Positions 1-64,000 of a DNA stretch of 64,000 nt are shown here, piece by piece (position 1 is the first letter of the stretch; the number at the start of each line of letters is the position of its first letter). Source of the DNA: an uncultured bacterium (GTDB taxonomy: Bacteria; Spirochaetota; Leptospiria; Leptospirales; Leptonemataceae). The stretch lies in NCBI GenBank assembly GCA_937928085.1, contig CALFVU010000014.1, positions 62,001 to 126,000 on the forward strand. Reading direction: 5' to 3'. The position numbers were made by a program, and so were the translations under genes. The notes under the pieces are model-generated. The model worked only from the letters and a program-made list of their open reading frames with translations. It ran no database searches and had not been told where the DNA came from.

Positions 1-1
1 A

Positions 2-727
2 AGAGAAATCGGTGGAGATTTGTGCATAACAGGAAACCTTAGATTTAGAAATAAATCTCAAGAAATCGAACGATGGGTTTTCTTTTTTAATGGGGATGCA
101 ATGGGAAAATCTTCTCAGGGTGCAGGTGGTGTTTTAGTAATGGGAGCATTACTAAATGCAATTTTAGCAAGATCCGCTGCTAAAGATAGAATTTTAGAAA
201 TTGAACCCTTACAATGGTTACAAGCTATTTGTTTCGAAATTCAAAAAATTTTTCTTAAGTTCGATGGACATATGTTATTTTCAGGCGCTATGGGAATTTT
301 GTCAGAGAATACAGGGCAGATGTACTATGCAAATTTTGAACATCCAAAAACAATTTTACTAAGAAACCAAAAAGCAAGTTTTATAGAAGAAAGTCCAGAT
401 CTTATTAATTATAAGTTTGGTTTTCCTATAGCAAACAAATTAAAAATAATCTCTTTTTTCTTACAACCAAATGATATTTTAATCCTTGGTTCAGATGGAA
501 GAGAAGATATCATTCTAAACGATACCAACGAAATGAATAGAGATGAAAATTACATTTTACCTATTGTAGAAGAATCTAAAGGAGATTTAGAAAAAATTTA
601 TAATTTTATTTTACAAAAAGGAAGCTTAACAGATGACATTAGTCTTTTAAAAGTACATTTTATAAATAAAAAATTGCTATTTAAAGAAAAACACGAAAGT
701 CATAATGATATTAGTCTTCAAAAATAA
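2..727 (+). CDS. SpoIIE-type PP2C phosphatase, 3' part (5' truncated by window edge)
   Basis: This is the C-terminal catalytic part of a PPM/SpoIIE-type serine phosphatase, a family that usually dephosphorylates anti-sigma antagonists. The frame is open to the left edge, and the first codons read EIGGDL, where the GGD belongs to the family's first metal-binding block, so the real start lies outside the window. A GDAMGKSSQG block follows (the family's GDVSGHG position), then LILGSDGRED and a terminal DDISLL carrying the last metal-binding Asp. In related proteins the missing N-terminus holds membrane, GAF or 7TM sensory segments. The metal-binding aspartates are present, so it is probably active. 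A second such enzyme lies at 55331-57769. Confidence 0.85.
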   Translation, partial: REIGGDLCITGNLRFRNKSQEIERWVFFFNGDAMGKSSQGAGGVLVMGALLNAILARSAAKDRILEIEPLQWLQAICFEIQKIFLKFDGHMLFSGAMGILSENTGQMYYANFEHPKTILLRNQKASFIEESPDLINYKFGFPIANKLKIISFFLQPNDILILGSDGREDIILNDTNEMNRDENYILPIVEESKGDLEKIYNFILQKGSLTDDISLLKVHFINKKLLFKEKHESHNDISLQK

Positions 728-771
728 AGATTTGACTTTGATTCAAAACAAAATTGATTTATTCTAGCTTT

Positions 772-1296
772 ATGGATTTCAATAGCATTATTATAATTTC
801 TCAAATCATAACTGTATTTTTCGGATTTCTTGACGTGATTATCCATCTAAATACAAGAATTAATAATGTATATCTTTTCGTAAAAAAACAGTTCGAAAAT
901 CTTGAACAAAGATTTGAAACAATTCAACAAAGACTAGACAAAATCGAACAACGATTCGATCAAATCGAACAAAAATTAGACATCACCGAACAAAAATCTG
1001 ATAAAACCGAAGAAAAACTTGAAAGAATAGATCAAAAATTAGAAAAAGCAGACCAAAAACTCGAAAAAAATGATCAAAGGATAAGTGAAATAGAAAAATA
1101 TTTCGATATCAAAATTAAAGAACTAAGGCATGAAATCTTTCAATATATTTATGAATTAAAAGACGTAATAAAGAATTTAAGAATAGAAATCTATAAACAA
1201 CTGGTTGACATCAAAATTAAGATCCAAACATTGAACCAAGATATTAAAGATATTTTAAAAATACTAGCAAAAGAAGAATTGAAAAAAATAATATGA
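772..1296 (+). CDS. Membrane-anchored heptad-repeat coiled-coil protein
   Basis: I do not recognise a named family. The first 30 residues contain one hydrophobic segment, probably an N-terminal membrane anchor. Nine consecutive seven-residue units of the type QRFDQIE/QKLEKAD follow, a textbook parallel coiled coil, and then a less regular helical C-terminus rich in Lys, Ile and Glu. ATG at 772 is preferred over the TTG at 754; neither has a clear Shine-Dalgarno. The stop codon overlaps the start of the YihY-type gene in an ATGA arrangement, so the two are almost certainly co-translated and may work together at the membrane. A scaffold or tether role is only an inference from shape. Confidence 0.75.
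   Translation: MDFNSIIIISQIITVFFGFLDVIIHLNTRINNVYLFVKKQFENLEQRFETIQQRLDKIEQRFDQIEQKLDITEQKSDKTEEKLERIDQKLEKADQKLEKNDQRISEIEKYFDIKIKELRHEIFQYIYELKDVIKNLRIEIYKQLVDIKIKIQTLNQDIKDILKILAKEELKKII
907..1095 (+). repeat. Nine tandem 21-bp units encoding coiled-coil heptads
   Basis: Nine degenerate 21-base units lie in frame, each encoding one heptad that mostly begins Gln-Lys or Gln-Arg with a hydrophobic residue at the third position. The units differ mainly at synonymous or conservative positions. They look like an old tandem expansion now held by selection on the coiled coil. Confidence 0.75.
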
Positions 1297-3161
1297 ATTT
1301 ACTAATTAAATTTATAAATCTTATTTATACTGCTTTTCTTAACTTTACAAAAGATAAAATGATTACAAAATCAAATTCGATTGCATATTCGATTGTGATT
1401 GCAATTATTCCTTTATTGACTGTTTTAATTCGAATAGCAAATCTCAATCAAAGAGAATTAATTGAATATATAACTCGATTTTTTGCTATTTACGGAATCA
1501 CAGGTGTTCAACCTGTTTTAGATATTATTCAAGACATTTTAAGTAGAGCAAATACAATTAGTGGCATAGGATTTTTATTTTTAATTTATGCAATTTTAAA
1601 AATTTTTCAAGATTTAGAAGAAATTGCAAATCAAGTTTTTGAAGTAGAATCTCGAGGATTTTTAATTCGAACTTCTGTTTATACAAGTTGGATGATATTT
1701 TTACCCATTATTATTCTATTTATGATAGATTTTTCTAGGAAAGTTGAGGATTTCTTAAAACCACCCGATTACATTGAAATAAAAAAAAATAACAAAAACT
1801 TCTTTTTATTAAGAGAAGACATGTTGATTGAAATCTATAATTCTAACTTCGAAAAAGAAGCCTTGATTGATTTTCTTACGAAAGTAGATTTTTTATCTTT
1901 AAACAGAAAAATAATTATCAATCAAGAGCCTTTGGATTTTGATCTTACGGGAAATGCAGTAAAAACATTTTTAAAAAAACCTAAAAGAATTGAAGTTTCT
2001 AAAGATTTTATTGTGATTGTTTGCGAACCATCGTTTATAATTTTTAGTCTGGATAGTGGAATTAGCTGGGATTTTCGCTATTTTGTTTTTTCCAACAAAG
2101 GTAAGTCTTTTGAATTACCTACAATCGAAGATATTCATGTTGTAAATGACAATTTATTGGTTCTTTTAAGTTTTTCTAATCAAACTTATTTTTTTATATT
2201 AGATAAAGAATATTTAGATATAAAAAATCGGTATGTATTTGATAGTTTTTATAATAAAATTTATTTCTACGAAAATAAAATTTTTCTTTCTGGACAAGGC
2301 AGCCTTTTATATTCAGAAATCAGCCCAATTAGTTGGAATCTAATCAATATTTCTAACTTAAATACTACTTTTGAAAATTTTTATCTTTTAAAAGATTTTT
2401 CTATTTTTTTATCTGCAACAAAAAGAATTCTTATCTACGAAAATGGAATCATACAATTCCCTAGTATAAAAATTAATCAACTCGAAAATATAAATAATTT
2501 TAAAATTTTCTCGAATAAAAATGGATTTATTTATGGAAAAAAAGAACTACGTTATACAATCAATGGAGGAAAAGAGTGGTTTGTAGTAAAAACGTTTGAT
2601 TTAGAAGGAAGAGAACAAAAAATAAATTTTACTATCCAAGACTTAATCGAAAGCAATACAAAAGATCATTTTATACTTATAGGCAAGAATCAAAGTATTT
2701 ATGGTTTACAACTTTATTCTATTTCTATAGATCCAAAAATCGATTTACCTATTGTAAAACTTAAACTAACACTCAAACAAGAAATCTCTAAAGCCAGAAA
2801 TTTACTTCCTTCTATAGTTACTTTAATACTCAATTATTTGTATATAGTAATCATACTCTTTTTCTTTTATATGATTCTACCGAATAAAAAAATACCTATT
2901 TTAGCAGCTTTCACTGGTGGGGTGATTAGTTCACTTGGAATTGTGTTATTTATAGTTTTGTTTAAACTTATTTTGCCTTTTTTTTCAAGTTCCCGTTTTG
3001 TATATGGAATTTGGTTTACTGTACCAATCGGGATGATGATTTTATTAACTACTATTCAAATTTTTTTATATGGATTAGAAATTGTAAAATTAGTTAGTAA
3101 TCCAGATCTAATACAAAAAAATGTCATTACAAATTTAGTTTCTAAAATAAAAAATCAATAA
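1293..3161 (+). CDS. YihY/BrkB-family inner-membrane protein with a large beta-propeller-like insertion
   Basis: Residues 1-150 and about 500-600 match the two halves of the YihY (BrkB, once called RNase BN) membrane family: the N-part has KSNSIAYSIVIAIIPLLTVL, and the C-part has hydrophobic helices with PNKKIPILAAFTGG. Ordinary members are about 280-420 residues; this one has 622. The extra material, roughly residues 155-495, is beta-rich and contains two Asp-box-like motifs (SLDSGISW near 252 and TINGGKEW near 422), as in BNR/sialidase-type propellers. It would sit in a loop between membrane helices, probably facing the periplasm. The function of YihY proteins is not settled. The gene begins by ATGA overlap with the coiled-coil gene. 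Confidence 0.8.
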   Translation: MNLLIKFINLIYTAFLNFTKDKMITKSNSIAYSIVIAIIPLLTVLIRIANLNQRELIEYITRFFAIYGITGVQPVLDIIQDILSRANTISGIGFLFLIYAILKIFQDLEEIANQVFEVESRGFLIRTSVYTSWMIFLPIIILFMIDFSRKVEDFLKPPDYIEIKKNNKNFFLLREDMLIEIYNSNFEKEALIDFLTKVDFLSLNRKIIINQEPLDFDLTGNAVKTFLKKPKRIEVSKDFIVIVCEPSFIIFSLDSGISWDFRYFVFSNKGKSFELPTIEDIHVVNDNLLVLLSFSNQTYFFILDKEYLDIKNRYVFDSFYNKIYFYENKIFLSGQGSLLYSEISPISWNLINISNLNTTFENFYLLKDFSIFLSATKRILIYENGIIQFPSIKINQLENINNFKIFSNKNGFIYGKKELRYTINGGKEWFVVKTFDLEGREQKINFTIQDLIESNTKDHFILIGKNQSIYGLQLYSISIDPKIDLPIVKLKLTLKQEISKARNLLPSIVTLILNYLYIVIILFFFYMILPNKKIPILAAFTGGVISSLGIVLFIVLFKLILPFFSSSRFVYGIWFTVPIGMMILLTTIQIFLYGLEIVKLVSNPDLIQKNVITNLVSKIKNQ

Positions 3162-3170
3162 TAACATAAT

Positions 3171-3554
3171 TTACCTTCTTAAAAAGCGATATAAAGAAAG
3201 AAAATACAATATTAGAGTAATGATCAATACACTTATGTCTATATGGAAGGATTCAAAAGAAAATCCCAGTTTTTGTAAAATATATTCAATATATGAACCA
3301 GGTAGATAATATTCACCTTTTTGATATTTGATTTTCCAATGATAATCTGTTAAAAAACAATATCCAAATCCATAAAAGAAACCAAGTACAATCCAAGAAA
3401 AAAGTACTAAATTTAAAGTAAAAAAATGAACTGTAATCCATTTTTTATACATCCAACCTAATAAATTCCATAAAATCAAACTAACATGAAAAAAATGAAA
3501 TATAATATCTAAAATCTCTAAATAGACTTTAGATGAAACAATTTCATAAAACAT
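3171..3554 (-). CDS. DUF2784-like small membrane protein
   Basis: A protein of about 127 residues with three or four hydrophobic segments. The central GYCFLTDYHWKIKYQKGEYY and the following GSYIEYIL fit the DUF2784 pattern, in which a Cys-x-Leu-Thr turn is followed by a charged helix and a Tyr-containing loop. The function of this family is unknown. I prefer the ATG at 3554, which gives the length and N-terminus usual for the family; a TTG at 3590 would add 12 polar residues. It converges on the YihY gene with only 9 bp between stop codons and stands alone on its strand. Confidence 0.65.
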   Translation of the reverse strand: MFYEIVSSKVYLEILDIIFHFFHVSLILWNLLGWMYKKWITVHFFTLNLVLFSWIVLGFFYGFGYCFLTDYHWKIKYQKGEYYLPGSYIEYILQKLGFSFESFHIDISVLIITLILYFLSLYRFLRR

Positions 3555-3663
3555 AGTATTTAGATTTTCTTCGTTGGAATAAGCATTCAAGAATTTATTT
3601 TGTAGTTGCTTTAAGAACTTTTAAATAAAACTTGTTTGATAAATAAAATCAAGGTATTTTAGA

Positions 3664-6600
3664 ATGTATCAAAAATTATTAAAAAGTTTTACATATTTTT
3701 TTTCTATTTTTTGTTTATTTTATTATACTTTAATACCAACAGAAACAAAAGTAAAGGATTATTTAGGCAAAAGAATTGCTTCTATAAAAATCATTGGGCA
3801 TAAAAACGTCTCCGAATTTGATATTAGAAGTGTCTTACCTTTCAAAGAAGGTCAGATTCTAAAAGAAGAAAATCTAAATAGCGCTATTCAAAATCTTTAC
3901 AACACTGGCAATTTCGAAAACATTCAAATTTATGCAAAATTATTACAAAACAATCAATTGATAATTCATATTTTGGTTACAGAACTACCGAGAATTAAAG
4001 AAATCAAAATCTTAGGAGAAGAAGAATTATACGAAGCAGATTTAAAAATACTTCTTCCTTTTAAAGAAGGAGATGTTTTTAATGTACAAGATGTAAAAAA
4101 TGGAGTGGACATTTTAAAAAAAAAATATTTACAGGAGGGTTTCTTTTTAGTTGTCATCTGGGAAAATTATGAAGTTACTGAAGAAGGTGTTATAGTTAAA
4201 TATTTTATTGACGAGGGGAAAAACATACCCATTGCAAAAATTAACATTTATGGATTAAAAAACATAAATCCTAATGAAATCATAAATATTATGGAACAAA
4301 AAGAAGAGGGATTTTTCGAAGATGGAATTTTTCAAGAATCGAAATTCGAAGAAGATAAATTTAGAATCATAGCTTATGTAAAATCAAAAGGATACATTAA
4401 TGCTGAAATCGATCCAGAAGGAACTGGTTATGAAATACGATGGAGAAATCCAAAAAAAATAGAAGATGGTAGAGTCATAATTGTAAATTACAAAATCATA
4501 GAGGGTGAAATTCGATACTTTGGTGGATACTCTATTGAGCATGATCCAGATTACATCAATAAAGAGTTGAATCCACCAGAAAGAAAATATAAAGAAAAAA
4601 TTAGGCCTGTTTACGAAGCTGATTTTTTACTTTCTATGCTGGAATTTCAATTAGAAGATTCGGGAGAAATATTAGACGAAACTAAATTTTTTAGAGATAG
4701 GAACACTCTTCAACAAGCTTATGCAAGTCAAGGTTATGTATATGCACAAATTCAACCATATTTTACACAATTTGCCCTAAATCAAACAAATTTAGAAAAA
4801 TATAAAAAATGCAGAAATTTACAAAAAACTCAAAATGAAGAAGAAAAAAATTGTAAAAACATAGCAAAAAGTATAGATATAGAAAAATTAGAATCAATAT
4901 TAAAAAAAGATCCAAAAAAAGAAGGAATTATTTTAAGACATACTCACTTTGTAATTAGAGAAAATCATCGAGCTTATATAGAAAATATTATCATCAAGGG
5001 GATGAAAAAAACAGAAGAAAAAGTTATACGAAGAGAATTACTAATTAAAGAAGGACAGTTATTTAATTCCACACTAGTAGAAAAAAGTAGAGAAAGAATT
5101 TTTAATTTAGGATATTTTAAAGAAGTAAATTTAGAAATGAGGCCCGGTTCGGACGATAAAAAAATGAATCTTGTAATAAGTGTAGAAGAACAACCTACAG
5201 GTACAATTACAATGGGAGGTACCTATGGAACCCAGTCTGGATTTTCTGTTTTTACAGAGATTGGAGAAAATAACCTATTAGGAACAGGACAAAAAATTTC
5301 TGGAAAATTACAATATGGTCCTTTTGTTAGATCCATTAGTGTTTCTTGGACAGAACCCTGGTTTTATGAGGAATGTGCAGAGGTTTCGGGAAGATATTGG
5401 TTTTTAAAACAAAGAACCTTTGATGAATCTCCAGATCTAAAAACCTTAATTTATTTAGTCGAAGATTTTAAAAACGAGAATTTAGAATTAGCTACTTCTC
5501 TTGAATACATGATAAAAGAAGAATTAGAAACGAAGGATTTATCCAAAGTAAAAGAGCCCTCTATAGAAATTTTAGATAGAATCAAATGGAAAATTCGAAG
5601 AAAACTTTCTCGCTTTGTCTTAAAAGAAGAAAAATGTTATCGAAATATTCCTAAACCTTGGTCTTTATCCTTATATGGTGGTTATAATTCTCAGAAATTG
5701 GAAACGTCTGCTTTATTGATAAGCGATGACCCCAACGATTTAATAGAAAAAGCCACTTATGAGTATAATGCTTTTGGTTTAGGCATTGGAATTGGGCATT
5801 CTTTAGGATTACATTGGAGTCATTATCATAGATATTCTCCTTCGTGGTCTACAATATCTCGTCCCTCAGCTTTAGCAGATAATGTAATTATTCAAAGAGA
5901 AAATCTAGGTTGGCAATTCAAATCCAGTCTTACAAACGGAATCTCTTATACTTCGATTGATAACTACTTAAATCCAACTAGAGGTTCTATAATGGATTTC
6001 TCGATAGAAATAGTGGGACAGTTCTTAGGTGGAGATGATCATTTTAATCGATATAAAATTACTTTTTCCAACTATCAAAAATTAGGAGATTATACGTTTT
6101 GGGGTTTAATTCGAAATAATAAATTAACAAGATGGCCTATTACATTAGAAAGCAGGATCTCTTTAACTTTTACTCATGAAACTTCTCCATATAAAAAGAA
6201 ACAAAATAAAGAAACCAATCCCTATTTAGAAAGAAATGATAAATTATACTTAGGAGGTTATGAAACCATAAGGGGGTATGACTATAGCAACGATCGACAA
6301 TTTCCACAACCTTGGTTTCAGTTTGGTGGCTTAAATCATTTACTTTTAGGAAGTTTTGAATTACGATTTCCTATTGAACCTTCAACATTATTTTTTGTAT
6401 TCTTTTTAGATGCTGGTGGTGGTTATCTTAATTTAGGGGAGCTTACAAAAAAAGATAAAGATTATGTAGAAGCTTACGAAGAAAACACAAGAAAGATATT
6501 CGAAGGAAGAACTCTTTTAGAGATCTACATATCTGATAGATACGATTTAATTCGATTAACTCCTTATTTTTACAACTCAAGAGCAGATTGGAATAATCCA

Positions 6601-6804
6601 AATAAATATATCCTTTCAGAAAGAAACATAGCTTTAGACCGTCTTCTTTATTCTTTTGGTATTGGCTTAAGAGTACAAATACCAGTTTTACCTATTCGTC
6701 TTTTTTTAGCACAAAAACGCTATTATAAAAAAGGTCAAATTCTACCTATACCCGGCGACGAAAAATATAATTTTGTATTTGGTATAGGAGACTTTAGATT
6801 TTAA
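3664..6804 (+). CDS. bamA: Outer-membrane protein assembly factor BamA (Omp85)
   Basis: BamA inserts beta-barrel proteins into the outer membrane. The order is a hydrophobic export signal (about 1-25), then POTRA-type domains beginning IASIKIIGHKNVSEFDIR and recurring to about residue 510 (a late copy reads AYIENIIIKGMKKTEEKVIR), then the Omp85/D15 barrel to the C-terminus. The barrel holds the conserved GGYETIRGYD loop, the VRGF/Y motif placed inside the barrel lumen, and it ends in Phe as outer-membrane barrels do. At 1,046 residues it is longer than the roughly 800 of proteobacteria, with extra charged stretches near 375-430 and 590-660, but close to the spirochaetal size. It leads straight into msbA (1 nt gap). 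Confidence 0.95.
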   Translation: MYQKLLKSFTYFFSIFCLFYYTLIPTETKVKDYLGKRIASIKIIGHKNVSEFDIRSVLPFKEGQILKEENLNSAIQNLYNTGNFENIQIYAKLLQNNQLIIHILVTELPRIKEIKILGEEELYEADLKILLPFKEGDVFNVQDVKNGVDILKKKYLQEGFFLVVIWENYEVTEEGVIVKYFIDEGKNIPIAKINIYGLKNINPNEIINIMEQKEEGFFEDGIFQESKFEEDKFRIIAYVKSKGYINAEIDPEGTGYEIRWRNPKKIEDGRVIIVNYKIIEGEIRYFGGYSIEHDPDYINKELNPPERKYKEKIRPVYEADFLLSMLEFQLEDSGEILDETKFFRDRNTLQQAYASQGYVYAQIQPYFTQFALNQTNLEKYKKCRNLQKTQNEEEKNCKNIAKSIDIEKLESILKKDPKKEGIILRHTHFVIRENHRAYIENIIIKGMKKTEEKVIRRELLIKEGQLFNSTLVEKSRERIFNLGYFKEVNLEMRPGSDDKKMNLVISVEEQPTGTITMGGTYGTQSGFSVFTEIGENNLLGTGQKISGKLQYGPFVRSISVSWTEPWFYEECAEVSGRYWFLKQRTFDESPDLKTLIYLVEDFKNENLELATSLEYMIKEELETKDLSKVKEPSIEILDRIKWKIRRKLSRFVLKEEKCYRNIPKPWSLSLYGGYNSQKLETSALLISDDPNDLIEKATYEYNAFGLGIGIGHSLGLHWSHYHRYSPSWSTISRPSALADNVIIQRENLGWQFKSSLTNGISYTSIDNYLNPTRGSIMDFSIEIVGQFLGGDDHFNRYKITFSNYQKLGDYTFWGLIRNNKLTRWPITLESRISLTFTHETSPYKKKQNKETNPYLERNDKLYLGGYETIRGYDYSNDRQFPQPWFQFGGLNHLLLGSFELRFPIEPSTLFFVFFLDAGGGYLNLGELTKKDKDYVEAYEENTRKIFEGRTLLEIYISDRYDLIRLTPYFYNSRADWNNPNKYILSERNIALDRLLYSFGIGLRVQIPVLPIRLFLAQKRYYKKGQILPIPGDEKYNFVFGIGDFRF

Positions 6805-6805
6805 A

Positions 6806-8689
6806 ATGAATTCAAAAAAACCTTATATTTTTCATTTGTTGAAATACTTTCTAAAATATAAATACAGACTAATTTTGGGAACGTTTTTTGCTCTTATTGC
6901 ATCTTTATCTAATCTTATCTCTTTATCTTCATTCGTTCCTATTTTTAATGCTCTTGGTTCAGAAAAAAAAATTAAAGTATTGGAAATAGGAACAGAGGAA
7001 AATAAAATTTATAAAAAAGCTAAAGAAAATACAAATCTTGAATTCTACGAAAAACTTTATTTTCATTGGGTGAATATAAAAATTAAAATCAATGAATATT
7101 TTGAGCCTTATGATAACAAAGAAATCGTATATCGAATTATATTATTTATCATTCCCATCTATCTTATAAAAATTCTATCCATTACCTTATCTATTTTCTT
7201 TCTTGGTACGATGAGTTTTTATGCTACAAAAGATATCAGAGAAGACCTTTATAATCAGTTAAATCAGTTTGATATTTCTTTCTTCGAAAAAGAAAGAACA
7301 GGCTTTTTAGTATCAAGAATTATAAACGATGTGCACTTGATCTCTAAAACACTTTCTGTAGAAATACAAGAAGGAATTGTAAATATTTTTTATATTGTTA
7401 CTCATTTATTTGTTTTATTCATGATTTCGTGGAAAATGCTTTTTTTTATTCTCTTTGGTGTACCTATTCTTATGACTCCAGTAAATCGTTTCGCTTTAAA
7501 AGTAAAAAAAGCTGCAAGGAATCAACAAGAAAGATTAGCAGATTTATTATCTCATTTACAAGAAGTGATTTCTGGCGTTCGCGTTATAAGAGCATTCGCT
7601 ATGGAAACTTTCGAAGAAACAAGATTTAATCTAATCAACGAAAAACTATATAAAGATACTTTTAAAGGTCATTTTTATCATCAAGTAGGACCTGCCATTT
7701 CCGAAATTGTGATTACACTTATTTTTATTGTTTTTTTAATTTGGGGAGGATACGAAATTACAAAAGGAGAAATTACAAAAGGTCATTTCTTTGCTTTTTT
7801 CTTTATTCTTTTATTTATTATGAGGCCTATTATCCAAGTATCAGTAATCATAAATGTCTTGTCTATTGTGGGATTAGCAGCTGAAAGAATCTCAGAAATT
7901 TTACATAAACCGGAGAAGAAAAAATTAAACGAAGGAAAAATAATTTTTAAAACTCTAAATGATTCTATCCATTTTAAAAATGTTTACTTTAGCTACAAAG
8001 AATCCAAAAAAGATTATGTTTTAAATAATATTGACATAAAAATCAAAAAAAATCAAATGATAGCTTTAGTTGGAGAATCTGGCAGTGGTAAATCTACTCT
8101 GATAGACTTACTTTTAGGTTTTTATAAACCTACTAAAGGAAAAATCATAATTGATTCGATTAATTTAGATGACTATCAAATCGATTCAATTCGAAAAAAA
8201 ATAGGGGTTGTTCCACAAAATGTTTTTCTATTTAATGCAACGATCCGAGAAAATATTACACTTTTTGATTCCTCTATTCCTGAAGAAAAAATCATAGAAG
8301 TTTGTAAACTTTCTTATGCTTATGATTTCATAAAATTACTTCCTAATGGATTCGATACAGAAATTGGGGAAAGAGGAATTATGTTATCAGGTGGTCAAAA
8401 ACAAAGAATAGCTATTGCAAGAGCATTAATTCACGATCCAGATATTTTGATTTTTGATGAAGCAACCAGCGCATTAGACAATGAAAGTGAAAAAATTTTA
8501 GAAAAAGCAATTCAATCAGTAATAAAAAATAAAACTGTAATTATGATAGCCCATAGACTTAGAACTATTTATAAAGCCGAAATGATTTATGTGATTCAAA
8601 ACGGAAAAATTGTAGAGAAAGGTACTCATCAAGAATTACTTGCCAGAGGAAAAGTTTATAAAAAATTATATGAATTACAATTCTCCTAA
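6806..8689 (+). CDS. msbA: MsbA-like ABC exporter (lipid A flippase type), TM plus ATPase
   Basis: A half-size ABC exporter with six predicted helices in residues 1-365 and an ATPase domain after about 390. The nucleotide-binding signature is complete: Walker A GESGSGKST at 423-431, LSGGQ at 527-531, Walker B ending in Asp551-Glu552, and a switch His in MIAHRLRT. The family flips lipid A core or other lipids across the inner membrane. Placement between bamA and lpxK supports the lipid A role, although a general lipid or drug exporter cannot be excluded from sequence alone. An extra charged segment at about 50-90 interrupts the first helices. Confidence 0.88.
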   Translation: MNSKKPYIFHLLKYFLKYKYRLILGTFFALIASLSNLISLSSFVPIFNALGSEKKIKVLEIGTEENKIYKKAKENTNLEFYEKLYFHWVNIKIKINEYFEPYDNKEIVYRIILFIIPIYLIKILSITLSIFFLGTMSFYATKDIREDLYNQLNQFDISFFEKERTGFLVSRIINDVHLISKTLSVEIQEGIVNIFYIVTHLFVLFMISWKMLFFILFGVPILMTPVNRFALKVKKAARNQQERLADLLSHLQEVISGVRVIRAFAMETFEETRFNLINEKLYKDTFKGHFYHQVGPAISEIVITLIFIVFLIWGGYEITKGEITKGHFFAFFFILLFIMRPIIQVSVIINVLSIVGLAAERISEILHKPEKKKLNEGKIIFKTLNDSIHFKNVYFSYKESKKDYVLNNIDIKIKKNQMIALVGESGSGKSTLIDLLLGFYKPTKGKIIIDSINLDDYQIDSIRKKIGVVPQNVFLFNATIRENITLFDSSIPEEKIIEVCKLSYAYDFIKLLPNGFDTEIGERGIMLSGGQKQRIAIARALIHDPDILIFDEATSALDNESEKILEKAIQSVIKNKTVIMIAHRLRTIYKAEMIYVIQNGKIVEKGTHQELLARGKVYKKLYELQFS

Positions 8690-9683
8690 TCAATTGTCTT
8701 TTTTAGAAAAAATTTATTTCAATATACACCAAATCGTTTATAATTATCGCTTATCAAAACAATTTATTTTTGATGATAAAATCATTCTATCGATAGGTAA
8801 TTTATCTACGGGGGGAACAGGCAAAACTCCGTTATGTATTTTTTTGGGAGAATATTTTCTTAAAAAAAAACATAATGTTTTAATTTGCTTAAGAGGATAC
8901 AAAGGAAATTTTAAAGATTATTTATTAGTCAGCGAAAATGGTAAAATTCTAACTACTCCTTACCTTTCCGGAGACGAAGCATATTTGATTGCTTATAAAC
9001 TAATTAAAAAAAATTATAAAAATTTTAAAGTAGTATGTGGAAAGAATAGAAAAGAATTGATTACACGTTTTGGAAATGACTGTGATATTATATTGTTAGA
9101 CGATGGTTTTCAGAATCCTTCTGTTTTTAAAAACATAGAAATAACTCTAATCGATACAAATGATGATCCTTTACAAATTAAGCTTTTACCTTTAGGGACA
9201 TACAGAGAACCTATTAGTGCTTTAGAAAGAAGTGATATCATTTTATTGACAAGAGCTAAAGAAAATCCCGAAAATTTACAAAAATGGAAATCGATTTTAG
9301 ATGCATTAGACTATAAATATTTTTTTTCAAATCATAGATTTATCCAATTCGAACCAGAACTTCATAAAAAAGAAATCATTGCAATATGTGGCATTGGAAA
9401 TCCACATTCTTTTTTTCGTATTTTAGAAGAAAAAAAGTTTCAGATTGTTAAAAAATTTATTTATAAAGATCATTATTCTTATACAAATTTAGACATTCAA
9501 AAATGGATACAATATCAATTGCCCATCGTCCTAACAGAAAAAGATTGGGTTCGAATTTTATATAATTCTATTTTTTTACAAAATAGACATTTGTTTTATA
9601 GATTAGAAATTGAATTAGAAATTACTAATCAAAAACGATTTTTTAGTCTAATTCAAAGAAAAATTCGTGATTTTAGAAAATAA
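8670..9683 (+). CDS. lpxK: Tetraacyldisaccharide 4'-kinase (LpxK)
   Basis: LpxK phosphorylates the 4' position of the lipid A disaccharide precursor at the inner face of the membrane. The family's Walker A variant, GNLSTGGTGKTPL, lies at residues 43-55, followed by LICLRGYKG, DVIILLDDGFQ-type Walker B residues (ILLDDGFQN), and LLPLGTYREP, all typical of LpxK. Length, about 337 residues, is normal. ATG at 8670 overlaps the end of msbA by 20 nt; a TTG at 8640 would overlap by 50 nt and is less likely. The order bamA-msbA-lpxK groups outer-membrane assembly and lipid A functions in one probable operon. Confidence 0.93.
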   Translation: MNYNSPNQLSFLEKIYFNIHQIVYNYRLSKQFIFDDKIILSIGNLSTGGTGKTPLCIFLGEYFLKKKHNVLICLRGYKGNFKDYLLVSENGKILTTPYLSGDEAYLIAYKLIKKNYKNFKVVCGKNRKELITRFGNDCDIILLDDGFQNPSVFKNIEITLIDTNDDPLQIKLLPLGTYREPISALERSDIILLTRAKENPENLQKWKSILDALDYKYFFSNHRFIQFEPELHKKEIIAICGIGNPHSFFRILEEKKFQIVKKFIYKDHYSYTNLDIQKWIQYQLPIVLTEKDWVRILYNSIFLQNRHLFYRLEIELEITNQKRFFSLIQRKIRDFRK

Positions 9684-9726
9684 TAGTTTTAGCAAAATCA
9701 AAAATCGAAACTTAAAAATAAAGAAA

Positions 9727-10854
9727 TTATTTATGATTTTTAACTAGAATTTTTAAAATTTCTGGAAAACAACTTACTGATAAATGGCTTGCATCATAAA
9801 AATCATTACAAGAAATAATATCTTGATTCAAATCTAAAACGGAAAATTGATATTTTTTTGCAATGCTTTGTATAGAATTTTGTACAAGCTGAATTTCTTT
9901 AGAATCTTGATAAATTTTTCTTAAATAAGGATTCACTCTGGGAAAATAAAGAATAGCTTTAGTTTGATTTGTTTTGATTTTTTCTAATAAAAAATCAAAA
10001 AATATGAATTGTTCATAAGAAATAGTAAAATTTTTTATATAAAAGTTATATAAAGCTTCTGTTTCTTTTTTTAAATCTTTGTCTGACATTTTACCAAACC
10101 AGGCATATTGTGCTCCTTGAGTATAATGTAAAAGCATCCTTTGGGGAGATTTATAGTAATTATAAAAACTTAAATTTTCTTCATAAAAACTATACAATAT
10201 CTGAAATATTTTTTTTTCCTCTTCAGAAAGTAAATGATACTCAAGATTGTATTTTTTTAGGTAATTTTGTAAGTTTTCTGAAAAAAATGAACCTTTAATT
10301 CGTTTTAATAGAGTTTTAAAACTAAATTGTAGTCCTAAAAGAGCATAAATTTTTGATTTTTGATACGTTTCTAAATCTTTTTTAGGAATTAAATGATAAT
10401 ATTCTTTAATGAAGTTTTCATCAACACCAAAGATAAGTACAGGAGAGCCAAAAATACCGGTATTTCGATTAAAAGCATCGGGAGAAACACCAATATAAAA
10501 ATATTGTGGTTTAGAGAAGTCTAAAATTTTTGATGCTATATAGTAATAATAAGCAGGAACCGCTTGTGGTCCAGAAAAATTCCATATCGATAAATCATTA
10601 TAATTCAAATATTTCGCAATCTCCATCCCTAAACCAAAGCTTCGGGAATCACCCAAAACAATAATTAATTTTATTTGCTCTTGTCTTGTTTTTTCGAATT
10701 CTTTTAAGATTTCTAGCTGTTCTTTTCTTTGCCTATAATATAACATACCACCCGGTTGTATAAAATGATCTCGAACAACATCTAACAAAAAAATTTTATC
10801 CACTAAAAAAAGAAAAAGAAATAAAGATGGATATAAGAATAAATGAAACTTCAT
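9727..10854 (-). CDS. DUF1574-type SGNH-hydrolase-like protein, partner of AlgI-like acyltransferase
   Basis: A 375-residue protein with an N-terminal hydrophobic signal anchor (about 5-25) and an exported domain. It carries VLGDSRSFG near residue 70, resembling the Ser block of SGNH hydrolases, and DASHLS near the C-terminus, the Asp-x-x-His block. This matches the DUF1574 group described from Leptospira and, in layout, the AlgJ/AlgX-like partners of MBOAT acyltransferases. It starts 9 nt after the AlgI-like gene stop, so the pair probably moves acyl groups onto a surface glycan: the MBOAT carries them across the membrane, and this protein transfers or removes them outside. The substrate is unknown. 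Confidence 0.78.
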   Translation of the reverse strand: MKFHLFLYPSLFLFLFLVDKIFLLDVVRDHFIQPGGMLYYRQRKEQLEILKEFEKTRQEQIKLIIVLGDSRSFGLGMEIAKYLNYNDLSIWNFSGPQAVPAYYYYIASKILDFSKPQYFYIGVSPDAFNRNTGIFGSPVLIFGVDENFIKEYYHLIPKKDLETYQKSKIYALLGLQFSFKTLLKRIKGSFFSENLQNYLKKYNLEYHLLSEEEKKIFQILYSFYEENLSFYNYYKSPQRMLLHYTQGAQYAWFGKMSDKDLKKETEALYNFYIKNFTISYEQFIFFDFLLEKIKTNQTKAILYFPRVNPYLRKIYQDSKEIQLVQNSIQSIAKKYQFSVLDLNQDIISCNDFYDASHLSVSCFPEILKILVKNHK

Positions 10855-10863
10855 ACCAATTCC

Positions 10864-12288
10864 CTAAAATTGAAAATAAAAAAAATCTTTTGCTTCAGTA
10901 GAAAACTCAATTAAAGAAAAAACTATCAAGAAAAACACAAGCATTTGTAAAACAAATTCATACTTTTTAAATCGTTTTAATTTCTCGGGATATTGCTCTA
11001 TAAAATTAAAAAACATAACAAATACAAAACTATAAAAAATTATTTCTAAATTTGCAAAAACTGTAAATTGAAAATCAAAAAAGATCATTTTTTTTAACAG
11101 TTGTATAGCTCTTGAAATATCTCTAACAAAAAAGAATAAACTGGAAATTAACATAAAATACCATGTAATGATAATTCTTAAAATTCTTTTAAAAATATGT
11201 TGAGGCCATTCTTGATATCCCCTTTTAAATATAAAAGCCTCAAAAGAAAGGATCACCCCTACGAAAACTCCCCAAATGATGAAATTATAACTTGCCCCAT
11301 GCCACAAACCACCTAAAAAAAAAGTAATGATTAAATTAAAGTAGTTTCTTAATTCGGGAACTTTACTACCACCTAAAGGTATATAGATATAATCACGTAT
11401 CCACATAGAGAAAGTTAAATGCCATCTTCTCCAAAAATCAGATACAGAATGCATAAAAAAAGGAGCTTTAAAATTAATAGGTATTTCAAAACCTAAAAAA
11501 TATCCACAACCTTTTGCTATGTCTGAATAAGCTGAAAAATCACAATACAACATCATTAAATTAGCAAAAACATAAATCCAAATTTCGAATGAGCTTAACG
11601 TTTCAACAGGTTGATAAAATATAGGCGAGACCACATTACTTAATGTATCCGCGATCAATAATTTTTTAAAAACCCCTATTAAAATGTACCAGAAACCTTC
11701 TTGTAAGGTTTTAAAGTTCGGTATATTTTTTGATTCTATATTCTGAATCTGAGGTAATAGATTCTCAGACCTCATAATAGGGCCTGCTATTAGTTGGGGA
11801 AAAAATAAAATAAAAAGTAATACTTCTTTAAAGCTATGCTTGCCCTTATACCTTCCAGAATAAACATCATAAGAATAAGACATTATCTGAAACGTATAAA
11901 AACTTATACCTAAAGGTAGAAATATTTCTAATCCGTATATGCTTAAACTTTCTCTTAAATTCGATTCTAACCAATTCTGATTTTTAAAAAGAATTCCTAG
12001 AAAATCCCAGAAAAGATAAAAATACTTAAAAATTGCTATATTCAAAATATCTATAGATAAAAGAAAAATCAATATCCATTTTTTTTTATAAATTTTCCAT
12101 AATTCCATTCCATAATAGTTAATTGCAACTACCAAAATCAAATGAAAGATAAAAGGGATGCTCCACGTACCATAAAAATATAAACTACTTAGAAATAAAA
12201 CTGAAAATCTAAACTTTCTGGGAACATTCCAAAATAATAAAAAAACAATTATAAAAAAGACTAAATAATGAGATGTAACAAACAACAT
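10864..12288 (-). CDS. MBOAT acyltransferase, AlgI/DltB-like
   Basis: A multispanning membrane-bound O-acyltransferase of about 474 residues. Family marks are the FPQLIAGPIMR loop, the SDFWRRWHLTFSMWIRDYIY segment, YIPLGGSKVP, and GGLWHGASYNFIIWG with the catalytic His. AlgI-type proteins pass acetyl groups to extracytoplasmic polysaccharide; DltB-type act on teichoic acids, which this cell should lack. ATG at 12288 lies 2 nt after the stop of the pseudouridine synthase gene; a TTG at 12306 would overlap it. It is followed at once by the DUF1574-type partner gene. Confidence 0.9.
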   Translation of the reverse strand: MLFVTSHYLVFFIIVFLLFWNVPRKFRFSVLFLSSLYFYGTWSIPFIFHLILVVAINYYGMELWKIYKKKWILIFLLSIDILNIAIFKYFYLFWDFLGILFKNQNWLESNLRESLSIYGLEIFLPLGISFYTFQIMSYSYDVYSGRYKGKHSFKEVLLFILFFPQLIAGPIMRSENLLPQIQNIESKNIPNFKTLQEGFWYILIGVFKKLLIADTLSNVVSPIFYQPVETLSSFEIWIYVFANLMMLYCDFSAYSDIAKGCGYFLGFEIPINFKAPFFMHSVSDFWRRWHLTFSMWIRDYIYIPLGGSKVPELRNYFNLIITFFLGGLWHGASYNFIIWGVFVGVILSFEAFIFKRGYQEWPQHIFKRILRIIITWYFMLISSLFFFVRDISRAIQLLKKMIFFDFQFTVFANLEIIFYSFVFVMFFNFIEQYPEKLKRFKKYEFVLQMLVFFLIVFSLIEFSTEAKDFFYFQF

Positions 12289-12290
12289 AA

Positions 12291-13082
12291 TTAAGAATCT
12301 TTCCAAACTAAAGAAGGATCAAATTCTTTATATTCTCCTTCGGGGATAATAAATTCTTCCAAACTAAAATTTCCAATAGCATATCGATATAAATCTATCA
12401 CCTCGTAAAGCAAAGCATTGAACATTCTTCTTATGTGTCGCTTTTTTCCTTCCATTAATACAACTTCATAAATGTTATTTTTTGCATCCTTTGTTTGTAT
12501 AGAAATTGCTCTTAATCTTTCTCCGTTTTCTATTACTCCCTTCCCAGTCAAGAGATTAAAATCATATAAAGTTAAAGAATCATCTAGTTGAACATAATAT
12601 TTTTTTAAAACTTTGTATTTTGGTTGGGTAAGATGATATAAAAAAATACCATCAGACGATAAGATAACAAGTCCTCTTGAATTTTTATCTAATCTCCCTG
12701 CATATCCTAAATGATATTGTTTTTTGATATTTTCTGGAATCAGATCATAAACAAGCTTTTCTTTAGAGTTAAATCGTTTTTTCGAAACTAAATATTCTTT
12801 TGGCTTATTTACAGCTATATATATATGATTTGCAATAGGACGTATTCTTTTTCCGTCTAAAATTACTAAATCTGTTTTTTTTACCTTATAACTTAAATCC
12901 TTAATAGGAACACCATTTATCAAAACCTTACCTTGTAAAATATATTCTTCTACTTCTCTTCTGGAACCGATACCACAAAGTGATAAATATTTATTAATAC
13001 GAACTTCTCCTAACGGATAAGCGTGATAATTTTGATTTTGAAATAATTGCAGTTTCTTTTTTATATCGTCTTTAGAATTCAT
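12291..13082 (-). CDS. RsuA/RluB-family rRNA pseudouridine synthase
   Basis: The protein has an N-terminal S4 RNA-binding domain (about residues 25-85: RINKYLSLCGIGSRREVEEY) and a catalytic domain in which GRLDKNSRGLVILSSDG contains the Asp that attacks uridine. The C-terminal EGKKRHIRRMFNAL is the usual RsuA/RluB/RluE motif. Whether it modifies 16S (RsuA) or 23S rRNA (RluB) cannot be decided here. It is the first gene of a three-gene minus-strand run with the AlgI-like and DUF1574 genes, an arrangement that is probably transcriptional convenience. Confidence 0.9.
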   Translation of the reverse strand: MNSKDDIKKKLQLFQNQNYHAYPLGEVRINKYLSLCGIGSRREVEEYILQGKVLINGVPIKDLSYKVKKTDLVILDGKRIRPIANHIYIAVNKPKEYLVSKKRFNSKEKLVYDLIPENIKKQYHLGYAGRLDKNSRGLVILSSDGIFLYHLTQPKYKVLKKYYVQLDDSLTLYDFNLLTGKGVIENGERLRAISIQTKDAKNNIYEVVLMEGKKRHIRRMFNALLYEVIDLYRYAIGNFSLEEFIIPEGEYKEFDPSLVWKDS

Positions 13083-13254
13083 AGGTTTATCTTAAGTATT
13101 TATAAGAGATAAAAGTTTTTATAGCTTGATTCTAGGTATAATTTTATCCTCTTAAGATTAAAAAAGTAAAGTGTTTTCTAAAAGCAAGATTTTTTTATAA
13201 AAGTTGAGAATATTTTATTTTATAAAAAAATTTTACTAATGGAATAAGAAGTAA
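13083..13254. other. Short intergenic stretch upstream of the pseudouridine synthase gene
   Basis: This 172-bp AT-rich stretch lies between the HEAT-repeat gene stop and the pseudouridine synthase start, both on the minus strand. It should hold the synthase promoter. ATCTTAAG at 13089-13096 and CTTAAGAT at 13151-13158 form an inverted pair with a wide spacer. I see no ORF or RNA gene. Confidence 0.3.
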
Positions 13255-14379
13255 CTATTTTTGTTGCTTCGGAGAATAAGGATCTCCATAAATCCAAATT
13301 CTTGTAGGTTTTGTATCTAGGATAGGATTTGGAGGAAATAAATTGTCCATATAAGCATTATATATTGCTTCTTGTAAAACTTTTTTTACTACAGGGTTAT
13401 CTTCCAATAAAAACACATCAACTAAGCTATAATAAGCTTCACCAAGAGAGAGTTCTCGAAAAGCAGATGCTACATCATAGCGAACTCTTGGATCGGGATG
13501 TCTTAAGTATTCTATTAGTAGTTTATAATATTGACCTCTTGTATTGTCATTAAATAAAATTGCAAAAGCCAACCTTGCTTTTACTTGATCGTCGCTCTCT
13601 ATACCGAATCTTTTTTCTAGAGCTTCCAAAGATTTTAATGTTCCTATTTTTGCTAAAGCTAAAGCTGAAGATAGGCGTAAATCTTTATATGGGTGATCTA
13701 AAAAAGGAATTACTATATCTGCACCTTCTGGTTCTTTTATATTCCCAATTGCTTGAATAATATAAAAAGCTACATTTACATAATTATATCCCTTCATTCG
13801 TAGTTGCATCCATTCATCATTAGGATCTACTGCTATAAATTTTTTTAAATCATCTGCAATAGACCAGGCAGTATCGGGAGATGTAGGGTAGATGTATTGA
13901 TCAGATAGCAATGCAGGACCTATTTCTGATCTTTCGAAAAATAGTTCGTAGGATTTTTCCTGCGAAGCTTTTTGCATGTTCTGATTATACTTTTCCCTTT
14001 CCTCATTTATGATTTGATTGACAATTTCTAAAGCTTTCTTTAAAGGATCTAAAGCTTCTTTTCTTCCTATTTCTCCTAAGGCGAAAGCAATACCAGACTT
14101 TATGTAAGGATCATAGATTGTCGTCTTTCTTAAGTAAGGATCATCTAAACCTTTTAGTAATTCTCTCGATAAAGGCCTTACAAACCGATATCGCCTTAAA
14201 GAAGCCATGTAATGAATCGCGTTGATTTTTTCGAAAGTTGTTCCATTTTCTAAATCCCTCTCTAATGTATTATAAAGTTTTTCGTAAAATTTTTTCATTT
14301 CGCTATCTTGTGCAAAGTTTTGATTGCTTATGATTAGATTTACGAAAAATATAAAAAGAATAAAATATTTAAAATTCAT
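13255..14379 (-). CDS. Exported HEAT-repeat protein
   Basis: A hydrophobic N-terminal signal (about 1-23, ending near NQNFAQ) is followed by HEAT-like helical repeats: MASLRRYRFVRPLSRELL, IAFALGEIGRKEALDPLKKA, AIGNIKEPEGADIVIPFL, ALALAKIGTLKSLEALEKRF, and DVASAFRELSLGEAYYSLVD. Such solenoids usually act as protein-binding scaffolds; I cannot name the partner. No lipobox is visible, so the protein is probably periplasmic. The ATG at 14379 is preceded by a good AAAGAGGT ribosome-binding site, which supports this start. No conserved gene partner adjoins it: upstream is the decayed acyl-CoA ligase on the other strand. Confidence 0.8.
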   Translation of the reverse strand: MNFKYFILFIFFVNLIISNQNFAQDSEMKKFYEKLYNTLERDLENGTTFEKINAIHYMASLRRYRFVRPLSRELLKGLDDPYLRKTTIYDPYIKSGIAFALGEIGRKEALDPLKKALEIVNQIINEEREKYNQNMQKASQEKSYELFFERSEIGPALLSDQYIYPTSPDTAWSIADDLKKFIAVDPNDEWMQLRMKGYNYVNVAFYIIQAIGNIKEPEGADIVIPFLDHPYKDLRLSSALALAKIGTLKSLEALEKRFGIESDDQVKARLAFAILFNDNTRGQYYKLLIEYLRHPDPRVRYDVASAFRELSLGEAYYSLVDVFLLEDNPVVKKVLQEAIYNAYMDNLFPPNPILDTKPTRIWIYGDPYSPKQQK

Positions 14380-14537
14380 ACTATACCTCTTTATCTTTTA
14401 TCGAAAATTCAACAATCAAAAATTACTTATTGTTATAATTTTTTAAAGATTTTACTATCAAGTTATTAAAATAATTTTTTAAAAAATATTTAATTCCAAT
14501 TGATTTTTCTTAGCTAAAAAAAATCATCGGGGGAATT

Positions 14538-15362
14538 ATGATAAAAAAATTCATTTAGATTACATAAGGAAATCAGAACCAAAGACAATTATTGTTTAAA
14601 TAAAAGAGCAATAGAGATCAATCCCGATATAAAAACTTTTTTTAATAAAGAAGAGAAGATGGGTAAATAGAAGGATAGACATTTATAGAACTATTAAAAT
14701 TGTTAGAAGAAATAGCTTCTGGACTAATTGAACCAGGATTACAAAAAGGCGAAAAAGTTTTATTTTGTTGTAATCATTCTAATCATTGGATGTTGATCAA
14801 TAGTAGCATCATTGCATCGGGCAGAATTTGTGTACCCAAAGCTAGCGATGTAACAAACAAAGACATTCAATACATTACCAACCACTCAAAAGCAAAATTT
14901 GCTGTTGTACAAAATCAAAAACATATAATAAACTTATGAAATAGAAAAACTATCTATATCTTTTTATAAAAAACATATTATCTATATTAGAAGACGAAAA
15001 CAATTATTTATAAAAAAATCATCCAAATTCATTATAGGATAACGTTGTTGTAAAAGGCAAAAAAATTACAAGAAAACCCAAATGGGATAGAAGAACCAGA
15101 TAAAAATTTCAATCCCGAAGAATTATCTGTTTTGATTTACACAAGTGGTAGGAATGGAATTCCTAAAGGTGTAATGTTAACACAAAAAGGTTGAATTGAT
15201 TCTGCAAGAGATAGTTTAGAAAAATTAAAGATATAACTTACAGATCGTTGTATAACGCTACTTCCTCCCTAGCATGCATTGGAACAAATTATTGTATATT
15301 GTTTTTTTATATTATCCTGTAACTATAAAGAGATAGAAGCTATGTATAAATCCAGAATTTAA
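14538..15362 (+). pseudogene. Decayed, truncated long-chain acyl-CoA ligase (AMP-binding) gene
   Basis: Remains of an AMP-forming acyl-CoA synthetase. One frame gives INPDIKTFFNKEEKMGK, then a TAG at 14668 where homologues have Trp. After an apparent one-base loss near 14678 the next frame reads TFIELLKLLEEIASGL and KGEKVLFCCNHSNHW. Further on, EELSVLIYTSGRNGIPKGV is a damaged AMP-binding motif (YTSGTTGxPKG). Stops follow at 15192 (TGA) and 15270 (TAG, inside LLPP-stop-H, where LPPWH is expected). Only the N-terminal 45 percent remains; the C-terminal adenylation part is deleted. GGGGGAATT before ATG 14538 may be the old start. Trp codons elsewhere in the window are intact, so this is decay, not recoding. 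Confidence 0.85.
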
Positions 15363-15414
15363 AATTGCTTAAAAAAATTCTTGTCTTCTAAATGAGCAAG
15401 AAAAATTTGCCTGT

Positions 15415-15657
15415 ATGCCAACCTATACATATCGATGTATTGATTGTGGGCATCAATACGAAAAACTTCAGAAAATTACGGCCGAACCTGATAAGCAATG
15501 TCCTATTTGCAACGGAGAAGTAGAAAGATTGATTGGTGGCGGAATTGGCATAGTATTTAAAGGAAGCGGTTTTTACGTCACAGATTATAAAAAAAGTTCT
15601 AATTCAAATAACGGTTCAAAAACTATTGAGTCCACTAAGAAAGACTCGAATAATTAG
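15415..15657 (+). CDS. FmdB-family zinc-ribbon protein
   Basis: An 80-residue protein with an N-terminal zinc ribbon: MPTYTYRCIDCG at the start and CPIC further on, with zinc ligands Cys8, Cys11, Cys29 and Cys32. It is followed by a glycine-rich turn (LIGGGIGIVFKGSGFYVTDY) and a polar Ser/Asn/Lys tail, as in FmdB/PSCyt-type proteins. FmdB was named as a putative regulator of formamidase, but the role of most members is unknown. It lies just downstream of the acyl-CoA ligase pseudogene, and its last 4 bp overlap the end of the convergent hotdog gene. Confidence 0.88.
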   Translation: MPTYTYRCIDCGHQYEKLQKITAEPDKQCPICNGEVERLIGGGIGIVFKGSGFYVTDYKKSSNSNNGSKTIESTKKDSNN

Positions 15658-16259
15658 AATTTTTGTTTTTTTTCTTTTTTTAACCGAAGTCTAATTTCTT
15701 TTGCTCTATTTCGATTTAGTTCTAGAATCTTAAATTGTTTTTTATACATTTCTTCGTTAAAATTCTGAAACATTTTTCTCTGAATTCTCTCCGGGAGAAC
15801 ATACCAACTTGCACTGGATGTTGTAAAAATTTCGATTTCATTTTTTTCATTTTTTTTATAAATCATACCACGGGTATAAAGTCTTCTTTTTCTAACTGCA
15901 GTTAACCAAGCTCGAATCTGAATCTGCATATCTAATGGTACAGCTTTATGATAGTTTAAAAAAAGCTTTTCTGTCATCACTACATGTCCAATGTGAAAAC
16001 ATAAACATCCTTGAGCTTCATCAAGCAAAGAAGCCAAGACACCACCATGAGAATACCCCGGCGCCCCCTCATAAGCCTTGCGAATCGTATATGTAAATTC
16101 TACTTCCCCATTTTCTTCATTAAAAGTAAAATCAGCTTTTAAAGAATACGAATTTTCAGTTCCACAACCAAAACAATTCTTATGATGCCAATCCTGACCT
16201 ACTTTACTTGGACGAATATTTAAATTTATAGACGAACCCATATTCATAATAGGTATCAT
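15654..16259 (-). CDS. Hotdog-fold thioesterase, PaaI-like
   Basis: The core reads NCFGCGTENSYSLKADFTF and later APGYSHGGVLASLLDEAQGC. The HGG turn followed by the DEA helix is the central signature of PaaI-type hotdog thioesterases, which hydrolyse acyl-CoA or acyl-ACP thioesters. At about 200 residues it is longer than a minimal 140-residue hotdog domain because of a Lys/Arg-rich C-terminal helix. ATG 16259 is chosen; a TTG at 16280 would start right at the prmA stop. It is the last gene of the minus-strand group headed by the 581-residue unknown and prmA. The substrate is unknown. Confidence 0.82.
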   Translation of the reverse strand: MIPIMNMGSSINLNIRPSKVGQDWHHKNCFGCGTENSYSLKADFTFNEENGEVEFTYTIRKAYEGAPGYSHGGVLASLLDEAQGCLCFHIGHVVMTEKLFLNYHKAVPLDMQIQIRAWLTAVRKRRLYTRGMIYKKNEKNEIEIFTTSSASWYVLPERIQRKMFQNFNEEMYKKQFKILELNRNRAKEIRLRLKKEKKQKF

Positions 16260-16280
16260 TTTTATTGATTGATAAATCAA

Positions 16281-17180
16281 TCAATTATTTTTACGTGAAT
16301 GATATTCTAATAAAAGCCACCCTTGTTTTGCTTTTTTCTGAATCCTTAAAAAGGAATCTTCAAAAATTTTTTGACAATCTTCTTCTTGATCCTCAGAAAT
16401 CCCTGAAACTACCAACTTTTTCGTCTGAATATGTCTAATATAGTTTATGTACTTTGCAAATACTGGTAAAGTTAAGTTAGCAACAATTATATCGAAAGAA
16501 ATTAGCAGTAATTCTGGTAAATCAAAACTACCTGTATATAAATTAATTGTTTGTTCCTCTTGTGAAAAATTAAAAGTCAAATTTTTTTTTGTAGATTCTA
16601 TAGCATCAGGATCGATATCGAAAGCTATCACCTTTTTTGCTTTTTTTCTTAGTAAAGCAATCGATAAAATACCAGACCCACACCCCGCATCTAAACAATA
16701 TTGATTTTCTATATGATTTTCATCAATCCATTCTAAGGCTAATTGGGTAGAGGGATGTAATCCTGTTCCAAACGATAAACCGGGTTGAATAAAAATTGAA
16801 TAATAAGAATGATTTCTTACCTCTTGACTTTCCCAAACAGGGATTAAAAAAAAATGCTTTGTTACAAAAAATGGAGAAAAAGAATTTTTGTATTCTTCCC
16901 AATAATTTTTTTCTTCGACAATATTGCTTTCTATGAAATAATCTTTTATATCTAGGGATAAAAGCAAAAGCTCTATGTCCCATTCCGCATTTTGATATTC
17001 CGATACAAAATAAAATATAAATTTCTTTGTTTCGTTTTGGCTTTCATCGTCATACATAACTTCGTAATGACCTAAACAATTTTCTAGATATATTTCTTCG
17101 AGATATATGCTTAAAAACTCTGAATAGGAACTTGGAATTTCCACACAAATTTCTTTTATATGTTTTTTAGAATTCATCAT
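16281..17180 (-). CDS. prmA: Ribosomal protein L11 methyltransferase (PrmA)
   Basis: PrmA trimethylates ribosomal protein L11 using S-adenosylmethionine. The signature PGLSFGTGLHPSTQLAL is followed by the SAM-binding loop CLDAGCGSGILSIAL, the acidic AFDIDPDAIEST after beta-2, and DIIVANLTLPVF (the N-L-T/P catalytic-site motif). Length (299) is normal for the family. The N-terminal third is divergent but has the expected alpha/beta substrate-recognition pattern. It is placed 12 nt after the stop of the 581-residue gene and about 20 nt before the hotdog gene, all minus strand. Confidence 0.93.
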   Translation of the reverse strand: MMNSKKHIKEICVEIPSSYSEFLSIYLEEIYLENCLGHYEVMYDDESQNETKKFIFYFVSEYQNAEWDIELLLLSLDIKDYFIESNIVEEKNYWEEYKNSFSPFFVTKHFFLIPVWESQEVRNHSYYSIFIQPGLSFGTGLHPSTQLALEWIDENHIENQYCLDAGCGSGILSIALLRKKAKKVIAFDIDPDAIESTKKNLTFNFSQEEQTINLYTGSFDLPELLLISFDIIVANLTLPVFAKYINYIRHIQTKKLVVSGISEDQEEDCQKIFEDSFLRIQKKAKQGWLLLEYHSRKNN

Positions 17181-17192
17181 AAAAAAACTAAA

Positions 17193-18938
17193 TTAGATTT
17201 TAAATAATAAATTATATTCTTCTTCTGAAAATTCGATTGTATCTAGTTTTAATTCTTTACTTTCGATTTTATGCACAATTGCAAAAGAAGTAGCATAAGC
17301 ATCTCGAATTATATCGCGAATCGGTTTTTTATTCATAATTTTTTTATTTATATCGTCATAATCTAACTCTACAATATCATCGGGATTTACCACAATTTGC
17401 TTATTTTCTCGAATATCTTTATATAGTAAAGCTAACATTTTCTCGCATTTCTTGATGTAATTTAAAATTAGCTTTTGAGTTTCTCTCGCCGAAGAAATTC
17501 TTCTGTTCTCGAAAAAATCTAATTTCTTTTGATAATCAATACTTTTCTTGTCAATCGCTTCTTCTTTCGTTTTTTTATATTCTAAATAATCAGAATAATA
17601 TTTACGAAAAGAATCATAAATTTTGCGAAATTCTTCATATAAAAGTGACATCTCGTGTTTTAAATTTACTTTTACGTCATTTTTGAAAAACGTATTTAGT
17701 TGTAGTTTATTAGTTAAAAATAAAAAACTAAATTGGTCGTCAAAAAAACAAAAATAAAGAAAAACGATAAAGACTTTATCATATATAGGTATTTCTCTAA
17801 ATTCATTTTTAGGATCATATCTATTTCGTAATTCTTCTATAGAATAAAGGTTTAAAAACTTAAGTCCATAATGATACGTTTTTTCTATCATTTGTTGTTT
17901 TTTTTCTTCTTCGGGATCCAATGGTTTTTCTTCTGTTTTTTCCTGTTTTTGATCAATACTCTCTTTTTTTTCTGGTTTTATAATATCCTCCAAAGATACA
18001 CTACTATAATCTTGATATTTAGTTATATCAATTTTTTCTTTGGAAGATAGAGAAAGAATTTCTTCTTCGAAGAATGTTGTAAATGGTTTAATTTTCTTTC
18101 GTTCTAAATGTTGAGCTAGTAAAATGAATCTCGGCAGAGCAATATACATTAAGTATTTCCAGCTTTCCTGGATTCTTCTCTTTTTATTTCGATAAATTTC
18201 TGGAGGTTTTTTCTGTAAACTTTCTAAAATGTCTATACTTTCTAATAACGTTTTTAAAGTTAATTCTTTAAAAGAATCTAAAACGTACAAACACTTTAAA
18301 AAATGAAATAAAGGAATTCTTAAAGCATCTACAATAACACGAGTGTCGTCGGATGGATTCGAAGTTAAATCAGAAAGCTGCTTTCTATCGTAAAGTAAAT
18401 AAACTCTTTTAAGCAATTCCAAACATATTGGGGGAAATTTAGTTTTAAATCGCTCTAAAAATTTTGATTCAGAAAAACATTCAACTGTTAAAATATTTAA
18501 TTCTAAAATTGCTTTTTTAAATTCTAAATTAAGAAAAGAGAGAAATTCACTCGTATAAAAATTTCCCTTAAAAGATGTGATTTTTTTAAACCATAACTCT
18601 AGCTTTAATGTCCACAGAGAAAATCGGGAGGTTGCTTTTTTTAAAATTGTTTCTTTTTCTTCTCTTTCTCTTGCAATCTTTTCTGCTTCTTTTAATTTTT
18701 GTTCTTTAAAAACCTGAGACGGTCTTCTATCTTCTCTAAAGTCAAATTTTTTTTCTTCTCGAAAAGAAGTTTTTTCTTTACCTTCTTTTAGATGAGGAAC
18801 TTCTTTCGTAATAGCTTTTTCTTTTAAAACTTTTCCTCCTTTCTGTTTAAATTTTTCCAATAGTTGTTTTTTTTCTTCTTCATTTAAACGATCGATTTTA
18901 ATCGCTTTTCTTGTTTTATCAAATTCGTATTCTTGCAT
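17193..18938 (-). CDS. Unknown cytoplasmic protein, charged N-terminus and helical core (581 aa)
   Basis: I recognise no domain. Residues 1-100 are very rich in Lys, Glu and Arg and probably disordered or coiled (LNEEEKKQLLEKFKQKGG, then REDRRPSQVF). The rest is mostly alpha-helical with many Leu, Phe and Tyr, including a Glu/Lys linker near 330-350. There is no signal peptide or membrane segment. Low-complexity coil plus helical core is typical of lineage-specific spirochaetal cytoplasmic proteins. It heads a minus-strand group with prmA and the hotdog gene and diverges from the nucleotidyltransferase gene across 58 bp. Confidence 0.7.
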   Translation of the reverse strand: MQEYEFDKTRKAIKIDRLNEEEKKQLLEKFKQKGGKVLKEKAITKEVPHLKEGKEKTSFREEKKFDFREDRRPSQVFKEQKLKEAEKIAREREEKETILKKATSRFSLWTLKLELWFKKITSFKGNFYTSEFLSFLNLEFKKAILELNILTVECFSESKFLERFKTKFPPICLELLKRVYLLYDRKQLSDLTSNPSDDTRVIVDALRIPLFHFLKCLYVLDSFKELTLKTLLESIDILESLQKKPPEIYRNKKRRIQESWKYLMYIALPRFILLAQHLERKKIKPFTTFFEEEILSLSSKEKIDITKYQDYSSVSLEDIIKPEKKESIDQKQEKTEEKPLDPEEEKKQQMIEKTYHYGLKFLNLYSIEELRNRYDPKNEFREIPIYDKVFIVFLYFCFFDDQFSFLFLTNKLQLNTFFKNDVKVNLKHEMSLLYEEFRKIYDSFRKYYSDYLEYKKTKEEAIDKKSIDYQKKLDFFENRRISSARETQKLILNYIKKCEKMLALLYKDIRENKQIVVNPDDIVELDYDDINKKIMNKKPIRDIIRDAYATSFAIVHKIESKELKLDTIEFSEEEYNLLFKI

Positions 18939-18996
18939 AATTCAAAATTTTCGATTATTCTCTTGTCTTGTTTATATTCAACAAAAAAATATAACT

Positions 18997-19359
18997 ATGA
19001 CAAATTCTAAAATTATCAAAATCATACAACAAGAATTTTTAGCAAACAAAGATTCGGAACTTCTTGGAATTATTTTTTTTGGATCAAGAGTAAAATTTAA
19101 TAAAAAAGATATAGACAAAAACTCTGATTTTGACATAGGTATTCTTTATGAAAGAAAAATTCCCATTTTAAATCTACCCGAAAACTGGGATGTATTTTTG
19201 TGGTCTAAAAAAAAATGGGAGAGAGGTTTTGCTCTGCAAGTAGAATTAGCAAAATATGCAAAAATTTTGTACGATCCTGATTTAATTATTAAAAAAAAAT
19301 TTGAATTTATAAAAGAAAACATTCTTCCTCACTGGTTAGCTTATATAAAAAAATTTTGA
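18997..19359 (+). CDS. Minimal nucleotidyltransferase (MNT/KNTase-like)
   Basis: A 120-residue single-domain protein with the polymerase-beta-type nucleotidyltransferase core: IIFFGSR (the GS motif), then DFDIGI with two metal-binding aspartates. Proteins of this size are often the MNT half of HEPN-MNT toxin-antitoxin pairs, in which the MNT protein adenylylates the HEPN toxin. No HEPN-like neighbour (Arg-x4-6-His) is evident here; the next gene encodes a membrane protein. It may be an orphan or serve another nucleotide-transfer role. The C-terminal half, with WSKKKWERGFALQ, is unassigned. Confidence 0.75.
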   Translation: MTNSKIIKIIQQEFLANKDSELLGIIFFGSRVKFNKKDIDKNSDFDIGILYERKIPILNLPENWDVFLWSKKKWERGFALQVELAKYAKILYDPDLIIKKKFEFIKENILPHWLAYIKKF

Positions 19360-19431
19360 CATTACAAAATTAAATTTTCTATATTTTAAAAAAACATTGT
19401 CAAATTTTGATTAAAAAAAAGTTTCTTATAT

Positions 19432-20061
19432 ATGTATTATTTTGTATGGATGATTTTGTTTCTCGTTTTTTTTTGGATTGTTCTTGTAATTTCGTATTGG
19501 GAACGATTGATTCGAAGTAAAGAACAATATACCCGAGAAGAGTTAATCGATTTCCTAAATATTATTGAACTACAACTAAAAAAAATGAATCCCGATCATT
19601 CTCCTATTGGATATTTAGCTTTCTTATTTGGAATTTTTGTGGGATGGATTCTAACTTGGATAGGGGGCTTTTTAAGTCCTGATACAGGTACAGAGCCTGA
19701 TTATACTACTGGAGAAGTACCTAATTATTTTTTCCAATCTTTTTTATTTGTAGGTATGCTACATATTGTATGGCCTTCTTTGATTTTGTTTTTAGAAGAA
19801 AAATTCGTACCAGACATAATTTTAGAGTTTTTTAAAAAAGATAAATCTTTTTTTTCTGGTTTAGCCATTAATCTAGTTGCTATTTCTTTTAGTAATTGGG
19901 GAGTGTATCATTCAATGAGTTTTTTATTTGTTTTGACTAATGGTATTATCTTGTTAACATATGCATCATATCAGGTGCAAAAAAAACAAAATCAAGAAGA
20001 AAATTCAGAAGTAATAAAAAAAAATGACGATATACAAAAAAACGAAGAATTAGATGTATGA
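19432..20061 (+). CDS. Unknown multi-pass membrane protein (209 aa)
   Basis: No family recognised. About five hydrophobic segments: residues 1-25, 60-82, 98-120, 138-155 and 160-178. A basic loop follows the first segment (YWERLIRSKEQYTREELIDF). A polar loop, GFLSPDTGTEPDYTTGE, separates segments two and three. The C-terminus is a hydrophilic tail rich in Gln, Asn, Lys and Glu and is probably cytoplasmic. The stop overlaps the next gene's start in an ATGA arrangement, so it is translationally coupled to the exported protein at 20058. Confidence 0.7.
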   Translation: MYYFVWMILFLVFFWIVLVISYWERLIRSKEQYTREELIDFLNIIELQLKKMNPDHSPIGYLAFLFGIFVGWILTWIGGFLSPDTGTEPDYTTGEVPNYFFQSFLFVGMLHIVWPSLILFLEEKFVPDIILEFFKKDKSFFSGLAINLVAISFSNWGVYHSMSFLFVLTNGIILLTYASYQVQKKQNQEENSEVIKKNDDIQKNEELDV

Positions 20062-20729
20062 AGCATACACCAATTACTCTTATATTTTTTTTTGGCATGC
20101 TAGGGTTATGGAGTCAAGAAATTAATTTAAAAGAGAGTGATCCTATTTTTGAACCCGCAAGACAACCTCCACAAACTCAATTGAATGGCTTTTTAGAAGA
20201 TCCTTGGGGATCTTCTTTTAGTGCTATCTTAGACAAATTTAAAACCTTGGCAACCTCACCTATAAGTAAAAGTAATATTCAAATTTTACACCTTCAGAAA
20301 GATCGCTACATTTTGATACGAAGAAATAACATTCAATATCAATATAACTTTTATAAAACACCTTTCGAAGTTACAAAACTAAAAAATCATGAAATTACTA
20401 AACAAGAATACGAAGCTAAAGAAGGGGAGCTATATCAGGTTCGAATTATCCTACCTTTTATTGATTCGAAACTATTAGTAGAAAAATTAGAATCAACATA
20501 TGGAAAAAAAACTAAATCCACTGTAGACGAAAAAAACCTATCAGGAGCAGATATCTGGGAATTAGAAGGAAGTTTTATTTTCTTATGGTATGAACCTTAT
20601 AATAATAAGGCTTTTTCTAGAAGAATTGACTTTATTAGTAAATCCTTATCTGAAAGAATTTTATTAGAATCAAAAGATTATTTTGATTCTAAAGAAAAAC
20701 AACTGCTTAAAGATTTGATTATTAAATAG
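20058..20729 (+). CDS. Unknown exported protein coupled to the membrane protein upstream
   Basis: No named family. The first 19 residues (MKHTPITLIFFFGMLGLWSQ) form a signal peptide without a lipobox Cys, so the mature protein is likely periplasmic. The mature part begins with acidic and Pro-rich sequence (FEPARQPPQTQLNGF) and then has an alternating beta/alpha pattern with many Lys, Glu and Tyr. Start ATG 20058 overlaps the preceding stop by 4 nt. Near its 3' end lies a perfect 12-bp inverted repeat (20664-20692). A large unassigned intergenic stretch follows. Confidence 0.7.
   Translation: MKHTPITLIFFFGMLGLWSQEINLKESDPIFEPARQPPQTQLNGFLEDPWGSSFSAILDKFKTLATSPISKSNIQILHLQKDRYILIRRNNIQYQYNFYKTPFEVTKLKNHEITKQEYEAKEGELYQVRIILPFIDSKLLVEKLESTYGKKTKSTVDEKNLSGADIWELEGSFIFLWYEPYNNKAFSRRIDFISKSLSERILLESKDYFDSKEKQLLKDLIIK
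20664..20692. repeat. Perfect 12-bp inverted repeat with 5-nt loop inside a coding region
   Basis: TTAGAATCAAAA at 20664-20675 and TTTTGATTCTAA at 20681-20692 are exact reverse complements separated by GATTA. The site lies about 35 nt before the stop of the exported-protein gene. No T-run follows, so it is not a standard terminator. It could be an mRNA 3' hairpin or chance in AT-rich coding sequence. Confidence 0.5.
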
Positions 20730-21306
20730 ATCTCAATAAATATATCCTCACTATTTGAATTTACTACTGATAAGATTCTTTCTTAAAGTTATTAAGCTAA
20801 GAAATGAGCTACTTTATTTGATCAATTTTTTCTTTATCATTCAAAACTTGAATCTAACTTTTCCTTTTGATGATATCGCAGGAATGAAAAATGTTTGACT
20901 ATTCGTTTTTTTATAAACCACTACTATGCTCTTTCCATTGATTGAGTTCTAATCATTGTTTTCTTGTATGTGTGTGATAACATCAAGACTTTAAATTGAG
21001 TTTAAAAGATATATAAGAATTTTATCGTACTATTCAAAATTCGTTTGTTAGTAATAATGTATCACTTAGATTGTTTTTTTACTTTAAGAACTGAAATAAA
21101 AAATTGTATTATTATCAAAAACTATAGATTCTCTTCGACTCATAAACTATTTTTTTATTCCATAAAATTTTTACAGATTAAAAAAATTTATAATTTTTTT
21201 TAAAATTTTTTTATTTTTTTTATAAACTATCATTTCTTAATACAAAAATATTTTTTGGTAATTTTAAAAATAAATAAGATTGTAAGTAAACTACCAATGA
21301 TAGCTT
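20730..21306. other. 577-bp intergenic region without a recognisable gene
   Basis: Both strands were read in all frames. The longest open stretches are around 50 codons (for example a plus frame across roughly 20745-20890 ending at a TGA) and match nothing I know. The right third (about 21170-21260) is almost pure A and T with long T runs. I see no tRNA-like sequence and no clear hairpin. It may hold fossil coding sequence, or simply serve as the 3' flank of gltX and of the exported-protein gene. Confidence 0.4.
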
Positions 21307-22905
21307 TTAATTAACATACTTTTTAAGCTGTTCTATTCTTTTTAAAATTTTTTCTTTTCCTAAAAGGCTAAAAAGTATCGGTAATTCTAAACCATGGATC
21401 TTTCCTGTAGTATAAATTCGTATTGGCATATATAAGTGTTTTCCTTTACGTTGGGTTTTGATTCCGCATTCTTTAATAAGCTCAGAGTATTCTTCTGGAG
21501 TTTTTCTTTCTTGATGATTCAATAATTTTATAAACACCTCTAATAAATCATTCAAATTGGGCTGTTGTGTTTCTAAATTAGAAAGTTCTAGTTTTGCTTC
21601 TTCTGTTAAAAAAATAGCTTCCGCACTTAGTTCTTTTATATATAAAATAGCATCTTCTAAAGTAACTAAATAATCAATAATTTTAGAAAAGATCTGAAAG
21701 ACTTTTTCTTCGTTTTTATCAATCAAAATACGAACTTCGGGATCTTTTAACAAAAATTCTTTTGCTAAACTATATACTTTTTCTACAGGAAAATATCTTA
21801 TGTATTTTTGATTCATCCAGTTTAATTTCGTTTTAGGATTGATAATTTTTGTTAATTCCTCCTTAGAAAAATTCACAATTTGAAGTTCTTCTTCGCTTTC
21901 AGAAAATGCAGGATCTTTTGTATCTAAATCTTCTTTTGATTCTTTTTCTAGTTTATCAATTAGAAAAAAATCAAACATAGCTGGACTTTTAGAACAACGA
22001 TAAATATCAAACTTTTTGAATAACTCTCCTTCGGGCATAAATTCCACACCATCTTCGGGGTACCATCCTAAAAGGGACATATAATTAACTAAAGCTTCAG
22101 AAAGATATCCTAATTCTTTAAAAAACATAATTGATGTAGCACCTCTTCGTTTGGATAACTTTTTTTTATCCGTCCCTACAATTTCTGAAATATGAGCATA
22201 TACAGGTAATGGTAATTCTAATGCTTGATGTATTAAAATCTGTCGTGGTGTATTAGAAAGATGACCAACTCCTCGAATAACATGGGAGATTTTCATTTCG
22301 TAGTCATCAATCACAACAGCGTAATTATAAGAAGGAAAACCATCAGATTTTACAATAATAAAATCACCAATTAAACGAGAATCAAACTTGACTTTTCCTT
22401 GTACAATATCATTAACTACTATTTCTTGTGGCTGAACTTTAAATCGTATCGCATAAGGCATATTCCTTTTGATATTTTCTTGTATTTCTTTGTCCGAAAG
22501 ATTCCTGCATTTTCCATCGTATACATTCGGTAATCCCAATCTTTTTGATCTTTCTTGCTTTAATTCTAATTCTTCGTTAGTACAAAAACAAGGATATGCT
22601 AGTTTACGTTCTAAAAGATAATCTGTATATTGTTTATAAATAGATAAACGTTCTGATTGCCTATAAGGTCCATAAGGCCCGCCTTCTTTTGGTCCTTCAT
22701 CAGGTTTAATATTGAGCCATTCTAAAGCTTCCAATATGGATTGTTCAGATTCTTTTGTTGATCGGTTTTGATCGGTATCCTCAATTCTTAAGATAAACGA
22801 TCCACCTTTAGCTTTTGCATATAAATAATTAAATAAAGCTGTTCTGGCTCCTCCTATATGTAAAAAACCAGTCGGTGATGGTGCAAATCTTGTTCTTACA
22901 TTCAT
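21307..22905 (-). CDS. gltX: Glutamyl-tRNA synthetase
   Basis: A class I synthetase that charges tRNA-Glu. The HIGH-type motif is APSPTGFLHIGGARTALF near residue 8, and the KMSKS-type loop is KKLSKRRGA near residue 250; RFAPSPTG and RIEDTDQNRS are also canonical. A possible zinc cluster (CFCTNEE and a downstream Cys) is partly kept. At 532 residues it is slightly longer than usual, with an acidic insertion around 315-345 (KEDLDTKDPAFSESEEE). It is the last gene of the pcm-lipB-unknown-gltX run, 10 nt after the preceding stop. Discrimination between tRNA-Glu and tRNA-Gln is not visible in the sequence. Confidence 0.96.
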   Translation of the reverse strand: MNVRTRFAPSPTGFLHIGGARTALFNYLYAKAKGGSFILRIEDTDQNRSTKESEQSILEALEWLNIKPDEGPKEGGPYGPYRQSERLSIYKQYTDYLLERKLAYPCFCTNEELELKQERSKRLGLPNVYDGKCRNLSDKEIQENIKRNMPYAIRFKVQPQEIVVNDIVQGKVKFDSRLIGDFIIVKSDGFPSYNYAVVIDDYEMKISHVIRGVGHLSNTPRQILIHQALELPLPVYAHISEIVGTDKKKLSKRRGATSIMFFKELGYLSEALVNYMSLLGWYPEDGVEFMPEGELFKKFDIYRCSKSPAMFDFFLIDKLEKESKEDLDTKDPAFSESEEELQIVNFSKEELTKIINPKTKLNWMNQKYIRYFPVEKVYSLAKEFLLKDPEVRILIDKNEEKVFQIFSKIIDYLVTLEDAILYIKELSAEAIFLTEEAKLELSNLETQQPNLNDLLEVFIKLLNHQERKTPEEYSELIKECGIKTQRKGKHLYMPIRIYTTGKIHGLELPILFSLLGKEKILKRIEQLKKYVN

Positions 22906-22915
22906 TACTTTCCCT

Positions 22916-23338
22916 CTACTTAATTTTTCTAAGATAATTTCTTAAATCGTATTCAGAAACATGAAACACTACATCATATACATTTTCTGATAGATTTCTT
23001 TTTATCAATACTACTTTTCCTTTATTTTTTATTAAGTCAAAAATTTGTTGTTTTCCATATGGGCTAAGAGTACGAAGCATAAAAGGTTCTAAGGTAATAT
23101 AATAATATGCAATTTCTAAAATTTCTTTTTGAGTAATCAATAAAGCCTCTTCGTATGTATCTGCTCTTACTTTTAAAAAAATTTGATACGTACTACTGGA
23201 TAACATCCCAGTTTTTTTAAATTCTTCTGGTAAAGAAATACTATCATAATTTTTTGATTCTATAAAATAATTATATCTTTGATGAACACAAAAATTTATT
23301 AAAAAGATTGCAAGTATTGTAAAAATAAATCTGACCAT
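22916..23338 (-). CDS. Small exported protein, possible lipoprotein
   Basis: A 140-residue protein with a hydrophobic N-terminus followed by a Cys at position 17 (LINFC). Spirochaetal lipoboxes are loose, but Phe just before the Cys is unusual, so lipidation is uncertain. The mature part has a compact alpha/beta pattern (YQIFLKVRADTYEEALLITQ, then KGKVVLIKRNLSENVYDVVF). I do not recognise the family. The gene starts 40 nt inside the end of lipB and stops 10 nt before gltX, so it belongs to that operon. There is no other Met near the start. Confidence 0.65.
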   Translation of the reverse strand: MVRFIFTILAIFLINFCVHQRYNYFIESKNYDSISLPEEFKKTGMLSSSTYQIFLKVRADTYEEALLITQKEILEIAYYYITLEPFMLRTLSPYGKQQIFDLIKNKGKVVLIKRNLSENVYDVVFHVSEYDLRNYLRKIK

Positions 23339-23976
23339 TGTTTACAAAACTCAATTTTTTTTTTGTTAAAATCAAAGTCATTTTTTTTATCGTTGAATTG
23401 TTCTGAAACCAAATTTTTTATGGAATTCATCTTTAGAAATCGAAATCCACACGGAAAAATATATGTAAAAGTTTTTAAGTCATTCGTATAATTGATCGCC
23501 AATCCGGAAGATGTAAAACCTTTTTTGATTTCCAAACCAATAGAAACAATTTTATTTCCTGCTAAATCGTATAAACCCGGCATTTCAGAATGATAGTTTA
23601 AACGAACAGAAAATTTATCTTCAATTATATTTTTTGTCAAAAATATAATTTGATTCAAGAAATCTGTAAGTTTTATTTGTCTTTTTTTTAAATCAATATG
23701 TGGATAAATGATAATTTGATTTAACTCATGAGCAGTTAGATCCCCACCTCGCTGGGTGTAAAAAATTTTTACGTTTTGCTTTTCGATCCAATCTTTTGGA
23801 AATTTAAAGCTTTCCTCTTTGTATTGGATTCCAGCTGTAATGACAGGATAATGATCACAAAATATTATATTCTCCCATCGTTTGATTCTAAAATAATCTG
23901 CAAGTTTTTGATAAGTATCATATGGTAAAGTTTTATTGTAATATATTTTTATATTTTTTTTTAAATGCTGTTGCAT
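23299..23976 (-). CDS. lipB: Octanoyl-[ACP]:protein octanoyltransferase (LipB)
   Basis: LipB moves octanoate from acyl carrier protein to lipoyl domains, the first step of lipoate synthesis. Family blocks are present in order: IIFCDHYPVITAG (usually P.vyTlG), QRGGDLTAHELNQIIIYP, NKIVSIGLEIKKGFTSSGLA (the K-I-A/V-S-I-G-x-I block), and FTYIFPCGF with the catalytic Cys. Some positions differ from enterobacterial LipB (Ser-Ser in place of the usual His-Gly in the third block), but the Cys and Lys are kept. It starts 1 nt after the pcm stop. The partner lipA is not in the window. Confidence 0.88.
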   Translation of the reverse strand: MQQHLKKNIKIYYNKTLPYDTYQKLADYFRIKRWENIIFCDHYPVITAGIQYKEESFKFPKDWIEKQNVKIFYTQRGGDLTAHELNQIIIYPHIDLKKRQIKLTDFLNQIIFLTKNIIEDKFSVRLNYHSEMPGLYDLAGNKIVSIGLEIKKGFTSSGLAINYTNDLKTFTYIFPCGFRFLKMNSIKNLVSEQFNDKKNDFDFNKKKIEFCKQWSDLFLQYLQSF

Positions 23977-23977
23977 T

Positions 23978-24631
23978 TTATTCTTCTTTTATCAATGGTA
24001 CAAAACGTACGGGAATGATAGTTTCTTCGATATATTTTGATTCTGAAATTTTTTTAACTTTGATCAAATTTTGTAATACAATCCCTACAGGTAGAACCAT
24101 AATACCACCTTTTTTGAGTTGCTGAATCCATTTTTCGGGTATTTTTTTTGGTGCAGCAGCTGACAAAATTCTATCATAAGGAGCATATTCCTCCAACCCC
24201 TCTGCTCCATTTTTACAAAAAAAATGAACATTGGTGATGTGAAATCTTTTTAAATTATTTTTTGCAAATTCTAATAAGTTAAGATGAATTTCAATTGTAT
24301 AAACTTCTTTTGCTAAATAAGAAAGTAATGCAGTTTGATACCCACTTCCTGTTCCGATTTCCAAAACTTTTTCCTCTCCAGACAATTCTAATAAATCTGT
24401 CATTAAAGCAACGATATAAGGTTGAGAAATCGTTTGATTCGAACCTATATTTAAAGGCCCATCGGTATAAGCATAAAGTTTATCTTTTTCCCTAACAAAA
24501 TATTCACGTGGAAATTTTCGAATAGCCTCGAATAGTTTCGCACTGGTTATTCCTCTATAGGCAATTTGATTTTTGATCATATCTTCGAGGGCATTTTTAT
24601 TATAAGGAAGTTCATCAAAATGATTTGACAT
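23978..24631 (-). CDS. pcm: Protein-L-isoaspartate O-methyltransferase
   Basis: Pcm methylates isoaspartyl residues in aged proteins so that they can revert to aspartate. The sequence has FVREKDKLYAYTDGPLNIG, the conserved NQTISQPYIVALM substrate loop, and the SAM-binding motif VLEIGTGSGYQTALL, then VYTIEIHLNLLEFA and ILSAAAPKKIPEKWIQQLKK, all diagnostic of the family. Length (217) is normal. It heads the minus-strand run pcm-lipB-unknown-gltX and diverges from the ABC1 kinase-like gene across 37 bp, which must hold both promoters. Confidence 0.95.
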   Translation of the reverse strand: MSNHFDELPYNKNALEDMIKNQIAYRGITSAKLFEAIRKFPREYFVREKDKLYAYTDGPLNIGSNQTISQPYIVALMTDLLELSGEEKVLEIGTGSGYQTALLSYLAKEVYTIEIHLNLLEFAKNNLKRFHITNVHFFCKNGAEGLEEYAPYDRILSAAAPKKIPEKWIQQLKKGGIMVLPVGIVLQNLIKVKKISESKYIEETIIPVRFVPLIKEE

Positions 24632-24668
24632 AATTTTTTTTTATATTATTGTTATTATAATCCCAATT

Positions 24669-25928
24669 ATGAATGATAATAATTTAATTACAGGCACTTT
24701 GGCAAGACTTTTTCGCCTAGGAGAAACAGCAGGTAGATTAGGTCTTTCTATGTTTTTAAAAAACCTAAAAGATACGAATAAAATTGATATCAATCAAATT
24801 ATTAAAGTAGTGGAGAATCTCTCTCGCCTAAAAGGTGCTCCTATGAAAGTAGGTCAGATGATTAGTCTTCACGAGGATCTACTCCCTCCAGAAATCATAG
24901 AAATTTTTAAAGTTTTACAAAAAGATTCGACTACAATGAGTTTTTCTATTGTTAAAGAGATTTTCGAAAAACAACTCAAATCTAAACTAAATGACTTTTT
25001 GTATATCGAAGAAAAACCTTTTGCAGCAGCATCTATTGGACAAGTTCACAAAGCAAAACTTAGAAACGGAGAAGATGTAATTATCAAAGTTCAATACCCT
25101 AACATAAGAAAATCCATACATACAGATTTAAAAACGATTCAGTTCATCCTTTCTCCTTTGTTTAAAGCACTCAACTTGCCTTTTGAAAAAATCTGGGAAG
25201 AAATTCAGGAAAGATTATTAGAAGAAACCAACTATCTCCAAGAATTAAAAAATTTAGAATTATTTCGAAATACTTTTAAAATCGAAGGATTAGTATTTCC
25301 AAAATATTTCGAAGATTACACTACAGAAGAAGTTTTAGTCCTTAGCTACGAGGAATCTTTAAGTTTCGATAAAGGATTAAAATATAAAGAGCGACACGAA
25401 CAATGGTTTTTAATTTTATTACAATTGATCATACTAGGTTTTTTTAAATATAAAATTTTACATGTAGATCCTAATATTGCTAATTTTGGATTTAGAGAAA
25501 ATGGAGAAGTGGTTTTGTTTGATTTTGGTTGTATAAAAAAAATACCAGATGTAATATCAAATGCATACAAAAATACTGTTATTGCAATTCTAAAAAATGA
25601 ATGGAATAAAGCCAGTTGTATTTTAAAAGAAGCAGGAATTCAAACCAGAAAAGGAGAACCCTTAAAAGAAGAATTCTTAAAACCTCATTTAGAAGTTATT
25701 GAAGAAATTTTTCCCAATCAAGAGAAGTATTTTGGAGAAGATGCGAATGTTTATAAAAAACTTTTAGAAATTGCAAGAGATAACTGGTATTATGCAAGCG
25801 AATTAGAATTTCCTAAAGATATTGTATTTATCCACAGAAATTTGATTGGACATTTTGGGAATTTAAGAAAATTTCGTGTTAAAAAAAACTGGAGAAAAGT
25901 ATTTTTGGAATTATTAGAAACCGCATGA
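24669..25928 (+). CDS. ABC1/UbiB (ADCK) family atypical kinase
   Basis: The family marks are clear: KGAPMKVGQMIS (the KxGQ motif that replaces the normal P-loop), PFAAASIGQVHKAKL (the Ala-rich loop), EDVIIKVQYP with the Lys that binds ATP, an acidic helix LEETNYLQELKNLE, HVDPNIANFGFRENG as the catalytic loop, and LFDFGCIKKIP in place of DFG. ABC1 proteins support isoprenoid-quinone or other lipid metabolism, and most act as ATPases rather than protein kinases. The presence of mqnC in the window fits a menaquinone context, but the target is unknown. The stop overlaps the next small ORF by ATGA. Confidence 0.9.
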   Translation: MNDNNLITGTLARLFRLGETAGRLGLSMFLKNLKDTNKIDINQIIKVVENLSRLKGAPMKVGQMISLHEDLLPPEIIEIFKVLQKDSTTMSFSIVKEIFEKQLKSKLNDFLYIEEKPFAAASIGQVHKAKLRNGEDVIIKVQYPNIRKSIHTDLKTIQFILSPLFKALNLPFEKIWEEIQERLLEETNYLQELKNLELFRNTFKIEGLVFPKYFEDYTTEEVLVLSYEESLSFDKGLKYKERHEQWFLILLQLIILGFFKYKILHVDPNIANFGFRENGEVVLFDFGCIKKIPDVISNAYKNTVIAILKNEWNKASCILKEAGIQTRKGEPLKEEFLKPHLEVIEEIFPNQEKYFGEDANVYKKLLEIARDNWYYASELEFPKDIVFIHRNLIGHFGNLRKFRVKKNWRKVFLELLETA

Positions 25929-26125
25929 ATGCTAAATCAAAAAAGCGTGTTTATTTTTATTATGGTTTAGATCTTTTTGGATATTATTATTGTGAAATGA
26001 TCTTTTTAAAAAGGAATAGGAATAAAATACAAAAACAACTTTGTACAGATTCTATTAATCTTATTCTTTTTATGGACAAAGAAATCACAAAAAAAGAAAA
26101 AAACTATGAAATTATCATCATATAA
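25925..26125 (+). CDS. Possible small protein (66 aa) between ABC1 gene and hisA
   Basis: An ORF with an ATGA overlap to the ABC1-like gene and a stop 5 nt before hisA. It fills the gap exactly and on the same strand, which is why I list it. The sequence is rich in Lys, Tyr and Ile and begins MNAKSKKRVYFYYG. No motif is recognised, and the gene could be spurious. Confidence 0.45.
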   Translation: MNAKSKKRVYFYYGLDLFGYYYCEMIFLKRNRNKIQKQLCTDSINLILFMDKEITKKEKNYEIIII

Positions 26126-26130
26126 AAATT

Positions 26131-26853
26131 ATGTTAATCATACCAGCTATTGACTTATACGAAAACAAAGTAGTTCGTTTATATAAAGGAAACTATAATC
26201 AATATACGATTTATTCAGAAAAACCAGAAGAAGTGATCGACTATTTTTGTGATATAGGAATCCGGAGGGTTCATTTAGTAGATCTAAATGCAGCAAGAAA
26301 TGGAGATATTCAGATTAACCAGAAAAGTATAGAAAAAATCATCAATAGAAAAAAAAATCTTATTATAGAAATTGGTGGTGGGATCCGAACAAAAGAAATC
26401 ATAAAAAATTATTTAGATATAGGCTTTGATTATCTAATTTTAGGAACGATTGCAGTTAAACATATGGAATTTATAGAAGAAATTTTAAATGAATATGATA
26501 AAAAAAAATTCATCATCGGAGTGGATACAAAACAAGAATCGGTATATGTATCGGGATGGGAGGAAGATTCTAAGTTAAATTTATTTGAGTTTCTAAAAAA
26601 AATCCAGAAATGGCAAATTGAACAAATTATCTTAACAGATATACAAAAAGATGGAACGTTAGAAGGACCAAATATCGAATTGCTAAATAGAGTCTTAAAC
26701 ACAACAAACCTAAAAGTAATTACATCTGGTGGAATTTCTTCAAAAGATGATATTTTAAGGCTAAAACAAATCCATCATCAAAATTTGATCGGAGCTATTG
26801 TTGGAAAAGCTTTTTACGAAAAAAAAATTAATTTAAAGGAACTTTTAAACTAA
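26131..26853 (+). CDS. hisA: ProFAR isomerase (HisA)
   Basis: HisA catalyses the fourth step of histidine synthesis, an Amadori rearrangement in a TIM barrel. The N-terminal IPAIDLYENKVVRLYKGNY includes catalytic Asp8. VHLVDLNAARNG and EIGGGIRTKEII are the phosphate-binding and strand-3 motifs, TDIQKDGTLEGPN holds the second catalytic Asp, and SGGISSKDDI and GAIVGKAFYE close the barrel. At 240 residues it has the usual length. HisF, which is similar, would have a different N-terminus, so hisA is the better call. No other his genes lie in the window, so the pathway is scattered. Confidence 0.93.
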   Translation: MLIIPAIDLYENKVVRLYKGNYNQYTIYSEKPEEVIDYFCDIGIRRVHLVDLNAARNGDIQINQKSIEKIINRKKNLIIEIGGGIRTKEIIKNYLDIGFDYLILGTIAVKHMEFIEEILNEYDKKKFIIGVDTKQESVYVSGWEEDSKLNLFEFLKKIQKWQIEQIILTDIQKDGTLEGPNIELLNRVLNTTNLKVITSGGISSKDDILRLKQIHHQNLIGAIVGKAFYEKKINLKELLN

Positions 26854-26930
26854 TCATTCAAGTATAATCTATATTCAACATAGTATTTTTTACAATTTTA
26901 AAACTTATTCATATTTTGTTTATAAATTTC

Positions 26931-26959
26931 TTGACTTACAAATTAAAAAAAATTAAATA
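26931..26959 (+). promoter_or_regulatory. Candidate sigma-70-type promoter of ilvB
   Basis: TTGACT at 26931-26936, a 17-bp spacer and TAAATA at 26954-26959 give a good -35/-10 pair with transcription starting about 10 nt before the ATG at 26977. No leader peptide, T-box or attenuator hairpin is seen in the 123-bp upstream gap. Confidence 0.5.
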
Positions 26960-26976
26960 AACTTGAGAGAACTACT

Positions 26977-28662
26977 ATGAAAAAAACAGGCGCAAAAATA
27001 ATGTTAGATTTGTTATTAGCTCACGAGGTAGATTTAGTCTTTGGATATCCTGGTGGTGCAATACTTCCATTTTATGATGAGTTATATAATTCCAGCATAA
27101 AGCATATTTTGGTTCGCCATGAACAGGGAGCTATACATATGGCAGAAGGTTATGCAGTTGTAACTCGAAAACCAGGGATAGCAATTGTAACTAGCGGTCC
27201 GGGAGCAACCAATACGATTACAGGTCTAACAGATGCAAAAATGGATTCGGTTCCTATAATGGTAATTAGTGGGCAGGTTCCTACTACTGCAATCGGAACA
27301 GATGCTTTTCAAGAAGCGGATGTGTTTGGAATTACAATTCCTGTTACCAAATACAATGCTTTAATTAAAAATGTAGATGAATTAGCAGATATTTTCGAAG
27401 AAGCCTGGATTATGCTAACAAAAGGAAGACCAGGACCAGTTCTACTTGATTTTCCAAAGGATGTTCAAGTTCAAGAGTCAACTAATATTCACGGAACTCC
27501 TAAACTAGCAAAGAGATTTTTAGAAAAACCAAAAATGGAAGGAGATTTAGAAAAATTTGCAACTGCTTTAAATAAAGCAACGAAACCTTTATTGTATGTA
27601 GGAGGAGGAGCAGTAATTTCTGGAGCTTTTAAAGAAATCAAAATGATTGCAGAAAAAGGGATGATTCCAGTTGTTTGTACTTTAAAAGGTTTAGGTGCTT
27701 TTCCCGGGACTCATTTTTTATCATTGGGCATGGCGGGTATGCATGGAACCGTAGCAGCCAATAAAGGAATTTTAGAATGTGATTATATTTTATCCTTGGG
27801 AGCAAGATTTGATGATAGAGTAGCTGGCGTCCCTAATGATTTTGCACCAGATGCGGTAAGAGCACACATAGATATTGATCCTTCAGAATTTAATAAAAGA
27901 GTAAAAGTGGATTATGTAATACACGGAGATTTAAAAGACGTACTTCAGGCTTTAATTCCTTTCATTGAAGAAAAAAAAGATCGTATTCAATGGGTACAAC
28001 ATTTAGAAGAATATAAAAAGAAATATCCCTTAGAGTTCGAAGATAGTAACGAGGTAATCAAGCCCCAAAAATTTATACAAAGATTATACGAAATCACAAA
28101 AGGAAAAGCTATTGTTTCCACCGATGTAGGACAACATCAAATGTGGGTAGCTCAATATTATTTATTTGACGAACCCAATCGCTGGTTAACTTCGGGAGGT
28201 TTAGGAACTATGGGGTTTGGTTTTCCAGCTGGAATCGGCGCTTCTTTAGGAAAACCAAACGATTTAGTGATAACAATTTCTGGAGATGGTTCTTTTCAGA
28301 TGTGTATTCAAGAGCTTGCCACTGCAAGACAATACAACATACCTATAAAGATTGTTCTTTTGAATAATAATTTCTTAGGAATGGTTCGACAATGGCAAGA
28401 ATTATTTTATCAAGAAAGGTTTGCAGAATCTGAATATCAGTTTAATCCGAATTTTTTAAAAATTTTAGAAGGATATAATATACCAGCAAAACGAATTACA
28501 AAACCAGAAGAAATTGATTCAGGAATTGAATTTTTATTATCAGAAAATGGCCCATCGTTTTTGGAAGTTGTGATTCCAGCAGAAGAAAAAGTATTTCCTA
28601 TGATCCCTGCTGGAAAAAGCCAGAGGGATATCATTACATTTTCTGATATTCATAAAAAATAA
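26977..28662 (+). CDS. ilvB: Acetolactate synthase catalytic subunit
   Basis: IlvB condenses two pyruvates, or pyruvate with 2-oxobutyrate, as the first common step of branched-chain amino acid synthesis. The sequence has the catalytic Glu in [15 protein letters not shown], the TPP motif [20 protein letters not shown] ending with NN, the LGMHG-type loop ([15 protein letters not shown]), and [12 protein letters not shown]. Length 561 is right for the large subunit. No ilvN small subunit of the standard kind follows; instead an SRPBCC-like and a double-ACT protein are encoded immediately downstream, 4 nt and then 1 nt apart. Confidence 0.95.
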
Positions 28663-28666
28663 AAAA

Positions 28667-29539
28667 ATGAAAGTCCAAAGAGAAGTAGAAACAATTGAAA
28701 TACAATTAGATGTTTTTTGTTCTTCTGCAAGAGCATATAAAGCATTTACTTCTCAAACAGAGTTACGCAAGTGGTGGGCACCCAGAGTTATAATGTCGAA
28801 AAACATTATCTCGCATAAACCAGGAAAAGATATGAAAATGATTCTTACCCATTTTAGAGAAAATGAATATATTCGATATAAATTTTATGGATTAGATTGG
28901 AAAGATCAGCCCGAAACCATCATTGCTATAGAAATTCAAGAGAAAGGAGTTCGTAGAAAGGACAAAGGAGAAGGAATTTTGATTTGCATATACCACGAAG
29001 GTTGGACAAATTTAGAATACAAAAGAGAATACGAAGAAATCTGGAACAAAGCAACCCAATCATTAAAAAAACTTTTAGAAACAGAACAAATTGAACAATG
29101 GTGGGAAAAAGAAAAACGAAAAGGAGAATTTAAATCCGCAACAATCCAAAACATAAAAGAATTTGTAAATAAAATGGAAGAAGAAGCGGGTTCTAAAAAA
29201 GAACGAATTAAAGCATCAAAAATTTTATGGCAGATTTTTGACGAATTAGATTCTCTAGGCGAATGGTATGTAAAAGATAATTATTCAGAAATTGAATTTT
29301 ATGCAAAAGGAGTAAAGATTTTTGGGGCAACCAAAACAGGAAATATTATTTTAAATTGGCGAGAATTAGAAACCATATTAGGAAGAAATCTTCAGGATTT
29401 TGCTGATCGATTTAGTATTGAACAAAACAATCTAGAAATCCACGTAGGAAGTAGTTTCGAAAAAATTAATTCTTTAGAAATCATCCCCGAATTATTTATA
29501 CGATGGTGTAAAGATATCATTCAGAACAAAAAAAAATAA
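28667..29539 (+). CDS. SRPBCC/AHSA1-like domain protein
   Basis: Residues 1-135 follow the START/Bet v 1-like (AHSA1) pattern: FCSSARAYKAFTSQTELRKW at the start (the family's helix after strand one, often ending F-W), then WAPRVIMSKNI, and a Trp-rich C-terminal helix of the domain (EGWTNLEYKREYEEIWNKA). AHSA1 domains bind hydrophobic ligands or co-chaperone partners. The last 120 residues are a second, unassigned alpha/beta region. It lies 4 nt after ilvB and overlaps the ACT gene by one base (TAATG). A role in branched-chain synthesis is possible by position only. Confidence 0.65.
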   Translation: MKVQREVETIEIQLDVFCSSARAYKAFTSQTELRKWWAPRVIMSKNIISHKPGKDMKMILTHFRENEYIRYKFYGLDWKDQPETIIAIEIQEKGVRRKDKGEGILICIYHEGWTNLEYKREYEEIWNKATQSLKKLLETEQIEQWWEKEKRKGEFKSATIQNIKEFVNKMEEEAGSKKERIKASKILWQIFDELDSLGEWYVKDNYSEIEFYAKGVKIFGATKTGNIILNWRELETILGRNLQDFADRFSIEQNNLEIHVGSSFEKINSLEIIPELFIRWCKDIIQNKKK

Positions 29540-30144
29540 TGATTCAATTTGAATGTTATCCTCAAAGTATAACAAACATTTATTTAAAAGTTTTCACTGA
29601 TCATACAGAAGAAGGAACCCTATACCGACTAGCAACTGCTATTTTTCTTTTAGAACTTGACATTTATTCAGGTGAAATTAATACGATAGAGCGCAATGGA
29701 AAACTTTTTACAGAAGATACTTTTATTTTAAGAAAATCAAGCAAAAATCCTGTTTTAGAATTCAATGATTTTAATAATAGATTAGGATATTTAATGGAAA
29801 TTTTACTAAACAAAAAGGAAAAACCAGAAGAAATCCTAAAAAAAAATTCTAAAAGAGAAATTCCTACTTTAAAAGAAATATTTGAAAGCGGGTTTGAATA
29901 CATAATTGATGAAATCCCAGAAAAAAAACAAATTTATTTCTATTTCGAAACCTCTGATCGTCCAGGACTTTTATTAAATATCACTAAATTTTTATACGAA
30001 AACAATTTTAATATTTCCCAAGCAAGAATTGAAACTACTGCAAACCATATTGCTAAAGATGTATTTTATCTTGATTATAAAACTCAAAACGATAAAGAAG
30101 CTCTCAAGAGAGCTATACAAACATTCATCGAAAAGAATCAATAA
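29539..30144 (+). CDS. Double-ACT-domain regulatory protein
   Basis: Residues about 8-70 and 130-201 each look like ACT domains. The second is clear: IYFYFETSDRPGLLLNITKF, with the DRPGLL turn that binds amino acids, then NNFNISQARIETTANHIAKD. The first reads IYLKVFTDHTEEGTLYRL. The pair resembles the C-terminal ACT repeats of GlnD and stand-alone ACR proteins more than the IlvN small subunit (which would start with a single ACT and a longer C-terminal domain). Position at the end of the ilvB run suggests amino-acid sensing, perhaps of ilvB itself. The start overlaps the previous stop (TAATG). Confidence 0.78.
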   Translation: MIQFECYPQSITNIYLKVFTDHTEEGTLYRLATAIFLLELDIYSGEINTIERNGKLFTEDTFILRKSSKNPVLEFNDFNNRLGYLMEILLNKKEKPEEILKKNSKREIPTLKEIFESGFEYIIDEIPEKKQIYFYFETSDRPGLLLNITKFLYENNFNISQARIETTANHIAKDVFYLDYKTQNDKEALKRAIQTFIEKNQ

Positions 30145-30181
30145 AATGATAAAATTTTTTTAAAAATCAGGAAGATGTTGA

Positions 30182-31549
30182 TCAATTCTTTTTTTTGATT
30201 CCATATTTCCAATAAATTATACCTGTTAAAGTTAGAACTATCCCAATTAGAGATTCATAGAAAGCTGATAATAAAGTCATAATGGAATAAAAAGAATATA
30301 TGAATAAAACTGTAAAAAAAATTAAATAAAAATATTTAACTTTATAAGTTCTTTCCACATCAGGATATTTTTTTCTTAGAATCCAAACCGCAATGATCGT
30401 CAAAACATTAAAAAAAGAAGAAGTAAAAGCAAAAAAATCAATTAAGCGATCATAAATAGAAACTGTAGACTTTAAAAAATACGAACTATAAGCCAAAATA
30501 GTTAAGACAGAAGCCCATAATGCCTGAAAAAATAAAGATTTTACAGGTAATGAATTTTGATTTAAATCTTTTAAGAAAGAAAAAAATAAACCGTCACGGC
30601 TCATTGCATGCCAAGTTCTTGCCTTCGTAAAAATTTGAGCATTCACATTGCCAGCTGTGTTGATCATAATAATTATAGAAATAGAGAAAATCCCAAAACT
30701 TCCTATAGCTTTTCCTACTGCATCAGCTGCAACAAACTTAGAGTTCGAAATTTCTTCGGGTGTTAATTGAAATAAATACGAAAGGTTAGTCAAAAGATAC
30801 AAAAAAATAATCAGTCCTATTCCGATAAATAAAGAAAGGGGAAGATTTCGTTTCGGATTTTTTACCTCTTCTGCTACATAAGTAGCGCCCTCCCAACCGC
30901 TATAAGTAAACAAAGAATAACGTAAGGAAGTTCCTATTCCACTCATAAAAGAAAAAAATGTAAGAGGTTCTTCCTTAGAAAATTCCCATAGAGAATTGGT
31001 TCGAAAACCAATACATACAAAAATTATATAAAACAAACTTAATATTTTTAGTAAACTTAAAACATCTTGAAACCAACCCGAAAACTTTAAACCAATCGAA
31101 TTAAAAAAACTAAAAAACCAAATTAAAAAAAGAGTTATGAACATTTCTAAATAAAAAGAAGATTCAAAAGAAAAGAAAATTAGGAGAATTTTTATAAAAT
31201 ACTCAGAAAAAACAATAGCAACAATTACAATCGAAGCGGTCTCCGAAACAAAAAACATTGCCCATCCCCTTAAAAAAGGAATAAGAGGATGATATGCTCT
31301 TTTTAAGTATTCGTAAGGACCTCCCGATTTAGGAAAAGCAGAAACCATCTCCGCATATAACATTGCACTTAAAATAGTAAGAAGCCCACCAAGGATCCAT
31401 GTAGAAAAAAATACCACTACTGATCCTGAAAGCATCATAATCGGTGCAGGTGTTTTAAAAATCCCAGATCCAATAATTTTTCCCACAATAATAGCAAGAC
31501 TTTCTTTTAAACCTAGCTCTCTTTTATACTCCCAATTCATTAAAGACAA
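30182..31549 (-). CDS. APC-family amino-acid permease
   Basis: A 455-residue protein with about 12 predicted membrane helices and the APC motif at the N-terminus (IVGKIIGSGIFKTPAPI, the unwound helix-1 substrate site). The loop AMLYAEMVSAFPKSGGPYEY is the conserved helix-2/3 region, and YSGWEGATYVAEEVKNPKRN is the helix-6 region typical of LAT/cationic transporters. The substrate is not readable from sequence; the pattern is closest to neutral amino-acid exchangers. It follows the glycogen synthase gene on the minus strand by 105 bp and converges on the ACT gene. Confidence 0.88.
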   Translation of the reverse strand: MSLMNWEYKRELGLKESLAIIVGKIIGSGIFKTPAPIMMLSGSVVVFFSTWILGGLLTILSAMLYAEMVSAFPKSGGPYEYLKRAYHPLIPFLRGWAMFFVSETASIVIVAIVFSEYFIKILLIFFSFESSFYLEMFITLFLIWFFSFFNSIGLKFSGWFQDVLSLLKILSLFYIIFVCIGFRTNSLWEFSKEEPLTFFSFMSGIGTSLRYSLFTYSGWEGATYVAEEVKNPKRNLPLSLFIGIGLIIFLYLLTNLSYLFQLTPEEISNSKFVAADAVGKAIGSFGIFSISIIIMINTAGNVNAQIFTKARTWHAMSRDGLFFSFLKDLNQNSLPVKSLFFQALWASVLTILAYSSYFLKSTVSIYDRLIDFFAFTSSFFNVLTIIAVWILRKKYPDVERTYKVKYFYLIFFTVLFIYSFYSIMTLLSAFYESLIGIVLTLTGIIYWKYGIKKKN

Positions 31550-31654
31550 AAGATTTTAGACAGCTAATTTAGCAACTAAACAAAAATTGAACAATTTGTT
31601 TTGGAGGTAGTAAAAAATTATCATATATCAAAAATGTTTACGAATAAAACACAA

Positions 31655-33430
31655 TTATTTTTCTAAAGCTAACTGATATGCATTTAAATAATTATGATAA
31701 AGATTTTTCCAATCAAATATAGAGCTCTGACTTTCTACTTTAAATCGTAATTGAATTCTTTCTCTACGACTCATTGATACCACACTAAAAATTAAATGAG
31801 CTAATTCTTCTACAATTCGATTATAATCTTTATTTCTTCTATTTAGAATAAACATTCCTGATTCATTATGATTTGGCAATTTTTCTTTTAAAAATAAAGA
31901 AAATCCTGTGTAATCAGTAGTAATAAAAGGAATTCCAGAAGCACTACATTCCATAGGCGTATACCCCCAAGGTTCATAATAACTTGGAAAAACTCCTAAA
32001 TGACACCCTTTTACAAAATCTAAATAATCTAATTTAAAAATTGATCCAAAACTCGAAAGAAAATCTGGATGGAAAACAACTTTTACTTTAGATTCGGGCT
32101 GATTATATAAATGATTTTTATAAATTTGATTTAATATTAAATCATTCGGATAGTTCAATTCATGAGTTACCACTGAAGGTAATCCTTTCTTTTTCCACGA
32201 ATGATAAATTCTTTTTAAATACATTTCTTCTGATTCTGTCATTAAAAGATTGAGATTGATTTGGGGACTATAAATGATTTGACTTAAGATCCTTTCGGGT
32301 ATGTTTTGAGCAATTTTTTCACAAGTATGTTTTAGTTCATCATATTGGTATTGATTTCGTAGCACGTCATAGTGATACCCTTTCGTAGAGCTTGCAGTAA
32401 TAATAAAAGCAACTACAGTTACGTCTAGATTATGAGCTTTGATTAAATAATTTAAGTGAGATAATGAATCGATAAACACATCAAATCCTTTATTACGAAA
32501 TTCATAACGGCCAGAAATAAAAATATAGATAGTTTTATCCAAATCAAAAACATAATAAGGGAAAAAATATCCTGCTACAAATTCATGAATTTTATTTTTA
32601 AAGAAGCCATGCAAGTTTTCGTGTTCGTGTACTGCAATAAATTTTTGAATGTTTAATCCATTTGGTGTTACAATATCTACTTCTTTTTCTAACAGATATC
32701 GGGTTTCTTCTTTTGTGATTTCGCTTACAGTTGTAAAAACATCACATCCAAAAGTGGCAGCCCTTTCGATTAAATAATGAGGAAAAATATTAAATTTTTT
32801 TGCTTCCTCGTAAGGATTGATAAATTTAATATAATCATAGAAATTTTCCACATTAGGGGCAATATATCTTGCAAGCAACGTAGCATGTGTAGTAAAAACA
32901 ATTTTTGCATCCAATTGATTTTTTTTTATGATGGGAATCGCTGAACCCACTATCCATTCATGAAAATGCAAAATTAATCGTTTCTGATTCTTTAAAATCT
33001 CTGTAAAGATTCGAATCAATTCAGTAAGTTGGTAACCAAAAAGAATAGAATCATTCAACCACATTTCGTCGAAGGTTTCTATGCCGTGATCTTTCCAAAA
33101 AAAATATTTAAATTCCTGAAGTTTATGAAAATAAAACAAATAATCGATTAAGATTACATTTGGATTTCCTGTAACTAACCATTTACCAAATCTTGCTCGA
33201 AAACCTTTTTGGATAAACAGTTCAATTACCTCAGAATAAATTCCAGAAGGATGAATTTCTTCAAATTCTAGATTCGAAATTTCTTTAAAATCGGGTCCGA
33301 TAATGCAATAATTTTCTTTAAAATGTTCTACAACTACAGGAGCTTTCGTCCTTAGCACTCTATAAATACCACCAATTTGGCGACAAACTTCCCAACTGAT
33401 CTCAAGAAGTATTGAATTGGATAAATTCAC
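31655..33430 (-). CDS. Glycogen synthase, GT3 (eukaryote-type) family
   Basis: GT3 enzymes extend glycogen from UDP-glucose. The family's N-terminal signature appears as ISWEVCRQIGGIYRVLRTKA (GGIYxVixTKA), and the C-terminal nucleotide-sugar site is YYEPWGYTPMECSASGIP followed by TTDYTGFS, close to the animal/fungal PSYYEPWGYTPAEC. TVSEITKEE and TPNGLN are further GT3 blocks. Bacterial GlgA is GT5 and has none of these. At 591 residues it is shorter than the yeast enzyme (about 700), lacking the regulatory phosphorylation tail. The gene is transcribed toward the APC permease and diverges from the diheme peroxidase gene. Confidence 0.88.
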   Translation of the reverse strand: MNLSNSILLEISWEVCRQIGGIYRVLRTKAPVVVEHFKENYCIIGPDFKEISNLEFEEIHPSGIYSEVIELFIQKGFRARFGKWLVTGNPNVILIDYLFYFHKLQEFKYFFWKDHGIETFDEMWLNDSILFGYQLTELIRIFTEILKNQKRLILHFHEWIVGSAIPIIKKNQLDAKIVFTTHATLLARYIAPNVENFYDYIKFINPYEEAKKFNIFPHYLIERAATFGCDVFTTVSEITKEETRYLLEKEVDIVTPNGLNIQKFIAVHEHENLHGFFKNKIHEFVAGYFFPYYVFDLDKTIYIFISGRYEFRNKGFDVFIDSLSHLNYLIKAHNLDVTVVAFIITASSTKGYHYDVLRNQYQYDELKHTCEKIAQNIPERILSQIIYSPQINLNLLMTESEEMYLKRIYHSWKKKGLPSVVTHELNYPNDLILNQIYKNHLYNQPESKVKVVFHPDFLSSFGSIFKLDYLDFVKGCHLGVFPSYYEPWGYTPMECSASGIPFITTDYTGFSLFLKEKLPNHNESGMFILNRRNKDYNRIVEELAHLIFSVVSMSRRERIQLRFKVESQSSIFDWKNLYHNYLNAYQLALEK

Positions 33431-33534
33431 AAATTAATTTTTTTTTTGTAGTTTTGATTTTCAACTGAAAAGTTATACAGTTAATCGTTAAACATTTTAC
33501 TTGACTAATATTTTGGGTTTAGATTGTTAGTTCT

Positions 33535-33542
33535 AAGGAGGG
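33535..33542 (+). promoter_or_regulatory. Strong Shine-Dalgarno before the peroxidase gene
   Basis: AAGGAGGG ends 4 nt before ATG 33547 and fixes the start of the diheme peroxidase. Such full matches to the anti-SD are rare in this window (the other clear one is at 39074), so high translation of this gene is likely. TTGACT at 33501 may be its -35, but no good -10 is seen. Confidence 0.55.
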
Positions 33543-33546
33543 ATAA

Positions 33547-34524
33547 ATGAGAAAATATTATGTAAGTTTCTTTATGATTATTTTAATGATCATTTCGTGT
33601 AAAGATAAAAAACCACAAGAACTTAGAGAAAAGGCAAATCAATTTTTTAAACCTATACCAGAAAAAATGCAAGGTTTCGAATCAGTAACACAAGAACAAA
33701 TTGAGCTTGGAAAAAAATTATATTTCGATACTCGACTTTCTATTAATGATTCTCAATCTTGTAATTCTTGCCATAACTTAGATAATAATGGACCTGGTGT
33801 TGACAATAAGAAAGTTTCTGACGGAGCTATTCCCGGCAAAAAAGGAGAAAGAAATGCTCCCACAGTTTGGAATGCAGGGTTTCATTTAGCTCAATTTTGG
33901 GATGGAAGGGCTAAAGATTTAATTGAGCAAGCGAAAGGACCGATTTTAAATCCCGTAGAAATGGCAATGCCCTCAGAAAAAGAAGTTGTAAAGAAAATTT
34001 CTGCCATTCAAGAATATCAAGAACTTTTTAAAAAAGCATATCCTGAAGAAAAAGAACCAATTACTTATCACAACATTGCAAGAGCCATTGCAGCTTTTGA
34101 ATCTACACTTATCACTAATGATAGATTTGATGCTTTTCTGAAAGGCGATGACAAAGCTTTAACAAAAGAAGAACAAAAAGGGTTAGAAACTTTTTTAAAT
34201 ACTGGTTGTCAGTCCTGCCATAACGGAGCCCTATTAGGTGGAAATTCGTATCAAAAATTAGGATTGCTAAAACCATACGACACAGAAGATTTAGGAAGGT
34301 ATAATATAACAAAAAAAGAAGAAGATAAATATGTTTTTAAAGTACCTTCTTTAAGAAATGTTGCCGTAACTGCTCCTTATTTTCATGATGGTTCAATTTC
34401 GAGTTTAGAAGAAGCTGTAAAAAAAATGGCACTTCATCAACTAAATAAAGAGCTTACTGATGAAGAAGTAAAAAACATAGTCATTTTTTTAAAAGCTCTA
34501 ACTGATCAACGATTGATCAAATAA
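33547..34524 (+). CDS. Diheme cytochrome c peroxidase (CcpA/MauG type), lipoprotein
   Basis: A bacterial diheme peroxidase that reduces hydrogen peroxide in the periplasm with electrons from the respiratory chain. Two heme c sites are visible: CNSCH at residues 72-76 and CQSCH at 221-225. WDGRAKDLIEQA, GPILNPVEM and VPSLRNVAVTAPYFHDG are characteristic of the family. The signal ends in IISC, a good spirochaetal lipobox, so it should be anchored to a membrane. It is followed by a strong terminator. The PerR-like gene 800 bp downstream points to peroxide-controlled expression. Length 325 is normal. Confidence 0.93.
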   Translation: MRKYYVSFFMIILMIISCKDKKPQELREKANQFFKPIPEKMQGFESVTQEQIELGKKLYFDTRLSINDSQSCNSCHNLDNNGPGVDNKKVSDGAIPGKKGERNAPTVWNAGFHLAQFWDGRAKDLIEQAKGPILNPVEMAMPSEKEVVKKISAIQEYQELFKKAYPEEKEPITYHNIARAIAAFESTLITNDRFDAFLKGDDKALTKEEQKGLETFLNTGCQSCHNGALLGGNSYQKLGLLKPYDTEDLGRYNITKKEEDKYVFKVPSLRNVAVTAPYFHDGSISSLEEAVKKMALHQLNKELTDEEVKNIVIFLKALTDQRLIK

Positions 34525-34532
34525 AAAATTGT

Positions 34533-34562
34533 ATCAAACTCCAATAATTTCTGGAGTTTGAT
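34533..34562 (+). terminator. Hairpin terminator after the peroxidase gene
   Basis: An exact 11-bp stem, ATCAAACTCCA at 34533-34543 and TGGAGTTTGAT at 34552-34562, closes an 8-nt loop, 9 nt after the stop of the peroxidase gene. The following sequence is T-rich rather than a clean T-run. Confidence 0.7.
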
Positions 34563-34636
34563 CTCAGTTTATTTAATGAAAAAGCATGTATCTAAAAAAA
34601 AGTTGACTATTAAGCAACTAAAGCGAAACTTGTTAT

Positions 34637-35038
34637 GTGTCAAAAAGAAGTAAAACTAAAAGTTATGGAATAGGAGTAGATAATTCTATTGGGCTTAAAT
34701 TAAAATTAAATTTTGACGAAGATAGTAAAACAAGTTATGGAGAATTTATTGCAAATGAAAACATGGAAGGTGAACCCGGAGAAGTTCACCCCGGAATTTT
34801 AGCTACCCTACTAGATGAGGCTATGATAAAAATCAATGAATGTATGAATCTGGATACAACAACGGGGGAATTCAATATTCGTTATCTTACTTCTGCAAAA
34901 ATTGGAGAAAGCCTTTATATAAGAGGATGGTTTATCAAAAAAAATAGAAGAATTGTAGAAAATAGAGCAGAAATAGAAAACGAAATAGGAAAAATTGTAG
35001 CCCGTGCTAAAGGAAAATACATAGAAAAAGAAGAATAA
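34637..35038 (+). CDS. Hotdog-fold thioesterase-like protein
   Basis: A 133-residue protein with the PaaI-type core GEVHPGILATLLDEAMIKI (HPG/HGG turn and the DEA helix), flanked by strands SYGEFIANENMEGE and FNIRYLTSAKIGESLYIRGW. It resembles the hotdog protein at 15654 but is shorter and lacks its Cys-rich N-terminus. Starts at a GTG; an ATG 2 nt earlier is out of frame. It lies between the peroxidase terminator and the PerR-like gene. The substrate is unknown. Confidence 0.75.
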   Translation: MSKRSKTKSYGIGVDNSIGLKLKLNFDEDSKTSYGEFIANENMEGEPGEVHPGILATLLDEAMIKINECMNLDTTTGEFNIRYLTSAKIGESLYIRGWFIKKNRRIVENRAEIENEIGKIVARAKGKYIEKEE

Positions 35039-35114
35039 ATTTAGTAAATTTTTCATCATTACTAATTCATCCCAACTCTTAGAAAATTAATCATTATCCT
35101 CCTCTATTTAACAG

Positions 35115-35148
35115 TGATTCTAATTTCTTTATCCTTTGATTAGAATCA
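35115..35148. promoter_or_regulatory. Inverted repeat in the intergenic region upstream of the PerR-like gene
   Basis: TGATTCTAAT at 35115-35124 and ATTAGAATCA at 35139-35148 are exact reverse complements, 14 nt apart. The site sits between the hotdog gene stop and the PerR-like start, with no T-run behind it. It may be an operator or an RNA hairpin; it is not the canonical PerR box. Confidence 0.45.
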
Positions 35149-35265
35149 TAATGATAAAAACTACATATAAAAATAAGCTTATTTTCTAAATTTTTACTAT
35201 AAAAATAAAATTTGATTTTCTTACTTTTTCAATCCAAAAAAAATTGCCATTTTTTTTATTTCATT

Positions 35266-35279
35266 TTATTTTAAAATAA
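35266..35279. promoter_or_regulatory. 14-bp palindrome, candidate autoregulatory operator of the PerR-like gene
   Basis: TTATTTTAAAATAA is a perfect palindrome 43 bp before ATG 35323. Its AT-rich form is like the 7-1-7 boxes of Fur/PerR proteins (TTATAATnATTATAA) but lacks the central base, and AT-rich sequence makes chance palindromes likely. Confidence 0.4.
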
Positions 35280-35322
35280 GAATGATTTTAATTTTTTAAA
35301 CATAAAAACAGGGAAAAATATT

Positions 35323-35832
35323 ATGATATTACAAAATATAAAAAATATACTTGATATTCAAAATAATCATACAACTTTCAAAGAACAAAATGCAATTCGA
35401 TATAAATTGAGCAAAAGAGAAGTAGTAGAATTATTAAAAATGAAAGGTATAAATCCCACAAGTCAAAGAGTAGAAATTGCTCATTTTTTATATCAAAAAC
35501 CGCAACATCTCTCTGCTGAAGAAATTTTAAACTATCTGAATAGAGAATACGAAAAAGTTAGTCAAGCAACAGTATACAATACACTAAAATTATTTGTTGA
35601 AAAAAATGTAGTACGAGAGTTAATCTTTTCTTCGGATAGAATTTATTATGATTCCAACACAACAATTCACCATCATTTTTTAGATTTAGAAACGGGGAAA
35701 ATTTATGATATTCCAGCCTGTTTGTTATGCACGCCAGAATTAAATAAAAATGAATTAGGCAACATAGAAGTAGAAGATATTAGTATTTTAATTAGAGGTA
35801 GATTAAAAAAACAAAATATCTTTATCGAATAG
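35323..35832 (+). CDS. Fur-family regulator, PerR-like, without structural zinc cysteines
   Basis: A winged-helix DNA-binding domain (KMKGINPTSQRVEIAHFLYQ, then EKVSQATVYNTLKLFVEKNV) is joined to a dimerisation domain. The PerR regulatory-metal ligands appear kept: His in KPQHLSAEE, Asp in YYDSN, His-rich HHHF, and Asp in KIYDI; the last is Asp in PerR and Glu in Fur. The CxxC pairs that bind structural zinc are absent: CENC is replaced by LDLETG, and the only pair, CLLC, is further on. Leptospira PerR proteins are also known for lacking this site. A peroxide-sensing role fits the nearby diheme peroxidase. The last 11 bp overlap the M23 gene end. Confidence 0.85.
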   Translation: MILQNIKNILDIQNNHTTFKEQNAIRYKLSKREVVELLKMKGINPTSQRVEIAHFLYQKPQHLSAEEILNYLNREYEKVSQATVYNTLKLFVEKNVVRELIFSSDRIYYDSNTTIHHHFLDLETGKIYDIPACLLCTPELNKNELGNIEVEDISILIRGRLKKQNIFIE

Positions 35833-36886
35833 GTAAGTTAAAAATACTTAAAGGATCTGCAGAATATTTATCAATCCATAAAGAATAATGTAAATGTGGA
35901 CCAGTAGACATACCTGTAGATCCAACAGTTCCGATTTCTAAACCTGCTCTTACATAAGTATTTTCTACAACATATCTATCCTTTAAATGCATATATCCCG
36001 AATAAATCATATTCCCATGATTGATCACGATAAAATTTCCTTCGTAATACATTTCTCTTGATAAAACTACTTTCCCATCAGCAATAGCAAAAACTACATC
36101 CCCTTCGTTTCCTTTAAGATCAATTCCCTTATGGATCGTATAAAAAGGCTTATAAAAAATTTTTTTTCCATTTAGGATTTCGTAATATTGGATTTTTCTA
36201 TATTTATACCATTCCGATGTAATTTTATGATAATCTCTGGGATAAGACAATTTATTGGTAATACAAAAAGGTATTAACTCAGAAAAAATTAGTTTTTTGA
36301 TTTCTTTTTCATTTTTTATTCTTTCTTGTAATTCTTTTTGTTCTTCTTTCGAAATTGTTCGTTTTTGAATATAGATAGGTTGATCAGAGTCAGGATATTT
36401 ACGAATGTGAACCAAAAATGAAATTCGTTTATAATCAGTATAGTTATTGTAGTGTTTTTCCCATAAAATTTCGTTTTGTTGTGTTGTAAGATCGGGTGGA
36501 AAGATATATATTGAATTCCATCCATAAGACTTTTGATTTATGGGAATTTCTTTCGAAATGGTTATATAAAATAATTTATGTCTTGTATCCTTTAAAAGTT
36601 TTAAATCATTTGGTAAAATTTCTATATACAAAACTTCACCACGAGAAAAACTATTCGAATATAAAATCAATTTCCAATCTTCCCAATCAAAAACTTTTAT
36701 TTGGGGTTCTTTAAATTCCCAATTATAAGGCAATTGAACATAAGTATTTTGAAATTCTCTCCAAAAAGTGTTGCTTTTTAAAGAAAAATTAATTATTATG
36801 ACAAAAAGCAAAAACCATGGGAGAAATTTATTTTTATAATTACTATTGGGAGCATCTTGGATTTTTTTTATTAGGTCCTTTTGCAT
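35822..36886 (-). CDS. M23-family (LytM) metallopeptidase, membrane-anchored
   Basis: A zinc endopeptidase-type domain that cuts, or senses, cell-wall peptide cross-links. The C-terminal part has HKGIDLKGNEGDVVFAIADG (first His and Asp ligands) and GPHLHYSLWID (HxH ligand), with the usual VGSTGMSTG between them. The N-terminal membrane segment is FLPWFLLFVIIINF. ATG 36886 is chosen; the segment upstream to 36946 in the same frame adds a second hydrophobic stretch. Either start makes this gene overlap the divergent thioredoxin gene by at least 70 bp. The active-site residues look complete, unlike the EnvC/NlpD-type activators that lack them. Confidence 0.85.
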   Translation of the reverse strand: MQKDLIKKIQDAPNSNYKNKFLPWFLLFVIIINFSLKSNTFWREFQNTYVQLPYNWEFKEPQIKVFDWEDWKLILYSNSFSRGEVLYIEILPNDLKLLKDTRHKLFYITISKEIPINQKSYGWNSIYIFPPDLTTQQNEILWEKHYNNYTDYKRISFLVHIRKYPDSDQPIYIQKRTISKEEQKELQERIKNEKEIKKLIFSELIPFCITNKLSYPRDYHKITSEWYKYRKIQYYEILNGKKIFYKPFYTIHKGIDLKGNEGDVVFAIADGKVVLSREMYYEGNFIVINHGNMIYSGYMHLKDRYVVENTYVRAGLEIGTVGSTGMSTGPHLHYSLWIDKYSADPLSIFNLPIR

Positions 36887-37377
36887 TATTACTTTTAGTA
36901 TATGGTATATTAGAAAAAAAGAAAACAAAAAAAATCTTCTATGCAATTTCTGCTATCTCTTTTTTGATTTTTTTCATCACAGGTAAAAAAAATCCTATTT
37001 ATCCTATTCAGTGGTATAATCAGAAATCGTATTTGCCAGAGCAGATTCAAGAAATCATAAAGATCCAAAATCAAAAACCAATTTTATTATTTTTTTATGC
37101 TGATTGGTGTAATTCATGTAAAGATTTAGAAAAAAGAATTCAAACGAAAGAGATAGCAAGTTTATTAAATCAAGGTTGGATTAGCATTAAAGTTGATGTT
37201 ACAAATTTTGAACTTTATCAAGATCAAATTCTAAAAAAATATAAAGTTTATGGAACACCCGCTATTTCGTTTATAAATTCCAATGGAGAAGTAATGCAAG
37301 AATTAACACTAGTAGGTTCAGAAATTCCTCTCCGAACATTCATTTCGATTTTAAGACAATTTGGCAATTATAAATAA
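36817..37377 (+). CDS. Membrane-anchored thioredoxin-like protein (DsbD C-domain type)
   Basis: Residues 10-60 contain two hydrophobic segments, and the rest is a thioredoxin fold: PILLFFYADWCNSCKDLEKR (active-site CxxC at 98-101, WCNSC) and VYGTPAISFINSNGEVM, with the cis-Pro. The WCxxCK form is common to the C-terminal domain of DsbD and to thioredoxin_7 proteins. The domain should face the periplasm and pass reducing equivalents, for example in cytochrome c maturation; the two c-type hemes of the nearby peroxidase would be customers. Its 5' end overlaps the M23 gene head to head. Confidence 0.83.
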   Translation: MGEIYFYNYYWEHLGFFLLGPFALLLLVYGILEKKKTKKIFYAISAISFLIFFITGKKNPIYPIQWYNQKSYLPEQIQEIIKIQNQKPILLFFYADWCNSCKDLEKRIQTKEIASLLNQGWISIKVDVTNFELYQDQILKKYKVYGTPAISFINSNGEVMQELTLVGSEIPLRTFISILRQFGNYK

Positions 37378-37381
37378 AAAT

Positions 37382-38938
37382 TTATAGATTATAATTCATT
37401 TTTAAACCAAATTCTAAAAACATTTGTGATTCTTTTAAAGAATTATATCGATCTTTACTTTTGTATAAAATTTGATAAGGAATCAAATATAATTCATTAA
37501 AATAATAAACATCCAAAGTTTGACTGGTAAGATAATCAAAAATTTCTTTTTTCTCTATGGTATTTTTCCATTCTGAGCGATAAAGGCTCATATAAAAAGT
37601 TTGAGTTGTTTTAGGACTTTTATAAAATGTATTCTGCCATATAAACTTAATAGTTTGCCCATAAAACTTCCCCGACATTTTGAAATCTGAACGCAAAAAG
37701 AAAGTGAGTCGATCCTGAACCAAATTATTTTCTTTAGAAATCTGACGAATTTGATTTTTACCAAAAGTATAAAGATCAAAAGCAAATAAAAATTCAGAAT
37801 CAAAAATCATTAAAAAACGGAAAGGAATTTCTACTTTAATTGCATTTGACTGTAGATGATTATTGAATACTAAGTTTGTAGTAAAAATATTTTTAATTAT
37901 GGAAGTAGCAATGATATAAGAAGAAACAACATTCGTAGAAGATAATCTTGCATCATAATCAAAAAATCTTTGATAATACCCCAATTCAAAATAAGGAAAA
38001 ATATAATGCCAAAAGAAAGGAAAAAATTCTTCAGTTTTTATCTGAACAAAATAATTGGTATAAAGATTTTTATATCCTATAAAATTATACCGTATTTCTG
38101 AATACAAATCTACATAAGGCTGATTTTGTACTAAATTTCTATTTAAAATAGATAACAGTTTTGGATTTACAACTTGATAATAATAATTTACTAAAAAACC
38201 ATATTTCCAATTTTTCGAATGGATACTTAAACCAAATGTAGTACCACCACCCCAATTCCATAATGGAGGAGATTTCATCTGTAATTGATGATTCTGAATA
38301 TAAGAAGATTGATTTTTTAAAAGATCAGTATGAAAATTATAAAAATCAAAATATTTTTTGATTGCGGTGTTTTCACTTCCTATAGCGATTCCAAATTTAG
38401 GTTCTAAAGAAAAATCAGAACTAATTTCTTTCGTAACGATAGTTTCTTGTTTTTCTAGTTCTTGTTTCTCTTCCTCTTGTCTTTGTCTTTCTTCTTCTAA
38501 CTTTTTCAGTTCTTCTTCTTTTATTTTTTCTTCCTCCTGTAATTTTTGTAGTTCCTCAATTCTTTTCAGTTCTTCTAACTTTCTTTTTTCTTCTTCTAGT
38601 CTTTGTCTCTCCTCTAGTTGTTTTTTAAGTTCTTCTTCCAATTTACGGAGTTCTTCTTCTTTTTTCTTTTTTTCTTGTTGAATGTTCAAAAGCTTGTTCC
38701 TTTCTTCTTCTTGTTTTTTAAACTGTTCTTCTGTTATGTATATGATTTTACTGATTTGATTTTTTTCTATAACTTGTATTGTTTGATCATTTAAAATAAT
38801 TTCTACTTTTGTTATGGTTTGTCTTGATATTCTCCCTTTTAGGATTTTCCCATCTTTTAAAATAATTATCTCAGAAAAAATCTCTTCTATTGCTAACAAA
38901 TAAATCAAACATATTAAAAAAATTGACAATTTCTTCAT
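37382..38938 (-). CDS. Outer-membrane beta-barrel protein with charged coiled-coil linker
   Basis: The order is signal peptide (1-23 from ATG 38938, MKKLSIFLICLIYLLAIEE), a small beta domain starting EIIILKDGKILKGRI (residues 24-70), about 100 residues of Lys/Glu/Arg/Gln coiled coil (EELRKLEEELKKQLEERQRL and similar), and about 340 residues rich in aromatic residues and alternating strands, ending MNYNL. This looks like an outer-membrane barrel with a periplasm-crossing coil. I do not recognise a named family. The coil is low-complexity, so similarity searches there will be misleading. It converges on the thioredoxin gene with 4 bp between stops. Confidence 0.75.
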   Translation of the reverse strand: MKKLSIFLICLIYLLAIEEIFSEIIILKDGKILKGRISRQTITKVEIILNDQTIQVIEKNQISKIIYITEEQFKKQEEERNKLLNIQQEKKKKEEELRKLEEELKKQLEERQRLEEEKRKLEELKRIEELQKLQEEEKIKEEELKKLEEERQRQEEEKQELEKQETIVTKEISSDFSLEPKFGIAIGSENTAIKKYFDFYNFHTDLLKNQSSYIQNHQLQMKSPPLWNWGGGTTFGLSIHSKNWKYGFLVNYYYQVVNPKLLSILNRNLVQNQPYVDLYSEIRYNFIGYKNLYTNYFVQIKTEEFFPFFWHYIFPYFELGYYQRFFDYDARLSSTNVVSSYIIATSIIKNIFTTNLVFNNHLQSNAIKVEIPFRFLMIFDSEFLFAFDLYTFGKNQIRQISKENNLVQDRLTFFLRSDFKMSGKFYGQTIKFIWQNTFYKSPKTTQTFYMSLYRSEWKNTIEKKEIFDYLTSQTLDVYYFNELYLIPYQILYKSKDRYNSLKESQMFLEFGLKMNYNL

Positions 38939-38967
38939 GATAAAATAATTTTTTTTCTTTATGCTTT

Positions 38968-38996
38968 TTGACAATCATAAATAAACTTGATATTAC
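38968..38996 (+). promoter_or_regulatory. Consensus promoter with extended -10 for the YgaP-like gene
   Basis: TTGACA at 38968-38973, an exact 17-bp spacer and TATTAC at 38991-38996, with TG at 38988-38989 one base before the -10 (extended -10). Transcription would begin near 39003. The -10 overlaps the left arm of the dyad at 38992. Confidence 0.6.
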
Positions 38997-39032
38997 ACTA
39001 AAAAATTAAAAATTTAATAAAAACAGTGTAAT
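38992..39032. promoter_or_regulatory. Nested inverted repeats overlapping the promoter (operator-like)
   Basis: Outer arms ATTACACT (38992-38999) and AGTGTAAT (39025-39032) are exact reverse complements with centres 33 bp apart. Inside them ATTAAA (39005-39010) and TTTAAT (39013-39018) form a second dyad with almost the same centre. It covers the -10 and start point of the plus-strand promoter and lies between divergent genes. Confidence 0.5.
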
Positions 39033-39087
39033 TAGAATTGCTATTTTTACGAATTTGATTTCTTTATGATAAGAAGGAGGTGTGAGT

Positions 39088-39267
39088 ATGACAAAAAATG
39101 TTGGAAATATAGACCGTGCAATTCGAATTATTGTAGGAGTAGTGATTGTGGGTTTAGGATTTTTTTATGAAAGTTGGTGGGGAATTATAGGGATTATACC
39201 CATAATTACAGGAAGTATTGGTTGGTGTCCTGCATATATTCCTTTTAAGATTAATACCAATAAATAA
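39088..39267 (+). CDS. YgaP-like small membrane protein (DUF2892)
   Basis: A 59-residue protein of the DUF2892 / YgaP transmembrane type: MTKNVGNIDRAIRIIVG (the family's N-terminal helix with NVGxxDRxIR), two membrane helices, and the closing GSIGWCPAYIPFKI with its conserved GWCPxY. In YgaP this domain anchors a rhodanese; stand-alone forms are common and of unknown role. ATG 39088 is used because AAGGAGG at 39074-39080 lies 7 nt upstream; the earlier GTG at 39082 has too little spacing. It sits in its own unit between a promoter and a terminator. Confidence 0.9.
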   Translation: MTKNVGNIDRAIRIIVGVVIVGLGFFYESWWGIIGIIPIITGSIGWCPAYIPFKINTNK

Positions 39268-39271
39268 AATC

Positions 39272-39310
39272 AAAATGAAAGATTCCCAAATGAGAATCTT
39301 TCATTTTTTA
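39272..39310 (+). terminator. Rho-independent terminator after the YgaP-like gene
   Basis: AAATGAAAGATTC at 39273-39285 pairs with GAATCTTTCATTT at 39294-39306 around an 8-nt loop, with a T-run completing the arm. It is the cleanest long-stem terminator of the window and lies 5 nt after the stop. Confidence 0.88.
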
Positions 39311-39334
39311 AAAAATCATATTCCTTAAAAAAAA

Positions 39335-40333
39335 ATGCAGCCAAAAGTATTATTTTATAGTTCTAAAAAATACGATATTGATTTTTTTACGAAATGGAAT
39401 CATGAATTTAATTTTAATTTGGATTTCCTAGAAACTCCCTTAAACGAAAGAACGGTAGAGTTATCAAAAAACTATCATGCAATTTGTATTTTTGTAAATG
39501 ATCAAGCAAATCAAAAGATCATAAAAGCACTAAAAGATAATCAAATTTCTTTGATAGCTTTACGATGTGCGGGTTTTAATAACATAGATTTAGATGCAGC
39601 AAAAAAATATGATATCAAAATAGTTCGTGTTCCTGCATATTCACCGAATGCTGTTGCAGAACATGCAGTAAGTTTAATTCTTACATTAAATCGTAAAACT
39701 CATAAAGCTTATAATCGTGTTAAAGAAATGAATTTTTCTTTAGATGGATTACTGGGATTTGATTTAAATCAAAAGATCATTGGTGTTATTGGTACAGGTA
39801 AAATTGGAAGTATTTTTGCAAAAATAATGAAAGGATTTGGTTCTGAGGTTATCGCATATGATATGATAAAAAATTATGAATTAGAAAAAAATTCTATCGT
39901 TCGCTATGTTGGATTAGAAGAATTGTTTCGAAATTCAGACATTATTTCTTTACATTGCCCTTTAACGAAACAAACAAAATATCTAATCAATGAAAATTCA
40001 ATTTCTTTAATGAAAACAGGTGTGATGATTATCAATACAGGTAGAGGAGCTTTAATAGATACAAAAGCAATTATAAAAGGATTAAAAAATAAAAAAATCG
40101 GTTACTTAGGAATTGATGTTTATGAACAAGAAGAAGATTTATTTTTTAAAGATCTTTCTTACGAAATTATCCAGGATGATGATATTGCAAGACTTGTTAC
40201 GTTTCCTAATGTTTTAATAACTGCACATCAAGCATTTTTTACTGATAATGCAATGAATGAAATCGCGAAAACAACTTTAAATAATATTTATCAATTTTTT
40301 ATAAAAAATCAAATTGTTAACGAAGTAAGTTAA
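39335..40333 (+). CDS. ldhA: D-lactate dehydrogenase (D-2-hydroxyacid dehydrogenase family)
   Basis: An NAD-dependent D-lactate dehydrogenase that reduces pyruvate. The NAD-binding Rossmann loop is GVIGTGKIGSIFAKIM, followed by the acidic residue in AYDM. The catalytic Arg lies in RCAGFNNIDLDAAKKYDIK, the Glu in DVYEQEE, and the His in LITAHQAFFTDNAMNEIA, which is close to the HQAFLT of fermentative LdhA rather than to PdxB or SerA. Length 332 is typical. It follows the YgaP-gene terminator and converges on the small gene downstream of serC with 5 bp between them. Confidence 0.92.
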   Translation: MQPKVLFYSSKKYDIDFFTKWNHEFNFNLDFLETPLNERTVELSKNYHAICIFVNDQANQKIIKALKDNQISLIALRCAGFNNIDLDAAKKYDIKIVRVPAYSPNAVAEHAVSLILTLNRKTHKAYNRVKEMNFSLDGLLGFDLNQKIIGVIGTGKIGSIFAKIMKGFGSEVIAYDMIKNYELEKNSIVRYVGLEELFRNSDIISLHCPLTKQTKYLINENSISLMKTGVMIINTGRGALIDTKAIIKGLKNKKIGYLGIDVYEQEEDLFFKDLSYEIIQDDDIARLVTFPNVLITAHQAFFTDNAMNEIAKTTLNNIYQFFIKNQIVNEVS

Positions 40334-40338
40334 AATTT

Positions 40339-40545
40339 TTATTCTAAAGCTTTTTTAAGGCGAATTAGATTTTCTAATAATTTTTCAAAAGCTTCGTCTC
40401 TTGCTTGATCATCAGCAAAAGGCAAAATTCTTTTTCCCGATACAGAATCCATTACAATTTCAATTGTGGAATTAGGTCCTTTTTTTATGGATCTTGCATG
40501 TTCAAGATTAATAAGCTCTGTTTTTCCTAACTTTAACCATAGCAT
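40339..40545 (-). CDS. Small conserved-looking protein (68 aa) downstream of serC
   Basis: The gene lies 1 nt after the serC stop on the same strand and so should be co-transcribed. The protein starts MLWLKLGKTELINLEHARSI and ends in a Leu/Lys helix, with a short beta region between (IEIVMDSVSGKRILPFA). No family is recognised. The close coupling and normal codon use suggest it is real. Confidence 0.6.
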   Translation of the reverse strand: MLWLKLGKTELINLEHARSIKKGPNSTIEIVMDSVSGKRILPFADDQARDEAFEKLLENLIRLKKALE

Positions 40546-40546
40546 A

Positions 40547-41644
40547 TTAACTATATTTTTTACAAAAATCTAGCATAAACTCTGCTAATAGCTTACAGCC
40601 CTCTACTGGCATTGCATTATAAATTGAAGCTCGCATACCTCCTACACTTCTATGCCCTTTAAGATTATATAATTTTAGTTTTTTTGCCTGATTCACAAAC
40701 TCATCTTCTAGAGAAGGATCTTTTAGTCTAAATGTAACATTCATCAATGAACGATCTTCTTTAACGGAATGACCGATATAAAAACCTCCGGATTGATCAA
40801 TGGCATCGTAAATGTATTTTGCTTTTTCTCGATTGATCTGATCAATTGTCTCTACACCTCCTTTTTTTTCTAGCCATTGGAGTACTAAGTAAAAAACATA
40901 GATCTGAAAAGTAGGAGGTGTATTATATAAACTATTATTTTTTGCGAAAGTAGAATAACGAAACATAGTAGGTAGGTGTTCGTATTCCCTTTGATAATAT
41001 TCTTTATCAATGATTACTACTGTCATTCCCGAAGGTCCAGCATTTTTTTGTAATCCAGCATACACCAGTCCAATATGAGTCCAATCAATAGGTCTCGAAA
41101 TGAAATCTGAGCTCATATCAATAATCAATTTAGTATCTTTAGGTTTAGGAAATTCAAAATATTGTGTACCAAAAATGGTGTTATTCGAAGTAATGTGTAA
41201 ATAAGACAAACCTTCAGGAATAGTGTAGTGCTTTGGTATATAACTAAAATTTTTATCTTCTGAAGAAGCAACAATTACATAATCTACATTTTGTTTTTTT
41301 GCTTCTTCGATTGCTTTGGTAGACCAAGTTCCGGTGTTTATATAACCTGCTTTTCCTGTTTTTTGATTAAAGCGATTTCCCGTTAAATTTAAAGGAACTA
41401 AAGCAAATTGTGTAGAAGCTCCCCCGGTCATATATAATATATCGAAACGATCTGGAATGTTTGCTACTTTTCTTAATAACGTCATAGAATCGTTATGAAG
41501 TTTTTCAAAAGTACCACCTCTATGAGACATTTCCATAATCGACATTCCAGTATTTTGATAATCTAAAAGCTCTTCTTGAATTTGTTGCAATACCTCTGTA
41601 GGAAGCATTGCAGGACCGGGTGAAAAATTATAAACACGATTCAT
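40547..41644 (-). CDS. serC: Phosphoserine aminotransferase (SerC)
   Basis: SerC converts 3-phosphohydroxypyruvate to phosphoserine in serine synthesis, and can serve pyridoxal phosphate synthesis. RVYNFSPGPAMLPTEVLQQI is the N-terminal signature. MSIMEMSHRGGTFE and LYMTGGASTQFALVPLNL are the phosphate and PLP regions, AGLQKNAGPSGMTVVII holds the Schiff-base Lys, and the C-terminal GHRSVGGMRASIYNAMP is diagnostic. Length 365 is usual. It is followed at 1 nt by the small unknown. serA and serB are not in the window. Confidence 0.96.
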   Translation of the reverse strand: MNRVYNFSPGPAMLPTEVLQQIQEELLDYQNTGMSIMEMSHRGGTFEKLHNDSMTLLRKVANIPDRFDILYMTGGASTQFALVPLNLTGNRFNQKTGKAGYINTGTWSTKAIEEAKKQNVDYVIVASSEDKNFSYIPKHYTIPEGLSYLHITSNNTIFGTQYFEFPKPKDTKLIIDMSSDFISRPIDWTHIGLVYAGLQKNAGPSGMTVVIIDKEYYQREYEHLPTMFRYSTFAKNNSLYNTPPTFQIYVFYLVLQWLEKKGGVETIDQINREKAKYIYDAIDQSGGFYIGHSVKEDRSLMNVTFRLKDPSLEDEFVNQAKKLKLYNLKGHRSVGGMRASIYNAMPVEGCKLLAEFMLDFCKKYS

Positions 41645-41689
41645 AATTTACTTGATTTTTTGTAATCATTCAATGTAAAGTATTTTTTA

Positions 41690-42535
41690 ATGATATCAAA
41701 AGTTTTTGAAGATTATAAAAATTTAGAGTTTGTTAATATTTCTAATGGGACTTGTAATTATTTACAAGATAGACAACAACATTTGTATTATTTCACAAAA
41801 AAAAATTTAACTTCAAAAGAATATAGAAATTTACTAGACCAAGGTTTTCGTAGAGCTGGAAAATATGTATATAGGCCATTTTGCAACTTTTGTAGTGAAT
41901 GCCAGATTATTAGAGTTCCTGTTCATTATTTCAAAAAAAGTAAATCTCAGAAAAGAGTTTGGAATACTTTGCATAAATTGGGCTTTGATTTTAAGATTAC
42001 AAAACCTTTTTTTTCTTTGGAAAAATTGATAATCTATTTAAAATATTTAAAAATAGTACACAATTCAACTTATAAAAATCTATTAATGGATAACCTAACA
42101 ATAAACACAGAAACTTATAAAACAAATCAGCCAATTCTTATAGACCTTATAGAGGGGGTTTCTAAATATCCAGAATTTTTCAAAAGCGTTTACGAAGATT
42201 ATAATGATTTTTTTCTTACTACGTGTTTAGAAAAAGAATCAACTAAAGAACTAAATCTATGGATTAATCAAAAACTTATAGGTATTGGAATTTTAGATAT
42301 TGTAGAAGATGCGTATTCTTCTGTTTATTTTTTTTACGACCCTGATTTTCAAAAATATAGTATAGGTACTTTTTCTATTTTATTAGAAATCGAAATAGCA
42401 AAACTTTATAATTTAAATTATTATTATTTGGGTTATTATATAAATGATTGTTCAAAAATGAATTATAAAAAAAACTTTAGACCTAACGAAATAAAAAGGA
42501 TTTACGAAAAAAATTACCGAAATTTTCTTAAGTAA
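41690..42535 (+). CDS. bpt: Aspartate/glutamate leucyltransferase (Bpt, ATE1-like)
   Basis: Bpt adds leucine from Leu-tRNA to N-terminal Asp or Glu, feeding proteins to the N-degron pathway through ClpS. The N-terminal block has GTCNYLQDRQQHL (the family's C-x-Y-L-P motif), then LLDQGFRRAGKYVYRPFC and CNFCSECQIIRVPV with the Cys pairs, and SQKRVWN. The C-terminal half has the GNAT-like YLGYYINDCSKMNYKKNF, the usual substrate motif. Length 281 is normal for bacterial Bpt. Standing alone on the plus strand, it diverges from serC and ends at the terminator hairpin at 42588. Confidence 0.9.
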   Translation: MISKVFEDYKNLEFVNISNGTCNYLQDRQQHLYYFTKKNLTSKEYRNLLDQGFRRAGKYVYRPFCNFCSECQIIRVPVHYFKKSKSQKRVWNTLHKLGFDFKITKPFFSLEKLIIYLKYLKIVHNSTYKNLLMDNLTINTETYKTNQPILIDLIEGVSKYPEFFKSVYEDYNDFFLTTCLEKESTKELNLWINQKLIGIGILDIVEDAYSSVYFFYDPDFQKYSIGTFSILLEIEIAKLYNLNYYYLGYYINDCSKMNYKKNFRPNEIKRIYEKNYRNFLK

Positions 42536-42587
42536 ATTTACTTATTTACCGAATTTACAGATAGGTTGATAATCATCAAGATTGTCC

Positions 42588-42619
42588 GGGCACTACTTTA
42601 CGTGGTGTCCTTTTTTTTT
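42588..42619 (+). terminator. GC-rich hairpin plus T-run, immediately before the next start codon
   Basis: GGGCACTAC (42588-42596) pairs with GTGGTGTCC (42602-42610) as nine base pairs with two G-U wobbles around a 5-nt loop, then nine Ts (42611-42619). This is a normal intrinsic terminator for bpt, yet it ends 3 nt before ATG 42623 of the next gene. It may double as a regulatory structure there. Confidence 0.75.
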
Positions 42620-42622
42620 AAA

Positions 42623-43399
42623 ATGAAGTTTATTACTTTACATTTATTACTTGCCTTCTTTTTTAGTTCTTTATTTGCAAATCAGAATTCTTACTGGTTT
42701 CGAATTTTTCTTGGATATGGTATTTATGGAACTGGCAATATAATTAACTCTTCCGGACAAGGCTTAAAATTAATCGAGCAAGGAATTAACAATGGATTTT
42801 TATATTCTCCGATTTGGTCTCCTATCGTAAATACGTATGGCCCAGTTTACAAAAATCAAGATTTTTCAATAAGCTCTTATTCAGTAGATTTTCAATTTTT
42901 TAAATACACAAATAACAAAGAATATGGAATCAGTATTAATTTTTTTGATTTAGGTTTTAGTTCTTACATACCTACCAGTTTTTTAAATGTAAACAAATTG
43001 ATCTCAGAATCCAATCTCTATTACCCTGTGACCAAAGAAATTACGAAAAGATCCGTATTGGCAAGTGTAGTTCAATTCGATGTTTTTTTCAATTATAATT
43101 TTTTAACTATTGATATTTTTAGTCTTTCTTTTGGATTCGGTACTGGTATAGGGTATGGAAATCTTTCGTATTCTGGACCATATATTCAAGAAGCTCATAT
43201 TATAGGAAATTTTGGGCTAAAAATTGATCTTAATAACTATCTCCTAAAAGCAAATTTTAAAATCAGCGGACATACTGCAAAAACTGGAACTTCGAATTTT
43301 ATTGATCGAAGAAAAGTATTAGTGAATCCAAGAAGAGGAGAAATTATAATAGCAACTTTTCAATTAGGCTTAACTTTTCCTTTGACTTTTAAAAATTAA
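42623..43399 (+). CDS. Beta-rich exported protein, probable outer-membrane barrel
   Basis: From ATG 42623 the protein starts with a signal peptide, MKFITLHLLLAFFFSSLFAN. About 235 residues of alternating strands rich in Tyr, Phe, Gly and Asn follow (FRIFLGYGIYGTGNI, then SFGFGTGIGYGNLSYSG), ending in a strand LGLTFPLTFKN. The pattern suggests a small outer-membrane beta barrel; no named family is recognised. The earlier TTG at 42566 would put the terminator hairpin inside the coding region and is unlikely. No Shine-Dalgarno can be seen. Confidence 0.7.
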   Translation: MKFITLHLLLAFFFSSLFANQNSYWFRIFLGYGIYGTGNIINSSGQGLKLIEQGINNGFLYSPIWSPIVNTYGPVYKNQDFSISSYSVDFQFFKYTNNKEYGISINFFDLGFSSYIPTSFLNVNKLISESNLYYPVTKEITKRSVLASVVQFDVFFNYNFLTIDIFSLSFGFGTGIGYGNLSYSGPYIQEAHIIGNFGLKIDLNNYLLKANFKISGHTAKTGTSNFIDRRKVLVNPRRGEIIIATFQLGLTFPLTFKN

Positions 43400-43424
43400 A
43401 AAATAAATTGGACACATATTTTTT

Positions 43425-44744
43425 ATGAGGACCAACATTGTTCATATAGGAGCTACAGAACTTAGTTACGAAATTCGTGGAATTGTAAACATTGCAGAAA
43501 AAATTCAAAAAATTTCTAAATCTCCTATTATTTGGGAAAACATTGGTGACCCTATTCAAAAAGGTACAAAAATTCCACCTTGGATGAAAAAAATTATTCA
43601 AGAGGCTTTACAAAATGATATTGTATATGCTTATAGTCCCACAAAAGGTTTAAAAAAAACAAGAGAATTTATTGCCGAAAAAATCAATCAAGAAGGATAT
43701 ATTCAGATTGATCCTGATGATATTATTTTTTTTAATGGATTGGGAGATGCAGTAAGCAAAATTTATGGATTTTTAAGAAGAGAGGCAAGAGTGATCGGAC
43801 CATCTCCTGCATATCCAACTCATTCTTCTGCAGAAGCAGCTCATTCAGGCTATCCACCTATCACATATCGATTAGACGAAGACAGGAATTGGATGCCAGA
43901 CATAGAAGAATTATATAACAAAGTCAAATATAACGAATCCATTGCTGGAATTATGATTATCAACCCAGATAATCCAACAGGGGCAGTCTTTCCTAAAGAA
44001 ATTCTTTTAGAAATCGTAGAAATTGCTAAAAAGTTTAATTTATTTATTATTGCTGATGAAATTTATATCAATATGACCTATAATGGAGAAGGTGCAGTAC
44101 CAATATCTAGAATTATTGATAAGGTCACTGCAATTTCTTTGAAAGGGATTTCTAAAGAATTTCCGTGGCCTGGTGCCCGCTGTGGATGGATAGAAATCTA
44201 TAATCATCATAGAAAACCTATGTTCGAAAAATACATCAATAGCATCCTAAACGCAAAAATGTTAGAAGTTTCTTCCACTACCCTACCCCAATATGTAATA
44301 CCAGAAATTATGTCCCATCCCGAGTACCCAAAATGGATCCAAGAAAGAAATGAGTTTTATAAAAAAAGAAGTGAAATGCTATATGAAATTTTTTCTAAAG
44401 TGCCTTATATTACTTTTAACCCTCCTAAAGCAGCGTTTTATGCTACGATAGTATTTCAAGAACCTTTACGAAGAGAAATGAAATTAGAAATTCCAAATAA
44501 AGAAGTTGAATTGTATTTACAACAAATATTAGAAAATCCCAATTTGTCTAATGATCAAAGATTTGTGTATTATTTATTAGCAGCTAAGAATATTTGTGTT
44601 GTTCCTCTTTCTACTTTTGTCACTCCGTTACAAGGATTTCGATGTACATTATTAGAACAAGATGATGAAAAGTTTATCAAAACATACGAAACCATAGCCC
44701 AAGCAATCGTAGAATATTACGAAAGTGCTAAAATTTATGTATAA
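43425..44744 (+). CDS. PLP-dependent class I/II aminotransferase
   Basis: Fold type I aminotransferase of 439 residues. YSPTKGLKKTREFIAEKI binds the cofactor phosphate region, NPDNPTGAVFPKEIL is the conserved Asn-Pro loop, FIIADEIYINMTYNG has the Asp that contacts the pyridine N, and SLKGISKEFPWPGARCGW contains the Schiff-base Lys and the Arg-Cys-Gly-Trp turn. The substrate is not certain; the layout is like alanine or aspartate aminotransferases of the AlaA/AspC group but longer. It overlaps the radical SAM gene by 8 nt. Confidence 0.88.
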   Translation: MRTNIVHIGATELSYEIRGIVNIAEKIQKISKSPIIWENIGDPIQKGTKIPPWMKKIIQEALQNDIVYAYSPTKGLKKTREFIAEKINQEGYIQIDPDDIIFFNGLGDAVSKIYGFLRREARVIGPSPAYPTHSSAEAAHSGYPPITYRLDEDRNWMPDIEELYNKVKYNESIAGIMIINPDNPTGAVFPKEILLEIVEIAKKFNLFIIADEIYINMTYNGEGAVPISRIIDKVTAISLKGISKEFPWPGARCGWIEIYNHHRKPMFEKYINSILNAKMLEVSSTTLPQYVIPEIMSHPEYPKWIQERNEFYKKRSEMLYEIFSKVPYITFNPPKAAFYATIVFQEPLRREMKLEIPNKEVELYLQQILENPNLSNDQRFVYYLLAAKNICVVPLSTFVTPLQGFRCTLLEQDDEKFIKTYETIAQAIVEYYESAKIYV

Positions 44745-45867
44745 TGTTCCCGAATATTCTATAAAAACTATTTTTATAGATAAAAGTCTTCTTTTAGAGA
44801 AAAATCTTATCGTCCAAAATGCCTTAGAATATGCCAATCATACAAAAATCAATATAGAATATATTTCTAATCCAAAAGAAGTTTTTAATTCTTTTCTAAA
44901 AGAAACTGAAATTTTTAAAAAAGATATAATTCTTTTATGTAAAAATAAAGGGAAATTTCTTTCGAGTTGCCCGGGTTCTGATGGAATGGTATGTTGCCAA
45001 TATTTTGTAATCAATCTGGGCATAGGTTGTATCTATGATTGTCATTACTGTTATTTACAAAATTTTATGAATCAACCTATCATTACTGTATTTGGCAATA
45101 TTGAAGATGCACTCCACGAAATCAAAAGCAAAATATTAAATAAAAAATTTCATTTTAGAGTTGGAACGGGTGAATATTCTGATTCTTTAGCACTCGATCC
45201 TATTTTTAAGATTTCTCCTATTTTAATAAATTTTTTTACAGATATTCCTAACGCAACCTTAGAATTAAAAACAAAATCAAGCTTTGTTGATCATCTTTTA
45301 GATTTACCCCATCATTCCAAAACTGTTATATCCTGGTCGTTAAATCCTCAGAATATTATAAAAGAAATAGAAACGTACACAGCTTCTTTAGAAGAAAGAA
45401 TTTTGTCTGCTCGAAAAGCTCAAGAGGCTGGATATAAAATTGGTTTCCATCTTGATCCTATCATCTATCACGAAGATTGGGAGAAAAGCTACAAAGAATT
45501 ATTAGATTTAGTTTTTGATCATATAAATCCCGAACGAATTGCATGGATTTCTCTTGGTACCTTTCGATATTCTCCCGGTCAAAAAGAAATTATGCAAAAA
45601 AGATTTATAAATGATGATCTAACAAAAAAAGAAATGATTATAGGAAGTGACGGTAAGTTCCGATACTATAAATACATTAGATATGAAATTTATTCTAAAC
45701 TTAAAGAATATATTCAAAAAAAAGACCCGAAACTATTTTTTTATTTATGTATGGAAACCCAGTATATGTGGGATAAAATATTTCATTTTATTCCTAAATC
45801 TTCTAAAAATTTGGATATGTATTTTCAAAAAAGATTACAATATATCGATTCTATTGCAAAAGTTTAA
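44737..45867 (+). CDS. Spore photoproduct lyase-like radical SAM protein
   Basis: The cluster motif CIYDCHYC gives Cys98, Cys102 and Cys105 (C-x3-C-x2-C), followed by YLQNFMNQP, as in spore photoproduct lyase and its relatives. GTGEYSDSLALDPIF and LELKTKSSFVDHLL are further SPL-family blocks. The enzyme in spores repairs 5-thyminyl-dihydrothymine by radical chemistry. A spirochaete makes no spores, so the substrate here is unknown, perhaps a related DNA lesion. The SplB Cys needed for H return (Cys140 in spores) is not obvious. ATG 44737 overlaps the aminotransferase end; its own end overlaps the OmpA gene. Confidence 0.82.
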   Translation: MYNVPEYSIKTIFIDKSLLLEKNLIVQNALEYANHTKINIEYISNPKEVFNSFLKETEIFKKDIILLCKNKGKFLSSCPGSDGMVCCQYFVINLGIGCIYDCHYCYLQNFMNQPIITVFGNIEDALHEIKSKILNKKFHFRVGTGEYSDSLALDPIFKISPILINFFTDIPNATLELKTKSSFVDHLLDLPHHSKTVISWSLNPQNIIKEIETYTASLEERILSARKAQEAGYKIGFHLDPIIYHEDWEKSYKELLDLVFDHINPERIAWISLGTFRYSPGQKEIMQKRFINDDLTKKEMIIGSDGKFRYYKYIRYEIYSKLKEYIQKKDPKLFFYLCMETQYMWDKIFHFIPKSSKNLDMYFQKRLQYIDSIAKV

Positions 45868-47806
45868 ACTTATTTTTTTTATTTTATTTCCTGTTTTAAG
45901 TTTAAAAACTCAGAATATATCAACAATTTATTATTATTCGAATACTTTAAGAGATACACAAATCATAAATCAAAATAGAATTAATTCTCAATGGGATGAA
46001 TATGCTCCAACACCCCTTTTTGGAGAGAAATATTTAGTTTTCCAATCCCAAAGGCCAGGTTTTTACGAAGAACATTCATTATGGTATTCGTTTAATAAAA
46101 ATTACAAAGATCCTTTACTAAAACCTTTATGGTCAGATCCCGTTCCACTTTTTTTGCCTTTAGAACCCCATAAACCAACTAAAACAATGAATGTTCTTAA
46201 ACAAAATGTATTTACAATCAATTCTCATTCTTTTACAGGGCATCCAAGTTTTTTAGTTCATGATGGCATAATTAAAGAAATTTATTTTACAAGTGTTGCA
46301 TCAAATGAAAAAAATGGTTATGAAAATTTAAATATATATTACGTGCAATTTAAAAATGAACGTTGGAGCGATATACAGCACTTAGACGAAATTAATTCTA
46401 ATTTTGACGATTTAATGCCTTTTATTTCTACAGATGGTAAAAAACTTTATTTTGTTTCTAATCGACCTGGTGGGTATGGTGGTTTTGATATTTGGTATAC
46501 TGAAAGAGATTTAAAAACGAATCGATGGACAAAACCAGTAAATCTGGGTCCTACTATTAATACAGAATATGATGAAATTACACCTTTTCTTACAAAGAAT
46601 CATCAAAAATTAATTTTTTCAAGTAATCGTCCATATGGCATTGGTCAATTTGATATTTATGTAAGTAATTTTAATGGTTTAGGTTTCGATATGCCAATAA
46701 ATTTAGGAAAGCCATTCAATTCTGAACAAAATGACGAAAGTTTAAAAATATCAGATAACAACTTGTGGACTTACATTGCTTCCGATAGAATTGTGATTGA
46801 TAGAAAAGGAGGTTATGATATCTATCGCTTTTCTCTTCCCCAAGAATTAATTGAATTTACAAAAATCATACTACTTGGAAAAATTTTAGATGCAAAAACA
46901 AAACTTCCAGTTGGAGTAGAAGCAACAATACAAATAGATTTTGGCATCCAAACGTTGGTTTTAAAATCAGATCGAAGATTCAGTAATGATAAAAAAACAA
47001 TTGAAAATAATTTTAAAGTAGAACTTTATACAGGTAGAATTTACCGATTAAAAATTTCAGCTCCAGGTTATTATCCACTAGAAACGTTAATTGATTATAA
47101 GACCTCAATACCTAAAAAGGAAGAAGACATAAAAATTTTTTATCTGGAACCTATTCAAATTTTAGAACCTATTGAAAGAATGATACCAGGTATAGTAGTA
47201 GACGAAGAAACAAATCTTTTATTGCCAGGCTCCAAAGTAATCAAAATCCAAGAGAACGAGATCTTAGAATTAAAAATCGGAGAAAATGCACAATTTTCTG
47301 TACCAGTAAGAAAAAAAGAATTGTTTACGTTACAAGCAAGTTCTCCTGGATACGAATCCAAAACCCTTACTTTTAAAGAATCAGAAGATTTAAAAGAAAT
47401 TGTTATAAAATTAAAAAAAATAAAAGAACCTTGTTTAGAAAAAGTAATAGAATGTGTATGGAACACAAAGATTTTGTTTGATTTAGATAGTGCAGAAATT
47501 AAACCCGAAGAAGAGAAAAAATTACAACTGGTAGCAGAAATCCTCAAGCTTTATCCAAATGTAAAAATCGAAATTCAAGGGCATACTGATTTATCGTATC
47601 GAGGACCAAAAGCAAAATCGTATGAATATAATTTACAACTTTCTATTGAACGAGCTAAAAACGTAAAAGAAAAACTAAAACAACTCGGCATTTCAGAAGA
47701 TCGATTGATTGTAAAAGGCTACAGCTTTACGAAACCTATTATACCCGTACCAGATGCGATTCGAGGTGCTATCAATAGAAGAGTAGAATTTAAAGAATTT
47801 GAATAA
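45854..47806 (+). CDS. Exported PD40-repeat/OmpA peptidoglycan-binding protein
   Basis: TTG at 45854, 14 nt inside the SPL gene, gives a signal peptide (MQKFKLIFFILFPVLS). Residues about 20-340 hold PD40/TolB-like repeats: FISTDGKKLYFVSNRPGGYG and TPFLTKNHQKLIFSSNRPYG. Two carboxypeptidase-regulatory-like segments follow (LLGKILDAKTKLPVGVEATI and PGIVVDEETNLLLPGSKV). The last 120 residues are an OmpA domain: ILFDLDSAEIKPEEEKKL, EIQGHTDLSYRG and NRRVEF with the peptidoglycan-binding Asp and Arg. Like Pal-type proteins it likely ties a periplasmic complex to the wall. The long upstream open frame to 45647 is the shadow of the SPL gene. Confidence 0.88.
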   Translation: MQKFKLIFFILFPVLSLKTQNISTIYYYSNTLRDTQIINQNRINSQWDEYAPTPLFGEKYLVFQSQRPGFYEEHSLWYSFNKNYKDPLLKPLWSDPVPLFLPLEPHKPTKTMNVLKQNVFTINSHSFTGHPSFLVHDGIIKEIYFTSVASNEKNGYENLNIYYVQFKNERWSDIQHLDEINSNFDDLMPFISTDGKKLYFVSNRPGGYGGFDIWYTERDLKTNRWTKPVNLGPTINTEYDEITPFLTKNHQKLIFSSNRPYGIGQFDIYVSNFNGLGFDMPINLGKPFNSEQNDESLKISDNNLWTYIASDRIVIDRKGGYDIYRFSLPQELIEFTKIILLGKILDAKTKLPVGVEATIQIDFGIQTLVLKSDRRFSNDKKTIENNFKVELYTGRIYRLKISAPGYYPLETLIDYKTSIPKKEEDIKIFYLEPIQILEPIERMIPGIVVDEETNLLLPGSKVIKIQENEILELKIGENAQFSVPVRKKELFTLQASSPGYESKTLTFKESEDLKEIVIKLKKIKEPCLEKVIECVWNTKILFDLDSAEIKPEEEKKLQLVAEILKLYPNVKIEIQGHTDLSYRGPKAKSYEYNLQLSIERAKNVKEKLKQLGISEDRLIVKGYSFTKPIIPVPDAIRGAINRRVEFKEFE

Positions 47807-47838
47807 TTTTCGTCATATTTATAGATAAAGGCAATGAT

Positions 47839-48900
47839 ATGAAAACTACGTATTATAAAGTTCACCCCATAAAAGAAGTAAGTCGAACTTGGGATTATGT
47901 AAATGATCCGAATATTATAAACAATTTAATACTTGTAAAATTAAATAAACGCTCTTTGTATTTAAAAAACAGTATACCACCCGCAGAATTTGTTCCCAAT
48001 CAAGAAAAAGAGGGCGGTATTGAATTTTTATATAACCCATCAATCGATATCCAAACAAAAGTAATATTGTATTTAGATCTAAATCGACATTTTGAATTTC
48101 ATTTTTCTCTTAAAGAAGTATTATCGCCAGGTGTAGCGATTTTAGTTCCCGAAATTGTAAAAGTAAGTAAACAACAAAGAAAATTTTCTCGAATTGATGT
48201 AAAAGATGACTCTGTAACTGCAGCCAATTTTCGAGTTAGTAAAAATAAAATATCATCAAATAATATTCAATTTCAGATTAGTACAAAAATTATTTTTCCC
48301 CAATTCGAAGAAAAATATAAAACAAAATATCCTGCAATTCGAATTATGTTACCTAATGATAAAAATTTACCACTACAGATTACTAAAGAAGAGATTATAA
48401 AACCACAAACAATACAAGTAGATTCGAAATATATTTTAGTGTATCCTCTATTAACTTATCAAAAAAACAAATTCGTCCCGATCACATATATATTACTTTT
48501 CTTGGAAGAAAAAATTCCCAAGGAAAGAGAGACAGAAATTTTAATTGAACTAGAAAGAATTGCAGATGAACTTTACGAGAAAATTATAGAAGTCAATACT
48601 GTTTTAATTAAAGAAAAGCAAAGAATCATTAATATTTCCGAAGGGGGAGCAGCAATAGAAATTACTAACGAAGAATTAATGAAATTGATGCCTTACCAAG
48701 ATTCTTTTACATTTGATTTAGTATTTAAATTAGTAGCTCCCATTAGAATGTTTGCAGAAATTAAATATATACATCAATTAATCTCGGAAGAAAAAGAATT
48801 TTTAGTAGTTGGTGTAGATTTTGCAGGGGAAGGATATACAGAATTTAAAAAAAATAATCGTGATTTGTTAAAAAGTTTACTTGCAAAATTAAAGAACTAA
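47839..48900 (+). CDS. PilZ-type protein, DUF1577-like
   Basis: The N-terminal 150 residues resemble a YcgR-N/DUF1577-type beta domain (KVILYLDLNRHFEFHFSL), followed by QQRKFSRIDVKDDSV, a degenerate RxxxR region that in PilZ domains binds c-di-GMP. The C-terminal region has RIINISEGGAAIEITNEEL, the D/NxSxxG motif of PilZ. DUF1577 proteins are known from Leptospira. Binding of c-di-GMP is plausible, given the nearby GGDEF-EAL gene at 49827, but the Arg motif is not fully typical. The gene is preceded by 32 bp and followed by the enoyl-CoA hydratase promoter region. Confidence 0.72.
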   Translation: MKTTYYKVHPIKEVSRTWDYVNDPNIINNLILVKLNKRSLYLKNSIPPAEFVPNQEKEGGIEFLYNPSIDIQTKVILYLDLNRHFEFHFSLKEVLSPGVAILVPEIVKVSKQQRKFSRIDVKDDSVTAANFRVSKNKISSNNIQFQISTKIIFPQFEEKYKTKYPAIRIMLPNDKNLPLQITKEEIIKPQTIQVDSKYILVYPLLTYQKNKFVPITYILLFLEEKIPKERETEILIELERIADELYEKIIEVNTVLIKEKQRIINISEGGAAIEITNEELMKLMPYQDSFTFDLVFKLVAPIRMFAEIKYIHQLISEEKEFLVVGVDFAGEGYTEFKKNNRDLLKSLLAKLKN

Positions 48901-48937
48901 TTTTTTTAATTCCTAAATAACAAAAAATCTTTATATC

Positions 48938-48977
48938 ATTAGCAAAATCTATTTACAAATTTTTAGTTTGTGCTAAT
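48938..48977. promoter_or_regulatory. Separated inverted repeat upstream of the enoyl-CoA hydratase gene
   Basis: ATTAGCA at 48938-48944 and TGCTAAT at 48971-48977 are exact reverse complements with centres 33 bp apart. TTTACA at 48952 and TAATTA at 48974 (with TG one base before it) could be the promoter, which the right arm would overlap. ATG 49008 has AAGGAA nearby as a weak ribosome-binding site. Confidence 0.4.
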
Positions 48978-49007
48978 TATGGTTTGGAACTACTTTAAGG
49001 AATTTTT

Positions 49008-49775
49008 ATGTTTATAGAAATCACAAAAAAAGAAAATTATGCTATATTAGTGCTAAATCGTGAATCTTCCCTTAACGCATTAAACTCAGAAATTCTACAA
49101 GAACTTAGGGATCAATTAAAAATCTTAAATTCTGATCCGAAAATGCGCGGTTTTATTATTACTGGAAAAGGAAATAAAGCTTTTTGTGCAGGAGCTGATA
49201 TTATAGAAATGAAAGATATGACACCTGATGAAGCAGAAGAATTTGCAAGAAAAGGGCATAAAACTATGAATGCCATAAGTAATTCGGATTTGATTTCTAT
49301 CGCTGCGGTGAACGGTTATGCCTTGGGCGGAGGGTTAGAATTAGCACTAGCTTGTGATCTCAGAATAGCTTCTTCCAATGCGAAATTTGCATTACCAGAA
49401 ACAGGATTAGGGTTAGTACCTGGTTTCGGAGGTACTCAGAGACTACCTAGAATTGTAGGAAGAGGCATAGCACTAGAAATGATTTTAACTGGTGAATTGA
49501 TTGATGCAGAAAAAGCATTACAAATTGGATTGATTAATTATGTTTTTCATATCGAAGAATTATTACCAAAAGCAGAAGAAATGATGGAAAAAATTCTAAA
49601 TCATAAAGGAAAAGAAGCACAAAAAATAGCAAAATGGCTTGTACATTCTGGTTCTGAATTGCCTTTAACAGCTTCTTTAGAAAGGGAGATCACTTCTTTT
49701 GCTTCGTTATTCGAAAAAAAAGAGCCAAAAATAGGAATCGAGGCTTTTTTAAAAAAAGAAAAACCAAATTTTTAA
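49008..49775 (+). CDS. Enoyl-CoA hydratase (crotonase family)
   Basis: A 255-residue crotonase-fold protein that hydrates trans-2-enoyl-CoA. AFCAGADIIEMKDM holds the first oxyanion-hole residues, ALGGGLELALACDLRIAS the second, with the first catalytic Glu in GGLELALACD, and FALPETGLGLVPGFGGTQRL the second catalytic Glu (PETGLGLVPG), matching true hydratases. Length is usual. Short-chain enoyl-CoA hydratase (FadB1x/Crt type) is most likely; the degraded acyl-CoA ligase at 14538 is the only other beta-oxidation-type trace in the window. It stands as a single gene with its own promoter region. Confidence 0.9.
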   Translation: MFIEITKKENYAILVLNRESSLNALNSEILQELRDQLKILNSDPKMRGFIITGKGNKAFCAGADIIEMKDMTPDEAEEFARKGHKTMNAISNSDLISIAAVNGYALGGGLELALACDLRIASSNAKFALPETGLGLVPGFGGTQRLPRIVGRGIALEMILTGELIDAEKALQIGLINYVFHIEELLPKAEEMMEKILNHKGKEAQKIAKWLVHSGSELPLTASLEREITSFASLFEKKEPKIGIEAFLKKEKPNF

Positions 49776-49826
49776 AGTCAAAATTTAATTTAATATTTAA
49801 TTGATTAATATTTTAACTAAATTTAT

Positions 49827-52682
49827 ATGAGTACATCATTTGAGAAAAAAAATACAGATTTTTTTATTTATGAACATTTACCTTTTCCAGTTTTGGTTAC
49901 CCAAGAATGGAAAATCCTTTATTACAACTCTTTAGCAGAAAATTTATTCGGGGTTGTCCTTAAAGATAAAGAATTCACTGATTTTTTATCCAAAGAACAA
50001 CAAAATTTTGTTAAATTTCAGATACAAACAATTCCGAATAATCAAATCCTTACCTTTTCTATTTTGCTTAGTACTGGCTCAAAATCTATTCCTCTTTTAC
50101 TACACTTAAAAGCATTGAAAGATGAACTCCAAAAATGTTATTTTATCATTATCCTCCAACAAATAAACCAAATAAGCGAAAAATTAAATATTTTAAGTAA
50201 AATTGTTCTCGAAACCTTTACTATCTACGGAGAAAATTTATACAAGGAACTTTTAGATAGAATCACAAAATATTATTCTTTAGAAGGAGCTATTATTTTG
50301 GTTTATAACAAAAAAAACCAAACTCAAAAAATTTTAGAATATAGTTCGTATGTAGATATATTACCTTATAAACTCAGTGAAAAACTTTTAAGAAGAATAC
50401 AAAAATATGGTTCAATTATAGTAAGCAAAGATTTTAAGGAGTATTATCCAGAAGACAAACTATCAATGGTTGGTGTACAGTCCTTAGTCGCAATAAAAGT
50501 TCAAGTTTCAGAAATAGAAGATATCATTTTGTTCACTTTTAGTTTAAAAGAAATTTCTGATCCGGGAACTTTACATTTAGAATTGAATATTATAAATGTT
50601 AAAATCATAAGCGAATATTTAAGGATTAATCAAAATTTAAAAATTAAAAGAATTTACAAAACTTTTTTAGATACAAATGATGCTATTGTAATTTACCACA
50701 TTGATTCTGATTCAATTATTGATTATAATCCAGCATTCACCAAGCTATTGGGATATTCCGATGAAGAAATTAAAAACAAATCCATTTTTGACTTAACGAA
50801 TTTTCCATTTCTAGAAAAGTATAAAAAAACATTTTTTTATTATTATAAAAAAAATAGGCTAAAAAATTCAAAATTTCGATTTAAAATTAAAAATAAAAAT
50901 GATTTTGAAATACCAGTAGAAGTAGCTTTTAATTTTATAAAAGAAAACGAAAATTCTCTTTTGATCTGTATAATTCGAGATCTGACATTTGCAACTCATG
51001 CTATAGAGGAGCACAAAAAATATATACAAACTCTCTCTCTTTTAAATTTACAAGTAGTTGAACTTAATGAGAAACTAGAAATTATTTTTACAAATCATAT
51101 AAAAAATTCAAAATTTAAAAAAATTATTGTTGGAATGAATTTTTTAGATATTATCTTGCCCGATTTTCGAGACTATGTAAAAATTATTTTGGAAAATCTT
51201 TTTAAAAAAAAAGACAAAAATATAAGAATACGATTTCCTATACGTATATATGGTACAAGAAATGATTGGATCGAAGGAGATTTTGTTTTAGTTAAAAACC
51301 AACATAAGAAACTAATTCGAGGAATTTTAAAAGACATAACTTTAGAATACCTTGCAGAAAAACAATGTTTACTTTTAGCAGAAACCGATTTGCTCACTTC
51401 TCTACCTAATCGAAATCGATTAGAAGAAGATCTCCAAAAGGCAATTTTACGAGCAGATAAAAATCATACATTAGTAGCAGTAGGTTTTTTGGATTTAGAT
51501 AAATTTTATAATGTAAACGAATTTTTAGGACATCGAATGGGAGATTTAGTTTTAACTCTTTTTGCAGAAAGGCTTATACTTTTACCTGAGATTAGTTATT
51601 CTACTTATCGATGGGGAGGAGACCAATTTGTTTTTTTTATTGATAATATCAAATCAAAAGGTGAATTAATTCCTTTTACAGAAAAACTAAAACAACTAAC
51701 TAAAGAGCCTTTTTTGTTAGAAGGAGAAAAGTTTTTTTTAACCTTTAGTGCCGGCATTGCTTTATATCCTAGTGATGGCACAACAATTGATACCCTATTT
51801 GGAGAAGCCGATAAAGCTATGAACTACGCAAAACATTCGGGGAGATTCCAGATTATATTTGCAGATAGCTTACCAAAAAAAGATTTTCCGTTAAGTAAGT
51901 TAGAAATACAAAGTTATATTTTACAATCAATTTCAGAAAAAAAAATCAATATTTACTACCAACCGATTTATGATAGTATAAATAAAAAAGTCATAGGAAC
52001 AGAAGCTCTTGCAAGATTAAATCGATTTCGAGATAATATATATATAGGCCCGGATATATTTATTCCAATAGCAGAAGATTTAGGCATAATCGAAGAACTT
52101 AGTTATTATATAATGTATATGTCTTTTAAATTTATGAAAAAATTTATAAAAGATTTCGATATTTATTTGTCTATTAATATTTCAAGACGGCTTTTACAAT
52201 CAGATTATTTTTTAATGAACTTATTTGATATACAAAACCAAGTTGGAATTGATGCTTCGAAAGTTGCTTTAGAAATCACAGAAACATTAGCTATGATGGA
52301 TAAAGAAACAAACTTAAAAAAAATTCAACACTTAAAAAAAATGGGTTATAAAATTGCTATTGATGATTTTGGCACAGGTTATTCTTCTTTAGGTTTACTA
52401 CAAGATTTTCCTGTTGATATAATTAAAATTGATAAAATCTTTCTTAAAAAACTAAAAAAGGAAGAAAACAATAAAATTTTAGAAGCAATCGTTCATATGG
52501 CTATGGCTTTAAATGTAGCAATTGTTGCAGAAGGAGTAGAAGATTATACTACTGTAGAATTATTGAACAAATTAGGGATTTCTTTTATACAAGGTTTTTT
52601 CTTTTCTCCACCATTAAATCCTAGTGATTTAGAAAAAAAATTCTATGATGATTTTAAACAAAATCTAAGCTATTTAATTTGA
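49827..52682 (+). CDS. PAS-GGDEF-EAL c-di-GMP phosphodiesterase with altered GGDEF
   Basis: Residues 1-100 look like a PAS-type sensor and 120-270 a GAF-like region; a clear PAS domain lies at about 280-345 (DAIVIYHIDSDSIIDYNPAF). A GGDEF domain begins at DLLTSLPNRNRLEEDLQKA near 520, but its signature at 597-601 is GGDQF, so the catalytic Glu is replaced and it probably no longer makes c-di-GMP. The EAL domain looks active: E726-A-L-A-R-L, then DDFGTGYSSL at 846 and EGVEDYTT. Net activity is therefore likely phosphodiesterase. No membrane segment is seen. It ends 13 nt into the convergent lipoprotein gene. Confidence 0.9.
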   Translation: MSTSFEKKNTDFFIYEHLPFPVLVTQEWKILYYNSLAENLFGVVLKDKEFTDFLSKEQQNFVKFQIQTIPNNQILTFSILLSTGSKSIPLLLHLKALKDELQKCYFIIILQQINQISEKLNILSKIVLETFTIYGENLYKELLDRITKYYSLEGAIILVYNKKNQTQKILEYSSYVDILPYKLSEKLLRRIQKYGSIIVSKDFKEYYPEDKLSMVGVQSLVAIKVQVSEIEDIILFTFSLKEISDPGTLHLELNIINVKIISEYLRINQNLKIKRIYKTFLDTNDAIVIYHIDSDSIIDYNPAFTKLLGYSDEEIKNKSIFDLTNFPFLEKYKKTFFYYYKKNRLKNSKFRFKIKNKNDFEIPVEVAFNFIKENENSLLICIIRDLTFATHAIEEHKKYIQTLSLLNLQVVELNEKLEIIFTNHIKNSKFKKIIVGMNFLDIILPDFRDYVKIILENLFKKKDKNIRIRFPIRIYGTRNDWIEGDFVLVKNQHKKLIRGILKDITLEYLAEKQCLLLAETDLLTSLPNRNRLEEDLQKAILRADKNHTLVAVGFLDLDKFYNVNEFLGHRMGDLVLTLFAERLILLPEISYSTYRWGGDQFVFFIDNIKSKGELIPFTEKLKQLTKEPFLLEGEKFFLTFSAGIALYPSDGTTIDTLFGEADKAMNYAKHSGRFQIIFADSLPKKDFPLSKLEIQSYILQSISEKKINIYYQPIYDSINKKVIGTEALARLNRFRDNIYIGPDIFIPIAEDLGIIEELSYYIMYMSFKFMKKFIKDFDIYLSINISRRLLQSDYFLMNLFDIQNQVGIDASKVALEITETLAMMDKETNLKKIQHLKKMGYKIAIDDFGTGYSSLGLLQDFPVDIIKIDKIFLKKLKKEENNKILEAIVHMAMALNVAIVAEGVEDYTTVELLNKLGISFIQGFFFSPPLNPSDLEKKFYDDFKQNLSYLI

Positions 52683-52966
52683 ATCCCGATAAAGCTACAG
52701 CTTTCGGGAAGAATATTTTGATTCCATTTTTCACAATCACTAAGATATATATCTTTTATACAAAGATCAGCCTGGTTTTTATCTACGGGAAAGAAAAAAA
52801 AATTAGATTGTTTTGTAGAATTACATTCTAAATTTTTTAAAACTAAAACTAAAGAAAATTTAATATTCGCTTCTTGAATACTATAAATACTTTCTTTTTT
52901 AGTAGTGCAATAACTAAGTAAAACTACCAAAAAAATATAAAAAATTGTTTTAGAAAAAACTTTCAC
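52670..52966 (-). CDS. Small putative lipoprotein (98 aa)
   Basis: The N-terminal signal MKVFSKTIFYIFLVVLLSYC ends in a Cys at residue 20 (LSYC), which fits a loose spirochaetal lipobox, and a polar sequence follows. The mature part has four further Cys residues in about 75 (ECNS, LCIK, DCEK, SCSF), possibly making disulfides. No family is recognised. It converges on the GGDEF-EAL gene with a 13-bp overlap and diverges from the glycosyltransferase gene. Confidence 0.65.
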   Translation of the reverse strand: MKVFSKTIFYIFLVVLLSYCTTKKESIYSIQEANIKFSLVLVLKNLECNSTKQSNFFFFPVDKNQADLCIKDIYLSDCEKWNQNILPESCSFIGIQIK

Positions 52967-52996
52967 ACAAACACAATAATAAAAAAATTTGATTAT

Positions 52997-54088
52997 ATGT
53001 CAAATTCTTTTAAGGTTTATTATGATGCCAGAATGTTAGGATATTCCGGAATTGGAACCCATATAGAAGAAAACCTAAAAATACTTATAAAAAAGAAAAT
53101 GTTAGATATATATTTGATTGGAAATCCTAATACTTTACATAAATTTTTTTATAATTACAAAAAACTTATTCCCTTTTCTGCTCCGATCTACTCAATCCAG
53201 GAACAATTGTTTTTTCCAAGACAAAAGGAAGGAATATATCACATTCCTCATTATAATGCACCTATATTTTTATTGGATCGATGTGTAGTAGTAGTTCATG
53301 ACTTAATTCATTTAGATTCAGAAGAGTTTAAAAAACCGTATTATCGAGCATATGCAAAGCTACTCCTTGGGCAAATTTCAAAAAAAGCAAAAGCGATTAT
53401 CACTGTTTCGAATTATACAAAAAATAGATTTTTACAAGAATTTCCGAAAACAAAATCTAAAGTAATCACTGTGTATAATGGAATTAATCAAGCTGAATTT
53501 TATCCTGCAACAAAACTCGAAATTGAAACATTCCGAAATCAATATCATTTACCAAAAAAATTTTTTCTTGTTGTAGGTATTGGTAAGAAACACAAAAACT
53601 TAGATACCTTACTGATTTCTTTAAAAGATCTTTGGAAAAAAAATCAAATAGAATATCCTTTGGTAATAGCTGGCAATAATGCTAAAATACCAGAATACGC
53701 ACAACCATTTCTAACGGAAGAAATCAAAGATAAGGTTATCACTCTTCCTTACCTAGAAAAACAACAAATGAGAGTTTTATATTCTTCTTCTTTTTGTTGT
53801 ATTGTTCCTTCTAAATTAGAAGGTTTCGGTTTTCCTTTATTAGAAGCTATGGCTTGTGGTATACCTACAATTTCTTCGATAGCTACAAGCTTACCCGAAA
53901 TTGGAGGAGATGCTACAATTTATTTTGATCCTTACTCCCCCGAAGACATAAAAAGTGCTATCCTTAAAATTTATAATCATAAAACCTTAAGAGAAACCTT
54001 AATTCAAAAAGGGCTTAATAGAGCAAAACAATTCTCCTGGATTTCCTCTGTAAAAAAAATTATTAATATTTATAAAGAAATTTTATAA
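52997..54088 (+). CDS. GT4-family glycosyltransferase
   Basis: A GT-B fold glycosyltransferase of 363 residues that builds glycans or glycolipids from nucleotide sugars. The C-terminal nucleotide-sugar site is PSKLEGFGFPLLEAMACGIP, giving the E-x7-E motif; KVITVYNGINQAEFYP and LPYLEKQQMRVLYSSS are the usual GT4 blocks, and the N-terminal region begins VYYDARMLGYSGIGTH, the acceptor-side glycine loop. Donor and acceptor are unknown; LPS or exopolysaccharide synthesis is likely. It is followed by tpiA at 51 bp on the same strand. Confidence 0.88.
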   Translation: MSNSFKVYYDARMLGYSGIGTHIEENLKILIKKKMLDIYLIGNPNTLHKFFYNYKKLIPFSAPIYSIQEQLFFPRQKEGIYHIPHYNAPIFLLDRCVVVVHDLIHLDSEEFKKPYYRAYAKLLLGQISKKAKAIITVSNYTKNRFLQEFPKTKSKVITVYNGINQAEFYPATKLEIETFRNQYHLPKKFFLVVGIGKKHKNLDTLLISLKDLWKKNQIEYPLVIAGNNAKIPEYAQPFLTEEIKDKVITLPYLEKQQMRVLYSSSFCCIVPSKLEGFGFPLLEAMACGIPTISSIATSLPEIGGDATIYFDPYSPEDIKSAILKIYNHKTLRETLIQKGLNRAKQFSWISSVKKIINIYKEIL

Positions 54089-54139
54089 AACTATAAAAAA
54101 TTACTTGCAAAACCAAAAAACTATTTAAAAGTACAATTT

Positions 54140-54889
54140 ATGAGAAAACCACTCGTTGCTGGTAATTGGAAAATGTATAAAACACCAAAAGAAACAGAAG
54201 AATTTTTAAAAGCATTTTTACCATTCGTTCAAAACAACGAAATAGCAGAAATAGCAATATGTCCTCCTTATACTTCTTTATATATAGCACACCAACAAAT
54301 AAAAGATACTTCTATTAAACTTGGAGCACAAGACGTACATTGGGAAGACGAAGGAGCTTTTACTGGAAAAATTTCTTGTAAAATGTTAAGAGATTCTGGC
54401 TGTCATTACGTTATTATAGGACACTCTGAGCAAAGGACATACTTCTACGAAACAGACGAGACAGTAAATAAAAAAATCAAAAAAGTTTTATCAAATCATC
54501 TTGTACCTATATTATGTGTTGGAGAAACATTAGAACAAAGAAATCAAAATCAACAAAAAGAGATTGTAAAAATGCAAATCGAGAAAGCTTTCCAAACAAT
54601 TAAAGATATTGGGGAAACTGTAATTGCATATGAACCTGTTTGGGCAATAGGAACAGGTATAAATGCTACTCCAGAACAAGCACAAGAAATGCATAACTTT
54701 ATACGATCACTGATTCAAAGTTTATTTAATCAAGAAGTTGCAGAAAAAATAAGAATCATTTATGGTGGAAGTTTAAAACCAGAAAATGCAAAAGAAATTT
54801 TCTCACAAAAAGATATTGATGGAGGTTTGGTGGGTGGAGCATCACTAAAACCTGATTCATTTTATAAAATTATACAATCTGTTATATAA
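54140..54889 (+). CDS. tpiA: Triosephosphate isomerase
   Basis: TpiA interconverts dihydroxyacetone phosphate and glyceraldehyde 3-phosphate. PLVAGNWKMYKTPKET holds the catalytic Asn and Lys, VIIGHSEQRTYF the catalytic His and the dimer loop, VIAYEPVWAIGTGINAT the catalytic Glu and flexible loop, and IIYGGSLKPENAKEI the phosphate-binding loop. Length 249 is exactly usual. It lies between the glycosyltransferase and a small unknown gene on the same strand; other glycolysis genes are not seen here. Confidence 0.97.
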   Translation: MRKPLVAGNWKMYKTPKETEEFLKAFLPFVQNNEIAEIAICPPYTSLYIAHQQIKDTSIKLGAQDVHWEDEGAFTGKISCKMLRDSGCHYVIIGHSEQRTYFYETDETVNKKIKKVLSNHLVPILCVGETLEQRNQNQQKEIVKMQIEKAFQTIKDIGETVIAYEPVWAIGTGINATPEQAQEMHNFIRSLIQSLFNQEVAEKIRIIYGGSLKPENAKEIFSQKDIDGGLVGGASLKPDSFYKIIQSVI

Positions 54890-54941
54890 AAAACTTAATT
54901 AAATAATAAAGTTTCACTTCATTTTTTCGATAATAAGTACG

Positions 54942-55223
54942 ATGGCTGAAATTCGATTTATATCTCAGAACTTAGGGGCAAATACTGATTACAATATACC
55001 CGCTCTAAATAAAAAAACAGAAGAAATTGGCAAACAAGTAAAAGAGCCATCTCTAAAAGAAGAGAAAAAAGAAGTCCAAAAAATTTCTACAGAAGATTTA
55101 ATGAAATCCCTAATGAAACCAAAAGAAATAAAACGTCTACTTTATCTCGCAATACCCTTTACAAGGCATTTAATTGCAGAGCTTGATCAACAAAAAGGAA
55201 TTTTTATAGACAAAGAAAGTTAA
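54942..55223 (+). CDS. Small hydrophilic protein of unknown function (93 aa)
   Basis: No family recognised. The first half is polar and charged (EEIGKQVKEPSLKEEKKEVQ), the second half helical with a Leu/Ile-rich stretch (IKRLLYLAIPFTRHLIAEL). There is no signal peptide. It follows tpiA on the same strand by 52 bp. A real gene is likely from its size, spacing and codon use, but this is not certain. Confidence 0.55.
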   Translation: MAEIRFISQNLGANTDYNIPALNKKTEEIGKQVKEPSLKEEKKEVQKISTEDLMKSLMKPKEIKRLLYLAIPFTRHLIAELDQQKGIFIDKES

Positions 55224-55330
55224 TAAAGTTTATTTGCTAAATAATGAATATTTCTCCTTTTAATGTATCCTCTACAACTAAGGGGTTCTAGATACGCCTT
55301 GAATTCTTTTTATAGAAATTTAAAGTTTTT

Positions 55331-57769
55331 TTATATTTTAAAACCAAGTATTCTTAGAAAATCAGAAAAAATATTTTTTTTAGGATTGTATTCCATAATT
55401 AAAAAAGTAGTATCGTCCTGAAAATCTATACTTTGTCTAAACTCTTTTAATTCGTTAATCAATAGTTTTGATATTTCGTTTATGGGTAAAGAATGATATT
55501 GATTTAAAAAATCTAAAAGTCTTTTTTCTCCATATAATTCATTATTAGGACTTATAGTTTCTATCACACCATCAGAAAATAAAAAAAGTTTTGTTTCGGG
55601 TTCGATTTCAATCCAATTACTTTCAAATTCAGATTCGGAAATACCTAACAATTTTTGGTTTTTTTCTATTTTATATAAAGGTTGATTTTTTGCTTTTATA
55701 TACATACCCGGATGAGCAGAATTGATGAATTCTATTTTTCCAGTCGATATTTCTAAAATAAAAGCAAACAAAGTTAAAAATTCATACCCCTTATATCGAT
55801 TCGTTAAAAACAAATTAATCATATTTACAATTTTAGATAAACTAAAATGATGATCAATTCCGTAATGAACTATAGAACGTATAGAACTTACTAAATAACC
55901 TGATCCCAAACCATGACCACTCACATCCCCCAAAAACACTGCTATATGATCATAATCCACAGGTAAAATATCTATATAATCTCCAGAAACAGAAATCACA
56001 GGGTGATTAAAATATTCAATTTTTACCCCTTCAGGAAATTCTTTTAATTGAAAACTTAATTTTCTCTGAAATTTTCCAGATAGTAGTATATAACGAACTT
56101 TTTTTCGTTTATCCACCTCTCTAAAAAGAATATAGATATTATATATCATAATTGTTGCTAACCGAGCAACTTCTTGTAAATATCGAATTTCAGAAATATA
56201 AAATTTATTTCTATGCCCAGGATAACCAATCATTAATGCACTTTGTGGATACTGATCTATTTTTTTCTTATATAAATCAAAATCTTTCTTATAATAAAAT
56301 TTATAAAAAAAATTTATAATTTTTAAAAAATAAATATAAAAAGTCTCCAAAAAATATTTTTTCTCTCCTAATCCAATTAATAATAGTATTTTGTTTTTAT
56401 ATAAAAAATCTAACAATTTCTTTTTTTTTCCAGTAGAGTATAAAATATAAGTTGTTGCGATAATCTTTTCTGGTTTTACATATTTCCAGATGGAATCCTC
56501 TACACTAAGTTCCTTTACAAAATTAGGAGATAAATCCAAATTCGAAATAAAGTTTTTTGGTAGTAATAAATAACAATGATTCAAATTCAACACTTGTATG
56601 ACTTCTGATAAAAATTGTTCTATGGCAAGCTTTGGTCTAGAAATTCGGGACAAAATTTTGGATAGTCTCATTAAAGATAATATAAATTCTCTTTGTGGTA
56701 TTAAGAATCTTTTATTGATAATACGAAAAAGCTTTTGTCTTAAAGGTTCTATTACTAAAGAAAGCAAGATTAAAAAAATAATATCGAAAAAAAATTTATA
56801 AGCTTCTTCTGGAAACAAAAACGTATATAAATATATACCTATAAAATAAATTCCAATAAAAACTAATGTTAACAATCCAAGAATTAAAGTTTTTGTTATA
56901 ATAATCTGATTTGGTACTAAATACATTCTATATACGCTGTAAGCTATTAAAACTGGATACACAAAAGAACTAATTAAGTAAAAAGCTGAGGGGATATATT
57001 TTATATAAAATAAAAAGACTAAGTTTAATGTTCCTAAAAGATTGCCAAAAATAAAACTAAAGATTTTTTGTTTATCTATCTTATCTAGATTAGGATTAAA
57101 ACAACGAATTAAATTGATGATTAAAGAGACAAATAAAATAAAATAAAAAACAATAAAACACCAAACCAGTAAGATCTCTCTTAAGCCTAATAGATCGAAA
57201 GATAAAAAACTAAAAATGATGATACTTATGATCGTAGCTTCTGTAAGCAAAATAAAAGTATTGATGCTTTTTCCTATAAATCGTACTTGTAAATTCAAAA
57301 ATGCCAAAATAAACCAGCTAAGAAAAAAAAGAAAAATATCTAGAAGAATTCCTATTTTATAATACATAAATAAAAGAGTTAAATAAATTAATAAACTCTT
57401 TAAAAGAAAAAAAATTGAAAAGTAAACATCTTTTAGTGATTCATAAAACCAAATAGCAAAAAAAAGATTTAATAATCCAATCAAAATAGGTAAATAAAAA
57501 ATTTTTATAAAATCCACAAAATAATAATATTTTAATGGCATCAAGTAATTTGTATCATTGATTTGAACAATTGCCAGGCTTTGTGTTTCTTTAATACTTT
57601 GAATTTTTTCTAAAATCAAATTTTTATTTTCGGATAATAAAATTGTGTTGTCAAAAAAATAAAAAATTGGTTCTCTACGGACAGGCGTTTTGAAAGAATA
57701 ATATAAATTTGTTATAAACACAACAAAACCAAGAAAAAATAAAATATAAAGATTAGAATGATTACGCAT
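55331..57769 (-). CDS. Multi-pass membrane SpoIIE-type PP2C phosphatase with GAF-like region
   Basis: The N-terminal 370 residues have about ten hydrophobic segments, and a GAF-like region spans about 375-540. The PPM/SpoIIE catalytic domain follows: VSGDYIDILPVDYDHIAVFL (the GGD-type first block as S-G-D-Y), GDVSGHGLGSGYLVSSIRS, LFSDGVIE and DDTTFLI. All key aspartates are kept, so it is probably active. ATG 57769 overlaps the stop of the preceding membrane protein by 8 nt, which couples the two. The likely role is a membrane sensor that acts on STAS-type anti-anti-sigma factors, although no such partner is in the window. Confidence 0.86.
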   Translation of the reverse strand: MRNHSNLYILFFLGFVVFITNLYYSFKTPVRREPIFYFFDNTILLSENKNLILEKIQSIKETQSLAIVQINDTNYLMPLKYYYFVDFIKIFYLPILIGLLNLFFAIWFYESLKDVYFSIFFLLKSLLIYLTLLFMYYKIGILLDIFLFFLSWFILAFLNLQVRFIGKSINTFILLTEATIISIIIFSFLSFDLLGLREILLVWCFIVFYFILFVSLIINLIRCFNPNLDKIDKQKIFSFIFGNLLGTLNLVFLFYIKYIPSAFYLISSFVYPVLIAYSVYRMYLVPNQIIITKTLILGLLTLVFIGIYFIGIYLYTFLFPEEAYKFFFDIIFLILLSLVIEPLRQKLFRIINKRFLIPQREFILSLMRLSKILSRISRPKLAIEQFLSEVIQVLNLNHCYLLLPKNFISNLDLSPNFVKELSVEDSIWKYVKPEKIIATTYILYSTGKKKKLLDFLYKNKILLLIGLGEKKYFLETFYIYFLKIINFFYKFYYKKDFDLYKKKIDQYPQSALMIGYPGHRNKFYISEIRYLQEVARLATIMIYNIYILFREVDKRKKVRYILLSGKFQRKLSFQLKEFPEGVKIEYFNHPVISVSGDYIDILPVDYDHIAVFLGDVSGHGLGSGYLVSSIRSIVHYGIDHHFSLSKIVNMINLFLTNRYKGYEFLTLFAFILEISTGKIEFINSAHPGMYIKAKNQPLYKIEKNQKLLGISESEFESNWIEIEPETKLFLFSDGVIETISPNNELYGEKRLLDFLNQYHSLPINEISKLLINELKEFRQSIDFQDDTTFLIMEYNPKKNIFSDFLRILGFKI

Positions 57770-58982
57770 AAAGACTACCGCGATAGACAATATTAAATAA
57801 TTCATTCTCTAAATAAAAAAAGGAATAGGTTTCTTTAGGCTGTAGAAATAACCTAAGATAATAATTCAATGGAATGATTTTTCCCTTTGACTTTATTAAA
57901 TAATGTTTAGGAGTATCACAATAAATTGTAACGTATTCTTTTTCTGGATGAATCTCTAAAATTAAAATTTCGATTGGATAATTTTCTATTTCAAATTCTT
58001 TTTGCTCTTTTATCTTTTTTAAAAAATCATTTATTTTAAAATTTTCTTTGTGATCATTTAAATACGCAAATATATACCCTAACTTACCAGCTAAAATCAT
58101 CCCAGCAATTCCATTCATTTTCGGAATTGAAATAATTATACAATAAACAATTTTTTGATCTCTAAAAAATTCAATTAACGTGGCAGTTAGAATTTTTTTT
58201 AACTTGATATCAAAATTTGGGATGTATGGTGGAATCTGAGATTGTAACATTTCTTTAACTTTTTCTGCAATTTTAATTTCTTCTTCGAATTTAGAAATAT
58301 TTTGGATTCGTTTTTTTAAAATCTCATCATGAATTAAAAAAGCAGCTTTCGCAGCAAACACTTCTAAAGCCCGATTTGCATATTGATTTTGTATTGGATT
58401 ATGAAAACTTATAAAACCCATCAATCGATTTAAATGATAAAAAGGAACTATCGCATAAACAGAAAATTTTTGTAATATTTTTTTTTCTTCTATTTCTAAA
58501 GGTAAAGTTTCGTTATGGATAATACTATAGTTTTTTCTAAGTAATTTCATTAAATAAAATATTCTTTTTTTTTGAATGATTTGAATATTTTGTATTTTAC
58601 CTTTGTAGTATAAATACATTATAAAACTTTTTTTATCTGTGTTTAAAATAAAAAGTCGGCATTCATTTACTTTTAACCAGATCATCAATTCTGGAGTTAT
58701 TTTATAAATAAAATTTTCTAACGTAAAAAATCGGGCTAAAAATTCAAAATGATGAAATTCTGAATCCAATAAATAATCCCAATTGAAATCAATAAAGATA
58801 TTAGAGACTAAAAACTCTCTTAAAGGAAATAAAATAATGACGAGTACCACAACGAATGCTATAATTCGAATTTCTTTTTCTAAAAAAAAAGAAGCAAAAT
58901 AGTAAAATATTAAATAATTTATAATAACTAAAAAAGTAATTAAAAGATTTACCCAATATTTACGGATAAAGTAATACATCAT
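57762..58982 (-). CDS. Membrane GAF protein with degenerate SpoIIE-like domain (pseudophosphatase)
   Basis: Two N-terminal membrane helices (about 8-55), then a GAF-like sensor domain (about 75-235: VFAAKAAFLIHDEIL at its end). A linker helix follows (AEKVKEMLQSQIPPYIPNFD, the QxxLLP-type entry of SpoIIE-like phosphatases) and a 130-residue domain with the SpoIIE strand order but without GGD, GDVSGHG or the C-terminal DD; the corresponding stretch reads SIPKMNGIAGMILAGKLG. It therefore looks like a catalytically dead partner of the active phosphatase next door. Its start shares one base with the argJ stop (TAATG). Confidence 0.72.
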   Translation of the reverse strand: MMYYFIRKYWVNLLITFLVIINYLIFYYFASFFLEKEIRIIAFVVVLVIILFPLREFLVSNIFIDFNWDYLLDSEFHHFEFLARFFTLENFIYKITPELMIWLKVNECRLFILNTDKKSFIMYLYYKGKIQNIQIIQKKRIFYLMKLLRKNYSIIHNETLPLEIEEKKILQKFSVYAIVPFYHLNRLMGFISFHNPIQNQYANRALEVFAAKAAFLIHDEILKKRIQNISKFEEEIKIAEKVKEMLQSQIPPYIPNFDIKLKKILTATLIEFFRDQKIVYCIIISIPKMNGIAGMILAGKLGYIFAYLNDHKENFKINDFLKKIKEQKEFEIENYPIEILILEIHPEKEYVTIYCDTPKHYLIKSKGKIIPLNYYLRLFLQPKETYSFFYLENELFNIVYRGSLYA

Positions 58983-60277
58983 TAAGTAGTATATTCAGAA
59001 TTAATTTTTATATATTCGTAGCTTAGATCACAACCCCAAAAACTATCTAAATATTTTCCTTGATTCAAATCTACATCAAAATAAATTTCTGAATTTTTAA
59101 AGTTTTCCTTTAGATGTTCTAAATCCATAACCATAGGAAATATCTCTTTTCCATTACAGTAAATTTTTAATTTCGAAGTATCAAAATACTCATCAATTTT
59201 ACCAATTGCCATAATCAATCTACCCCAATTAGGATCACCCCCAAAAATAGCTGTTTTTATTAATGGACTATTGATGATAGATCGACCTAATTTTTCTGAA
59301 ATACTTTTTGTTGGGGCATTCAAAATATTAACTCTAAAAATTTTAGTAGAACCCTCTCCATCGCGCACAATAGCTTTTGATAATTGTAAACAAATTCGAT
59401 ACAATCTTAAAAAAAATTCAAGGGTTTCTTCAGATAGATTTGTATGTTTTTTTAACATAAGAAACACTTGGTAAAAAAGCTCTTCTTGATCTTTACTCCC
59501 CCAATCCACAAGAGATAAAAATATATTTTTCTCCAGATTTTCCAATTTGATTTTTTCTTCTTCTGGAAATTCAATACGAATCTTAGAACTTCCATTAGCT
59601 AAAATAACAAACGTATCACTGGTAGAAGTATCTGAATCTACAGAAATTCTATTAAAAGTTCTATCTGCAATAAAACAAGTTAATCTTTGCAGATCTTGTG
59701 AATGTATAGTAACATCAGTAATTACATATGCTAGCATAGTTGCCATGTTAGGAGAAATCATTCCAGCTCCTTTTGCAATACCTAAAATAGTATATTCAGA
59801 ATGTGCAAAAGATGCAATTTTAATAAATTGATCAGTTGTAAGGATTGCTTCGGAAAAAGAAATTGGCAAAATCTCTAAATGGTTCTTAATATCTTTACAT
59901 GCTTTTTTGATAATTTCTGGATTTAATTTTCGACCGATCACTCCCGTGCTCGAAGGCAAAACATTAGTGTCTTTTATACCTAAAGTCTCTGCAGTCCATT
60001 TACAAGATTGATAAGCTAACTCTAAACCTTCTTTACCTGTAGCTACGTTAGAATTTCCCGAATTTACGATAACACATTGCATTGTTCCTTTCTTTGCATG
60101 TTCTCTTCCAACCACAATAGGATTTCCTACAAATTGATTTTTTGTAAACACAGCTCCAATCGTACAAAGTGTTTCACTAAATATAAAACCAAAATCCTTT
60201 TTTAAATTCGGCTTTATACCACAATGCCAGCCATTAAGAAAAAATTTTTGTGGAACGTGAACTTTTGTTTGTATCAT
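58982..60277 (-). CDS. argJ: Glutamate N-acetyltransferase / N-acetylglutamate synthase
   Basis: ArgJ recycles the acetyl group in arginine synthesis. It is made as one chain that cleaves itself; the nucleophile is the Thr in GAGMISPNMATMLAYVITD, kept here. Other blocks are NGWHCGIKPNLKKD, NSGNSNVATGKEG, GVIGRKLNPE, DTSTSDTFVILANG, and the C-terminal FGGDPNWGRLIMAIG with DLNQG. Length 431 is slightly above the usual 400. It heads the minus-strand run argJ-pseudophosphatase-phosphatase, with one base shared at the next start. The link between an arginine gene and a signalling pair is probably accidental. Confidence 0.95.
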   Translation of the reverse strand: MIQTKVHVPQKFFLNGWHCGIKPNLKKDFGFIFSETLCTIGAVFTKNQFVGNPIVVGREHAKKGTMQCVIVNSGNSNVATGKEGLELAYQSCKWTAETLGIKDTNVLPSSTGVIGRKLNPEIIKKACKDIKNHLEILPISFSEAILTTDQFIKIASFAHSEYTILGIAKGAGMISPNMATMLAYVITDVTIHSQDLQRLTCFIADRTFNRISVDSDTSTSDTFVILANGSSKIRIEFPEEEKIKLENLEKNIFLSLVDWGSKDQEELFYQVFLMLKKHTNLSEETLEFFLRLYRICLQLSKAIVRDGEGSTKIFRVNILNAPTKSISEKLGRSIINSPLIKTAIFGGDPNWGRLIMAIGKIDEYFDTSKLKIYCNGKEIFPMVMDLEHLKENFKNSEIYFDVDLNQGKYLDSFWGCDLSYEYIKINSEYTT

Positions 60278-60438
60278 ATTGTGAAATTTCCATTTTGTAG
60301 AATTTTTTTATTTTATCAAGTGAATTCTTATAAAAAAGTTACAATTCTAATTCAACATAAGTTTGATTTTGTATTATAAAATCTTCGAGCTGTTATTCTT
60401 GTTGCTAAAGTAAAAAACTAAAAAATTTTGCTTATTAT

Positions 60439-61242
60439 ATGGAGATTTTACAATTTTACGAGTTTAAAACAATTCCAGAAAATCAATTAGAATTTTTTAA
60501 AGAATGGTTTTATAAAAAATGTATTCAATATAATTTAAAAGGATTAATTCTTTTAGCAAAAGAAGGAATCAATCTATCCGTATCGGGCGATTTATTTTTT
60601 TTAAAACAATTTCTTAACGAATGCTATCAAGAACCTTTTTTATTAGGAAAAAAAACAAGAATTCGAATCCAACCAATCGATTCTATTGCTTATAAAAAGT
60701 TGATTATAAAAATTAAGCCTCAGATTATACCTTTTCCAGTAGAAGTTGATCATAGCTTGAATCAAAATCGTTTTATAAGTCCAGAGGAATTTCAAAAACT
60801 TATGGAAGAGGAAAAAGCAATTCCTGTAGACACACGAAACTATTATGAATGGAAAATTGGTAGTTTTAAAAATTCAATACAATTTCCAATCCGTACCTTT
60901 CGAGATTTGCCTAACCATATCGAATGGTTTAAAGAGCAATATAAAAAAAATGTAGATAAAATTTTTGTTACTTTTTGTACAGGTGGAATTCGATGTGAGA
61001 AAGTTGTGCCATTTTTGGTAGAAAAAGGATATGAAGTGTATCAAATCGAAGGGGGAATTTTAAATTATTTTTTTACTTTTGGAAATTCAAAACATTTCTG
61101 GGAAGGCGAATGTTTTGTTTTTGATGAAAGATATTCTATTTTGCCAAACTTTAAAAAAGGAACAATTCAACAGTGTGAATTATGCGGACAACCAGTTCTT
61201 AATTACCGGTGTGTACGGTGTGGAAATTTTTCTATTGCGTAA
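60439..61242 (+). CDS. trhO: tRNA uridine(34) hydroxylase TrhO (rhodanese family)
   Basis: TrhO introduces the 5-hydroxyl group of ho5U34 in certain tRNAs. The N-terminal acylphosphatase-like domain has LKGLILLAKEGINLSVSGD, and the rhodanese domain includes VDTRNYYEWKIGSFKNSIQF and FVTFCTGGIRCEKVVPFL with the essential Cys in CTGGIRCEK. The C-terminus has a Cys cluster (CELCGQPVLNYRCVRCG) that may bind zinc, as in several family members. Length 267 is short but complete. The gene diverges from argJ across 161 bp and precedes mqnC. Confidence 0.9.
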   Translation: MEILQFYEFKTIPENQLEFFKEWFYKKCIQYNLKGLILLAKEGINLSVSGDLFFLKQFLNECYQEPFLLGKKTRIRIQPIDSIAYKKLIIKIKPQIIPFPVEVDHSLNQNRFISPEEFQKLMEEEKAIPVDTRNYYEWKIGSFKNSIQFPIRTFRDLPNHIEWFKEQYKKNVDKIFVTFCTGGIRCEKVVPFLVEKGYEVYQIEGGILNYFFTFGNSKHFWEGECFVFDERYSILPNFKKGTIQQCELCGQPVLNYRCVRCGNFSIA

Positions 61243-61277
61243 TTTTTTATTATATATAATAAAAAAAGAGATGTTGT

Positions 61278-62411
61278 ATGAGTACAATAATGCAAAATCT
61301 TGAAAACAACAAAAAACGTTTAACTTCACAAATTTTAGAAAAAGCATTAAAAGGTATACGAATTACTCCCGAAGAAGCATATTATTTATACATCGAAGGT
61401 GATTTTTTAGAAATTCAATATGTAGCACGCGAAATCCGTAATCGAATCAATCAACCAGGAATAGTGAGCTATACCGCTTTTCGAGTAATCAATTATACAA
61501 ACTATTGCAATGTAGAATGCTCATTTTGCTCTTTTATGGATGAGATAAATTCGAATCGAGGATATGTCTTAACGAAAGATGAAATTTTAAAAAAAATGGA
61601 AGAAGCTATTGCTTTAGGAGCTCCACAAATGTTTTTTCAGGGTGGAGTGTATCCGAAAATTCCTTTTGATTATTACTTAGATATATTAAGTTCTGTAAAA
61701 AAAGAATTTGGAAAAGAAATTCATATCCGTGGTTTTTCCCCTATTGAGTTATTAAACCTTAAAAACATCACAGGTCTTAGTTTAGAAGAAGTATTAATAC
61801 AATTAAAACAAGCGGGTCTGGATTCTGTTCCGGGGGCTGGAGCTGAAATTTTAACCGAAAGAATGAGGAATCTTTTGTCCCCAAAAAAGACTACTCCAGA
61901 AGAATGGGTTTATGTAATGGAAACTTGTCATAAATTGAATTTAAAGGGTAGTGCAAATATCGTTTGGGGTTCAGAAGAAACAAAATGGGAAGTGATCCAA
62001 CATTTAAATTTAATTCGCGATCTGCAAGATCGCACTCAAGGTTTTTTTTCTTTTATCCCTTGGACTTTTCAGAAACAAACCAAAAAGTTTTATGTAAGAA
62101 ATGTACCTGCCAACGAGTACTTAAAAGTTCTTGCAATTTGTAGAATATTTTTAGATAACATACCCCATATAGAAACAAGCTTAATGGTATTGGGTAAAGG
62201 AGTAGGTCAAATTGCACTACAATCTGGAGCTGATGATGTTTCTTCTGTTATTATAGAAGAGAATGTCCTAAAAAGCTATGGCATAAATAACGAAGACAAT
62301 TTAAAAGAATTTTTGTTAGAAAGCGGTTTTTTTCCGATTAAGCGAGATTTTAATTATCAGTATTATACAAATCCTAAATTTTTTTTAAAATCACAAAAAG
62401 GGAATATATAA
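61278..62411 (+). CDS. mqnC: Cyclic dehypoxanthinyl futalosine synthase (MqnC)
   Basis: A radical SAM enzyme of the futalosine menaquinone pathway that cyclises dehypoxanthine futalosine. The cluster motif CNVECSFC gives Cys77, Cys81 and Cys84 (C-x3-C-x2-C); [34 protein letters not shown] and [18 protein letters not shown] (the MqnC form, MqnE differs here) are diagnostic, with [15 protein letters not shown] near the end. It shows that this organism probably makes menaquinone by the alternative route. The last 21 bp overlap the convergent HATPase gene. Confidence 0.92.
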
Positions 62412-63155
62412 ATGCTTGCTTTGAATTTTTTGTCTTATTGATTCTACACTTTCTTTTGAACTTTTTTGCAATATTTCGAATTTTTTTCTTGGTAACAAAT
62501 ATTTTGAATCCATCGGTATATAAACGCGAGAAACAATCATATCTTTCCCATGTTGATTTTGATGATTAAAAATCAAAAAATTTCTATGTTCTAATCCCAT
62601 TTGTTTTAACAACGTTACTATCATTGCAATTCCCATTCCTGCACCTTCCTCCGCATCACTATAGTTTGAATAGTAATCATACACACTCACTATATTTCTG
62701 GATTCCATAAACTTTTTTCGAATTCGTTCTTCTTCTCTTTGCAATAGAGAACCTTCATTTAGAACATGAATCATACAAACCTTAGGATGAAAAGAAAATA
62801 TCAAACAAAACCAATAATCAAATTCCATCGATTTATTTTCGAACTCTTCTATTTTTACAAAATATAGAAGGTGTTTAAAAATTCTTAATAACTTCTTATA
62901 ATCTAATTCTTTTGTAGGATCTAAATTATATCTTTCTATAATCCATCGTTTTACATTTGCTTTGAATGCATTTTGTAATAACTCTTTAACAATTGCATCA
63001 ATAGAAATTAAATGTGTTCTAAAAAAATTATATTGATGATTTTTTTGATAAATATCTTGAATTTTTTTTTCTAAATTTTGATCATAAATTTTTCCTAAAA
63101 GTATATAGTTTTCAAAAAATTTTTGTATATCTGGAAAATCTTTTAAAAAATCCAT
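62391..63155 (-). CDS. Histidine-kinase-like ATPase (GHKL) protein without kinase His domain
   Basis: The C-terminal half is a GHKL ATPase domain: [18 protein letters not shown] is the N-box (E-x-x-x-N-A), and [19 protein letters not shown] is the G-box. No dimerisation/His domain, receiver or membrane segment is seen, so it is not a normal sensor kinase. Stand-alone domains of this kind act as anti-sigma or partner-switch kinases (RsbW/SpoIIAB-like), which would match the SpoIIE-type phosphatases in the window, but no sequence link is proved. It shares one base with the thrC stop (TGATG). Confidence 0.75.
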
Positions 63156-64000
63156 CAGGAGAATAATTGTTGGATCTTTTCTTGAATTTTTGTTATTTCA
63201 GGTTCTATCATTATAGGCTGGTTTACATACTGAGAATGAATATTAGGAAGTTCTTTTTTATGATATTGTACTTTAAATTCTACAAATTTTAAACCATGAG
63301 CAGTAGAGATGACAACCACTGTTTCCTTCTCTTCTATGATTCCTTTTTGTTTAAGTTTTATTAAAGAAGCTAACGCTACACCAGTATGAGGATCCGTAAA
63401 CATACCAAAAGTATCTAAATAAGCAGAAGTGTTAGCTAGTTCCTCTTCTGTTACCTCTTCTACTACACCATTACAGTATTCTAACGCTCGTTTTGCTCTT
63501 TTAAAACTTACGGGATTACCAATTTGAATAGCAGAAGCTAAAGTTTTTTTTGCCTGTACTGGTTCAAAACTCAAGAAGCGATTTAAATAACTTTTATAAA
63601 AGGGATTTGCATTATGACTTTGAGCTACAGCAACTCTTGGAATTTTAGAAATAATTTTGGTTTCGTAAAGAAGTTTAAAACCTTCTACCAGTGCAGATAC
63701 ATTACCTAGATTACCTCCGGGGATTAAAAACCAATCTGGAACATACCAACCTAATTGTTGTATGACTTCGATTCCGACAGTTTTTTGACCTTCAATTCGT
63801 AAAGGATTCATCGAATTGGCTAAATAAATTCCATTCTCTGGGTTGGACGTGATTTCTTGCACGATCTTCATGCATCCATCAAAATCTGTATCAATACTAA
63901 ATACATAAGCTCCATTTGCAATAGGTTGAATCAATTGTGCTAAAGAAATCCGATCCTTAGGTAAAAAGATCAACACAGGAATATTGGCATAAGAAGCATA
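63155..64000 (-). CDS. thrC: Threonine synthase, C-terminal part (5' end beyond window)
   Basis: A PLP enzyme that makes threonine from phosphohomoserine. The frame is open to the right edge and begins SYANIPVLIFLP, in the middle of the domain, so the N-terminus lies outside the window. FLIPGGNLGNVSALVEG is the phosphate-binding region, RVAVAQSHNANPFYKSYL and IQIGNPVSFKRAKRAL follow, and SAYLDTFGMFTDPHTGVALA is a late block typical of bacterial ThrC. It should start outside the window and run leftward into the HATPase gene (TGATG overlap). Confidence 0.9.
   Translation of the reverse strand, partial: YASYANIPVLIFLPKDRISLAQLIQPIANGAYVFSIDTDFDGCMKIVQEITSNPENGIYLANSMNPLRIEGQKTVGIEVIQQLGWYVPDWFLIPGGNLGNVSALVEGFKLLYETKIISKIPRVAVAQSHNANPFYKSYLNRFLSFEPVQAKKTLASAIQIGNPVSFKRAKRALEYCNGVVEEVTEEELANTSAYLDTFGMFTDPHTGVALASLIKLKQKGIIEEKETVVVISTAHGLKFVEFKVQYHKKELPNIHSQYVNQPIMIEPEITKIQEKIQQLFS

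What the first reader, a model, noticed from the sequence alone, without database searches (positions are those of the whole stretch)
1293..3161. YihY-family membrane protein split by a propeller-like domain
Seen: the two halves of a YihY/BrkB protein are separated by about 340 residues of beta-rich sequence with two Asp-box-like motifs (SLDSGISW, TINGGKEW). Known: ordinary YihY proteins are short and of unsettled function. Inference: the insertion is a periplasmic sensing or binding propeller, which would give a first clue to what this family does in this lineage.
Basis: partly seen in the sequence, partly recalled or inferred. Interest (0 to 1): 0.6.

Follow-up and report, generated by a model that had tools for sequence, protein, structure and literature searches.

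The report
YihY membrane protein carrying periplasmic beta-propeller
A common bacterial membrane protein of unsettled job (YihY/BrkB) has, across much of the spirochaete phylum, a seven-bladed propeller domain of the kind used to help assemble photosystem II built into its middle, where it should hang outside the inner membrane and can be used to work out what the family does.

Summary
Window 1293-3161 encodes one 622-residue BrkB/YihY (PF03631) protein whose two membrane halves (residues 12-158 and 498-605) flank about 340 residues. AlphaFold2 and Foldseek make that stretch a beta-propeller, by strand count seven-bladed; its nearest relatives by sequence profile are Ycf48/HCF136. It is not a fusion artefact. 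57 propeller-bearing proteins from 12 families of Spirochaetota carry a 313-381 residue insertion at the same junction, where ordinary YihY proteins have 2-42 residues. A tree of the membrane parts needs one gain and one loss; the loss is a clean in-frame deletion in one genome (G143). No propeller-bearing match was found in samples of three other phyla. Charge bias puts the propeller in the periplasm. The BrkB core residues are intact, so the core activity is probably unchanged, while propeller conservation is mostly structural (Asp boxes, Gly, Trp). The best clue to the core is E. coli YhjD (PF03631), reported to bind LPS and to co-purify with LptB. My reading: a lipid-handling membrane module with a periplasmic docking propeller. 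In family f1 a discoidin-like protein, encoded directly upstream at 12 loci and unlinked in the window's genus, is a candidate partner. A sensing role is not shown. New variant of a known kind.

The parts
1293..3161 (+). Whole gene: 622-aa BrkB/YihY protein with inserted propeller
   Evidence: ORF; PF03631 E 4.5e-25
1326..1766 (+). N-terminal membrane half (residues 12-158; TM1-TM3)
   Evidence: PF03631 20-145; helices 23-48, 86-116, 123-155 in the model; HMM boundary
1767..2783 (+). Inserted Ycf48-type beta-propeller (residues 159-497), predicted periplasmic
   Evidence: All-beta in the model, Foldseek propellers, Ycf48/HCF136 by profile, charge bias
2046..2069 (+). Asp box 1, SLDSGISW (residues 252-259)
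   Evidence: G256 98% and W259 85% conserved in 57 homologues
2313..2336 (+). Degenerate Asp box, SEISPISW (residues 341-348)
   Evidence: Canonical in relatives, e.g. SPDGGESW
2556..2579 (+). Asp box 2, TINGGKEW (residues 422-429)
   Evidence: W429 96% conserved
2784..3107 (+). C-terminal membrane half (residues 498-605; TM4-TM6)
   Evidence: Family model on 503-604; helices 500-528, 536-564, 572-602
754..1296 (+). Upstream 180-aa coiled-coil ORF; its TGA overlaps the ATG of the YihY gene (ATGA), so the two may be co-translated
   Evidence: only sub-threshold, coiled-coil-type Pfam hits; not found as a neighbour in relatives

Best explanation
It is a BrkB/YihY inner-membrane protein in which a Ycf48-type seven-bladed propeller has been built into the periplasmic loop between TM3 and TM4. 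The six-helix core keeps the family's conserved residues and most likely keeps the family's activity, which I take to be handling of envelope lipid precursors (LPS-like). The propeller is a stiff periplasmic docking platform over that core: it would bind an envelope partner protein and so couple the core to periplasmic machinery, much as Ycf48 docks on the lumenal face of D1. In the window's family the best candidate partner is a discoidin-like, single-helix-anchored protein encoded directly upstream in many relatives. SHOWN: the insertion, its fold (by prediction), one common junction, a tree with one gain and one loss, the intact core motif. INFERRED: periplasmic side (charge rule), lipid handling (from YhjD), protein docking (from Ycf48, from the structural type of conservation and from the neighbour).
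For: BrkB in both halves and in 27/27 relatives. Fold: models with pLDDT 79 and 75; Foldseek hits are propellers, with YCF48 5ojp_C at TM 0.63 (target-normalised) for the window protein and Ycf48 8am5_S as top hit (TM 0.69) for a relative; profile search best hits Ycf48 8.6e-21 and HCF136 6.3e-14. Same junction in all, 313-381 aa against 2-42 in standard members; tree of 81 rows with 2 label changes, 42 of 78 inner branches well supported. Core residues shared with E. coli YihY and outgroups: Y32, P40, N113, R121, P138, P530, G542, Y571-G572, P578, G594, E596. Charge bias: K+R 26% in the TM2-3 loop and 16% in TM4-5, against 9% in TM1-2 and 6% at the propeller entry. Propeller less conserved than core (1.37 against 2.21 bits), and its conserved positions are mostly Asp-box, Gly and Trp. 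G143 lost the propeller cleanly and keeps a full core with no stand-alone propeller match. Discoidin-like gene upstream on the same strand in 12 f1 locus entries and present in all four genomes of the window's genus. YhjD is PF03631; reported to bind rough LPS, co-purify with LptB and interact genetically with lptBCFG (PMC3219608).
Against: I found no experiment on any propeller-bearing member. YhjD is a distant paralogue (its own NCBI model hits only 12 of 27 relatives, best 8.6e-6), so its role may not transfer. In the window's genus the discoidin-like gene is unlinked, and no partner gene is conserved beside the YihY gene across clades; the MsbA/LpxK/BamA neighbourhood of the window is not kept even within the genus. 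The loss in G143 says the propeller is not needed for core function in every lineage.
Confidence: 0.42

Rival explanations
1. Periplasmic sensor: the propeller binds a ligand and signals through the membrane core to a cytoplasmic output, originally the winged-helix-like tail found in most relatives.
For: Most propeller-bearing relatives carry a C-terminal tail beyond TM6 (lengths 742-856 aa in most families) that looks like a winged helix; related BrkB proteins hit Rrf2 there. Foldseek also returns the propeller sensor domains of hybrid two-component systems for a relative (BT4663, BT4673).
Against: The tail is lost in the window's genus and in much of its family (617-687 aa) while the propeller stays. 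The tail also occurs on YihY proteins without a propeller (409-497 aa), so the two are not co-inherited as input and output.
Confidence: 0.22
2. Glycan-binding or glycan-processing propeller: it recognises peptidoglycan, LPS sugar or exopolysaccharide, as GH74 xyloglucanase propellers do.
For: After Ycf48, the next PDB profile hits are GH74-type xyloglucanases (4.1e-9 and weaker); 11 of 27 members hit a glycosylhydrolase-type NCBI propeller model (best 6.2e-13).
Against: Hits cover part of the propeller and follow shared Asp boxes; no invariant acidic pair stands out in the propeller (positions at 80% or more are Gly, Trp, Asp-box Asp, P158 at the entry and D199). GH74 enzymes use two propellers (own knowledge), here there is one.
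Confidence: 0.15
3. Passive scaffold or dimerisation domain: the propeller only spaces or oligomerises the YihY core and binds no specific partner.
For: Lower conservation than the core, mostly structural; dispensable in G143.
Against: Kept in 57 of 58 members of its clade across 12 families since one gain, which suggests a selected role.
Confidence: 0.13
4. Chance or artefact: a mis-assembled or fused pair of genes.
For: Genomes are mostly draft assemblies from metagenomes.
Against: Same junction in dozens of independent genomes, including ones with very few contigs (G008, G032).
Confidence: 0.01

Closest known systems
BrkB/YihY family (PF03631), e.g. E. coli YihY and YhjD
   Same: Six-helix core, order of the halves, conserved motif residues
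   Different: 340-residue propeller between TM3 and TM4; score below the NCBI YihY subfamily cut-off (66.2 against 73.15)
Ycf48 / HCF136 photosystem II assembly factor
   Same: Seven-bladed Asp-box propeller; nearest by sequence and, for a relative, by fold; Ycf48 docks on the lumenal side of a membrane protein (PMC10403576)
   Different: Part of a membrane protein chain, not a free lipoprotein; no conserved Arg in the propeller of 57 homologues where Ycf48 has its Arg patch; a bacterial group not known for photosystem II
YihY with winged-helix tail (PRK04214, ribonuclease BN/unknown domain fusion)
   Same: Same core; most propeller-bearing relatives keep a tail, and 27/27 hit this model
   Different: No propeller in PRK04214; the window's genus has lost the tail
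BamB
   Same: Periplasmic propeller docking on an envelope machine; among Foldseek hits
   Different: Eight-bladed lipoprotein of another propeller type (own knowledge); low identity (7-12%)

Membership tests
BrkB/YihY (PF03631) | Profile match over the Pfam gathering score | tested here: met
   89.2 against 33.7 bits, two stretches
BrkB/YihY (PF03631) | Conserved core residues (Y32, P40, N113, R121, P138, P530, G542, P578, G594) | tested here: met
   Shared with E. coli YihY and outgroups, and near invariant in 57 homologues
NCBI YihY subfamily TIGR00765 | Score over the curated cut-off | tested here: not met
   66.2 against 73.15 bits; the insertion and divergence lower it, so I file it under PF03631 only
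BrkB/YihY (PF03631) | N-in/C-in topology | tested here: inconclusive
   Charge rule agrees; no experiment
Ycf48/HCF136 | Seven-bladed Asp-box propeller fold | tested here: met
   Models and Foldseek, PDB profile 8.6e-21; blade count read from the strand pattern
Ycf48/HCF136 | Arg patch that binds D1 | tested here: not met
   No Arg in the propeller reaches 80% across 57 homologues; repeats make residue-level alignment to Ycf48 ambiguous
Ycf48/HCF136 | Separate lumenal/periplasmic protein | tested here: not met
   Inside a membrane protein in all 57
YhjD-like LPS handling | LPS binding, LptB association | not testable with these tools
   Published for E. coli YhjD only (PMC3219608)
YihY-winged-helix fusion (PRK04214) | Cytoplasmic winged-helix tail | tested here: not met
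   Chain ends at residue 622, shortly after TM6; many relatives have about 130-150 more residues

The most novel reading that the evidence does not exclude
A phylum-wide envelope protein of spirochaetes in which a Ycf48-type assembly-factor propeller has become a built-in periplasmic docking domain of a lipid-handling BrkB module, with a discoidin-like partner in the window's family; solving its partner would give the first mechanism for the BrkB/YihY family.
Probability: 0.3. Interest if true: 0.75.

Novelty: new variant of a known kind. Interest (0 to 1): 0.5.

Why it matters
BrkB/YihY proteins occur in many bacterial groups (10 of 14 control genomes), yet their function is unsettled, and no PDB sequence matched the membrane core in my search. 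A lineage in which the family carries a large, soluble, expressible periplasmic domain gives a direct handle: the propeller can be purified and used as bait. The natural deletion in G143 shows the two parts are separable. It also takes the Ycf48 propeller, best known from photosystem II assembly, into a membrane protein of spirochaetes.

Tried and rejected
Fusion or assembly artefact: rejected, same junction in 57 homologues. Propeller as a separate gene in relatives: not found; G057 (488 aa) and G143 (468 aa) simply lack it. Window neighbourhood (BamA/MsbA/LpxK) as functional clue: rejected, not conserved even in the genus. Cross-clade operon partner: none. YhjD suppressor site: I recall an R134C change in YhjD (own knowledge; one search found no paper); it aligns with R85 here, but that position is Asn or Ser in many members, so I draw nothing from it. 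Profile A1 was too diverse for the contig scan; A2 was used instead. Literature: no paper in the library that I could find links YihY/BrkB with a propeller, and none holds YihY or BrkB together with Leptospira.

Full report
WHAT IS THERE. The finding is correct in its facts. ORF 1293-3161 (+) is a single uninterrupted 622-residue frame starting with ATG. Pfam finds BrkB/YihY (PF03631, 89.2 bits, cut-off 33.7) in two stretches, the best at residues 20-145; a related NCBI model puts the other half at 503-604. With models of the two halves, the N part ends at 158 and the C part starts at 499, leaving 340 residues. The two Asp-box-like motifs are at 252-259 and 422-429; 100 shuffles of the protein give 0.03 such motifs on average.

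THE INSERTION IS A PROPELLER. Alone, the window protein is below threshold for any propeller family (YCF48 11.8 against 27 bits). Among 27 relatives, however, 19 hit PSII_BNR/YCF48 (best 3.5e-26) and 13 hit BNR. AlphaFold2 on the window protein with 10 relatives gives pLDDT 78.8 and a beta-rich stretch from 160 to 496 between two helical parts. I read seven blades from the strand list (160-193, 229-268, 277-316, 320-352, 359-388, 400-435, 447-479 plus 486-496); the blade count is my reading, not a program output. Foldseek finds propellers throughout (686 matches at E <= 0.001, including YCF48 and BamB). A second model, of the relative L035, has Ycf48 8am5_S as top hit at target TM 0.69. A profile of the family against PDB sequences gives Ycf48 (8.6e-21), HCF136 (6.3e-14), then GH74-type xyloglucanases. 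No PDB sequence matched the membrane part.

WHERE IT OCCURS. The nearest named records are metagenome-assembled genomes labelled Leptospiraceae (KatS3mg129, SKW199), and wider relatives are labelled Leptospirales, Spirochaetales and Spirochaetia; the window's genus is an uncultured member of that group. In a sample of the phylum, 207 of 296 genomes have a PF03631 match. Propeller-bearing proteins turned up in families f1-f5, f12, f23, f31, f35, f39, f41 and f46. They match the family profile over nearly its whole length at about 1e-140 even in the most distant families. With the same profile and a bar of 1e-40, 299 genomes of the phylum of a Methylococcaceae genome and 198 of that of a Bacteroidales genome gave nothing; 198 of that of a Desulfuromonadales genome gave one match, a 486-residue protein without propeller. 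Only these three phyla were sampled, and an unrelated insertion at the same place would have been missed, so 'spirochaete-specific' is a working statement.

HISTORY. A tree of the membrane parts only (81 rows, IQ-TREE) needs two label changes: one gain of the propeller on the branch to 58 rows, and one loss. The loss is G143 (L097, 468 aa), which sits inside a 100/100 clade with three propeller-bearing relatives, keeps the core and the tail, and joins the TM3 and TM4 flanks in frame. Some genomes carry a standard paralogue beside the propeller form (e.g. G164, G085, G139, G147). In the window's own genome the only PF03631 matches counted are two, as expected for the two halves of this gene (genome 92% complete).

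TOPOLOGY AND CONSERVATION. In 57 homologues K+R make up 26% of the TM2-TM3 loop and 16% of the TM4-TM5 loop, against 9% of TM1-TM2 and 6% at the propeller entry. That is N-in, C-in, with the propeller on the periplasmic side; the TM5-TM6 loop (9%) and the propeller exit (17%) do not discriminate well, so this is inference. The core keeps the family's conserved residues, shared with E. coli YihY and outgroups. Mean information is 2.21 bits in both halves and 1.37 in the propeller. Propeller positions conserved at 80% or more are Gly, Trp and Asp of Asp boxes plus D199; none is Arg. Asp boxes number 5-7 in most of the distant families and fall to 2 in the window's genus, which is why Pfam no longer sees them there. 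Within the genus the propeller is still clearly conserved (45-53% identity to the window protein, against 57-65% in the halves).

NEIGHBOURS. The window's neighbours (SpoIIE-type phosphatase, coiled-coil, DUF2784, BamA, MsbA, LpxK) are not kept, except DUF2784 downstream on the other strand in the four genus members. In the wider family f1 a gene on the same strand directly upstream is shared by 12 locus entries (some are the same genome seen twice). It encodes a short protein with an N-terminal hydrophobic stretch and a discoidin-like F5/8C domain (PF25302, 1.3e-6 in L033; alignment). The window's genome and its three genus relatives keep it elsewhere, next to another gene. No partner is shared across the whole propeller-bearing clade.

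HOW IT MAY WORK. For the core the best published clue is E. coli YhjD, which I confirmed as PF03631. It was reported to share genetic interactions with lptBCFG, to co-purify with LptB and to bind rough LPS, with lipid A precursors accumulating in the deletion (PMC3219608); a paper title also places YhjD substitutions beside MsbA ones in rescuing Kdo-depleted cells (reference list of PMC4404585). For the propeller the best analogue is Ycf48, which docks on the lumenal face of a membrane protein (PMC10403576). Joining the two: a lipid-handling membrane module with a periplasmic docking propeller. Steps shown are the architecture, fold prediction, single junction and tree; lipid handling, docking and the partner are inferred. 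The sensor reading stays possible, but the cytoplasmic tail that could carry an output is lost in this genus while the propeller is kept, and it also occurs in proteins without a propeller.

VERDICT. Real, old, conserved and, in the papers I could search, unreported. It is a new domain arrangement of two known families, not a new kind of system. Interest 0.5: modest surprise, but a practical handle on an orphan family.

Noticed in passing
L107, L108 (family f14 of the same phylum): YihY proteins there have a different insertion, about 125-150 residues, in the TM5-TM6 loop, with no Pfam hit; an independent enlargement of the other periplasmic loop.
   Followed up: partly
L098 / G143:C6 (468 aa): Clean natural loss of the propeller with an intact core and tail.
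   Followed up: yes
G000:C19:32602-33240 (L141:5543-6250): Discoidin-like single-anchor protein, upstream neighbour of the YihY-propeller gene in many f1 relatives but unlinked here, beside a Nudix-like gene.
   Followed up: partly
window 3664-9683: BamA-type Omp85, MsbA-type ABC transporter and LpxK in a row; an outer-membrane building cluster, not conserved beside this gene.
   Followed up: partly
window 9727-12306 (-): DUF1574 protein next to an MBOAT acyltransferase, as in cell-surface O-acetylation pairs.
   Followed up: no
window 754-1296: Coiled-coil protein with many heptad-like E-Q/D-Q repeats; its stop overlaps the next start (ATGA).
   Followed up: no
L057 (G026:C60): Propeller-bearing gene broken into two overlapping frames (327 and 412 aa), an apparent frameshift or assembly error in a draft genome.
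   Followed up: no
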